DNA from: Methanolobus vulcani | GTDB lineage: Archaea; Halobacteriota; Methanosarcinia; Methanosarcinales; Methanosarcinaceae | Length of the DNA: 41,855 nt | Assembly (NCBI RefSeq): GCF_900100715.1 | Contig: NZ_FNCA01000006.1 | Span: 192,058 to 233,912 of the forward strand | Reading direction: 5' to 3' | Part shown: positions 1 through 41,855 of the stretch, piece by piece | Layout of the letters: each line of letters begins with the position of its first letter | Numbering within the stretch: the first letter of the stretch is position 1 | Notes under the pieces: generated by a model | The model's database searches: none | What the model was told of the DNA's origin: nothing | What the model saw: the letters and a program-made list of their open reading frames with translations, nothing else | Made by a program: the position numbers and the translations under genes

Positions 1-118
1 ATACTTATATTAAAGCCAGCTAATGAGGGATTTGTCTGAAAAACATTGACTCCGGCTCATATCAGAGCAATATCAGAGTTCGATGTGACCTGACAAAAAT
101 AACGATGGAGGAAATGTA

Positions 119-253
119 ATGAGAGATACATGGATGACAATCGTGGGTCCGATATTGCTATTGTTTGCAATGTTCAGGGCTTTGCTACAGGTTTTACTGC
201 CTGAGCTACCCATCAATAATAACAAAGAAGCTCTAAAAGGAGGATATGAATGA
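119..253 (+). CDS. Small membrane protein (44 aa), unknown
   Basis: A 44-codon ORF opens with MRDTWMTIVGP and has one hydrophobic stretch (about residues 7-30) ending in a short polar tail. A strong ribosome binding site (GGAGG) lies 8 nt before the ATG. Its stop overlaps the start of the next micro-ORF in an ATGA arrangement, which is typical of translationally coupled genes. I do not recognise the family. The pair may be the tail of an operon that begins outside the window. Support comes only from the binding site, the coupling and the membrane-like composition. Confidence 0.5.
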   Translation: MRDTWMTIVGPILLLFAMFRALLQVLLPELPINNNKEALKGGYE

Positions 254-348
254 AACACAAGATCCTGAAAGGTGTGGCCTGTATGGCGGCAACAGCCGTT
301 TTACTAAAGGCTGTGTTACCTAAAAAGCACATTAAAGCTGAAGAATGA
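250..348 (+). CDS. Micro-ORF (32 aa), coupled to the preceding gene
   Basis: A 32-codon ORF (MKHKILKGVACMAATAVLLK...) overlaps the previous stop by 4 nt (ATGA) and has GGAGG 5 nt upstream. It looks like one short hydrophobic helix with basic residues at both ends. The family is not recognised. The coupling and binding site argue for real translation, but the length leaves this uncertain. Confidence 0.4.
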   Translation: MKHKILKGVACMAATAVLLKAVLPKKHIKAEE

Positions 349-576
349 TTTCAAAATAGGCAAAAGCGATTTGTTGTAAATTATCCACAATACCACCACC
401 CTGAGATAGCATATTTATCCTATCTCACAACCACCTTCTTATTGATTTTGAGAAGATGTTTTACATTATTTTCGGTTAAAGAAATCAGCTTGTTGTAAAT
501 TAGCCAGGCTGAACAATTACAAATAATCATATTTATGCAACTAATTTGATATAAATAATAATGCCAGGGAATTTTT

Positions 577-1981
577 ATGAAAAATTTAAAATTTTACATG
601 GTAATGGTTTTTCTTGTATTGCTGGTTTTTGCTTCCGGTTGTATCAGTACTCAGGAAGACCAAACATCCAGTGATTCTAATTCATCTGATGTGCAAATGG
701 GAGATGTACCGACTGGTAATATGACCCCACCTGATGGCGATGACCCCACCTGATGGAACTCAAGGCGGTGACATGGGTATGCCTCCTGGTGGGCAAAGTG
801 GTTCTTCCAGCGTAGATACCGGTACCGGAGCATACGTCTTAGCTGATGGAGAAGAGCTAACTGGAGGAACATGTACATCTTCAAATAATGATGAGAATGC
901 AATCAGAGCAGAAGGTGAAACTACTGCAACACTCAACGATGTAACCGTAGAGAAAACAGATGGTTCTGCATCAAGCAATGATGCTTCCAGTTTCTATGGT
1001 TTAAATGCTGCAATTCTTGCACTGGATAATGCAGTCCTTAACATCAATGGCGGTTCGGTTACAGCTACAACTGAAGGTTCAAATGGTGTTTTTGCATATG
1101 ATGGTGCAACAATTTACATTGAAGATACTGACGTTACTGTAACTGGTGGGAATGCCGGCGGTATCGAAGTTGCCGGTGGCGGAACGATGTATGCAACCAA
1201 CCTGAATGTACAATCAACAGTGAAAGCTGCAATACGCAGTGACCGTGGCGGCGGAACAATGATTGTTGATGGCGGAACATACACAACCAGTGGAAGCTCA
1301 GGTGCACCTGCAATTTACAGCACAGCAGATATTACAGTAAGCAACGCAACCCTTACAGCAGAAACTTCTGAAGCAGTTGTTGTTGAAGGATTGAATTCAG
1401 TTACGATTAACAATTGTGATGTGACAGGAGATATGGAAGGTGTATATGGCGATGAAAGTTCAGAGAACATTCATAATGTGATGTTATACCAGAGTATGTC
1501 CGGTGATGCAGAAGTCGGAACCAGTTCATTTACAATGACTGGCGGGTCTCTTGTGTCTAATAATGGAGATATGTTCTATGTCACAAATACTCACAGTATT
1601 ATCACGCTGAACAACGTTGACCTGACCCTTGCTGACGGAACAAATCTTATTGTGATCGCCGGTAATGATGGTTCAAGAGGTTGGGGAACCGAAGGTTCCA
1701 ATGGCGGTACCTGTGAAGTCGACTTTAATAAGCAAACTGCAACAGGTAACATAACGGTTGATTCAATTTCTGAAATGACCCTGTCAATATCAGATGGATC
1801 TTCATACACTGGTACAATAAATCCAGACGGAACAGCAGCTTCAGTGCTTTCTGTAACCATCGATGATACAAGCACATGGACTCTTACCGGTGACAGCTAT
1901 GTTACAGAACTCAGTGGAACCACAGACAACATTGACTTGAACGGTTACACATTGTATGTAAACGGAGTTGCTTTTGAGTAA
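577..1981 (+). pseudogene. Surface lipoprotein with beta-helix domain, split by a 19-bp duplication
   Basis: The first frame (577-753) encodes a lipoprotein signal: MKNLKF, a hydrophobic core, then lipobox ASGC (Cys about residue 22) and a Ser/Asp-rich linker. It stops at TGA 751-753. A second frame (734/740-1981) encodes about 410 residues rich in Gly, Thr, Asn and Asp with repeated rungs (INGGSVTA, MTGGSL, DGGTYTTSGSSG), typical of right-handed beta-helix surface proteins. The 19-bp unit ATGACCCCACCTGATGGCG is present at 721-739 and its first 17 bases recur at 740-756. Removing one 19-bp unit fuses the frames into a 461-aa lipoprotein. The gene is therefore either a recent frameshift pseudogene or a phase-OFF allele. 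A TATA-like ATAAATA lies at 551-557, so the transcript could be nearly leaderless. The substrate is unknown. Confidence 0.8.
721..756 (+). repeat. 19-bp tandem direct repeat causing a frameshift
   Basis: The 17-base sequence ATGACCCCACCTGATGG occurs at 721-737 and again at 740-756, a period of 19. Because 19 is not a multiple of 3, the second copy moves the downstream beta-helix reading frame out of phase with the signal peptide. Confidence 0.95.
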
Positions 1982-1995
1982 GTCTATTGAGAATG

Positions 1996-2030
1996 GAGGA
2001 GGAAGTTTCTCCTCTATTATTTTTATTTTT
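1996..2030 (+). terminator. Terminator after the beta-helix gene
   Basis: An imperfect hairpin (GAGGAGG side 1996-2003, TTCTCCTC side 2007-2014) begins 15 nt after the stop codon. The T-rich run ATTATTTTTATTTTT follows it directly. Confidence 0.6.
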
Positions 2031-2521
2031 GCTATTATCCTAGGCGTTTCTATTCTGATATATGCAAAACAGCGGGTAGTTGCGTTGTTATCTGTTTGCA
2101 AATAGATAGATTCAGGTAATGAATAACTGGAATTATCCCGAAGGGTCCGGCGAAGCCGGCGTTTTCCCACAGGAAGAAACAAAATAATCTGCCATAATAC
2201 TCGGAAAACTTTCTTTACAGCCCTTCTGTATAATTATCAGCATAAATGCAACAATCTTCTGTACGGCATTATAGGAACGTGCCGCCTACGGCGGATGGTC
2301 GCATCGTTCTTTTGTATCAATAATTTTCTGCAGGTATTATTAGAAACACAGAGGAGCAGGGAACAATAAGTTTGACTAATCGGAAAAAAGATGAATATGA
2401 AATATATTTCCTTCAACTCTTTCTCTGCATAAATAAGAGACAAAAAACTGTACACTTTTATCTTAAAACTCAGTAATTTCTGTCAAAAACTTTATTCATC
2501 ATAGTATCCTGAGTAAAAGGC
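2031..2521. other. Intergenic stretch with two GC-rich hairpins
   Basis: I see no credible gene here. Two GC-rich stem-loops stand out against the A+T-rich background. One is CCGGC-gaa-GCCGG at 2147-2159. The other spans 2275-2309, with outer GAACG/CGTTC and inner CCGCC-tac-GGCGG, followed by TTTTG. Either could be a terminator or a small palindromic repeat. The region upstream of the RsgA gene also contains several A/T runs, but I cannot assign a promoter with confidence. Confidence 0.4.
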
Positions 2522-3625
2522 ATGAATGATGAATACGGTAACAAAAGAAGTGATACTTCAGACATTGATGTCATTCCTGGCTGGAACAACTCACTGGCAT
2601 CTGCTTTTTCAGTCTATAAAGGCCCTTATATTCCAGGCAGGATTGCAACCCAGCATAAAACGGTCTTCAATATCCTTACTGAAAAAGGAGAGATACAGGC
2701 AGCAATATCAGGAGCAATGCGTAAGGTTGGCAAGCATCCTGTTGTCGGGGACTTTGTGGTGCTTCTCGACCAGAGTGACATAGGTTCATACACCATCGTG
2801 GATATTCTCCCGCGAACATCCTGTCTTTCCAGAGGTTCTGCAGGTGATTCCGGTGAAGAGCAATTGATAGCTGCAAATATTGATACGATCTTCATCGTCA
2901 CAGCAGTAGGGCATGATCTTAACGTGCGAAGACTTGAAAGATATCTAACTATCGTTCACTCATCCGGTGCAAGGCCAGTTATTGTCATTAACAAGATCGA
3001 TCTTGCTAAAGACCTGCCGGATGATGAGCTGGAAACGATACAGGAAATAAGAGATATCGCAGATGATGTTCCGGTGATAACTCTCAGTGCTCTTACAAGT
3101 ACTGATCTGGAAAAGCTGGACCCTTTCATGAATCCAGGCGAAACGATAGCACTCATCGGTTCCTCAGGTGTTGGCAAATCCACCCTCATCAATGCTCTTT
3201 TAGGTCATGATATCCAGAAGACATTAAGTGTACGTGAAGATGACGATAAAGGACGACACACCACTACTGTAAGACAGCTTTTCACTCTCCCGAATGGCAC
3301 AATATTCATCGACAACCCCGGCATTCGCGAGATCCAGCTTGGAGATTCGTCCGATGGCATCGACAGGACCTTTTCCGATATTGCCGAACTTGCCCTAAAT
3401 TGCCGTTTCAAGGATTGCACTCACCGGAACGAGCCACACTGTGCCGTCAGAAAAGCAGTCGATGATGGCATCATAACTCAGGAAAGGTTCGAAAGCTATC
3501 ATAAGCTCAGCGATGAGCTAGCCTTCCAGGCAGACAAGGCTGAGATCGGTCTGAAGGGAGTTGAGAAGAAAAAGTGGAAAGGGGTAGCTATTGCTAGGAA
3601 GTATGTTAAGTCTAAGGAACAGTGA
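2522..3625 (+). CDS. rsgA: Ribosome small-subunit-dependent GTPase RsgA (YjeQ)
   Basis: A 367-aa circularly permuted GTPase. The order of motifs is diagnostic: an OB-like N-terminal domain (about 30-110), then G4 NKID (about 156-159), G1 P-loop GSSGVGKST (about 213-221), and G3 DNPG (about 263-266). The C-terminal zinc knuckle carries Cys/His residues ([13 protein letters not shown], about 293-308). The family acts in 30S subunit maturation and is mainly bacterial, though methanogens carry it. The ATG at 2522 follows AAAAGG. The C-terminus is basic ([14 protein letters not shown]), consistent with rRNA contact. It has no same-strand neighbour in an operon. Confidence 0.93.
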
Positions 3626-3669
3626 TGTTTGATAGAATATAAAATAACTTCCGGGGTAATCTGTGATTT

Positions 3670-5172
3670 CTATCTCTTATTTTTTGCTTTCAGAATCTGA
3701 CCTTTTTTAGTTAACCTGTATTTTTGCATACGGCTTGTGGGTTTATCCGGAATGGTCATTTCGATAATTCCAGATTCCAGTGCAGGCAAAAGATAGTGTT
3801 TTCTAAAGTGTTCACTATTTTTCAAGCTTAGAGCATCCTGAAGTTCTTTTCTAGTCATTTCACCAACGATGGTATTAACCAGAATATCTTCCGTGGTGAC
3901 TTCCGTGGTGACTTCCGTGGTGACTTCCGTGGTGACTTCCGTGGTGACTTCGTTAGCTTTACTTTTTCTGCGAAGGACAAGCACGAAAGAACCATCATCC
4001 AATATGAATTCCGGTTCGTTAAGGTCGTGTTTTTTGCAAAGCTGAATCATGTCCAGTGTACCTGTTCCTGCTTTTTCAATATATTTTGCCAGAAACAGGG
4101 GTTCAGCAATAAGAGGATTGGCAGGGTGAGATGCATGAGGTTTGCGCAGACTTTCCAGAGATAAGGATGGTGGCAACCCTCCGGGGTTCCATATTTCAAG
4201 GCGGTCGGCAAATAGCATAACCTGTACACTTGCGTTGCTGGTATAATCCTTATGTGCAATAGCATTGACAATTCCTTCAGCTACAACCGCCTGTGGAATA
4301 TCATATTCCACTGGAGCTTCCGGTCCCTGATCTCTTGTGCCTACGGAACGTGTAAGTTTTGACATCACAAAATCTACGGATTGGTCTACAAGATCAAAGA
4401 CTGTTCCTCTATAAATTTGATAGGATGGGATAGGTTTCTGAATTTCCGTACCGTGAAAATGCAGACATTTTACTTCAGATGTTATTAAGAATCTCTGAGG
4501 TGATTTGCCAAACAGAAGTATTGCAGCGTTTGATGGCATTTCCCTATCCATTAGGTTGAGATGTTTCAGGGCATCTGAAACGGAGATATTTTCATGGAGT
4601 GCATATTCTCTGGCACTCCGTGCTCTTGCAATGAACCAGTTAATCTTTTCCGGAGAAATGTCTTCAAGTGTTGCATCAGGACACGCAGATGCATCGAAAG
4701 GTCCGGTAATTATTGATCCTTTGTCTTCAAGATATTGTACTAATGCTGCATAGGCAGAAGCATTCAGTTCCGGCTGGCTTGAGAAACGGCGGCGTACTAG
4801 CTGTTTTTCGGCTATGGATATAAGTTTCTCCATTTTAGGATGCCTTACAACAGAACTGCTACCTTTCACAAAAACAAATCTTGGTTTGGATAATTTAGTA
4901 GCTTTGTCAAATTCCCTCTGAGTAGGTGAAAGTCCTTCGTCATCTTCTGAGCCATACTGTTCACCAAACAGAGAAATGTAGATGTCGCAGTGTTTCACTT
5001 CATCCAGATATACTTCATCTGCCTTCCTGTCAATTGCAGGCAGATTCTCAAACATGAAAACATCAAAGAAACGCCTGAGCAAAGCGTCACCACTAATAAA
5101 CTCAAATAGAGATTTGCGTTCGTCTGCAAACTCTTTCTGGACACTGCTGATGAAGATGGTGAGCCTATTCAT
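3670..5172 (-). CDS. DUF4062 plus RecG-C/AAA_4-like putative regulator
   Basis: A 500-aa protein. The N-terminus (about 1-105: RLTIFISSVQKEFADERK, CDIYISLFGEQYG, SPTQREFDKA) matches DUF4062, a domain often found in signalling or defence-like proteins. The centre (about 180-405) resembles the Schlafen/AlbA-associated, RecG C-terminal-like region (GIVNAIAHKDY, LEIWNPGGLPP, NPLIAEPLFLAKYIEKAGTG). An EVTT repeat follows, then a winged-helix-like tail (MTRKELQDALSL, HFRKHYLLPAL). Similar proteins are annotated as putative transcriptional regulators or ATP-dependent DNA-binding proteins; the biological role is not established. It lies on the same strand as the next pentapeptide-repeat gene. The start MNRLTIF is the natural N-terminus of the DUF4062 fold. 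Confidence 0.8.
   Translation of the reverse strand: MNRLTIFISSVQKEFADERKSLFEFISGDALLRRFFDVFMFENLPAIDRKADEVYLDEVKHCDIYISLFGEQYGSEDDEGLSPTQREFDKATKLSKPRFVFVKGSSSVVRHPKMEKLISIAEKQLVRRRFSSQPELNASAYAALVQYLEDKGSIITGPFDASACPDATLEDISPEKINWFIARARSAREYALHENISVSDALKHLNLMDREMPSNAAILLFGKSPQRFLITSEVKCLHFHGTEIQKPIPSYQIYRGTVFDLVDQSVDFVMSKLTRSVGTRDQGPEAPVEYDIPQAVVAEGIVNAIAHKDYTSNASVQVMLFADRLEIWNPGGLPPSLSLESLRKPHASHPANPLIAEPLFLAKYIEKAGTGTLDMIQLCKKHDLNEPEFILDDGSFVLVLRRKSKANEVTTEVTTEVTTEVTTEVTTEDILVNTIVGEMTRKELQDALSLKNSEHFRKHYLLPALESGIIEMTIPDKPTSRMQKYRLTKKGQILKAKNKR
3889..3952 (-). repeat. 12-bp tandem repeat encoding (EVTT)n
   Basis: Five head-to-tail copies of a 12-bp unit (CCGTGGTGACTT on the plus strand) occupy 3891-3950. 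They encode an in-frame VTTE repeat between the ATPase-like core and the winged-helix tail. The copies are identical, so array length probably varies between strains while the frame is kept. Confidence 0.95.
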
Positions 5173-5250
5173 TTGAAGTTACTTCCATGATGGGAATTGA
5201 TTAAAGATTTATTGATTATGAATATTTGAACTATTTTATAGTAAAACGAA

Positions 5251-6528
5251 TTAGTCATTTTGTTTTACAAAAAGATATGGGGCTTTTTCTTTCAATTGTC
5301 TAAGCAAGTCTTCGTCAAATTTTGCTTCATAAAGAGTTTTGGCTTTTATCAACTGCTTGACAGATAAGCCTCTTGCTTTTCTAAAGTCAGTTTCTCTTAA
5401 ATCAGCTTCTTCAAAATTTGCGTTCGAAAAATATGTCCCTTCAAAGCTAGTCTTTTGGCAGTCTGCATTTTTAAAAGTTGCTCCTGCAAATTGTGCATTT
5501 TTTACACTTGCATTTTTAATTATTGTGTTTGTCAAATCAGCCTCAACAAATATTGATTCTGTTAAATTTGCATTTGACAAATCAGAATTGTTTAATTCCG
5601 CAAATAGAAATGTAGATCTTTCCAAATCAGCCTCTACAAATTTACCTCCCCAGATATAGCTATCAACAAAAGATGCATATTTTAGTTTTGAAGAATTGAA
5701 ATTAGCATATTGCAAATAAGAATAACTAAAATCAAGGACATTATGTTCATTTTCAGATTCATTATTTCTCCAATTGATAACCTCAATAATCGATCTAATT
5801 TCTATTGGAAGAATGTCATCGATTCCAGAGTCATCTGCCAATTTACGAGGTGAATTTTCTCTGATATACGCAGTTAATATTTCCATAATTGACCAGTGAT
5901 CTTTCTCAGAATCTTTGGCAATTCTTTCTAATGCATATATTCCACCAAGTCTAATTTCAGTTTTATCACTACCTAAGTGTTCAACTGCTCTGGTGAAACG
6001 TTCAGTAATTTGGCCTTCTTCAAGAATCAACACATTTTTTTCAGTAGCAGATACTCTTCTCCAAGTAAAATAAACTCCAGCAAATAAAACAATACCACCA
6101 AGTATTTGAACCAATGTTACTCTAAATGCATTTTCAAGCTCAGCTAGTTCTTTACTGTTAAGATTATAGCTATATTTCTCCAATTGAATAGCTGGACCTT
6201 TCCATAGTAAAATAATTGAAATTACAAACAAGGTAATCATAATGGTTGTTTTGTAATTTGACAAGAAAGCAGACAATTTAGACTCAATAGCTTTTAATTT
6301 TAATTCAGGGAGTAGAGCTCTGTTGATGTATTTTATGTAGATAAACCCAATAACAAATTCGGCTATTAGCAGTATTATAGATATTTTTGTAATGTGATTA
6401 TGCATATAAGAAAATAAAATTAAGTATTCATTTCCAACAAGGTTGAAACTTAGTATAAAGACGGTGAAGGTAAATAATAGACTAAATAGGATTGTTTTTG
6501 CTAATTTTCTATTATTGTCGGAAGTCAC
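5251..6528 (-). CDS. Membrane-anchored pentapeptide-repeat protein
   Basis: A 425-aa protein with about four predicted transmembrane segments in the first 165 residues (around 10-30, 42-65, 92-112 and 140-160). A cytoplasmic linker follows (ITERFTRAVEHLGSDK, IRLGGIYALERIA), a module commonly seen in this class. The C-terminal ~150 residues are a pentapeptide-repeat beta-helix with the A(D/N)LXX rhythm (NSDLSNANLTES, VEADLTNT, FEEADLRETDF). Pentapeptide solenoids are usually protein-binding scaffolds; the partner here is unknown. It lies 78 nt upstream of the DUF4062 gene on the same strand. Its base composition is more A+T-rich than most neighbours, which may indicate acquisition. Confidence 0.85.
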   Translation of the reverse strand: MTSDNNRKLAKTILFSLLFTFTVFILSFNLVGNEYLILFSYMHNHITKISIILLIAEFVIGFIYIKYINRALLPELKLKAIESKLSAFLSNYKTTIMITLFVISIILLWKGPAIQLEKYSYNLNSKELAELENAFRVTLVQILGGIVLFAGVYFTWRRVSATEKNVLILEEGQITERFTRAVEHLGSDKTEIRLGGIYALERIAKDSEKDHWSIMEILTAYIRENSPRKLADDSGIDDILPIEIRSIIEVINWRNNESENEHNVLDFSYSYLQYANFNSSKLKYASFVDSYIWGGKFVEADLERSTFLFAELNNSDLSNANLTESIFVEADLTNTIIKNASVKNAQFAGATFKNADCQKTSFEGTYFSNANFEEADLRETDFRKARGLSVKQLIKAKTLYEAKFDEDLLRQLKEKAPYLFVKQND

Positions 6529-6606
6529 AATTAAACAAATGTATCAATATATTTCAAATTAACTACTCAAAAACAATAATAATCCTTTAATGATATCTCT
6601 TTCAAT

Positions 6607-6763
6607 CCTTACTAATATCAAACTCTACCATAACTCCTACCTTACCTGAAGTACCTGTACTAGTGGTAGTGTTAAACACTTGAGCAAGACAATCAAACCA
6701 ATTCTGGTTCAAGTACGCTGTTTGTGATTACTTTATAAATAATGTATCTTGTGCCGGAATTTC
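6607..6763 (+). promoter_or_regulatory. Duplicated promoter module, copy R1
   Basis: About 157 bp that recur with substitutions at 7401-7567. Shared blocks include TAGTGGTAGTGTTAAAC (6661-6677), the inverted repeat ACTTGAGC...GTTCAAGT, and TGTATC.TGTGCCGG. A TATA-like TTTATAAAT lies at 6732-6740, so the inverted repeat sits upstream of the core promoter and is more likely a protein-binding site than an RNA structure. It precedes the 172-aa membrane protein gene. Confidence 0.65.
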
Positions 6764-6832
6764 TACTCACCTCACAACACCAATTTTACCCATAACCAAA
6801 AACATATATGCCAACCCAGCAAAAACATTATT

Positions 6833-7351
6833 ATGAAGACCATAAACAAACTTAGAATTCTTTATCCGGTGTGGACTGTCATAAGCATGTTTTCATTGCT
6901 ATATGCACCGACACTCGCCAGCGACTCTACACTCTTCAAAGTTGGTCAGTTGGGTCAGATCGTTGTACAGGTGTTTCAGATAGTGATTGCTTTATTGCTG
7001 TATAAATTATTCATGGATACCGACAAGGAACAGGCATCGCTGATAGTTATATTCGGTCTTTTAGGAGTTCCTTTCTCATTGATGGCACTATTCATTCCCG
7101 ATGCAATACACTTAGCAGAGGTCTTCTGGGGACTGTGGCTTATACCTATCGGCACGTTAGTTATCAGATCGGGAATGTTCCCAAAATGGATAGGATACCT
7201 GTTATATGTCGGATCCTTAGGATACCTGGGAGCAACGGTCTCATATTTCCTGATAGGATATGTGCCCTCCTTTGTTGATATCTTCACTATGGGGGAAATT
7301 ATCTGGGTGTTATGGATAACCTTTGTGGGTGCAAGAGAAATCCGGAATTGA
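6833..7351 (+). CDS. Small polytopic membrane protein (DUF4386-like)
   Basis: A 172-aa hydrophobic protein (MKTINKLRILYPVWTVISMF...) with about five to six transmembrane segments. It resembles the DUF4386 group of uncharacterised membrane proteins (GLWLIPIGTLVIRSGMFPKWIGYLL is similar to that family). The ATG at 6833 is chosen because the reading frame upstream begins at a TTG inside the conserved promoter module R1, and the translated leader there (CRNFYSPHN...) has no membrane character. There is no strong ribosome binding site. The gene is bracketed by the two copies of the promoter module, so it may be co-regulated with the downstream ThDP enzyme. Confidence 0.75.
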   Translation: MKTINKLRILYPVWTVISMFSLLYAPTLASDSTLFKVGQLGQIVVQVFQIVIALLLYKLFMDTDKEQASLIVIFGLLGVPFSLMALFIPDAIHLAEVFWGLWLIPIGTLVIRSGMFPKWIGYLLYVGSLGYLGATVSYFLIGYVPSFVDIFTMGEIIWVLWITFVGAREIRN

Positions 7352-7400
7352 TTGCGAATGGGGATTTTATTCAATAGCCTTAAATATCACTTCCTCTAAT

Positions 7401-7567
7401 CCTAAGTTAATGTCAAACCCTACCACAACTCACACTGTGACTTTAGTGTCTGTGTCCTTAGTAGTGGTAGTGTTAAACGCTTGAGCACGATAATCGAAAC
7501 TTTTCTGGCTCAAGTGCACTGTTTTTTGGTTACTTTACTGATTAGTGTATCCTGTGCCGGGATCGTT
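7401..7567 (+). promoter_or_regulatory. Duplicated promoter module, copy R2
   Basis: Second copy of the R1 module, placed directly before the ThDP enzyme gene. The block TAGTGGTAGTGTTAAAC is identical (7462-7478). The inverted repeat reads GCTTGAGC...GCTCAAGT, with changes that keep pairing relative to R1 (A-T to G-T, and G-T to G-C). The TATA-like segment is weaker here (TTACTTTACTGATTAG). Confidence 0.65.
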
Positions 7568-7586
7568 TCTTTCACGGAGAATTACA

Positions 7587-9311
7587 ATGGAAGAAATGAA
7601 TGGAGCAGAAATATTAGTTAAAAGTCTGGAGGACCTCGGGGTCAAACAAATATTCGGTTACACCGGAGCGGCAATACTTCCGGTATTCCATGCCCTTGAA
7701 AAGAGTGACATCGATATAGTCATCAACTCCAACGAGCAGTCAGCAGCCTTCAGTGCAGCCGGTTATTCCCGGTCAAGCAACGAGGTCGGTGTTGCCATAG
7801 TCACATCCGGACCTGCAATAACCAACACACTCACAAGTGTTGCCGATGCCTATGGTGACAGCATTCCCCTGCTGGTCTTTGCAGGGCAGGTCCCTGAGCA
7901 TAAGATAGGCACCGACTCATTCCAGCATATCAATGTCCAGGGCATCTTCGGTGAAGCCGCCAAGAAGGTCATGCTGGTCTCAAACGACGATGACCTCGAG
8001 TCAATAATTAAGGACGCCTACTTTTTTGCAAAATCCGGAAAACCAGGGCCTGTTGTCATAGATATACCACTGGACAAACAGCAGAAAATGCACGAATACC
8101 AGGACATGAACATCATGAGGTTCGAAGAAAGCTACCATGATGACCGCCATCTCTGCGAAGAACAATGCGAGGAATTCTTCCAGTTGTTCCTGAACTCAAA
8201 AAGACCGCTTCTATATCTGGGAGGAGGTCTCAATTCTGAAGCCGGAAGTCATGCAATCCGTGAGTTCAATAATTACTTCAGGATACCCTCAGTCAACACT
8301 CTCATGGCAAAAGGAGTCCTCGATGGCCGGGATGACCTCAACCTCGGAATGCTCGGGATGTTCGGAACACCCTATGCGAACATGCTCATACAGGAGAATG
8401 ATTTCTTCTTCGCCATCGGTGTTCGCTGGGATGACAGGGTTGCGGAAAAGGTCGGTTTTGCAATAGGCACAGACATAGCCTACATCGATATCAATCCCGA
8501 GAAGATGCACCAGATAAAGATTGAAAGAGGACCTAAATTCTCATTTATCGGAGATGCTGCCACAGTCATTATGGACCTGTTGAATTATGCTAAAAAGCAC
8601 AACATCGCTTTGAACATTTTGAAGTGGCAGGAGCGTGCCAGATTCCTGAAGAGGTCCTGGCCACTGGATTACAACCGGCAGTCCGATCATATCCAGTCTG
8701 CTGAGGTCATGTCGCTGTTGTCTAACTATATCGATGGTAACACAAAGATAACCACAGGTGTCGGCAACCACCAGATGCTTGCAGCACAGCATCTTCCAAT
8801 GCAGAAAGCAAAGTCCTTCATGAGTTCAGGTTCCTTTGGAACAATGGGCTTCTCCATGCCAACATCAATCGGTGTCCATTATGCCAATCCTGATGCAAGG
8901 GTTATAGCAATTGATGGTGACGGCAGCCTGAGGATGAATCTTGGAGAACTGCACACAATTGCATCACTGAACCTTCCGATTAAGATACTCATGCTGAACA
9001 ACAGGAGTGACGGAATGGTCCTGAACCTGCAGGACGCAGCTTATGATGGTAAAAGGACCGGAACACAGCGACCAAAGGATGTTCACTTCGCTGAGATCGC
9101 AGGGTCTTTCGGTTTTGCTTTTGCAGAAAGGATATCTGACAGGAAAGACCTGAAAGATGGAATGGAAGCTTTCCTGAATTCAGAAGGACCATGTTTCCTT
9201 GAGATCTGCACGGACAGGGAAGAAGTTCTTTATCCGAAGGTTCCGGCTGGTGGCGCTTACAAAGACATGATACTTGGTCCGTATATTAAGCAGGTTTCAG
9301 ATGGTTCCTAA
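7587..9311 (+). CDS. Acetolactate-synthase-like ThDP-dependent enzyme
   Basis: A 574-aa ThDP enzyme of the acetolactate synthase/pyruvate oxidase superfamily. The N-terminal PYR domain has FGYTGAAILPVF and the cofactor-activating Glu in NSNEQSAAF (Glu about 50). The central domain follows (LYLGGGLN...). The C-terminal PP domain carries the ThDP/Mg motif GDGSLRMN...NNRSDGM (from about residue 443). The ATG at 7587 has GGAGA 7 nt upstream; the frame extends back into the promoter module via GTG but without support. The acceptor-site signature differs enough from a standard IlvB that I do not name a substrate, and no IlvN-type regulatory subunit is adjacent. Options are acetolactate synthase or another 2-oxoacid decarboxylase/carboligase. 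Confidence 0.85.
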   Translation: MEEMNGAEILVKSLEDLGVKQIFGYTGAAILPVFHALEKSDIDIVINSNEQSAAFSAAGYSRSSNEVGVAIVTSGPAITNTLTSVADAYGDSIPLLVFAGQVPEHKIGTDSFQHINVQGIFGEAAKKVMLVSNDDDLESIIKDAYFFAKSGKPGPVVIDIPLDKQQKMHEYQDMNIMRFEESYHDDRHLCEEQCEEFFQLFLNSKRPLLYLGGGLNSEAGSHAIREFNNYFRIPSVNTLMAKGVLDGRDDLNLGMLGMFGTPYANMLIQENDFFFAIGVRWDDRVAEKVGFAIGTDIAYIDINPEKMHQIKIERGPKFSFIGDAATVIMDLLNYAKKHNIALNILKWQERARFLKRSWPLDYNRQSDHIQSAEVMSLLSNYIDGNTKITTGVGNHQMLAAQHLPMQKAKSFMSSGSFGTMGFSMPTSIGVHYANPDARVIAIDGDGSLRMNLGELHTIASLNLPIKILMLNNRSDGMVLNLQDAAYDGKRTGTQRPKDVHFAEIAGSFGFAFAERISDRKDLKDGMEAFLNSEGPCFLEICTDREEVLYPKVPAGGAYKDMILGPYIKQVSDGS

Positions 9312-9425
9312 TAAGATGTGGATATTTGGAACTGAAACTAAAAAAAGCATAAGTCTTGAAATGAAACTGAGAGGTAAAAGAGGAAAGCTGACCCAAACGT
9401 TAGCATCCTCTCACTTAATTTGGAT

Positions 9426-9653
9426 CTAAATAAATGTCTTCGAGCTTTTCCAGGTGGTTTTTTCAGGATTAAGACACATTATGAATCCTTTTTCGTTGAA
9501 CTCTTTGAGTGCCCGGCTTATGTTCTGTATAGACCTGTTTGTTTCCTGAACAATATCAGATACTTTAAGGATTGGGTGGTTTTTCATGGACCTGGGGACA
9601 ATAAGACGTCTGTCAATACCGAACATCCATGCAATCACTTCTTCATCAGACAT
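9426..9653 (-). CDS. Winged-helix DNA-binding protein
   Basis: About 75 residues from ATG 9653 (MSDEEVIAWMFGIDRR...). The helix-turn-helix core is VSDIVQETNRSIQNISRALKEFNEKGF, followed by a wing with CLNPEKTTWKSSKTF. This matches the compact MarR/ArsR-like winged-helix proteins frequent in Methanosarcinales. A longer frame begins at a GTG at 9707 but adds a poorly structured leader. The gene points away from the downstream lipoprotein gene on the other strand and could regulate it, though nothing in the sequence proves this. Confidence 0.7.
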   Translation of the reverse strand: MSDEEVIAWMFGIDRRLIVPRSMKNHPILKVSDIVQETNRSIQNISRALKEFNEKGFIMCLNPEKTTWKSSKTFI

Positions 9654-9763
9654 AGCACCCTGAACTTGCCCAGGCATTTCTCTATTTCTTTTTGTGTACA
9701 ACTGCACATTTATACTAAAAGAAACAACATTTCTTACAATACAACTAAAAACAAGGTGTAGTT

Positions 9764-10192
9764 ATGAAAAAACAAATGCTGATCTTAATTGTAACACTCG
9801 CTCTTATGACTGCAGGCTGTGCAGGTATCGGTAGCACTCCAACAAAGACTGTGGAGAACTTTGCAGCAGAATTCAGTCAGGAAAAATATGACACATGCTA
9901 TGAGATGATGTCAGCAGCCTATAAAGAAGATACATCTCTTTCAGATTTTGTCGATATCTGCAAGGATGTGAATCCAGATAAATATGAGTTCATAGAAGTA
10001 AGCAATGAGTATATCAGTGATAATACAGCAGTTGTTGATGTACTTGTTAATGAATCGTCTGTTGCTATCAAGTTCTCACTTGAGAAATTCATTGAAGTTG
10101 AACCTGAATACAATGAGGTTACAAAAGAGATTGACCTTGTAAAACAGGAAGATGAATGGAAGCTCACAGAATTCCCATATGTACTGACATAA
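9764..10192 (+). CDS. Lipoprotein, DUF4878/NTF2-like
   Basis: A 142-aa protein with signal peptide MKKQMLILIVTLALMTAGC; the lipobox Cys is residue 19. The mature part (TVENFAAEFSQEKYDTCYEMMS... VVDVLVNE... EWKLTEFPYVL) has the pattern of small extracytoplasmic NTF2-fold/DUF4878-like proteins. AAGGTG lies 7 nt before the ATG. It is presumably membrane-anchored outside the cell. Function unknown. Confidence 0.75.
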   Translation: MKKQMLILIVTLALMTAGCAGIGSTPTKTVENFAAEFSQEKYDTCYEMMSAAYKEDTSLSDFVDICKDVNPDKYEFIEVSNEYISDNTAVVDVLVNESSVAIKFSLEKFIEVEPEYNEVTKEIDLVKQEDEWKLTEFPYVLT

Positions 10193-10304
10193 TGTGTCAG
10201 TTTCTTTTTTCATTTCTTATTTGGGTAATACTTAAGAGTTACAATGTGAAGTATATATGCGATTAGAACCAAAGTATCTCTCTCTCATAACAGAGGGATA
10301 TAAT

Positions 10305-10463
10305 ATGGGAAAAATGATTTACTTTAGTGACGACGAAATTGAATTCTTCAATCAACTGATTTTTCGTATAGATCAAGGTGGCGGTATGGCCTGGATTGAA
10401 GAACTTGTGCAAAAGGACAAAAATGAGGTTTACATGAATTTGTGCAAGAAGATTCGTTGTTAA
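10305..10463 (+). CDS. Small protein (52 aa), unknown
   Basis: A 52-residue hydrophilic protein (MGKMIYFSDDEIEFFNQLIF..., ending MNLCKKIRC). The ATG at 10305 has GAGG about 9 nt upstream. The frame continues upstream to ATG 10257, but that ATG lies inside a TATA-like GTATATATG, so I prefer the internal start. Two Cys residues lie near the C-terminus. Family not recognised. Confidence 0.5.
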   Translation: MGKMIYFSDDEIEFFNQLIFRIDQGGGMAWIEELVQKDKNEVYMNLCKKIRC

Positions 10464-10602
10464 TAAATCCGGAATATGGCATATCTTGAAAATATTTATA
10501 ACCTGATTTTCAAGTTATGTGCAAATATTTATATCCTTTTCATCATACATAGGTAATAAAATCATTCATCTATGTATTTTATTTATTATGTGTGAGAGTC
10601 TA

Positions 10603-11026
10603 ATGAAAAGAAAATCTGTATTATTGATCATAGTTTCAATTGTAGCGTTTCTCCTTCTCCTTTCTATTGTCATGCCATTTTTGTTTATAGGGAAACCTAC
10701 CAACCTATGTACTATTGCTAATCAGGATGCAAATGACCACAAAGTCATGATTGAGATTTTCGATTCAGATAATACTTCCATATTCAAAGAAATATATATA
10801 TATGATGGAACCCGGTACAAGGATATCACAGCCAAAACCTGAATGGATGATACTAAAACTTTCCATTCCCTCAGGGCACAGTGAAGAATGCATAATAAAA
10901 GCAACATTGGATGGCAATATCACAGAAACTCACAGAACAGATTTACAACTGTGGAATACTTTTGATATTGATTTATATAGTAAGTATAGAGAATCTCCTC
11001 TATCGATAGGGGAAGTTTGTGTATAA
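10603..11026 (+). pseudogene. Membrane-anchored exported protein broken at an (AT)n tract
   Basis: Frame 1 (10603-10842) encodes MKRKSVLLIIVSIV..., one N-terminal membrane anchor, then a beta-rich extracytoplasmic segment (DHKVMIEIFDSDNTSIFKEIYIY) and stops early. From about 10804 another frame continues the same kind of domain (EPGTRISQPKPEW, CIIKATLDGNITETH) to TAA 11024-11026. The frame changes across a run of alternating A and T (ATATATATATAT, about 10792-10803), a classic slippage site. I read this as one gene of about 140 residues with a frameshift that could be a real pseudogene, a reversible slip or a sequencing error. Confidence 0.7.
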
Positions 11027-11219
11027 ATGCTGTTTAAAGCTCTTCTTCAGTTTCATTAAAAAAGAAAAACAAATGGACAAAGCCCATTTCAAACGTTAAC
11101 AGTGTCAGTCTTACAGAAAGAGTTCAGTGGGTACTGTTGTAGTCTTTGCCAAATTTCTTTTCCGGTATCTGTTAACATATACCTTTTACAGATAGTCTTT
11201 TCAGGTGTAATATCAGCTC

Positions 11220-11768
11220 TCAAGCTGTGTCCTGTGCCAGATTGGTGTATCCTTCTACAAGTTTAAGATTTGCATTTATAACAGATGTCTTGAATTTTTT
11301 AAGGTCATGGCATATATCTTCAAGTCCTTCAACCATGGCCTGTTCAGTAATAACCTGTCCATCAGTTACAACCTTACATGAAGGTATGTCCACTGCACGG
11401 ACTGTCGAGTTATGAAGTATGACCACATCATCACCTATGTTGCAGTCAAAAACAACTGCTCCAAATCCCACAAAACATCTTTCTCCTATCGTGCATGGTC
11501 CGTGTACGATACAACCATGCGCAAGAGACGTATTATTTTTAACATCGACTTTTGACCCTCCAAGTCCATGTATGATCACAGCATCCTGAACATTGCAATT
11601 ATCTCCAATAACAATGGATGACCCGGGTTCATCAGCTCTGATTATAACATTATGAGCCACGTAAACATTTTCTCCTATAGTAACATCACCTACGATGACT
11701 GCATTTTCAGAGATCCATGCTGTTTCACTGATCTTTGGATGTTGGTTTTTGGGGTTTGGATAAAGCAT
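11220..11768 (-). CDS. Gamma-class carbonic anhydrase-like protein
   Basis: A 182-aa left-handed beta-helix (hexapeptide rungs AVIVGDVTIGENVYV, VIIGD-type). The gamma-class features are present: Arg44/Asp46 (IRADEPG), Gln61 (NVQD), and zinc/iron ligands His67 (VIIHG), His84 and His89 (SLAHGCIVHG). Compared with Methanosarcina Cam it lacks a signal peptide and the acidic proton-shuttle loop, so it is closer to CamH-type cytoplasmic enzymes. Glu47 is kept at the position of Cam Glu62. It would interconvert CO2 and bicarbonate, which fits a methanogen. The ATG at 11768 follows GGTGG. Confidence 0.85.
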   Translation of the reverse strand: MLYPNPKNQHPKISETAWISENAVIVGDVTIGENVYVAHNVIIRADEPGSSIVIGDNCNVQDAVIIHGLGGSKVDVKNNTSLAHGCIVHGPCTIGERCFVGFGAVVFDCNIGDDVVILHNSTVRAVDIPSCKVVTDGQVITEQAMVEGLEDICHDLKKFKTSVINANLKLVEGYTNLAQDTA

Positions 11769-11964
11769 CTTTTTATTACCACCTTCAATTTAATGCATGT
11801 TTCAAATATGCAGATAAAATCTACTCCTTTTTCTGCACATTTATAGTGACTACTAGTCGAAACATTATCATGATAAATAATGACAATTTATTTATACTTA
11901 TTGCTAAGGCTGGTGGACTATATGAATTCTTATCGTGCATTAAAAAAACAATATCAAATGGATT

Positions 11965-12783
11965 TTATTCCACATCGGAAGTTTCAGATGTTTTATCTTT
12001 CAAATGCTTTAAATGCAGTTCAGCAGCAGCTTTCTCAGCATTACTTTTACTTTTCCCTGAACCAATTGCAAGTAACTTATCTTTTAAAAAGAGCCCAACT
12101 GTAAATTGCTTTTCATGATCTGGTCCGTTTTCTTCAAGAACTCTGTAGCATGGATTTCCAAGTCCATTCTGGTGGAATAGTTCCTGTATCATGCCCTTTG
12201 GATTAGAGCCCGCTATTCTTTCCAGAGCACTGTCAATATCAAAGAACCGATAAACAAAATCTTTTGCAGCAGAATAGTTTCCTTTTGTTTCACTATTCCC
12301 GCTTATATTGTCCCCTCCTTCGTCAACATATATGGCACCAATAAGTGCTTCCATGATGTCGGATAGTTTCCCGTCGATGTTAACATGTTCTTCAGAAAGG
12401 ACGAAGCGGGAAAGTTTTATTTTTCTGGCTACAGGTTTGAGACTCTCATTAGAAGCCAGCACTGTCCTTATTTTAGTAGCAACTCCTTCGATAGTGAGCC
12501 CTTTTGACCTGGCATACTCATTTATGCTATTGTCATGGAATGCATGTTCTGCAATTATAAGTCCGAGAACTGAATCTCCAAGGTATTCAAGTTTCTCGTA
12601 GTCTTTATTCTCCAGCCCGTTAACTTTCCTGAAAGCACTCAGTTTTTCCTTATCTCCGCTAAAAAGTGAACCATGCAAGAGTGCTTGTATAAGGTAGCTT
12701 TTGTCTTTGAATTTGAAACCAATGATTTCCTGGAACTCTTCAAGGTCATCGTCATTGACACTCAGGTCAGAATAAACTCTCAC
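11965..12783 (-). CDS. rnc: Ribonuclease III
   Basis: A 272-aa protein. The RNase III domain carries the signature EKLEYLGDSVLGL with Glu66 and Asp70, and the second catalytic pair Asp142/Glu145 in SDIMEALIGAIYVDEG. All four metal-binding acids are present, so it should be active. A double-stranded RNA-binding domain follows (about 195-262: NPKGMIQELFHQNG, GSGKSKSNAEKAAAELHL). It starts at GTG 12783 behind GAGGGG with 5-nt spacing. RNase III is bacterial/eukaryotic and only sporadic in archaea, so lateral acquisition is likely. It would cleave long RNA helices such as those predicted at 21.8-24.9 kb; that link is inference. Confidence 0.93.
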   Translation of the reverse strand: MRVYSDLSVNDDDLEEFQEIIGFKFKDKSYLIQALLHGSLFSGDKEKLSAFRKVNGLENKDYEKLEYLGDSVLGLIIAEHAFHDNSINEYARSKGLTIEGVATKIRTVLASNESLKPVARKIKLSRFVLSEEHVNIDGKLSDIMEALIGAIYVDEGGDNISGNSETKGNYSAAKDFVYRFFDIDSALERIAGSNPKGMIQELFHQNGLGNPCYRVLEENGPDHEKQFTVGLFLKDKLLAIGSGKSKSNAEKAAAELHLKHLKDKTSETSDVE

Positions 12784-12855
12784 TTTTTCCCCTCATTTTT
12801 CATCATAATAGTTCTTATTTTCTGGAAGCCTGCTTGAAATCTGCCTAAAACCGGC

Positions 12856-13392
12856 TTATTCCAGAAGAAGTATTCCAACACATTTAACCCTATCAAAGTT
12901 ACAGTACTTCATTTCTACGCTGGTCTTTTCCATAAGCTCTGATAGATTTATTCCCACTGCTTCAGGTGGAAATCGCCTGATTTCCGGTTTATTACATAAA
13001 TCGCCACAGATATCACATTCATTGCATGCACCCGGACGCAGCAGTTGAGCATAAACAAAACCATGCCTGAAAGCCATATGTTCAAGTTCCAGCATTTTGT
13101 GAAAAGAACCCTTACGTAATCTGGACCATGCTTTGAATATATCATCTTCTGCTGATGTATCATGCTCTTCTATAAGCAAAATCGCAGAACTATATTCACT
13201 GAGTATCTTCCTGAACTCATCGATGGAAATAATGTGTGGCGGACAGCTCAGTCTTTTTCCATAACCTCTGCATCCGTAAGCACATTTCAGTCTGGCACGG
13301 TTCTCAACATCTATGTCAGATGCATCCAGCATGTAAGCTGAGAGTCCCAGTTCTTCTGCCTTATTCAATAGTGATTGTGCTTCTGTTCTCAT
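12856..13392 (-). CDS. DUF2284 predicted metal-binding protein
   Basis: A 178-aa Cys-rich protein. An N-terminal CAYGCRGYGKRLSCPP cluster and a second ACNECDICGDLCNKP ferredoxin-like cluster are typical of DUF2284 proteins, which probably bind an Fe-S cluster or another metal. ATG 13392 is preferred over the upstream TTG at 13437, which has no ribosome binding site. Family function is unknown. It is transcribed in the same direction as RNase III with a 72-nt gap. Confidence 0.8.
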   Translation of the reverse strand: MRTEAQSLLNKAEELGLSAYMLDASDIDVENRARLKCAYGCRGYGKRLSCPPHIISIDEFRKILSEYSSAILLIEEHDTSAEDDIFKAWSRLRKGSFHKMLELEHMAFRHGFVYAQLLRPGACNECDICGDLCNKPEIRRFPPEAVGINLSELMEKTSVEMKYCNFDRVKCVGILLLE

Positions 13393-13560
13393 CTTATAAT
13401 ATTCAATTGAACATAATTGTTTAAAAAATAATCGCAATGCTGCCAGTCACAATGATCTGTCCATTTATCCGGGACATCTTCGAGAAATCTCCGGAATTAA
13501 AACACACTGCTTTTTATATTTGTATGCTAGAACTTAAATTAATAGAATTGGGGTGATGTC

Positions 13561-14034
13561 ATGGAGGAATGCTGTCCAAGATTTGATCCAACACCTTGGG
13601 ATGGAAAAGTAATCGAGTGGAATAACAAGAAATTCATAAAAGACAAAGTGTTAACGCTTTTCTATATGCCAGTTAATTTTGGCAGAGTAATGAGGAAACT
13701 TGATAGAAAGATCAGGGATGCAGGTGCAGGAATACCTGAAAATCTTTGTCTTTCAGACCATACATCAAAATGGAATATGGATGTGTATCTTGCAGTTAAT
13801 AAACACATTTCTGATGCCAGTAATGTACTGCTGAGTGGAAAGTTCTTAAGCAAAGTTTATGAAGGTCCATTCAAGGATACTAAAAAATGGTGCGATGACT
13901 TTGAAATTTACGCAAAGGAACTGGGTTATGAAATTACCAACTGGTTCATGTGGTATACTACCTGTCCGAAATGTGCAAAAAAACATGGAAAAAATTACGT
14001 TGTAATTATAGCAGAGATTGAGAGCAGAGATTAA
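13561..14034 (+). CDS. Conserved hypothetical protein with C-terminal CPKC
   Basis: A 157-aa soluble protein. It begins MEECCPRFDPTPWDGK and has a C-terminal CPKCAKKHGKNYVV segment; CC near the N-terminus plus CPKC could form a metal site. GGGGTGATG lies just before the ATG. I recall similar proteins (annotated as hypothetical or hydrolase) across bacteria and methanogens, but no function is established. It converges with the iscU operon, sharing the hairpin at 14055-14086. Confidence 0.7.
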   Translation: MEECCPRFDPTPWDGKVIEWNNKKFIKDKVLTLFYMPVNFGRVMRKLDRKIRDAGAGIPENLCLSDHTSKWNMDVYLAVNKHISDASNVLLSGKFLSKVYEGPFKDTKKWCDDFEIYAKELGYEITNWFMWYTTCPKCAKKHGKNYVVIIAEIESRD

Positions 14035-14054
14035 GTGAAAAAGAAAAATGAACA

Positions 14055-14086
14055 AAATGTTGTCTTATTCAGTAAAGACAACATTT
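14055..14086 (-). terminator. Terminator of the Fe-S operon
   Basis: A 12-bp perfect stem (AAATGTTGTCTT 14055-14066 / AAGACAACATTT 14075-14086) with an 8-nt loop. Read on the minus strand it is followed by TTTTGTTCATTTTTCTTTTT. It overlaps the last codons of the iscU-DUF59 gene. Confidence 0.7.
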
Positions 14087-14700
14087 ACCTCTTTTACATC
14101 CCAGAGGGATTCGATCTTCTCGATGACCTCTTCTTTGATGTTTGCTGCAAACTGATGGTTGGATGGAAGGTCTATAAGTATCCTGACAATACCGTCATTG
14201 ATCTCCATTTTAGTGACCAGTTCGGTTCTGATGATATCAAGGCCGGCCATTGGATTCATCACATGCTTCAATCTGCTTCTGATAACATCGACAGTTGTTG
14301 GTTCCTGTTCGCTTACAAGGCCATGCTTTTCCTCATAATCTCTTATGGCTGCACGAAGGCCTTCTACTGCAAGCACGGAACAGTGAGCTTTTACAGGTGG
14401 AAGTCCTCCCAGTTCTTCGGTAGCCTCCTGCCAGCTTATCTTCTTTGCTTCTTCAATAGTCTTACCTTTTGCAAGTTCGGTTATTATGGAAGCTGTTGCA
14501 ATATTAGAAGCACATCCATATGATTCGAATTTTATATCCTCGATCACCTGCGTGTCGGGATTTACCTGCAAGTAAACAGCAACCATGTCACCACAGGCTG
14601 GGCTTCCTTCCAGTCCTTTTCCATCCGGATTCTCCAGCTTACCTACATTACGTGGATTCTTAAAATGCTCAAGTACCTTTTCTGTGTACGGAAATTTCAT
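14065..14700 (-). CDS. IscU scaffold fused to a DUF59/MIP18-like domain
   Basis: A 211-aa protein. Residues 1-128 are an IscU/NifU-N scaffold with the three cluster ligands Cys36 (PACGD, with Asp38), Cys63 (YGCASN) and Cys107 (KAHCSVLA). Residues ~138-211 (VIRSRLKHVMNPMAGLDIIR ... WDVKEVNV) resemble DUF59/MIP18, a domain of Fe-S assembly and targeting factors; it lacks the Cys of a NifU C-terminal domain. The fusion links cluster assembly to delivery in one chain. GAGGTGAGA precedes the ATG. It starts 9 nt after the iscS-like stop, so they are co-transcribed. Confidence 0.85.
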   Translation of the reverse strand: MKFPYTEKVLEHFKNPRNVGKLENPDGKGLEGSPACGDMVAVYLQVNPDTQVIEDIKFESYGCASNIATASIITELAKGKTIEEAKKISWQEATEELGGLPPVKAHCSVLAVEGLRAAIRDYEEKHGLVSEQEPTTVDVIRSRLKHVMNPMAGLDIIRTELVTKMEINDGIVRILIDLPSNHQFAANIKEEVIEKIESLWDVKEVNVVFTE

Positions 14701-14709
14701 GTTCTCACC

Positions 14710-15882
14710 TCATGCCTCTTTATTGTACAGGGGACTAATTTCCCTGAGCTGCTTAACTATCTCTTTTATCGCGTCTACCACAGCGTCCACATCATTCATA
14801 CTATTATAGCGTCCGAATGTGAATCTGATAGAACCGTGTGCTCTTTCATGGTCGCCACCGATGCCCAGAATTACATGACTGGCTTCCAGTGAACGACTGA
14901 AACATGCAGAGCCCGTGCTCACTGCAAACCCTCTCATATCAAGGTGCAGGGTCATGGATTCTCCTTCTACGTAATGGAAGGTGATATTGGCATTCTGCGG
15001 GGTTCTCTGTTTCTTGTTTCCGTTCAGTGTGACATGGGGGATCTCTTCGAAGACTCTCTTTATAGTGTAATCTCTCATTGAAGCCAGAAACTCTGTTTCT
15101 TTATCTGTTACAAGTTCCACAGCTTTAGCAAAACCCACTGCTCCGGGAATATTTTCAAGACCACCACGACGGTTTGATTCCTGGAAACCCCCATCCATCC
15201 ATTTTTCAAGTGGTGTTCCCTTGCGTACATATAATGCACCAACTCCTCTTGGTCCATGAATAGTGTGAGCTGACATGGTGATCATATCGACAGGGATTTG
15301 GCTCACATCAATGGGAACCCGCATGTAGCTATGTGTGGCATCTGTATGGAAAAGCACATCTTTTTCTTTGCATATCTTTGCAATTGCAGCGATGTCCTGA
15401 AGTGTGCCAATTTCCTGATTTCCATGTTGCACTGAAACAAGAATTGTATCATCACGTATCTTGCTTTTAAGTTCATCAAGGTCAAGTATCCCTTCTGAGT
15501 CAACACTTATGAAATCCACATCCCATCCTTGCTTTTGCAGATTCTTTGCAGTGTTAAGTACCGGAAAATCCTCTATTTTTGAGACGATAATATGTTGTCC
15601 TTTCTTTTTCTTCAGAGCAGCACATACGCCTTTTATTGCCATGTTACTTGATTCAGTGTCACCGGATGTGAAAACAATTTCTTCCGGTGTGGCAGTCAAT
15701 GAGTTTGCAATTATTCCTCTGGCTTCTTGCAGACCTTCTTTTGCATCAATTCCCATTGAATATCCAAATTCAGATGTTGCTACTGCATAAGTATCAAAGA
15801 AATATGGTTTCATTGCATCCAGAACTCTTTCATCCAGACGGGTACTGGCTGAGTTATCAAGATAAATCATTTCGTTTAACAT
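14710..15882 (-). CDS. IscS/NifS-family protein lacking the PLP lysine
   Basis: A 390-aa aminotransferase-fold protein clearly of the cysteine desulfurase family (YLDNSAST, VFTSGDTESSN, HTDATHS, GIG near the C-terminus). The persulfide Cys is kept (Cys327 in STGSACFSRSLEASH). The Schiff-base lysine is not: the usual SAHK reads SAHT (Thr207, codon ACT). Other cofactor residues are altered too: the PLP-stacking His is Asp (IEDFPVL, residue 105), the DAAQ Gln is His (DATH), and the VNNE Asn is Gln (GNQE). It probably cannot perform PLP chemistry. Archaeoglobus fulgidus IscS, where the lysine is Asp, is a known precedent. Its likely role is as a structural partner or persulfide relay for IscU. 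GGGAGTG precedes the ATG. Confidence 0.88.
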   Translation of the reverse strand: MLNEMIYLDNSASTRLDERVLDAMKPYFFDTYAVATSEFGYSMGIDAKEGLQEARGIIANSLTATPEEIVFTSGDTESSNMAIKGVCAALKKKKGQHIIVSKIEDFPVLNTAKNLQKQGWDVDFISVDSEGILDLDELKSKIRDDTILVSVQHGNQEIGTLQDIAAIAKICKEKDVLFHTDATHSYMRVPIDVSQIPVDMITMSAHTIHGPRGVGALYVRKGTPLEKWMDGGFQESNRRGGLENIPGAVGFAKAVELVTDKETEFLASMRDYTIKRVFEEIPHVTLNGNKKQRTPQNANITFHYVEGESMTLHLDMRGFAVSTGSACFSRSLEASHVILGIGGDHERAHGSIRFTFGRYNSMNDVDAVVDAIKEIVKQLREISPLYNKEA

Positions 15883-15921
15883 GTTTCACTCCCTGTTTGT
15901 TTCTTCTTAATTTACGGATTC

Positions 15922-16341
15922 TTAGATAAATAGAGTTATCTTAGCATCCTTCGCTTCCATAATATATGTGCCAACAGCGCCGTATTCATCTATCCACTGG
16001 CTATTCAGTTCCTCTTCTTTGATGCCCATGATCTCCATGGTCATCTCACAGGCGATCACTTTCCCACCAAGCTCCTTGTAATCTTCCATGAGTTTATCAA
16101 GTGAAACAACATTGGCTTTTTTCATCCTGCTTTTAACCATCCATTTTCCAAGTCCGAGTAAATTCATCCTCGAAAGTGGTCCTTTATCAAGTCCGTTCTT
16201 TTTAAGGCATTGAAGACCCCAGAACGTGAAAAAAATAGAAGCATCCATTCCCATGGAAAGTGCACCATTTGCAACAATAAGTGCACTGTATATTTTGTCA
16301 AGATCGCCACTATGCGCTACTATCACTGCTTTGTCTGTCAT
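15922..16341 (-). CDS. DsrE-family sulfur-transfer protein
   Basis: A 139-aa protein of the DsrE/DsrE2 (peroxiredoxin-like) type. It has an N-terminal VIVAHSGDLDKIYSALIVANGA and the signature Cys98 in ACEMTMEIMGI, the residue that carries persulfide in this family. It overlaps a strong GGGTGA binding site. It lies 26 nt after tusA and 39 nt before the iscS-like gene, forming one transcription unit. It would pass sulfane sulfur between TusA and the IscS-like/IscU pair; direction is inferred. Confidence 0.85.
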   Translation of the reverse strand: MTDKAVIVAHSGDLDKIYSALIVANGALSMGMDASIFFTFWGLQCLKKNGLDKGPLSRMNLLGLGKWMVKSRMKKANVVSLDKLMEDYKELGGKVIACEMTMEIMGIKEEELNSQWIDEYGAVGTYIMEAKDAKITLFI

Positions 16342-16367
16342 TCATTCACCCATTCCCCAACATAATT

Positions 16368-16592
16368 TCACTTTTTGATACGGATCTTCCACTCTTTGTC
16401 AGTATTCTCGTCTACTTCCACAACTTCAAGTCCCATTGCTTCACAAGCCATGGGTATTTCTTTTTTGGATGCAGGATGCGTTCCCAGTATTATTATTTCA
16501 TCACCAGGAGCAGCTTTTCGTATTGCTTTGCGACATTCTACAAGAGGGACAGGACATGTCTGCCCTCTCACATCAATATTTGTTTCTGTCAT
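16368..16592 (-). CDS. tusA: TusA/SirA-like sulfur carrier
   Basis: A 74-aa TusA-fold protein with the invariant CPVP motif (Cys13 in RGQTCPVPLVECRKAI). GGGGAG is placed 5 nt before the ATG, and the first gene of the sulfur operon begins here. A TATA-like ACATATATT lies within the 89-nt gap upstream, separating it from the phosphatase gene. TusA proteins carry persulfide on this Cys. Confidence 0.9.
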   Translation of the reverse strand: MTETNIDVRGQTCPVPLVECRKAIRKAAPGDEIIILGTHPASKKEIPMACEAMGLEVVEVDENTDKEWKIRIKK

Positions 16593-16681
16593 CTGTTCTC
16601 CCCATATTCAGAATTTCTAAAAATGCCTATTCCTATTATTACAATAATATATGTTCTCTAAGTCTATTTAACAATTGTGAA

Positions 16682-17479
16682 TCAGAAGCTATTCCTGATT
16701 AGTGAATAACAATTACCAGTTCTTCCAAATGTAATTATTGATAATTCCTTATCTTTTAGCAGTGCAAAAGAAGCATTATTGGATTTTCCAATATATTCCG
16801 GACATGAGAATATCGATAGCATCTTTTTATCAAAACACCATGCATGACCTGTAAAGAGAGCAGTGTGCCCGCGTACCATCAGAGAAAGTTCATTCTTATC
16901 CATAAATTCGGTAAAAACATCTTCACCGAAACATTGAGGGCGGGGTCCGCGAATTGATGCACTGATGCCATCACAGCCGCTTGGATCATTCCATAAAAAG
17001 TGAAAAGCTTCTTCTTTATTTATGCTTTTCAGGTCTACTGGACCAGGAATTCCTCCATGAACACAGAATATTGAATCATTGATGACTGCAGAAATTGGCA
17101 TTTCCTCAAATGTGCGGTTTGCTTCCATGAACAACTCTTCGTCCAATATTTCATCATAAAAACCATGAATCCTATTCATTTCTCTGGTTTCATGGTTTCC
17201 TCTTAGTAAAATAAAAGTTTCAGGTTCTCTTAATTTCATTTTAAGGATCCTTTCGAGAACCTCAGAAGAATGCGGTCCTTTGTCAACATAATCCCCAAGA
17301 AAAACAATATGGTCACATTTCAGTGCTTTGCGAATATACAGGATAAATTCAAGCGCTTCCAGATTCCCATGAATGTCCCCGACTATCAAGGCTTTCGATG
17401 AGTTTACACGTACCAGTGCATCTTCTGATTTGAAGATATCAAATGTATCCTGCAAAAGTTTATGTAAAACTTCTTGCAT
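16682..17479 (-). CDS. PPP-family serine/threonine phosphatase
   Basis: A 265-aa metallophosphoesterase with the full PPP motif set: GDIHG (34-38), GDYVDKG (62-68; GDxVDRG with Arg to Lys), GNHE (94-97), HGG (141-143) and a C-terminal RGHTALF. It resembles the archaeal PP1/PP2A-like enzymes. Two metals would be held by these Asp/His/Asn residues. It is cytoplasmic with no signal peptide. Diadenosine tetraphosphatase-like activity is an alternative, but the protein-phosphatase motif order fits best. Confidence 0.85.
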   Translation of the reverse strand: MQEVLHKLLQDTFDIFKSEDALVRVNSSKALIVGDIHGNLEALEFILYIRKALKCDHIVFLGDYVDKGPHSSEVLERILKMKLREPETFILLRGNHETREMNRIHGFYDEILDEELFMEANRTFEEMPISAVINDSIFCVHGGIPGPVDLKSINKEEAFHFLWNDPSGCDGISASIRGPRPQCFGEDVFTEFMDKNELSLMVRGHTALFTGHAWCFDKKMLSIFSCPEYIGKSNNASFALLKDKELSIITFGRTGNCYSLIRNSF

Positions 17480-17549
17480 GGCATCAATTCCTTTTTACCC
17501 ATTTTAGCAACTTTATTGAGGCTATGTGTAATTGAGTGGGCGTATATAG

Positions 17550-19046
17550 CTATTGTTTCAGTACTTTCTGTATCAGTAGCAATCCTATAAGATTCACGGC
17601 AACTATCAGGATTCCTCCTGTTATATAACGAGGGTTTTGATAGGATTTATCACTTTTGGAATGCTGTTCTGATGTTAAGAGGCTGACAGAATTATCTGAT
17701 CCTGCACGAAAAGATTGCTGTACAGTATTATCCGGATCTGATGAAGGTTTGAATGTTAGCACATATTCAATGTCTGGTTCAAGGCCCTGCAAGGCAATGT
17801 TTTCCATGACATTATCTCTGAAGAGAACTTCATCATTTCTACTAAGAGTTAATTCACCTTCTTCTGGAATAATCGCTTCAATATTAGCGTAATTTTTCAG
17901 TTCAATTACCTCTCCATCGGCAAGTCTCAGTTTTCCCGGAATGTTTAATACTTCCAGAATTGTTGGTGCGATATCTTCCTGTTTAAGAATCCCGCCTACA
18001 ACAACATTTTCGATATCATTTGCTGCGATTACCAGTGGAACTTTCTGTGATTCGGTCATCACTGAATATTTTTCTGCCTGATGTCCACCTTTAGAATCAT
18101 CTGTAGGGAATGCCATCCCGTGATCGCCTGTAAGTACAAAAGCCAGGTTATTTTTAAGACATGTTTCATAAAGCGAGTAGCTTGCATTGTCTATTCCCTC
18201 AATGCATGAAACGTAACCACTATTCTTTTTGTAGTGGCCTGCACTGTCAACGGCACCTGCATTTATTGTTAATATGTAATTCTGTTCAGGATACTCTTTT
18301 TTCATGTATTCAATTACATCAATTCCGGCCTCTATGGCCCAGATGTTGTATTCATTGTAACGCTCAATTGAGCCTTCTGGATACTGATTAAGTTTTTTCT
18401 GCAACATGGAAGAATGTGACTGCATTAATTCGGTAATGTCAAGTGAGATACTTTTGGCCGTACTATCTGTGAGCATATTTGTTTCAATTACTATTCCGGG
18501 TTCATTTATGGAGTTCTCCGTATCATGCATCACTACATTTTGCTTACTGCAAAATCCATATGAATCTCCTTTCTCCATGATCGCAAATGTAAGATAATCA
18601 TAATCGTGTGCAATGTCAAAGATTGTTGATCCTGAAGAGCCGGTGAGTTCAGAATCTGCTTTGGAGTAACCTGTGGCAATCACTGAATGTCCTCCTTCTG
18701 TAAATGTCTGGGGCACTGTTACATCCAGTATCCTGCAATTATTTCCGAATATCTCCTGCATTTTTGGAACATCTGCTTTTTCAAGCACTGATCCATCTAT
18801 TGCATAGGGTGTGTATTCAGGATAGATGTAACATGAACTTAAGCCGTCAATGATGAGAATTACAGCACCGTGGGGAGAATTTACCGGTCCAATTTCTGCA
18901 ATTGAATTTGCTTCTGCAGGAGCTATGAAAAAGCAGACTATCAGTAAAAAGATACAACAAATTGAAAATAGATGTAAGGCATCAGTTTTTCTTTTAGGGT
19001 AAATCATTTTTACGTTTTTTATTAGTGCCATCCATCTAAGGAACAA
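17550..19046 (-). CDS. Exported alkaline-phosphatase-superfamily protein
   Basis: A 498-aa protein of the alkaline phosphatase/sulfatase/phosphodiesterase superfamily. It shows VILIIDGLSS (metal Asp), a likely nucleophile Thr/Ser region (QTFTEGGHSVIATGYS), AGAVDSAGHYKKN, TGDHGMAF and GGHQAEK metal ligands. An N-terminal signal or anchor (LHLFSICCIFLLIVCFFIA) and a C-terminal membrane helix (GGILIVAVNLIGLLLIQKVL) place the catalytic domain outside the cell. The start is uncertain: TTG 19046 has GGAG at 5-nt spacing, while internal ATGs at 19031 and 19007 lack good binding sites. It could act on phosphomonoesters, phosphodiesters or sulfate esters. Confidence 0.8.
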   Translation of the reverse strand: MFLRWMALIKNVKMIYPKRKTDALHLFSICCIFLLIVCFFIAPAEANSIAEIGPVNSPHGAVILIIDGLSSCYIYPEYTPYAIDGSVLEKADVPKMQEIFGNNCRILDVTVPQTFTEGGHSVIATGYSKADSELTGSSGSTIFDIAHDYDYLTFAIMEKGDSYGFCSKQNVVMHDTENSINEPGIVIETNMLTDSTAKSISLDITELMQSHSSMLQKKLNQYPEGSIERYNEYNIWAIEAGIDVIEYMKKEYPEQNYILTINAGAVDSAGHYKKNSGYVSCIEGIDNASYSLYETCLKNNLAFVLTGDHGMAFPTDDSKGGHQAEKYSVMTESQKVPLVIAANDIENVVVGGILKQEDIAPTILEVLNIPGKLRLADGEVIELKNYANIEAIIPEEGELTLSRNDEVLFRDNVMENIALQGLEPDIEYVLTFKPSSDPDNTVQQSFRAGSDNSVSLLTSEQHSKSDKSYQNPRYITGGILIVAVNLIGLLLIQKVLKQ

Positions 19047-19095
19047 GATGTCTCCATAATAAAGTTTCTATTTAGTTTTAGTTAATTTATTTAAG

Positions 19096-20256
19096 TTAAC
19101 TATTGTTTTTGTTACTGTTTTTCAGCAAAAGTGTGAGGATCATGAGCACTGCAGTTCCTGTAAACATAATCTGGTATCCGAATTTTGTAAAATACCCCAT
19201 GATCATGGGCAGAAATGCAAGTCCCATGTATGTGTATGTAGTAAAGATACCCATACTCGTTCCTTTATCATTTTTATCAATGTCCATGTAAGAAACAGCT
19301 ATAGGCAAGCCTATCATACCAATTCCTGAACCTATTCCAAGGAGTGTAAAGCCTGTAAGTGGATATTTTATGGAGACTATAACTCCTGCAGCAGCAAGTA
19401 TGATTCCTGAATTTATCATTTTCCTGTAATTGATATTCAATCTTCCTGCAATGAGATTAGTGGCCATGGAACTAATATATACAATAGCTATCACAATTCC
19501 AAGTTCTGGTTTGCTAAGCATTCCACTGCTGTACTGTGGATAGTACGCAAGCATTACTCCTGTTATTCCGAAAATGAAGAATGCAATTATCCATGTTGTG
19601 ATGTACATTGGGTTTAATGCTATGCCAAGGATCTTTTTTGTTTCATTCAGGAAGATATCGTATGAATGTGGTTCTTTTCCTGTTTTTGATATTTGATCAT
19701 TATTTTTACTTCCTTGTTGATAAGTCCCGGGTATGATCATTCCAAAACAGAATACTATCAATGCCAGTGCTGTGAAAAGTATGATTGCTCCTTTGACGTA
19801 TCCATCTGCCAGAAAGCCTGCAGCTACTGCTCCTGATGCAAGCCCTGCGTTGAGGAGAAAATTGAATTCTCCAAGGTATCGATTCTTGTTTTGATATTCT
19901 GCAAGAATTGCATATGCAGGTGGGAAAAAAGCACCACACGCGCAACCTTCCAGTATTCTTGCTATTATCATGAGATAGGTATTACTGGTTAGTGTGAGCA
20001 TTATGCCGGAAATTGCTGTAAGGGAAATAGCAAGAATGATCAGTTTCAGGTGACTGTACCTGTCTGCTATAAATCCGAACGGTATCAAAGTTAATAATGC
20101 TCCGATAAAGTATCCGGAAAAGAGTAAAGTATATTTAATGGTGCCAGGTCCTACTGAGGAAGCAGAGGCAATTTCTGGTAATACAGGAATAACTGAATTG
20201 GATAAACCCATAATGAGGAATACAGTGGAGTAAATGAAAAAACGTTCTTTTGTCAT
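19096..20256 (-). CDS. MFS transporter
   Basis: A 386-aa protein with about 12 transmembrane segments. The MFS signature after TM2 is GFIADRYSHLK (GxxxDRxxRRx-like), and TM4-5 contain ILEGCACGAFFPPAYAILAEYQ. Probably an efflux or drug:H+ antiporter-type carrier; the substrate is unknown. AAGGA lies 6 nt before the ATG. It faces the 5-kb gene-free region. Confidence 0.85.
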   Translation of the reverse strand: MTKERFFIYSTVFLIMGLSNSVIPVLPEIASASSVGPGTIKYTLLFSGYFIGALLTLIPFGFIADRYSHLKLIILAISLTAISGIMLTLTSNTYLMIIARILEGCACGAFFPPAYAILAEYQNKNRYLGEFNFLLNAGLASGAVAAGFLADGYVKGAIILFTALALIVFCFGMIIPGTYQQGSKNNDQISKTGKEPHSYDIFLNETKKILGIALNPMYITTWIIAFFIFGITGVMLAYYPQYSSGMLSKPELGIVIAIVYISSMATNLIAGRLNINYRKMINSGIILAAAGVIVSIKYPLTGFTLLGIGSGIGMIGLPIAVSYMDIDKNDKGTSMGIFTTYTYMGLAFLPMIMGYFTKFGYQIMFTGTAVLMILTLLLKNSNKNNS

Positions 20257-21030
20257 ACAATTCCTTCGCGGATGATTATTATTGACATGTTATTTAGTTT
20301 TAAGTTCTGGACCTGTTTAAGTTTTTATAGAGCGTGTGTCAATAACAGGTTCCTTTACATTTTTACAGTGTGTTACCGTAAATCAAAATCTATATATTTG
20401 AGTGTATATGTTATGTGCAAAAGAGGAAACGAGCACAAGCCAGTCTAAAATAATTTGTTAGTATATAATATAGTATACATATAATATTATCTGTTTAATT
20501 TTTTAAAAAAATAGTATGAATTTTAATTAATAATAAGTATTAATAATTTGTATGTGTTATTATTATATGTATATTTTTATTTATTTATTTATTGCTAGCT
20601 GAGTATAGACAAAGCAATACAAATTCTTAATTATAAATATAGTCTTAATTTAATCAAACTTGCATGATTAAATTAATAAGTATTAACCTAAATTTACTAA
20701 ATATATAATTTTTATTACAATTTTCTATACATGCTATATTTATTATTAATGTTTGCGGATTTCACAAAACATTGTTTCAACTAATTTTTAGTAAATTGGG
20801 TTATTCCAAATTTTTATTTTAATTATGTAGGCTAAAATGTCATGCCCAACCAGTTCTAACATACATCTTATTTAATTAATAGAATATTGTTTGTTAGCTT
20901 GATACCGTTTTTTGCCGATGATAATTATATAGTCGCAGAACATCCTAATTACAATGACTATATGAATAAGGTCTATGTTGGAATTACTATAATTTATCCT
21001 GATACTTTTGTGTAGATCATGTTAGGGTTG
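20257..21030. other. A/T-rich gene-free stretch
   Basis: No credible gene. It is very A+T-rich, with a palindromic TATA-like TATAGTATACATATA at 20469-20483. That 15-mer recurs exactly at 36235-36249, upstream of the structured intergenic region near 36.3 kb, so it may be a promoter. It also forms the upstream part of the hairpin-rich region. Confidence 0.4.
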
Positions 21031-21042
21031 GAGTTCAGAACA

Positions 21043-21160
21043 CCCATATTCCTATATACTCTGGAATAGCCGATTTCAGAAAAACATACCCTTTTTGACG
21101 ATTTTTGGAAAATCCCATTTTCATTCCTATAGACTATAGGAATATGGATGTTTTTGTTTG
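21043..21160 (+). repeat. Nested inverted repeats
   Basis: CCATATTCCTATA near 21047-21059 is matched by TATAGGAATATGG about 85 bp later. The second arm is itself part of a palindrome, ATTCCTATAG-a-CTATAGGAAT (about 21133-21153). The same 10-bp arm can therefore pair in two mutually exclusive ways. Confidence 0.8.
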
Positions 21161-21485
21161 AGATCACAGAAAATAGGACTTAGACTTTACAACTTTTACT
21201 TAAAAGTAAGCTCATTTTTTACGGCTTGTTCAGAAAATCCGCGCAGATTTTAGATTGGTGTTTTCGGTGCTGTGACTCTAGAGTAAACGTATCGAAAGCT
21301 ATTAAATAAAAATAGCTGAATATAATTTGTTTTGTACAAGAAACACATAATAAAAAACACTTCACTGTTGACTAACAATTAAAATTATAATAAAATGTTG
21401 AACAAACTTCTATAATTATTATTTGTAGCATCAGCTTTTTTTCATGAACTTTTAATATTAATTTCTAAACTTGACTAAATTATAA

Positions 21486-21535
21486 TCTGTGATTATATCT
21501 CCGCGCTTAAATTATTATAATTCACAGATTTTGTT
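21486..21535 (+). repeat. Long hairpin
   Basis: AATCTGTGA at the 5' side pairs with TCACAGATT at the 3' side, continued by TTATA/TATAA-type pairs around a loop containing CTCCGCGC. Exact bounds are approximate. Confidence 0.7.
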
Positions 21536-21713
21536 CACAAAATCCCCAAAAATAGCCAAAAATAGCGTTTTTGTTCGTATTAGTACGAAATCAACAATTA
21601 ATTAAGTGTGTTTTTATAAATATATGTTAATGTATCAATTTATTTCTTCAAGTTGTAAATTATATGTGTAACAGAATATTGTTACATTGCAATATACGCC
21701 AAAGTATAGAATT

Positions 21714-21748
21714 AGATGTAACTAAATGTAGTTACATCTTACTTTTTT
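21714..21748 (+). terminator. Hairpin plus T-run upstream of unit A
   Basis: AGATGTAAC (21714-21722) pairs with GTTACATCT (21731-21739) around an 8-nt loop, then TACTTTTTT follows. This looks like an intrinsic terminator or an insulating hairpin before the ncRNA array. A second small hairpin TGTAAC/GTTACA lies just before it at about 21667-21686. Confidence 0.5.
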
Positions 21749-21835
21749 GGTGACACTTTGAAGTTTTCGCAGGAATTCATCTGTTTTTCAATACTTCCTA
21801 ACTTATACCAGACAGATACATTAATAAGTAAAAGA

Positions 21836-22186
21836 AGTTGCACTTATAGTGCCAGAACATTTTGGAGATGTTGTCGGGTACATGTTTTCCCTTGCATAAG
21901 ACCATAAGGCAACAAGCGCTATGTCTGATAGAGGATAGCACAGACTTTTTTATGATCATCCTCTATCAGACTAAATTGAAGCATATTAATCATATAACCT
22001 AGCAACACCAAATTTTGTTATATGATTAATATTCACTAAACTCACTCCCCCGAGTGCTTAGTATCTTAGTCGCTTACTCCCGTTTACTTGTTTGTTTAAC
22101 ATGATATATAAAAAAATTGTATTTTTATTCATAAAGGTCTCTGAAATAATAATGTTGTTATTATTTTTAATAAGGTTAAAAGCATC
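21836..22186 (+). ncRNA. Structured RNA unit A (first of three paralogues)
   Basis: Ordered hairpins: (1) GTTGC.CTTAT / ATAAG.GCAAC, 21838-21912, with a bulge; (2) TCTGATAGAGGAT 21924-21936 / ATCCTCTATCAGA 21958-21970, perfect 13 bp; (3) ATATTAATCATATAAC 21983-21998 / GTTATATGATTAATAT 22017-22032, perfect 16 bp; (4) ACTAA..CACT / AGTG.TTAGT 22035-22062 presenting CCCC; then TACTCC; (5) AATAATAA/TTATTATT followed by T's near 22145-22170. No ORF spans it. The same order recurs in B and C. I infer a non-coding RNA read on the plus strand (T-runs follow hairpin 5 on this strand). Not recognised as a known RNA class. Confidence 0.65.
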
Positions 22187-22270
22187 TAAGAGAATGAAGC
22201 AAAAATAAATTTAATATCTATATTAGATTGAGATGTATCTCTCATAAAATATCCGTTGGAAAGCTAAAAG

Positions 22271-22627
22271 AAGTTGCCTTGTGTGGAAGGGTTGGTTGTT
22301 ACAGGTATCGGAGGACAATACGTTTCTTCCACTTAAGGCAACAATGAATGAGATGTCTGATAGAGGATTGCACAGACTTTTGGTTGTTTGGTTGGTATAT
22401 TATGATTTTCCTCTATCAGGCTAAATTGAAGCATATTAATCATATAACCCCATACCACCTGATTAGTTATATGATTAATATTCCCTAAACCCACTCCCCA
22501 GCGTGCTTAGTCCCATACTCCATTTTATTTATATGTTCACTAAGTTATATCAACTAACTGCATTTTTATTTACAACACCTTCTGAAATGTTGATGCCCTT
22601 ATTATTTATGACAACGTTATCTGCATC
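22271..22627 (+). ncRNA. Structured RNA unit B
   Basis: Hairpin 1: GTTGCCTT (22273-22280) / AAGGCAAC with a further GTGGAAG/CTTCCAC stem beyond a 2x2 internal loop. Hairpin 2: CTGATAGAGGA (22357-22367) / TCCTCTATCAG (22409-22419), whose loop holds GCACAGACTTTT as in A and GGTTGGTAT as in C. Hairpin 3: identical 16-bp stem to A (22433-22448 / 22466-22481). Hairpin 4: CTAA..CAC / GTG.TTAG (22485-22510) around CTCCCC. Downstream block ending GCATC, as in A. The 84-bp A-B spacer contains TATA-like sequence, so B may have its own promoter. Confidence 0.65.
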
Positions 22628-22782
22628 ATAAGTATAATATTTTCAATATCCACAAAAAGCAGCATGTTAAATAATTATGTGTTGGATTCAAACTAAAAAA
22701 ATCAGGTAATTTGGTAACTATGCAAAATCTTATATTAAAATCTTATATTAATTTTTGTATCAAAAATTGATAGACGGGTATA

Positions 22783-23130
22783 AAAGTTGCCTTATGAGGA
22801 AAATGAGAGATTTATCGGATAGGTTTGTAACATAAGGCAACTATTAATCTCATGTCTGATAGGGGGAGGTATAGATCATTGGTTGGTATGATGTATTTTG
22901 ATCCCCTATCAGACGATGTTGAAGTATTAATCTTATAACAAATTCAGCTACCAAATTTGATTTCTGTTACAAGATCAATATCTAAGCCACTCCCCAGCAC
23001 GCTTAGTCCCGTACTCCAATCTATTCATTTGTTTACTATGCTATTTAAAAAAACTTCATTTTTATTCATAATGCTTTTTGAATAAATAATACGGTTATTA
23101 TTTTCAATGATGTTAATATTAAAAAGTTGC
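22783..23130 (+). ncRNA. Structured RNA unit C
   Basis: Hairpin 1: GTTGCCTTATG / CATAAGGCAAC, perfect 11 bp (about 22785-22841). Hairpin 2: TCTGATAGGGG (22855-22865) / CCCCTATCAGA (22903-22913); relative to A/B an A-T pair has become G-C on both arms. Hairpin 3: ATTAATCTTATAAC / GTTACAAGATCAAT, with one compensatory A-T to T-A swap and two A-C mismatches. Hairpin 4: CTAAGC (22982-22987) / GCTTAG (23001-23006) around CTCCCC. Ends with A/T-rich hairpin and T's. The compensated arm changes support selection on RNA pairing. Confidence 0.65.
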
Positions 23131-23407
23131 TGGCTTGTTTCTAATATTTATTGTTAATTTCAGAAACCATAATGTAACTCTTGTGTTATGTTATGGTGCA
23201 GTATGAGGAATTGCAATAAATGTTATTATGCTTCACCTAATAAGATGTCACTAATCCTAAACAATATTTTGTAGTTACTTATTAATTCCTGAACATTAAC
23301 CAGTTATTATAAGCAATAAATAATATTCACATCTTAGCTAACGTATATTAGTACTATATTATGCATCATTCTTAGTTACGGTATTACACAAATTAAAATA
23401 AAAGAGT

Positions 23408-23510
23408 CTGATAAGGATATTTTATTGGTGGTGGTACGAGTTATATCCTCATCAGGCAACCGGGCTAAATTTTATTCCCCACTCAATTTATGTAAATTCT
23501 GCCCTTTAGT
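23408..23510 (+). ncRNA. Single hairpin D of the CTGATA family
   Basis: CTGAT.AGGATAT (23408-23420) pairs with ATATCCT.ATCAG (23443-23455) with one A-C mismatch. The loop carries GGTGGTGGTACGAG. The hairpin is followed by TTTTATTCCCCACTCAATTTATG, a tail that resembles the tail after hairpin I (about 24852-24878). Confidence 0.55.
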
Positions 23511-23845
23511 TACCATATTGATCTATGTTTCACAGCAATTTACCATAAATCAAGGTTTCTTATCGTGGTGTTTTTGAGCCCCAAACAACACCACTATACG
23601 CTTCCGGTTGAATCGAATTTAAACAGAAGCGCTAATTACTTTTATCTTTCACCTTATAGATAAAAGGAAAAGAAACTAAATTACTAAACTTGATTTATAG
23701 AGTAATCTCAAAGATTTGTTATTGTATATTTAGAAGATATTCCTGCAGTGATTCCTTGTTAAATGTAAGAAAAGCATTAAACCACAAACAATGTTTCAGA
23801 ACATAATTATCAGTTGGTATAAAATGTTTGGAATAGCCGAGAAAG

Positions 23846-23895
23846 CCTTATGGGACAAAATGAAATTCGGGTAACTGGGTAATTGTCCCATAAGG
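23846..23895 (+). ncRNA. Single hairpin E, relic of hairpin-1 family
   Basis: CCTTATGGGACAA (23846-23858) pairs perfectly with TTGTCCCATAAGG (23883-23895). The 3' side CATAAGGTAAC closely matches CATAAGGCAAC of unit C, and the bases after it resemble C too, so this looks like a divergent hairpin-1 whose downstream parts have decayed. Confidence 0.55.
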
Positions 23896-24074
23896 TAACC
23901 ACTAATGCCTAATGGTTAATAGAAATTATATTTTTCTTCTATTTATGATAGCATGAAGCTATGTTTAGAAATATAGATTTTTCCAGATTATTTGTAACAA
24001 ATAGTTTTTATAATAAAGATGGAACTTATTTTGTTTATATGAAATCAATTGCTACTAGTGTTTCATTTTAGTAA

Positions 24075-24153
24075 TGTAGATAGGACAAGAACATTTGATC
24101 ATTGGAAAAATGATTTATGCTTTCAGTTGGTGCGATATTATGGCCTATCTACA
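24075..24153 (+). repeat. Single hairpin F
   Basis: TGTAGATAGG (24075-24084) pairs perfectly with CCTATCTACA (24144-24153), with a ~59-nt loop that includes GTTGGTGCGAT. The GATAGG core links it weakly to the CTGATA family. Confidence 0.5.
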
Positions 24154-24240
24154 GAACATGTTTATGCTATGTTTATATTTATTACATTAGGAAATAAACT
24201 TCTGAAACTAAAGTTCTGATAGTTGAAAATCAAAATATGA

Positions 24241-24304
24241 TTGCCTGATAAGAGGCATGTTAGGGTTATTGCTCGGTACTTGATACTTATCAGGCAACAG
24301 GAGG
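24241..24304 (+). ncRNA. Single hairpin G with AGGAGG at its foot
   Basis: TTGCCTGATAAG (24241-24252) pairs perfectly with CTTATCAGGCAA (24286-24297). The loop holds ATGTTAGGGTTA, shared with hairpin H. AGGAGG (24299-24304) follows one nucleotide after the stem. Confidence 0.55.
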
Positions 24305-24313
24305 CACAAGTTT

Positions 24314-24397
24314 ATGAAAATTTCAAGAATTTATATCTTTTTGTGCATTTGTTACTCTGTAACTGATCCTATATATATGTTTATTCAACTAAGTTAG
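24314..24397 (+). CDS. Possible 27-aa peptide after hairpin G
   Basis: An ATG at 24314 follows AGGAGG by 9 nt and opens a 27-codon ORF (MKISRIYIFLCICYSV...), hydrophobic and Cys-containing. In such A/T-rich DNA this may be chance. The strong binding site immediately after a conserved hairpin is the only support, and hairpin H has the same AGGAGG with no ATG in range. Confidence 0.2.
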   Translation: MKISRIYIFLCICYSVTDPIYMFIQLS

Positions 24398-24516
24398 TTG
24401 AATCACATAACACAATATTCTTGCAAGAATAAGAAAAATAAAGAACATCAATTATGCTTAAGAATCAAATATTATCCTTTTTTCAAAAATTGACAGTAAT
24501 AAACTGTGCGATAAAT

Positions 24517-24585
24517 AAAGGCCTGATAGGAACATGTTAGGGTTAGGCTAGGCAGTTAGTGGTTATCCTTACAGGCCTTAGGAGG
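24517..24585 (+). ncRNA. Single hairpin H with AGGAGG at its foot
   Basis: AAGGCCTG (24518-24525) pairs with CAGGCCTT (24572-24579), extended by AGGA/TCCT. The loop has ACATGTTAGGGTTAGG as in G. AGGAGG (24580-24585) begins directly after the stem. Confidence 0.55.
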
Positions 24586-24766
24586 ACTTATTATAGTTCA
24601 CTCCTACACTATGCAACAGTTACTTTTTATGTAATATTATATATAATTATGGTAAACTAGTTTTGTTTAATAGTATAATTGTATGATTTCTTTAAAGAGT
24701 AAGGTATTCTTATTTCAAATAAATGAATGTCATCTAATTATGATTCAAAGAAAAGATAAGTATAGG

Positions 24767-24885
24767 TTCCTGATAGATGAGGGAACAAACGATGGTGGTA
24801 CAATATAGATGGTTAGTGGGTGTTATAAAAGCTCTATCAGGAAAATTGAATGCTTTATTCCCTCACCAATTTATGTATGCAAATG
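24767..24885 (+). ncRNA. Single hairpin I of the CTGATA family
   Basis: TTCCTGATAGA (24767-24777) pairs perfectly with TCTATCAGGAA (24833-24843). The loop contains GATGGTGGTACAAT, sharing GGTGGTAC with hairpin D and with the region at 36.3 kb. The tail TTTATTCCCTCACCAATTTA matches the tail after D. Confidence 0.55.
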
Positions 24886-25195
24886 TTGCTATTTATAATT
24901 ATTGTATGCACTATTATTCATAACAAATTTATTAATATTTTATCTTTGATATTTTATGCATACTCTTCAATTATCATCAGTTTTATTTAAAAAAACATAA
25001 CATTATAATTAATTTATTTTGATAGAATACTATTCTACTTTATGGTTTGCAACTCCTATCAGTTGCAAATGATATGTATAATTATAATAATAGTAACATT
25101 TTAATCTAAACTCATTAAACTATTGCTTGTAAATAATAATTAAATTTAAAAAGTATTTTGCGCTGTATGACATGAATACATATGTTTAGAATTAC
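24886..25195. other. A/T-rich stretch, no feature seen
   Basis: Very A+T-rich sequence between the last array hairpin and the end of the zinc-ribbon gene. I see no ORF. A short inverted repeat TTTGCAACTcctatcAGTTGCAAA near 25046-25070 is the only structure. Confidence 0.4.
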
Positions 25196-25645
25196 TCATA
25201 TGTTAATTTGTATTCCAAACAATTCATAAAAATCATTATACTTTTTTCTGGCACGATACAGATATTGCCGGACATACTTTTCTCCTCTTGCTTTTGCATA
25301 CATTGCTTTGGTTTCAGCAGGAGTGAAAACAGTTTCCAGTTTTTTTTGATCAATGTTATCCAGAAATTTAATATTGCTACTGTTATTGATATTGAAGAAA
25401 TCCAAAATGGTTTCTTCACCCTGCCAATTCCATTCTGTATCGTAGAATATTGCATAAATTATGTCGCAGGAAGTACATTTACCTGCAACTACCATACCAC
25501 TGTCATGAACATGATAACTAATACTGGTGACATCTGAATTGCAGGATTTACAGATTCCTATAAAGTTGCGGTCAAGGTTTTCAGGATAAAGGTCGATATC
25601 ATCGATCTGCATGACGTTACTTTCCACATCGTATTTTATATTCAT
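25196..25645 (-). CDS. Zinc-ribbon protein, unknown
   Basis: A 149-aa protein with two CxxC pairs, Cys32/Cys35 (GICKSCNSD) and Cys57/Cys60 (GKCTSCDI), forming a probable zinc ribbon. It is followed by a helical, basic C-terminal half (PAETKAMYAKARGEKYVRQY, ARKKYNDFYELF). GGTGA lies 5 nt before the ATG. It is divergent from the DUF2551 gene. Function not recognised; nucleic-acid binding is possible but unproven. Confidence 0.75.
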   Translation of the reverse strand: MNIKYDVESNVMQIDDIDLYPENLDRNFIGICKSCNSDVTSISYHVHDSGMVVAGKCTSCDIIYAIFYDTEWNWQGEETILDFFNINNSSNIKFLDNIDQKKLETVFTPAETKAMYAKARGEKYVRQYLYRARKKYNDFYELFGIQINI

Positions 25646-25802
25646 ATCGTCACCGGAAAAATTGAGAGTTGGAATAATGCAGTTATAATATTAGTCTTTT
25701 TACTTTTAAGTGCTTATTATTAGCTTCATGTTATAAAATTTTAAAAACATATATATAGATTGAAATACATATAAAATTTTGTGCTATATCTGAGGTGAAG
25801 TA

Positions 25803-26126
25803 ATGGACTCAATTCGCGCAAAAATAAAACGAAGGTTACAGAAGTTCATAGAACTGGATGTAAATGGACTGCGTAGCCATATATTATCAATTTTCCTTAA
25901 AGTAAAAGAGACAACAGTAGATGAGTTGCATGCAAATATCACTGAAAAGTATGATATTTCGCGTAGTGCAGTAGCATCCATGGTAGGTTATATCTACTCC
26001 AAGCTGGGTGTACTCAGATCTCATAAAGAGTCTTACAAAACTCCAATAGTTTATTCTTTGAAGGAAGAATATGAGGATATGATAAAATCTGCTCTTGAAG
26101 CTGGGTCGTCATCTTCAGGCTGTTAA
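25803..26126 (+). CDS. DUF2551 winged-helix-like protein
   Basis: A 107-aa protein matching the archaeal DUF2551 pattern: basic N-terminus (MDSIRAKIKRRLQKFIELD), a helix-turn-helix-like core (TVDELHANITEKYDISRSAVASMVGYIYSKLGVL) and a C-terminal VYSLKEEYEDMI. GGTGA lies 7 nt before the ATG. Probably a DNA- or RNA-binding regulator; the target is unknown. The next gene starts 34 nt later on the same strand. Confidence 0.8.
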   Translation: MDSIRAKIKRRLQKFIELDVNGLRSHILSIFLKVKETTVDELHANITEKYDISRSAVASMVGYIYSKLGVLRSHKESYKTPIVYSLKEEYEDMIKSALEAGSSSSGC

Positions 26127-26159
26127 ACTCGTGAACCACGCTAGCATACCCTAATCACA

Positions 26160-26564
26160 ATGTCCATAGTAAAAAACGCACCGCGTACATCTACTACGAT
26201 CGTTATACGTTCTGACTCAAATTCCCGTATCACTCACTCCAGAGACCCGTATTATAACCTAATGAGACGCCTCTTTCAGGAAGAGGCAACTGCCATTCGT
26301 GGTCAGAAGTTTCTCATAATGGTCGAAGATCGTCAAAAAGCAGGTAATCCTATCAAGACAAGTGAGTGGGAAGCTCTTCTTCAGGAACTCGATATAGGAC
26401 GTGCTTCATTCTATGCCATGCGCAATAAACTGTTAGGCGCCGGCCTAATTATTCACAAAGACCACGAATATCGCCTGTCAGGTCAGTTCAGCAAAGACCT
26501 TGTTGATATGGCCAGATGGTGGTGGACTGCTGTTCTAAATGAAAATCCGGAAGGTCTGGAATAA
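26160..26564 (+). CDS. Winged-helix-like hypothetical protein
   Basis: A 134-aa protein. The middle (IKTSEWEALLQELDIGRASFYAMRNKLLGAGLI) reads as a helix-turn-helix plus wing (HKDHEYRLSGQF), and the C-terminus is Trp-rich (MARWWWTAVLNE). It follows the DUF2551 gene closely and probably shares its transcript. No clear binding site precedes the ATG. Family not named. Confidence 0.7.
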   Translation: MSIVKNAPRTSTTIVIRSDSNSRITHSRDPYYNLMRRLFQEEATAIRGQKFLIMVEDRQKAGNPIKTSEWEALLQELDIGRASFYAMRNKLLGAGLIIHKDHEYRLSGQFSKDLVDMARWWWTAVLNENPEGLE

Positions 26565-26621
26565 CCATCCGTCCGATACCTTAATATACAAGCTTTACAA
26601 TTAAGGAGATGCATTCACCGT

Positions 26622-26694
26622 AGCCCGGTAGTGTAGTGGTCAATCATGCAGGACTCTGGATCCCGCAACCTCGGTTCGAATCCGTGCCGGGCTA
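26622..26694 (+). tRNA. tRNA-Gln (anticodon CUG)
   Basis: 73 nt with a perfect 7-bp acceptor stem (AGCCCGG / CCGGGCT) and discriminator A; no CCA is encoded. The anticodon loop CTCTGGA gives CUG (Gln, codon CAG). The T loop is TTCGAAT. Two stem mismatches are visible: A28-C42 in the anticodon stem (CAGGA/TCCCG) and T50-T64 in the T stem (CTCGG/CCGTG). No intron. Confidence 0.92.
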
Positions 26695-26852
26695 TAACTC
26701 ATTTTTCACATCAAATCTTTCTTATACCCTTTTAACTTTACAATTACAAAAGTCAGTTCTCCAGAATCTTTTCTACTCAACTAAAAAAGTGAGGGTTAAT
26801 GGCCAACCAAATAGCCAAGCCATATCCCTTCTCTGAAAAAAGTGAATTCTTC

Positions 26853-29582
26853 TCAGCCAGAGGTGTTAATATCTGCTCCATCAAGTGTCTGGGTCAGCTG
26901 ATTGAGAATCTTTTTCATTTTATCCATCTCCTCGCCATAACCTGCCCAGTCACCATCTGCCAGATATTCCTGTGCCTTGTTATAATGATCCAGAGCCTGT
27001 TGTGCAAGTTCTCTTGCAGTTGTTGGGACCTCTGTATTCTGCCCACCATTTCCTTCAGTTATTCTGCCCTCTACAAGCATTTGCAGTGATTCCTGTAGGG
27101 CTTCTCCCATAACAACCTTCTGTCCGGATGAAACCACGACCCTTCTAAGCTCAGGTATCTCCGACTCTTCGGCACTGATGAATATAGGTTCTGTGTACAA
27201 TATGGAGTTGCCTATCGGCACAACCAGCAGATTACCTCTGATGACCCTGGAACCTGTTTGGCCCCAAAGTGTCAGCTGCTCTGAGATGTCAGGATCCTGA
27301 TCTATCCTGGATTCTATCTGCGTCGGGCCGTAAATGAGTTCTCCTTTTGGCAGTTCGTAATGTTTGAGTTCTCCATAGTTCGGATTGTCACATCTGGCTG
27401 CTATCCAGGCGATCATGTTCTCTCTGTTCCTTGGTGTGAACGGCTGTAACAGGACATATTCAAGTCCGCCGTCATTTGGAAGTTTGGTGATCATGTAATA
27501 AGGTTCCATATCAATACTGGTTCCACGGTATACTTCTCTTGGTATTGCCCAGGCGTCCTCTTTATTGTAGAAAGTCTCTGCATCCTTCATGTGGTAATTT
27601 TCATACAGGTCCATCTGTACCTTGAAGAAATCCTTTGGATAGCGGATATGTTCCTGCAAGCCTTCCGGCATCTCGCTGAAAGGTTTGAAAAGCTCCGGGA
27701 ATATCTTTGAATAGGTATTGACCACCGGCTCATCTTCCATAACGTAGAAATCCACTGTTCCGTCATAGGCATCCACAACAACCTTCACAGAATTGCGTAT
27801 ATAATTGATATTATAGAACTTATCTCCGTAGTAGCTTTCAGAATATGGATATTTGTCAGCAGTTGTGAATGCATCGATAATCCAGTAGATCTTTCCTTCA
27901 TAGATAACAGGATAAGGGTCACTATCGTATTCAAGGAACGGGGCTATGGTCTGTGCCCTGTCTACGATCTGCCTGTGATACATCAGTCTGGAACTATCAT
28001 CTATATATTCACTCAGGATGAAATTATATTCGCCAAATACGAAAGCGAATATCAGTCTCTTGGTTAACGAATCCAGAAGTATACCACTCTGACCTTCGTA
28101 TTGTGTGAATACGTTCTGACCTTCTCTTGGATAATCGAATTCCTCTTTCCCTGTATCCGCTATCTTATAGTCGGTTGTGATTTCACCATAGTATATACGT
28201 GGGTTATCAACGGTGAACTCTCCGGTCGGAGGAATATCCTGAAGCACGAACTGCGGTCTTCCATCCTCTGTCTTTGTACTTACGGGGTTCATTACAATAC
28301 CAAAACCATGTGTATAGACCAGACGTTCATTGACCCATGTCTTGGCTTCAGGTGCCAGTTGCATGGTGTCAAGTTCTCTTGCAGAGATCATGTACTGCTG
28401 GTAACCACCATACATCATATATCGGTCAGTATCTACATCATTGAAGGTGTAATAAGTCCTTATCTGCTGAAGCTGTTTGTAGGTCTGCTCCAGGGCTCTT
28501 CGGTCCCATATGCGTATATTCTCGGTTATATTCGTGTTATTTTGTAGTTCTTCAGCAGTAAGGTCGGCATTTGCTTCAAAGGGCTTCTCTTCTATGTTCG
28601 ACAGACCAAATGCCATTCTTGTATAATTGATATTGTACTCCAGATATTGTTCTTCAAGCTGGATCTCTGTAGGTTCTACCTTGAACTGCTGATAGATATC
28701 AGGGACAAATGAACTTGTAACGATGAACAATATCAATAGGATTATACTTGCAAGCGGTATATTCACATTCTTCAGCTTTATGTTTGCTATCAGAGAGATA
28801 GCTGTCAGGAAGGACAATAAAGTGAGTATGTTGAATATGGGAAGCCTTACATGTACATCCGTATAGCCTGCACCTGCGACCACACCCTGCTGTGAGAACA
28901 ATATGTCATATCTGTTAAGGAAGTAACCAAATGCTATCAGCGCGAAAAGGACTGAAAGGAGCAATGAAAGATGAACAAGAACCCTGGAAGGTACTATATC
29001 CTTCAGTCCGCCTGTCTGGTAAAGGAAATAAGATTCTTCTGCATCATCTATCTCTATTCCTTCTGACTTGAAAAGGGGTTGAAGTCTGAACATGTACAGA
29101 CCAAGAACCAGTATGATGGAAATGATAGTAAGTGTCAGTAATGTCCCACGGATCATCTGGATGAACGGTAGTTGAAATACATAAAATCCAATATCGTTCA
29201 TGAGTATCGGATCGTTTATTCCAAAGGATGAACTATTCAGATATAGAAGAATTATTCTCCAGCTGCTGCTGAATGTAAGGCCAAATAGCAATGAAAAAGC
29301 TGTGATAACTATCAATATCAAGGTACTATCCGTATCATTATATGCAATATCCTTGTCTTCCAGTATCTTCTTTACCGAGTCTCCTGTATATCTGGCATTA
29401 ACATAAAGGAAGATGAACGCGAGCAGGAATCCAGGTATTATTGCGATCAGTTTCCATTGTAATATCGTTGTGAAAACGGAAGTATATCCTATCATATCGA
29501 ACCATAGATAGTCAGTATATATGCCTACTAAAGGACCGATACCTAAAAAGAACGCAACGATCAGGAAAAAAATAATTCTCAT
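26853..29582 (-). CDS. UPF0182 family large membrane protein
   Basis: A 909-aa protein that matches the UPF0182 family in length and layout. About seven transmembrane segments occupy the first ~310 residues (MRIIFFLIVAFFLGIGPLVG..., TYDYLWF-like DYLWFDMIGY), then a large extracytoplasmic domain (RIWDRRALEQTYKQLQQIRTYY, TDRYMMYGGYQQYMISARE, VYTHGFGIVMNPV, NPRIYYGE) that is the family hallmark. The acidic C-terminal part (AQQALDHYNKAQEYLADGDWAGYGEEM) is also typical. Function unknown. The downstream end is close to the tRNA-Gln gene. Confidence 0.93.
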   Translation of the reverse strand: MRIIFFLIVAFFLGIGPLVGIYTDYLWFDMIGYTSVFTTILQWKLIAIIPGFLLAFIFLYVNARYTGDSVKKILEDKDIAYNDTDSTLILIVITAFSLLFGLTFSSSWRIILLYLNSSSFGINDPILMNDIGFYVFQLPFIQMIRGTLLTLTIISIILVLGLYMFRLQPLFKSEGIEIDDAEESYFLYQTGGLKDIVPSRVLVHLSLLLSVLFALIAFGYFLNRYDILFSQQGVVAGAGYTDVHVRLPIFNILTLLSFLTAISLIANIKLKNVNIPLASIILLILFIVTSSFVPDIYQQFKVEPTEIQLEEQYLEYNINYTRMAFGLSNIEEKPFEANADLTAEELQNNTNITENIRIWDRRALEQTYKQLQQIRTYYTFNDVDTDRYMMYGGYQQYMISARELDTMQLAPEAKTWVNERLVYTHGFGIVMNPVSTKTEDGRPQFVLQDIPPTGEFTVDNPRIYYGEITTDYKIADTGKEEFDYPREGQNVFTQYEGQSGILLDSLTKRLIFAFVFGEYNFILSEYIDDSSRLMYHRQIVDRAQTIAPFLEYDSDPYPVIYEGKIYWIIDAFTTADKYPYSESYYGDKFYNINYIRNSVKVVVDAYDGTVDFYVMEDEPVVNTYSKIFPELFKPFSEMPEGLQEHIRYPKDFFKVQMDLYENYHMKDAETFYNKEDAWAIPREVYRGTSIDMEPYYMITKLPNDGGLEYVLLQPFTPRNRENMIAWIAARCDNPNYGELKHYELPKGELIYGPTQIESRIDQDPDISEQLTLWGQTGSRVIRGNLLVVPIGNSILYTEPIFISAEESEIPELRRVVVSSGQKVVMGEALQESLQMLVEGRITEGNGGQNTEVPTTARELAQQALDHYNKAQEYLADGDWAGYGEEMDKMKKILNQLTQTLDGADINTSG

Positions 29583-29745
29583 ATCTTTAATTAAAACACC
29601 CCGCTATCAATTTTAATTCCTATCTTATATCTATTACACCCCTGAAGAATCCAACAGATGGAAAATTTTGAGATTCAAGGTGAAATAGAAAAACAGATAT
29701 AGTTAAAAGCTTACTAAAATGCCTAAATTAAATTTGGGTGTGGTT

Positions 29746-29892
29746 ATGAAATTAAAAAGAGTAGTATCAGAAGCTATAACATATGCAATAATTGTCCTTG
29801 TCCTGTATTACACAGGTAACTGGGATAATTTAGGAATTGTCACTCTTGCATACATAATAAGCATTGTTTTTTGGGAGGCTACGAAGGCTTAG
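29746..29892 (+). CDS. Small membrane protein (48 aa)
   Basis: A 48-codon ORF (MKLKRVVSEAITYAIIVLVL...) with two short membrane helices separated by TGNWDNLG and ending WEATKA. GGGTG lies a few nt upstream of the ATG. Basic N-terminus and dual helices look genuine. Family not recognised. Confidence 0.6.
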   Translation: MKLKRVVSEAITYAIIVLVLYYTGNWDNLGIVTLAYIISIVFWEATKA

Positions 29893-29939
29893 AGTATTAA
29901 TCATTTGTAAATAGATTTGTAAGTTTGAAGGGAATCTAA

Positions 29940-30617
29940 CTATTGATTTTTCTTCTTCAATAACGGTTTACCTATTTTTTCTAACTTTCCATTAAATTGT
30001 TCTCTCCTCTTTTTTGATTTAGCAGGTTGTACATAAAAGAAGTCAAAAAGGAGTTCTAGCACATGTAGTATCCATTCTAGTTCTTCATCTTCAACCTCAA
30101 CAATTTCAGAACTATGCTCATACATTGTAGGATGTGCTGCAAAATTACCAATGTGCCTTATTGCATCAACATCATCTGCTAAATATACTGGCAACATATT
30201 TATTGCTTCATCAATTTGTAATGATAATGTTTTTTTATTAATTCCTTGATCTGAAAATATATTTTGCAAACATCTACGGGCCAATGCTGCAGAAGCTTTT
30301 TTACTATAAATAGAAACTAAACAAGCTTCATCATAGTCTTCTCTTATGAAAGGAGGAACTTCTAAAGGACAGGGATCTTTTGGAGAAATCAATGGATAAA
30401 CTAAATTATCATCTAAAGAAATTACTAATTTGTTGCATTCAGGACACATAGAAATATTCACTTTTGAATAGGTAACAAATGGTTCTTCATCTTCCTCACA
30501 TATACCATTTTCAAGCGTTATATGTTGAAAAGCACCGCTTCGATCTGTTCTTGATGATTCAAATCTTACAGAATTTCTGCAATGTGGACATTTATCTACA
30601 TAACCTGCTTTAAACAT
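29940..30617 (-). CDS. DUF4145 protein with zinc-binding N-terminus
   Basis: A 225-aa protein. The N-terminus has CPHC (10-13) and CPEC (58-61), a probable zinc ribbon. The C-terminal part carries the DUF4145 pattern (KKASAALARRCLQNIF ... INMLPVYLADDVDAIRHIGNFAAHP). DUF4145 is often found with restriction or other defence genes and in stand-alone form; the role here is unknown. No ribosome binding site is seen, so the transcript may be leaderless. Confidence 0.8.
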   Translation of the reverse strand: MFKAGYVDKCPHCRNSVRFESSRTDRSGAFQHITLENGICEEDEEPFVTYSKVNISMCPECNKLVISLDDNLVYPLISPKDPCPLEVPPFIREDYDEACLVSIYSKKASAALARRCLQNIFSDQGINKKTLSLQIDEAINMLPVYLADDVDAIRHIGNFAAHPTMYEHSSEIVEVEDEELEWILHVLELLFDFFYVQPAKSKKRREQFNGKLEKIGKPLLKKKNQ

Positions 30618-30784
30618 AATAATAAAAACTTGGCGTACATATTTAATAATTTTGTTTCAATCCTACTTTTCGCTCCGCTAACCAAACCTTAAATTTAATA
30701 AATGGGCTAAATCATAGTTTAGCATAAAAGTATGCCCTCATTATATAAATTATTTAGAAGCATATAAGGGCAAAAACAACTAAA

Positions 30785-31504
30785 TCAACATCCCAATTCA
30801 AGTGCATCGATCATCTTTTCAGTGCATTCAACATCATTGAAAACAAGACGGACATTTCCGTTCTTAAAATAGTAAAGCTTCATGGTTTCATCGATGTGAG
30901 CTCCTCCGGGCTGTATCTCAATTATTTTTGCTTCTGAAGGGGGAGTGTTGTTCAGGGTTATGTCAACAAGTTTACCGAGACTTTCAAGGCAATTGAGTGA
31001 TTGATACGGGTTTTTTAATGCTCTTAACTTGATAACAGTTCCGTTTCTTTTGTCCGTCTCATCAGATGAAGATTTAATATCGATTGGAATCAGACGTCTG
31101 CAATCACTTTTAATTCTCTTTAATATATGCTCATCGTTGTGGAAATACTCATTTTTGATATGTTCAGCTATTTTGAAAGCATCATAGGTTTCCATATTAT
31201 CAATAAAATCCAGAACTTCTTCATAATCGATGGAGATCTTCAGGTAATTGTTACTTTCGATCTGGATTATCTGGTTTAAAAAAATTTCCTTGATGGCTTT
31301 TATGGGAACATTGAGGTTTACAGAATCAGTGAAAGGGAACAGATACAGGGACTGCCTGCTTGCAGAAGGAATGAGATTTCCAAGATGAGAATTTATCTCC
31401 CTGACAATCGTTTTTGTTTCTTTCTGGGCATTGTACAATACTTCGATGGTCTCGTTCTGTAAGGTGTACACCCTTGTTCTGTGATCGTTATCGTTTTCTG
31501 CCAT
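30785..31504 (-). CDS. Hypothetical protein (239 aa)
   Basis: ATG 31504 is preferred because GAGGA lies 6 nt upstream; the longer frame begins at a GTG with the binding site inside it. The protein (MAENDNDHRTRVYTLQNETIEV...) is soluble, acidic and has no motif I recognise. It is divergent from the NorD/CbbO-like gene 225 nt away, so they may share a control region. Confidence 0.65.
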   Translation of the reverse strand: MAENDNDHRTRVYTLQNETIEVLYNAQKETKTIVREINSHLGNLIPSASRQSLYLFPFTDSVNLNVPIKAIKEIFLNQIIQIESNNYLKISIDYEEVLDFIDNMETYDAFKIAEHIKNEYFHNDEHILKRIKSDCRRLIPIDIKSSSDETDKRNGTVIKLRALKNPYQSLNCLESLGKLVDITLNNTPPSEAKIIEIQPGGAHIDETMKLYYFKNGNVRLVFNDVECTEKMIDALELGC

Positions 31505-31729
31505 CAGGCGTCCTCTTGGCACTTAAATTATATATATCTTCACCAGGAGAAGCCAAAAGTGAGCTATCCTCATTCTTGTTATAATTCTAATATGCCATAT
31601 TTACTGTTATCTTTACAGCAAATATAGGCTGTCCACAAGGTTGTCTGCATAGTAGATATAAAGAATTAGCAACAATTTGCATACTGGCAATGAGATCACA
31701 ACTGATGATCCATTGAGTGAGGATACATT

Positions 31730-34069
31730 TTGTCACACGAAAAAACTGAGCATGAAGATATCACTAAAGAAGAGCTGCTTCAGTTAATAGATTCCAGATT
31801 TCCCGGAAGAAGTTACCATGATAATTTGTTAAATGTTTTGAAAAAAGGAAGTTTCTCTCATAATTCAGAACTTCTCAGAACTGCTAAAATGTTGCTTGAT
31901 AAAGACTGGATGATAGCAGGACTTTTCTTTGAAAACCTTCCTGTAGCGGCTAAGAATACGGGTCCAGAAGGCATCAGAAAATGGGCAGGAACAGGATTGA
32001 AGATATTTGATCTGGATAAATATCTGGCAATCGATTATTTTTCATTCTCAGCTCCTCTCTTAAACGATTTGAATATCAGCGAACTGGAAGAATGGGCCTT
32101 AAAAGGAATTTATCTCTTTGAAGAGAATCCATCACAAGGAAGACCTTATTTTTCTCTGAGATCAGAAGATTCAAAGGAATTTGCTGAAAGTCTTAAAGGT
32201 TCTGTAGCACTCAGTGAAATAATCAACGTGCTAAGATACTATGCCCTCGGATTATCTGGTGTCAATTTTAACATTCGTTCCCGCAGAACACTGGGAACAG
32301 AAGATGACCCGGATTCTATAAATCCTGTGATTTCAGGCAATACGATCTACCTTGCTCCCAGAATCAGGAGATATGGTGAGTTTGAAGATAATTACAAGAT
32401 CTACAAACTCAGCATAATGCATGAAGTAGGACACATTCGCTTCAGTTCCAATGAACTGGAACGTGATGGAGCGGCAGAACTTATGGCCGATATTCGAAGA
32501 AGATACTCAACCATGAAAAAAAGACTTCCTATTCCAGGAATGCAGGCTGAAGGTATTATTGGAATTGCTGATGTCATAGCTCTGTTTCCCAATCAGGCAC
32601 TGGCAGGAACCATACTTGGCATTCTGGAAGATGCCAGGGTCGAGTACAGGATAATGGAAAGATACAGTGGAGTCAGGACAGACCTTGAGAGGATAAGGCA
32701 CCAAATGCTTCTTACAAGGTCCATTCCTGAAAACAAAGTTGAACGCTTCATAGAATCACTTTTGTGGATCTCCATCAGCCACGAACCTGTTTATGATCTT
32801 GATAATGAAACAAGAATTCTTCTTGACCAGATAAAACCAATGCTTCTGGAGAGTATTTTCAGGGAGGGTTCATCTGTACTCGATTCTCTTGAAGCAAGTT
32901 TTAGGATATATAAGTTGCTTGATGAATATGAGGGACCATTAAGCCAGAAAGAATATGAGTTACTAAAAAACCTTGATTACCGTGCTTTGAGCATTGGAGC
33001 ATACAACAGCAAGGATTCCCTCTCCACCCGCTCACATGAGAATATCATTAAAAACTTTATTCCCGAAAGCAAAGTGAAGCTGACAGAAGAGAATGATCCA
33101 TTACAGGAAGAACATGCTAAACGCCGTCCTACCTATGCCGAGAAAAAGAACTGGAACATGCTTGGCACTTACAGATATGATGAATGGGATGCTGTGATAA
33201 ATGACTATAAAACAGACTGGTCTGTGGTCAATGAGGTTGAGCCTTTTGGCATGTCCAGTGATTACTATCACGAAGCATCAGAACAATACAGGAATGAAAT
33301 TGCTCTCATCAAGCAGATATTCAACAGGATGAAGCCTGAAACATTCCGCAGGATGAAACAGCAGACCGATGGAACAGAAATCGATATTGATGCCTTCATA
33401 GATTCCCTTATTCAGAAGAAATGCGGAGTAAATCCTGATGACAGGCTCTATATGAGATGGGACAAGCATGAGAGAGATGTTGCAACTCTTTTTCTTGTAG
33501 ATGTAAGTTATTCAACCCACAAAATGGTAAATTATGAGGAAAAAAGCATACTTGACGTTGAAAAAGATTCTCTCATAATCATGACCCAGGCGCTTGAAAG
33601 TATAGGAGATAACTATGCAATTTACGCTTTTTCCGGGAAGGACAGGGATGATGTTGAATACTTTGTCATAAAAGATTTCGATGAAGGATTATCAGATACC
33701 GTTGCACGCAGGATAAGTCTGCTTGAACCGGTATCCAATACAAGACTCGGACCTGCAATTCGTCATTCCATCAGGAAACTGGAAAAGGTAGATGCAAGAA
33801 CAAAGATAATAATACTATTATCCGATGGTGAACCTTTTGACATTTCCCGGGGAGAAACTGCATATAAAGAAAGTATTGCTGAAGAAGACACAAGAATTGC
33901 AATTCAGGAAAGCAATGCAAAAGGAATTGACTTTTTCTGCATAACAGTTGATCCTGATCCGGGCAAGTATCTTGATAACATTTTTTCAGATTCTGAATAC
34001 ACAATAATTGATGATGCCAGTTCGCTTCCTGAAACTCTTCCGGTTTTGTATAAGAGGATAACTACCTGA
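31730..34069 (+). CDS. NorD/CbbO-like VWA-domain protein
   Basis: A 779-aa protein. The C-terminal von Willebrand A domain (about 585-775) has the MIDAS motif D591-V-S593-Y-S595, then TRLGPA and LSDGEP. The N-terminal half carries HEVGH (231-235, LSIMHEVGHIRFSS). This layout matches the NorD/CbbO/CoxE group, which partners with a MoxR/NorQ/CbbQ AAA+ ATPase to activate enzymes such as nitric oxide reductase or RuBisCO. No MoxR ATPase is present in the window. The start is TTG 31730 with GAGGAT 5 nt upstream; the upstream codons of the frame have no better signal. A RuBisCO gene lies 3.4 kb downstream on the other strand. Confidence 0.8.
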   Translation: MSHEKTEHEDITKEELLQLIDSRFPGRSYHDNLLNVLKKGSFSHNSELLRTAKMLLDKDWMIAGLFFENLPVAAKNTGPEGIRKWAGTGLKIFDLDKYLAIDYFSFSAPLLNDLNISELEEWALKGIYLFEENPSQGRPYFSLRSEDSKEFAESLKGSVALSEIINVLRYYALGLSGVNFNIRSRRTLGTEDDPDSINPVISGNTIYLAPRIRRYGEFEDNYKIYKLSIMHEVGHIRFSSNELERDGAAELMADIRRRYSTMKKRLPIPGMQAEGIIGIADVIALFPNQALAGTILGILEDARVEYRIMERYSGVRTDLERIRHQMLLTRSIPENKVERFIESLLWISISHEPVYDLDNETRILLDQIKPMLLESIFREGSSVLDSLEASFRIYKLLDEYEGPLSQKEYELLKNLDYRALSIGAYNSKDSLSTRSHENIIKNFIPESKVKLTEENDPLQEEHAKRRPTYAEKKNWNMLGTYRYDEWDAVINDYKTDWSVVNEVEPFGMSSDYYHEASEQYRNEIALIKQIFNRMKPETFRRMKQQTDGTEIDIDAFIDSLIQKKCGVNPDDRLYMRWDKHERDVATLFLVDVSYSTHKMVNYEEKSILDVEKDSLIIMTQALESIGDNYAIYAFSGKDRDDVEYFVIKDFDEGLSDTVARRISLLEPVSNTRLGPAIRHSIRKLEKVDARTKIIILLSDGEPFDISRGETAYKESIAEEDTRIAIQESNAKGIDFFCITVDPDPGKYLDNIFSDSEYTIIDDASSLPETLPVLYKRITT

Positions 34070-34086
34070 AATTATTAGGTAAAAGC

Positions 34087-35556
34087 TCAACGAGCATTCG
34101 AAGAGCTCTTTCCTCTTGCAAGAGAAGCAAATATTCCTATTATGCAGAAAACCGTGAACAGGATAAAAGCATAGTGCATGCTGATAACGAACTGCGGATA
34201 ATACTCAGATGTTATCACCACAGGCCCAATTACAACGGAAAACAGCATCATGGCTATACCCATTGAGAGCATCTGCCCAAGTAGTCTCATGGTACCATTC
34301 ATTCCTGATGCTACGCCATAGAACCTTTTGTCCACCGAGCTCATGATAACATTGGTATTTGGGGATGAGAACAGACCAAAACCCACACCAAGCAGCACAA
34401 GTGTTCCAACGATATACCAGAGTGGTGTAATTTCCGTAACAAAGGTCAGTAAGAACAGTCCTGTTGCTGTAAGTCCCATTCCAGTTGATGCAATTAGCCG
34501 GGGTTCTACGCGGTCAGAAAGCCTTCCGGCAACAGGTGAAATAATTGCCTGGATGACAGGTTGTGCGATAAGGATCATACCTGCATGTCCGGGAGTGAAT
34601 CCTTTGGTGTATTGCAAATCAAGGCTCAGAAGAAATGTGACAGCATAGGTTGCACTGTAATTGATAAGTGCAGACATGTTGGATAATGCAAAGACACGGT
34701 TCCTTGTGAGAAGACTTATGTCAAGCACAGGTGTAGGTATTCGCATTTCATAAAGAGCAAAAAGACCAATACCAAGTAGTCCTAAAGCTATAAGTGCTGC
34801 ACCTTTGATCTCAGGAAGAGTTGAGAAACCATACATAACTGCAATAACAGCAGAACCATAGATCATCGATCCTGCAAGGTCGAATTTTTCTCCACGGCAT
34901 TCAGCCCATTCGCCTTTGAGTTTCCATAGTATAAGTAGGATCGCTATGGCACCTATTGGTACATTGACAAGGAAAATACTTCTCCATCCAAGGTGCTGCG
35001 TCATAATTCCACCAAGGAACGGACCCATGGAAAGTCCGATATAGACCGCGGTTATATAGATGCCAAGAGCTGTACCTCTTTCTCCGGGAGAGAATACAGA
35101 TGTAATGATAGCAGCTCCTGTACCAAAGATCATAGCACTTCCAAGACCCTGGATCATACGGACTCCGATGAGCATTCCTTCTGTCGGAACCATGGTCATT
35201 GCCAGGGACGCCAGACTGAAGATCATTATACCATAAAGAAAGACCTTTTTTCTTCCGTATATATCGGCAATCTTTCCGAAAGGTACGAGGAACACTGCGG
35301 AAGAAAGAAGATAGGCTGTAGCTACCCAGGAAAGTGAGATAGCATTCATATTGAATTCTGCTCCCATAGTGGGTAAAGCGATGTTCACTGCCGAACCGTC
35401 AAAGGGAGTTATAAAACCTGCAAGTATGGCTATGAGCAGCACTATCTGTTTTTGTGTATTGCCAGCTAAAAGTGATTTTTGAGATGTCTGATTATTCTCC
35501 GTATCTTTTGATGGCGGAGTAATGCTATTGGTTGTTGCTTCCATGTTTGGTTCCAT
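34087..35556 (-). CDS. DHA2-family MFS efflux transporter
   Basis: A 489-aa protein with about 14 transmembrane helices, typical of the EmrB/QacA group. Motifs: DGSAVNIALPTMG in TM1, PFGKIADIYGRKKVF (motif A) and the ALGIYITAVYIGLSMGPFLGG motif C of antiporters. Probably a drug:H+ antiporter; substrate unknown. It converges with the VWA gene, 17 nt apart. Confidence 0.9.
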   Translation of the reverse strand: MEPNMEATTNSITPPSKDTENNQTSQKSLLAGNTQKQIVLLIAILAGFITPFDGSAVNIALPTMGAEFNMNAISLSWVATAYLLSSAVFLVPFGKIADIYGRKKVFLYGIMIFSLASLAMTMVPTEGMLIGVRMIQGLGSAMIFGTGAAIITSVFSPGERGTALGIYITAVYIGLSMGPFLGGIMTQHLGWRSIFLVNVPIGAIAILLILWKLKGEWAECRGEKFDLAGSMIYGSAVIAVMYGFSTLPEIKGAALIALGLLGIGLFALYEMRIPTPVLDISLLTRNRVFALSNMSALINYSATYAVTFLLSLDLQYTKGFTPGHAGMILIAQPVIQAIISPVAGRLSDRVEPRLIASTGMGLTATGLFLLTFVTEITPLWYIVGTLVLLGVGFGLFSSPNTNVIMSSVDKRFYGVASGMNGTMRLLGQMLSMGIAMMLFSVVIGPVVITSEYYPQFVISMHYAFILFTVFCIIGIFASLARGKSSSNAR

Positions 35557-35743
35557 GAGTTTTATTGAGAATTAGAGGATTCCTGCTATAAATATCATTG
35601 CAGTTACTATTGTAGTTACCATTGCAGCTATTTCAATTTCTCATTATGATTAAACCATAATCCAGTTACCAAAACATCTAAGTAATGTCGTCACCTCCGA
35701 TGCACTAAAGTTTACGAAACTAAGTTCAATTGAGTTGATATTT

Positions 35744-36169
35744 ATGGCAATAAAGGACGGAGATACGGTAAAGATAGAGTATGTAGGGTTGCTTGATGAT
35801 GGATCTGTTTTCGATGCATCCGAAACACACGGACAACCACTGGAATTTACAGTTGGTTCGGGTAATGTGATCAAAGGCTTTGATGAAGCGGTCAAAGGAC
35901 TTGAAGTCGGAGATGAGAGAGAGTTCAGGATCGAAGCTAAAGATGCTTATGGGGAGTACAATGCAGCACTCAAGGATACAGTATCAAGAGACCTTGTTAG
36001 ATCTGACATGGAAATGGAAGTCGGTAAGACATTCTGGGTTCAGTCTCCTCATGGCCAGACTATTCCTGCAAAGATTGCTGACCTGACAGAAGAAGAAGTG
36101 ACCTTCGATCTTAACCATCCGCTTGCAGGCAAGGCTCTTACTTTCAAAATCATAGTTGTTGAAGCATAA
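35744..36169 (+). CDS. FKBP-type peptidyl-prolyl isomerase, SlyD-like
   Basis: A 141-aa FKBP (MAIKDGDTVKIEYVGLLDDGSVFDASETHGQPLEF-type pattern), with the SlyD-like inserted flap (about 65-125: DAYGEYNAALKDTVSRDL ... VTFDLNHPLAGKALTF). The frame extends upstream only to a TTG; ATG 35744 is the natural start. It would be a cytoplasmic proline isomerase and chaperone. Confidence 0.9.
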   Translation: MAIKDGDTVKIEYVGLLDDGSVFDASETHGQPLEFTVGSGNVIKGFDEAVKGLEVGDEREFRIEAKDAYGEYNAALKDTVSRDLVRSDMEMEVGKTFWVQSPHGQTIPAKIADLTEEEVTFDLNHPLAGKALTFKIIVVEA

Positions 36170-36234
36170 TTATCTCAAATTATGAAATAACTGTCTAAAT
36201 CTAAAATATGATTATAATAATACTCATTATATAT

Positions 36235-36265
36235 TATAGTATACATATATTTAAATAGTAGAAAA
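36235..36265 (+). promoter_or_regulatory. Promoter-like element before the 36.3-kb structured RNA
   Basis: TATAGTATACATATA (36235-36249) followed by TTTAAATAG forms a strong TATA-like region. The exact 15-mer also occurs at 20469-20483. Confidence 0.45.
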
Positions 36266-36269
36266 TAAT

Positions 36270-36580
36270 ACTAGGAATTGCAGTCATTCAAGCTGAACAT
36301 GCAGAAGATTGCATGACCATATACGGTGGTACGATATGGCCTTGATTGAAAGAAGCTAAAGCGAAACATACAAAAGCACATGAACGATAACAAACCTGCC
36401 ACATTACTCCCACAACCACACACACTAGGTTTGTTACGTTCGGGCTTTAGTAATCTTTAGTTATTCACATTCATAATGGAGTATGAGCAAAGGGGATTCA
36501 GGTCTTTAAGACCGGGGTTATTGTCACTAAGAATTCCCACCAGCCTTCTCTTCTTCTCTTATTTGTTTTTTATATCAGTT
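36270..36580 (+). ncRNA. Structured non-coding RNA candidate
   Basis: No gene in this stretch. Hairpins: CATGCA-gaagat-TGCATG (about 36298-36315); CCATAT / ATATGG with apical loop ACGGTGGTACG (36317-36339); TAACAAACCT / AGGTTTGTTA, 10 bp, 36388-36436, whose loop holds ACTCCCAC; GGGGATTC / GAATTCCC enclosing GGTCTT-t-AAGACC at about 36493-36537. It ends in a pyrimidine-rich run and TTTTTT. Loop GGTGGTAC and the C-rich loop match the 21.8-24.9-kb array, so it may be a solitary relative. Not recognised as RNase P, SRP or another known RNA. Confidence 0.55.
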
Positions 36581-36680
36581 TAATTAAATTCTTCATTTGT
36601 AAAAACTGAGAGGTAATAAGCATAAAAATAGTCATAGCAATAATGAATAGCAGGTCCTTTTGCAGAGAGATTTTGTCCAT

Positions 36681-37460
36681 CTAATGAACCAGCGACCCAA
36701 ACACAACGAAAATCATTATGGTAGCAGTGATATTGGATATAATAGAATATTCAAGTCCTTTTTTCCAGTAAAGCCATCCAAAAACCATACTTGCTATCCC
36801 ATTAAAGGCAGCAACGCGCATAATAATTGTAGGGTCCATCATTTCCCTGGAAAAAAGCAGGTAAACCACACTATAGATCGAGCTTACCATTATAATTGAT
36901 AGCCATATACCTGCATCAGTTGCTTTTCCTTCTGAATTCTTCTTTACTTTCCATGTGATCCACACCAGGAATGTCATTAAAAAGAATCGCAACACAACCT
37001 CTTCAGTGACACCTACATAGAATGAATACAAAAATCGTTGCCATAGAGGAGGAGTTGTCAGATATAACAGTAATGATTCTGAATATCTTGTAAAAACCAA
37101 TGTATCAAGGATTACGATCAAAAATGATATGATTACACCATATAGAACTGAAATACTGAATGAAGATTTGAAATCAGAAGGTAAGCTCCTGTCTTCAAAA
37201 AGAGAACTGAGTACCGGTGTTTTCAGACCGACCTTTTTTCCAAGGTATAAACCTGTGAAAATACCGACCAGAAAGATCACTGTTGACCTGGCAAACTGTG
37301 CAGCCAGAATGGTAGGAATTGCCATGGCCATATCATACAGTGCATCACCTGACATTGTAATGGCATAAGGTAGTGCTGCCAGCAATGAGAACTCAGCCAG
37401 CATGAACAGCAGCCAGTAGACATTCCAGTCCACAATGTCTCTTATATCCCTGAATTTCAT
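36681..37460 (-). CDS. CPBP-like intramembrane protein
   Basis: A 259-aa protein with about eight transmembrane segments. Glu153-Glu154 and Arg158 in VTEEVVLRFF match the EExxxR motif 1 of CPBP (Abi/CAAX) intramembrane proteases. The usual motif-2 and motif-3 His residues are not evident in this frame (SIYSVVYLL, EYSIISNITATI), so catalytic activity is doubtful. CAGGA abuts the ATG. Confidence 0.75.
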   Translation of the reverse strand: MKFRDIRDIVDWNVYWLLFMLAEFSLLAALPYAITMSGDALYDMAMAIPTILAAQFARSTVIFLVGIFTGLYLGKKVGLKTPVLSSLFEDRSLPSDFKSSFSISVLYGVIISFLIVILDTLVFTRYSESLLLYLTTPPLWQRFLYSFYVGVTEEVVLRFFLMTFLVWITWKVKKNSEGKATDAGIWLSIIMVSSIYSVVYLLFSREMMDPTIIMRVAAFNGIASMVFGWLYWKKGLEYSIISNITATIMIFVVFGSLVH

Positions 37461-37488
37461 TCCTGCCAGCCTAAAATTATATTAAAAA

Positions 37489-38928
37489 TCACATGGCATC
37501 TTTTGACGCTTTAGTGAAGTATTCTATTGCCTGTGCCAGTTCTTTGTGACTCTTGGCGTATTCTTCAATATCGATCATCTGGAGATATGCATCACATGCC
37601 TGTACAAGGGCCCTGGCTCCATCCTGGGTTCCTCCGGGATGAGCATGCACACCGGATCCCATGGTTGTTATGAAATCAACATTTCCCATAACATCAATAA
37701 AAGGCTTCAGCCTTACAGGATTAAGCCCTCCTGAGACAATTGGACAGCATTTCTTCATACCTCTCCAGCTATCATCCTCAAGCACTACATGATGGGCCAT
37801 ATCTACATTAACGATATTGATGGCATCCTTATCTGTTTCAGGTATCTTTGACCAGCTCTGTTTAAAGAAGTGTCCTTCAGCACTCATGTACTGTATCTCA
37901 TGTGCAGCAACTACATCTTCTTCAGGTGTACCCTGCATTTTTCCAACACCTGCGGTTCCCGTATGGATTCCTGAAGCACCTGCAAGTCTTGCAAATTTGG
38001 ACAGGACAAGTACTGAGAATCCAAGTGGGTTTTCAGGTCTTGTGAATGCACCGTGTGCTGCCCTGTGGAAGTGAATGAAAACACCCGGGTATCTTCTTCT
38101 GAGTGTCTGAACAGCCATCCAGCCTGCTGTGATTCCATCGATGAGGAATGCATAGCTTCCAGGCTCAAAACCCGCATTTACTATCATTTCACACCTTTCG
38201 ATCATGGTGTCAAAATCAGCAGCTGAAACATTGAATGAATGTACCTTTTTGTGTCCTGTTTCACGAACAGCTTTGTCCATTGCTTCCTTGACATGTTTGA
38301 CCATCTTGTCATATGGACAGAAATCCTGATTGGCCTGTGGTTCATCGTTCTTGACAAAATCACCGCCACCTACCCAGAAGTCATAACATACTTCTGCATA
38401 TTCAGCAGATGTGAGTCCCATTTTCGGCTTGACGATGGTTCCGAGGATCGGCCTGTCATAAACATCAAGGTACTTCCTCATGTCATCGACCGTATAGCTT
38501 GGACCGTCATACTGTTCAAGCATTGATGGAGGGAACCACACATCCAGTAGTTTCAGGGCTGCAACTTCCTTCATTCCAAGGATATTACCAACAATATAGG
38601 TGAGTATGTTCTGTACATTTCCTCCTCTGTCAAAAAGTCTCCATGGATATGCGATCCATACGAGTTCACGGTCTAAGTCAAGTTGGTATACCAGAGCATT
38701 CATAACTCTGGAAAAAGAAGTTTCTGTATTTACTTTAAAATTAGTACCTGTTGATGATTCGGCTGCAACTTCAGCGGCTGCCTGCAGAATGTTGAATTTA
38801 CCTCCGGGTTTCAGATGAAAAACACCAAGAAGATATTCACCGTTTGTCGGATCAGGCAATTCCATATTTACATATGCTTCCTGTTTGGAGTTTAGCGATT
38901 TGACCAGATCTTCGCGAATTGAGCTCAT
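37489..38928 (-). CDS. rbcL: RuBisCO large subunit, form III
   Basis: 479 aa from ATG 38928 (MSSIRED...); the upstream TTG adds an unlikely leader. Catalytic motifs are complete: K167-P-K169 in GTIVKPKMG, carbamylated Lys193 with Asp195-Glu196 (FVKNDEP), His288 (FHRAAHG), His322 (GIHTGTAGVGK), loop-6 Lys330, SGGLNP and GSGVHAHPGG. The sequence is the archaeal form III type. In methanogens such enzymes work in AMP/nucleoside salvage (ribose-1,5-bisphosphate to RuBP, then two 3-phosphoglycerate) rather than a Calvin cycle; no AMP phosphorylase or phosphoribulokinase lies in the window, so the pathway here is not shown. Start lacks a clear binding site and may be leaderless. Confidence 0.95.
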   Translation of the reverse strand: MSSIREDLVKSLNSKQEAYVNMELPDPTNGEYLLGVFHLKPGGKFNILQAAAEVAAESSTGTNFKVNTETSFSRVMNALVYQLDLDRELVWIAYPWRLFDRGGNVQNILTYIVGNILGMKEVAALKLLDVWFPPSMLEQYDGPSYTVDDMRKYLDVYDRPILGTIVKPKMGLTSAEYAEVCYDFWVGGGDFVKNDEPQANQDFCPYDKMVKHVKEAMDKAVRETGHKKVHSFNVSAADFDTMIERCEMIVNAGFEPGSYAFLIDGITAGWMAVQTLRRRYPGVFIHFHRAAHGAFTRPENPLGFSVLVLSKFARLAGASGIHTGTAGVGKMQGTPEEDVVAAHEIQYMSAEGHFFKQSWSKIPETDKDAINIVNVDMAHHVVLEDDSWRGMKKCCPIVSGGLNPVRLKPFIDVMGNVDFITTMGSGVHAHPGGTQDGARALVQACDAYLQMIDIEEYAKSHKELAQAIEYFTKASKDAM

Positions 38929-39078
38929 ACAAATAAAAAGAGCATGCAATCTATTTTAGTTTTTGGCAGGAGAAATTATCAGAATCTTTATAATATGAGG
39001 TCAAAAGAGAATTTTGAAACAAAGTTATATTAGGGTTAACAAAGATTCTTAAATGTTAAATAAAAGGGAGTGTGTAAT

Positions 39079-39816
39079 TTGTCACAGGAAAACAATAAAC
39101 TATATAGTTTACTTTTGGTTCTGGCGATAGCTCTGGCGCTGATGGCAGCGGCATTGTACGCAGGATCACAGGGGAATTCACAACAAAATGCAGAGCATAC
39201 AATTTCTATGAGTGGATATGCGGAACAGAAAGTCGTTCCAGATACTGCATCAATTAGTATTGGAGTTGTGACCCAGGCCACAACGGCAAACGGATCAAGT
39301 AGTGAAAATGCTGCAATAATGAATGCTGTAGTTAATGAATTAAAAGCTATAGGTTTGGAGGATAAGGAAATGCAGACTTCTTATGTTTCGGTATCACCGG
39401 AATATAATTATACCGGAGGAAGAACCATAACCGGCTACTCGGCTTCTAATAATGTGCAAATAACTACTACAAAACTTGACATGATAAATGAGATCATTGA
39501 CAGGTCTGCTGCAGCCGGGGCTAATCAGATCGGCAGTCTCTCATTCTCCGTATCAGATGCGATGCAAAAGCAACTTCGTGATGAGCTTATTTCAGAAGCT
39601 GTAAATGATTCACGCTCAAAAGCAGATATGCTTGCAAGCACTTTGAATGTGAAGATCACAGGAGTGAAAACCTCATCTGTAAATGATAATAGTGGTGTAT
39701 CAGCAATTTATAATACTGCACAGGAAATGCCGGTAGCTGTGGGAGCTTCAACACCAATAAGTCCAGGCGAATCAACTGTCTCAATGTCTGTACAGGTCAC
39801 TTATATCATTAAGTAA
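39079..39816 (+). CDS. SIMPL-domain (DUF541) protein
   Basis: 245 aa from TTG 39079, which has GGGAG 8 nt upstream; a GTG 9 nt earlier is an alternative. A single N-terminal membrane anchor (about 8-27: LYSLLLVLAIALALMAAAL) is followed by the SIMPL/DUF541 fold (ISMSGYAEQKVVPDTASISIGV, YVSVSPEYNYTGG, ITGYSASNNVQI, ADMLASTLNVKITGV). Exposed outside the cell. Members are poorly understood. Its end overlaps the convergent membrane gene by 8 nt. Confidence 0.88.
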   Translation: MSQENNKLYSLLLVLAIALALMAAALYAGSQGNSQQNAEHTISMSGYAEQKVVPDTASISIGVVTQATTANGSSSENAAIMNAVVNELKAIGLEDKEMQTSYVSVSPEYNYTGGRTITGYSASNNVQITTTKLDMINEIIDRSAAAGANQIGSLSFSVSDAMQKQLRDELISEAVNDSRSKADMLASTLNVKITGVKTSSVNDNSGVSAIYNTAQEMPVAVGASTPISPGESTVSMSVQVTYIIK

Positions 39817-40180
39817 CAGGGAGTTCCTGAGAAAATCCAAGAACAATAAGAAGAAGAACAATTCCAAAAAGGATAAGTTGAGGCATTGAATCCTTGATCG
39901 TTTCTTCTTCTTTTTCTTTTATGCATATTACTACAAAAGTTGTCAGGCTTGCAAGGATCAAAAGCAATATGAAAACCGGGATTTGCATATTGAAATTAAT
40001 TGCAGAATATATCATTCCCACACCTTCAAGAAACATTACAACTGATATCTGGTGATAAGGCACATAACCGGCGATTCCTCTTTTTTCTTTTGTGTTGAAA
40101 TAGTTCTTTTCTCCAAAAACAATATGAAGAATGCACAATGCGACCAAAAGTAAACCGGATGCTGCAATCAATAGATTCAA
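39809..40180 (-). CDS. Small membrane protein (DUF3784-like)
   Basis: A 123-aa protein with four transmembrane segments. The cytoplasmic loop YFNTKEKRGIAGYVPY is close to the DUF3784 pattern (short membrane protein, function unknown). The stop codon overlaps the SIMPL gene by 8 nt tail to tail. Confidence 0.65.
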   Translation of the reverse strand: MNLLIAASGLLLVALCILHIVFGEKNYFNTKEKRGIAGYVPYHQISVVMFLEGVGMIYSAINFNMQIPVFILLLILASLTTFVVICIKEKEEETIKDSMPQLILFGIVLLLIVLGFSQELPVT

Positions 40181-40335
40181 AACAGTGAAACCCCTATAAA
40201 TTCAGGAAACTTATGATTAAAATGCTTTTTTATTTTATTTTGATTTGAGTGTATTAATTAATGATACAACTTTTAATAGAATATGATCCATTCTTTGATT
40301 ATTCTTTTTTAGAGGGATAAAAGAAAAGTGATCAA

Positions 40336-41040
40336 ATGGAATATGTCAATCTTTTAAGGAATTCACTTAAAACGGTTCTGAGAAATTTTGTTGCTTATGG
40401 AATAGCAACGATCATTCTTTCTATAGGATCAACGCTGGTAGTCACAGCTCCTCCTCTTCTTTATGGATACATATCCATGCTTGTAAAAGGCACAAGACAG
40501 GAAAAAATCAATGTAAATGATATTTTTGATGGCTTCAGATCCGGTAATTTTGCGCGTAGCTGGAAATACATGCTTTTTGTAATGATTATCGTTTTGCTCT
40601 TTATCTGTGCATTAATTCTGCTTATTATTGTAGGTTTCATCACTTTTGCTTTAGCATCTGCAGCAGGTATTACTCTCTCAGAATCAGTAAGTATTGCAAT
40701 TGTAACTGTGATTTTTCTAATAGTCATTTCTATTGTTTTAATTCCGGTCTTTTTTATGCTATATATGCTTCCCCTTTATGTAATTAAAGAATATGATATA
40801 ACAGAAGCTATTTTAGAAAGTACTAAAATAGTCCGGCAAAATATGATCTCAAGTGTGATGATAAGTCTTTTAGTAGGTATCGTTTCTCTTATTGGTGTCC
40901 TTCCATATTATGCAGGTCTATTTATTGGATGGCCAGCTGTCTTCAATTTTCTAATTTATACGGTAGGCGTTTTACTTACAATGCCTTTCAGCCAACAGGT
41001 ACTTGTGAATAAAACATTTGAATTGGCATCAATTCCATAA
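40336..41040 (+). CDS. Polytopic membrane protein (DUF4013/DUF975-like)
   Basis: A 234-aa protein with about six transmembrane helices. The pattern YGYISMLVKGTRQEKINVNDIFDGFRSG followed by two helix pairs and MLPLYVIKEYDITEAILES resembles DUF4013/DUF975-type proteins, whose function is unknown. GTGA lies 5 nt before the ATG. Confidence 0.7.
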   Translation: MEYVNLLRNSLKTVLRNFVAYGIATIILSIGSTLVVTAPPLLYGYISMLVKGTRQEKINVNDIFDGFRSGNFARSWKYMLFVMIIVLLFICALILLIIVGFITFALASAAGITLSESVSIAIVTVIFLIVISIVLIPVFFMLYMLPLYVIKEYDITEAILESTKIVRQNMISSVMISLLVGIVSLIGVLPYYAGLFIGWPAVFNFLIYTVGVLLTMPFSQQVLVNKTFELASIP

Positions 41041-41070
41041 GCTGATAAAATTCCTGCCTTAAGATGAAAA

Positions 41071-41430
41071 TTATTCGCTTATCCAAGCCTTAGCTTCCGG
41101 AAATTCATAATTACTATAGGTTTTCACTGTACCTGGAATTATATGTTTAAACATTCTAACGGCATCTGCCATCCAGCCCACATCCGAAACAAGTGCGAAC
41201 TTTTCAAAGGAGTTGTAGTTATACACGCCAAGTTTCAGGTCATCAAACATTGCATCGAGAGTGATTTTTATATCCGTATCCACCTGGTAAAGTAAACGAA
41301 CCTTCTCATGTTTCTTTACTTTGCCCTCTATTGCAGGAACCAGTACTTCATAATAATCATCCCCTGTTACCTTTCCACTCATTCGGACAGCAATGACATT
41401 TTCAGGCATGTCTTTTATTAGTTCTATCAT
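41071..41430 (-). CDS. SpoIIAA-like (STAS-related) protein
   Basis: A 119-aa protein of the SpoIIAA-like family (MIELIKDMPENVIAVRMSGKVTGDDY ... VRLLYQVD ... FEKFALVSDVGWMADAVRMF). GGGGTGAT precedes the ATG. Its role in archaea is unknown. Confidence 0.85.
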   Translation of the reverse strand: MIELIKDMPENVIAVRMSGKVTGDDYYEVLVPAIEGKVKKHEKVRLLYQVDTDIKITLDAMFDDLKLGVYNYNSFEKFALVSDVGWMADAVRMFKHIIPGTVKTYSNYEFPEAKAWISE

Positions 41431-41524
41431 TTAAATCACCCCATTCCAAACTAGACAATTTCCTTCAATAAAATTGAAGAGGCTATATTATATAAGAACA
41501 TTGGATTTTTGTATTGAACCTATC

Positions 41525-41855
41525 TCAAAACGCCTCTTGAAACTTTTTCCAGCATAGTAGAAAACATGCAATATCCAGTAGTCCTTTGAAAACAACATTA
41601 AGCCTTTCATATCGACTTGCTATTTTCCTGAATCCCATTTTCAACCATGCAAAGAATCGTTCAATTGTCCCTCTTTTCCGATATGACTCATATTCAAGTC
41701 TTGTAGGTCTTCCTCTTTTAGGATATTTCCTATTCCTGATATTAACAGGAATATTACTTTTGATCGCTCTGCGTCTCAGATATTTCCTGATTTGTATCTC
41801 ATCATAAGCAGAATCCGCAAGCACTTCCAATGGTCTGGTTCTTGGTCTTCTGTCA
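41525..41855 (-). mobile_element. IS5-family transposase, 3' end (runs off the window)
   Basis: The last ~110 codons of a DDE transposase. The frame is open to the window end (DRRPRTRP precedes EVLADSAYDE). The Y-(2)-R-(3)-E-(6)-K signature is perfect (YRKRGTIERFFAWLK), and the second catalytic Asp is in LADSAYD. GAACCTATCTCAAAA at 41516-41530 is the likely inner part of the terminal repeat; the other end is outside the window, so it cannot be confirmed. Confidence 0.85.

Follow-up and report, generated by a model that had tools for sequence, protein, structure and literature searches.

The locus considered here raises the question of what three repeated, hairpin-rich units in a gene-free region of Methanolobus vulcani stand for, from which strand they would be read and what their products might do. 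The window, i.e. the whole stretch of DNA that was analysed, measures 41,855 nucleotides. The original prediction had seen in it three paralogous copies, here called A, B and C, and had taken them for an undescribed structured RNA family, by implication read on the plus strand.

Three tandem units in a gene-free interval

The three copies were recovered mechanically, both as repeat families (D1-D4) and as self-matches of the window (best E 5e-43). Together they occupy 21.83-23.07 kb of the window, with a copy spacing of about 440-500 nt, and the paralogues share 70-71% identity over 230-308 nt. The region had been described as gene-free, and no ORF of at least 80 aa was found between 20257 and 25191. 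All three units carry the announced order of hairpins 1-3 (H1-H3) followed by a hairpin 4 (H4) with a CTCCCC loop. The reported arm changes could also be seen: in unit C, GAGG/CCTC of hairpin 2 becomes GGGG/CCCC and an A-T pair of hairpin 3 becomes T-A, and the length of hairpin 1 differs between the units.

The gene-free interval (20257..25195, defined by ORF map and synteny and not assigned to a strand) spans 4.9 kb between an MFS transporter gene (19096-20256, minus strand) and an orphan gene for a 149-aa protein (25196-25645, minus strand). This arrangement is kept across the genus, with about 1.7-5 kb between the two genes where both were found; in G010, the nearest upstream gene is about 6 kb away and an IS605-type gene is found there. 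Relatives of the orphan protein occur in 22 of the 27 Methanolobus genomes; Pfam and NCBIfam gave no match for it.

Read on the minus strand, the units have the MFS gene downstream of them, so they could be imagined as part of a long leader or attenuator of this gene. However, they are about 1.6-2.8 kb away from it, no unit occupies the interval in G001, G007 and G020 although both the MFS gene and the interval are kept, and copies elsewhere adjoin DUF61, HTH or TPP-enzyme genes, which leaves a leader extremely unlikely.

Family members and their distribution

DNA and covariance-model searches yielded 12 members in 8 of the 27 Methanolobus genomes, and the carriers include the cultured species M. 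bombayensis and M. vulcani. In the host genome (G000), A, B and C on contig C15 are accompanied by a copy on contig C16. The remaining members belong to G010, G020 (two copies), G005, G025, G004, G015 and G023, the last one being a weak yet recognisable match. Units A and B scored 149.9 and 167.4 bits in cmsearch with models that include the respective unit itself, and unit C was recovered by model R1, built without C, with 87.7 bits (E 7e-14).

The original prediction had called for a covariance model and a search of archaeal genomes; carried out on 186 Methanosarcinales genomes with model R2, this search found homologues outside the array, some of them in other species. Methanolobus alone matched, and no member was found in the 159 other Methanosarcinales genomes, where the stricter filters used above 40 genomes may miss weak relatives. 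In the case of G026, which we take to be M. psychrophilus R15, the syntenic interval is present at about 225,600-229,350 of C1, and the genome gave no match to model R2. Apart from a tRNA, no Rfam 15 family matched the window at or above its curated gathering threshold, and the gene-free interval gave two chance-level matches only, far below threshold. Viral contigs yielded no homologue by two sequence patterns.

Regarding the relationships within the family, the nearest relative of unit C is the G005 copy (100/100 support) and B groups with neither A nor C, indicating that the array is not simply the result of three fresh local duplications. Single members also occur at other loci, outside the tandem array, and the C16 copy and one G020 copy sit at an orthologous position. 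The hairpin-1 sequence of the other members is absent in G025, G004, G015 and G023.

Covariation of the stems

Covariation was analysed on two alignments. Alignment A1, a plain MAFFT alignment of eight copies, was not fitted to the structure, and the structure tested on it was itself predicted from it. Over H1-H3, 91.5% of its cells were paired, compared with 35-46% for slid partners, and both sides had changed in 8 pairs vs 2.5±1.1 in shuffles (0/500). In alignment A4, which was model-fitted and contained the divergent members, 92.9% of cells over H3-H4 were paired vs 84.6±1.2% when shuffled, 9 pairs had changed on both sides and slid partners gave 32-43%. The stems thus covary above the shuffle and slid-partner controls in both alignments, as had been suspected, these controls taking no account of shared ancestry. 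Single-sequence folds beat the dinucleotide-shuffle mean in all members and on both strands (mean z -2.6 for plus and -3.6 for minus).

Across the family, stems change while loops stay fixed. In G025, G004 and G023, the arms of hairpin 3 are largely different but pair, and the adjoining segment of hairpin 4 is conserved. The arm replacement in G025 is, among the sequences compared, the clearest structural evidence and is independent of the statistics: here GGTATCGATCTTCTAAT/ATTAGATGATCGATACC stand in place of ATATTAATCATATAAC/GTTATATGATTAATAT and still pair with one mismatch, and CCCACTCCCCA in hairpin 4, beside the altered hairpin 3, is unchanged. With homologues found, covariation above controls and no Rfam match, the proposal of an undescribed structured RNA family held, and, as judged by comparative sequence analysis, A-C are members in tandem of a real, previously undescribed family of folded small RNAs.

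Pairing that is ambiguous as to strand, dispersed copies and repeated CTGATA..TATCAG palindromes could also be expected from elements that act as DNA, e.g. palindromes left by a decayed mobile element (of the MITE or REP-like kind) or binding sites for proteins. Scattered copies in large numbers at non-orthologous positions were not found, however: the genomes hold 0-4 copies each, two pairs of copies keep orthologous positions between species, the loops are more conserved than the stems, and a promoter and a U-run stand at fixed ends. An element of this kind is consequently very improbable.

Probable strand of transcription

The plus direction of the original prediction was not supported. Judging from the positions of TATA boxes and U-runs, the genes belong to the minus strand, from which they would probably be read. 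Over the 55 nt that precede hairpin 4 on the minus strand, the best matches to TTTAWATA summed to 88/96 over the 12 members, vs 76.7±2.1 in shuffles (0/500). An archaeal TATA box is found in all members except G023, which has no good TATA, and mostly lies 30-35 nt before the hairpin-4 anchor. In the case of the previously described 'A/T hairpin with T's', a conserved A/T-rich stretch is indeed present, but it reads best as a minus-strand promoter and not as a terminator. The promoter pattern AATAAAAATG-N5-13-TTKAWATA has 11 matches in the 27 genomes, 7 of them at RNA genes of the family. Three further matches stand before a conserved protein gene, which has an ATG and a Shine-Dalgarno site, hence the string appears to act as a promoter elsewhere. 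The string AATAAAAATGCAATTGCCTTTAAATA (G026:C1:1772900-1772925), ahead of a conserved protein gene, is identical in G026, G016 and G022.

At the other end, the last minus-strand hairpin is followed by a run of at least three T in most members, those without a clear U-run being G010, G020b and G004. Taking all hairpins of the syntenic intervals, T-runs of at least four follow 17/66 on the minus and 5/66 on the plus strand (Fisher P 0.009; background 12% and 14%).

Transcription from the plus strand, as first read, would present CUCCCC and GGUUGG loops. It is favoured by an excess of G·U over A·C of 15:8 (H1-H3, eight copies, P 0.21) and by a TATA-like string that precedes both the C16 copy and the orthologous G020 copy by about 130 nt. 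The same count over H3-H4 of eleven copies is 4:11 and favours minus; as a basis for the strand call, G·U counts and folding energy were set aside as contradictory or weak. Against plus transcription, the 55 nt before hairpin 1 on that strand show no TATA enrichment (70 vs 71.9 expected), the conserved A/T stretch that follows hairpin 4 has the pattern of a promoter in the opposite direction, T-runs follow the hairpins on minus and not on plus, and the mean fold z is lower on minus. Overall, we consider the plus strand unlikely. The correction of the strand decides every probe and mutant design. With genes on the minus strand, the motifs presented would be UGGGGAGUGG, CCAACC repeats and UCCUCC, and not CUCCCC.

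Predicted RNA genes and their loops

Each unit looks like an RNA gene of its own on the minus strand, with a predicted product of ~260-300 nt and four hairpins. On this strand the order is promoter, a short G-rich leader (GGAGUAUGGGA in several members), H4 with the loop UGGGGAGUGG, H3, H2 with CCAACC repeats, H1 and U-run.

The RNA gene of unit A is predicted at 21826..22085 (minus) from its TATA-to-U-run architecture and as a paralogue of B and C, with the 5' end near 22085 and the U-run near 21826-21836. Its TATA box TTTATATA (22105..22112, minus) matches TTTAWATA in 8/8 positions and lies 32 nt from the H4-side anchor. Sequence and the pairing count (helices 2-3) place hairpin 4 at 22036..22061, with the loop ACTCCCCC on plus and GGGGGAGU on minus. 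It is followed by hairpin 3 (21983..22032; perfect 16-bp stem), hairpin 2 (21923..21971; 14-bp stem) and, as the last hairpin on minus, hairpin 1 (21837..21913; from sequence and fold), all on the minus strand.

In the case of unit B, TATA box, U-run and fold delimit a predicted gene at 22260..22526 (minus). TATA scan and promoter pattern gave the box TTGATATA at 22546..22553 (minus), with AATAAAAATG before it. Hairpin 4 (22485..22510; sequence and pairing count) has the minus-strand loop UGGGGAGUGG, hairpin 3 (22433..22481) was found by stem search, hairpin 2 (22355..22421) has the minus-strand loop AUACCAACCAAACAACC, and hairpin 1 (22273..22342) carries an apical GUAUUGUCCUCCGAUAC with UCCUCC unpaired on minus in the predicted fold; all four are minus-strand features. 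Unit C is predicted in the same way at 22776..23022 (minus), the TATA box TTTAAATA at 23042..23049 (minus) again being preceded by AATAAAAATG. Its hairpins, likewise on minus, are hairpin 4 at 22982..23006 (sequence and pairing count; minus-strand loop UGGGGAGUGG), hairpin 3 at 22924..22981 (stem search and pairing count), hairpin 2 at 22853..22915 with the compensated GGGG/CCCC arms and hairpin 1 at 22786..22841 with the core GTTGCCTTATG..CATAAGGCAAC.

An apical stem-loop of the GUAUUGUCCUCCGAUAC type with UCCUCC unpaired in the folds is shared by hairpin 1 of B, G010 and G020a. More generally, UCCUCC or ACCUCC occurs near H1/H2 in 7/12 members, and CCTCC is absent in 5/12. Compared with shuffle expectation, the loop motifs counted were CCAACC (19 vs 0.67), GGGGAGTGG (7 vs 0.01) and CCTCC (7 vs 1.8), with CCAACC repeated up to five times within one hairpin of the C16 copy.

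Several other candidates were rejected. Intramolecular pairing of hairpin-2 with hairpin-3 loops was no better than that of shuffled or swapped loops (90/500). The tiny ORF at the minus 5' end (MEYGTKHAGEWV in B) has, by eye, lost its start codon and frame in A, G005, G010 and G025, and the AACAATGTTT palindrome was too irregular for a common upstream box. As for a role of the CTCCCC loop in seeding specific antisense pairing, TGGGGAGTGG/CCACTCCCCA is found a few times in every genome, the RNA-free ones included, and the idea is moot since this loop is G-rich on the favoured minus strand.

Proposed function

Our leading explanation, to which we give about even confidence, is that A-C are tandem minus-strand small RNA genes, each with its own TATA promoter and an end at a hairpin and U-run, which would act in trans by pairing with mRNAs. 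The family, its fold, the promoter and U-run positions and the tandem copies are supported by the comparisons above. As far as sequence alone can tell, the TATA and U-run positions give each unit its own promoter and the form of a discrete intergenic gene, as in archaeal intergenic trans-acting sRNAs. We infer that the units are transcribed in vivo, and from the minus strand: each promoter would give an RNA of ~260-300 nt ending at the hairpin and U-run. Its stems would drift by compensatory change with the loops kept, and the unpaired motifs, i.e. UGGGGAGUGG in H4, CCAACC in H2 and UCCUCC/ACCUCC near H1/H2, would base-pair with mRNAs, plausibly masking ribosome-binding sites. This masking would be the specific version of the mechanism, drawn by analogy with Methanosarcina mazei sRNA154 and sRNA41 (PMC5867862) and with the alpha-r14 RNAs (PMC10746234). 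It rests on the unpaired CCUCC in part of the family, and as CCTCC is missing in 5/12 members the family as a whole may act in another way.

The combination of several fixed loops with variable stems, and the recurrence of a motif inside a single hairpin (CCAACC in the C16 copy), would also suit a role of the same minus-strand RNAs as protein-binding scaffolds or sponges, following a CsrB/RsmZ-like logic instead of mRNA antisense. Yet no gene for a partner protein stands consistently beside the copies, and we know of no CsrA in archaea, so that we hold a scaffold to be improbable.

Further hairpins in the interval

The original prediction had considered the units only. The tandem copies were confirmed, but this view had missed that the interval is full of further hairpins and that single members occur at other loci. 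Many of these hairpins have CTGATA..TATCAG arms. Within the intervals, GGTGGTAC occurs 19 times vs 0.12 expected on the plus strand and never on the other, and also on plus, with none or few on the other strand, GGTTGGTTGG occurs 8 times vs 0.03 and AGGAGG (CCUCCU on minus) 17 times vs 4.75. The longer GGGGTGGTAC shows no genome-wide enrichment, the shorter GGTGGTAC being enriched within intervals.

The strand bias of GGTGGTAC could point to an RNA-RNA network, in which kissing contacts between the hairpin-3 loop (CGUACCACC on plus, GGUGGUACG on minus) and complementary loops of RNAs from the same interval would serve mutual regulation. Hairpin-3 loops pair with GGTGGTAC at -14.6 kcal/mol vs -8.6±0.7 for shuffled loops (0/300). 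However, the motif was picked after the fact and its reversed form pairs too (-12.2), A and G010 are without the hairpin-3 motif, and G023 has a variant of it but no GGTGGTAC in its own interval. Pairing of the hairpin-3 loop with GGUGGUACG loops of neighbouring RNAs is thus possible by sequence, and the network as such is distinctly unlikely. A wider form of the trans-acting sRNA explanation would see the interval as a genus-wide small-RNA hub, in which a series of hairpin RNA genes on the minus strand, drawn from several related families and including A-C, share loop motifs (CCAACC, GUACCACC/GGUGGUAC, CCUCCU) and would retune Methanolobus translation, partly by mutual pairing; we regard this hub as a speculative and rather unlikely extension.

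Other elements of the interval deserve description. The block 20947-21832 (886 bp) has no long ORF. For most of this length it has counterparts of 72-83% identity in five related genomes, and at least partial matches occur in 16/27 Methanolobus genomes. Inverted repeats are found within it (e.g. 21039-21056 and 21135-21152), and it may be another RNA or regulatory region of larger size. Other conserved hairpin types lie at 23406-23457, 23845-23896, 24075-24153, 24241-24297, 24522-24585 and 24767-24843. Their arms are of the CTGATA..TATCAG or the CCTTATG..CATAAGG type, and their loops contain GGTGGTAC or CATGTTAGGGTT (plus); the one at 23406-23457 carries a GGUGGUAC loop, and several have AGGAGG beside the 3' arm, i.e. 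CCUCCU on minus.

Locus L107 of G004 has, at about 9966-10027 on its reverse complement, a GCGGGGG..CCCCCGC hairpin whose loop contains TTTGGGGAGTGGGGG. This sequence lies on the CCACTCCCCA-bearing strand of the family and therefore looks like the complement of the loop in hairpin 4. Another type of hairpin, GAACACCGAT..ATCGGTGTTC and then GTGTGGGG..GGGGGTGGTAC, is present in the G004 interval (L173), G017, G002 and L108. Locus L106 has a look-alike hairpin, GAACACCAGC..GCTGGTGTTTT, followed by the complementary GGTACCACCCC.

Comparison with known systems

Few archaeal regulatory RNAs are understood. The present analysis adds a new and defined Methanolobus RNA family, which comes with its alignment and covariance model, with promoter and end predictions and with a locus that is conserved.

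Within the same genus, 195 intergenic sRNA starts have been mapped in M. psychrophilus R15, where 43 intergenic regions have two or more, and a motif lies upstream of the promoters of nine cold-induced conserved sRNAs (PMC5378194). The likeness to the present family consists of the genus, the intergenic position and the presence of several RNAs per intergenic region (PMC5378194).

In the case of Methanosarcina mazei, ribosome-binding sites are masked by sRNA41 and by loop 2 of sRNA154 (PMC5867862). Like the present family, they are intergenic stem-loop RNAs of Methanosarcinaceae, and pairing of their loops with mRNAs, in part at ribosome-binding sites, has been proposed or demonstrated (PMC5867862). 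They were described in Methanosarcina, whereas the present family was found only in Methanolobus, has four hairpins and up to four copies per genome, and is known here from sequence.

The alpha-r14 (NfeR1)/cuckoo RNAs of alpha-proteobacteria likewise have several hairpins with fixed loop motifs on stems that are very different in sequence (PMC10746234). In alpha-r14, each of three loops carries one CCUCCUCCC motif (PMC10746234), whereas the Methanolobus loops carry motifs that differ from each other, CCUCC occurs in only 7/12 members and the organisms are unrelated. The family opens a direct test of whether archaea, like alpha-proteobacteria, keep multi-loop RNAs with fixed loops on drifting stems.
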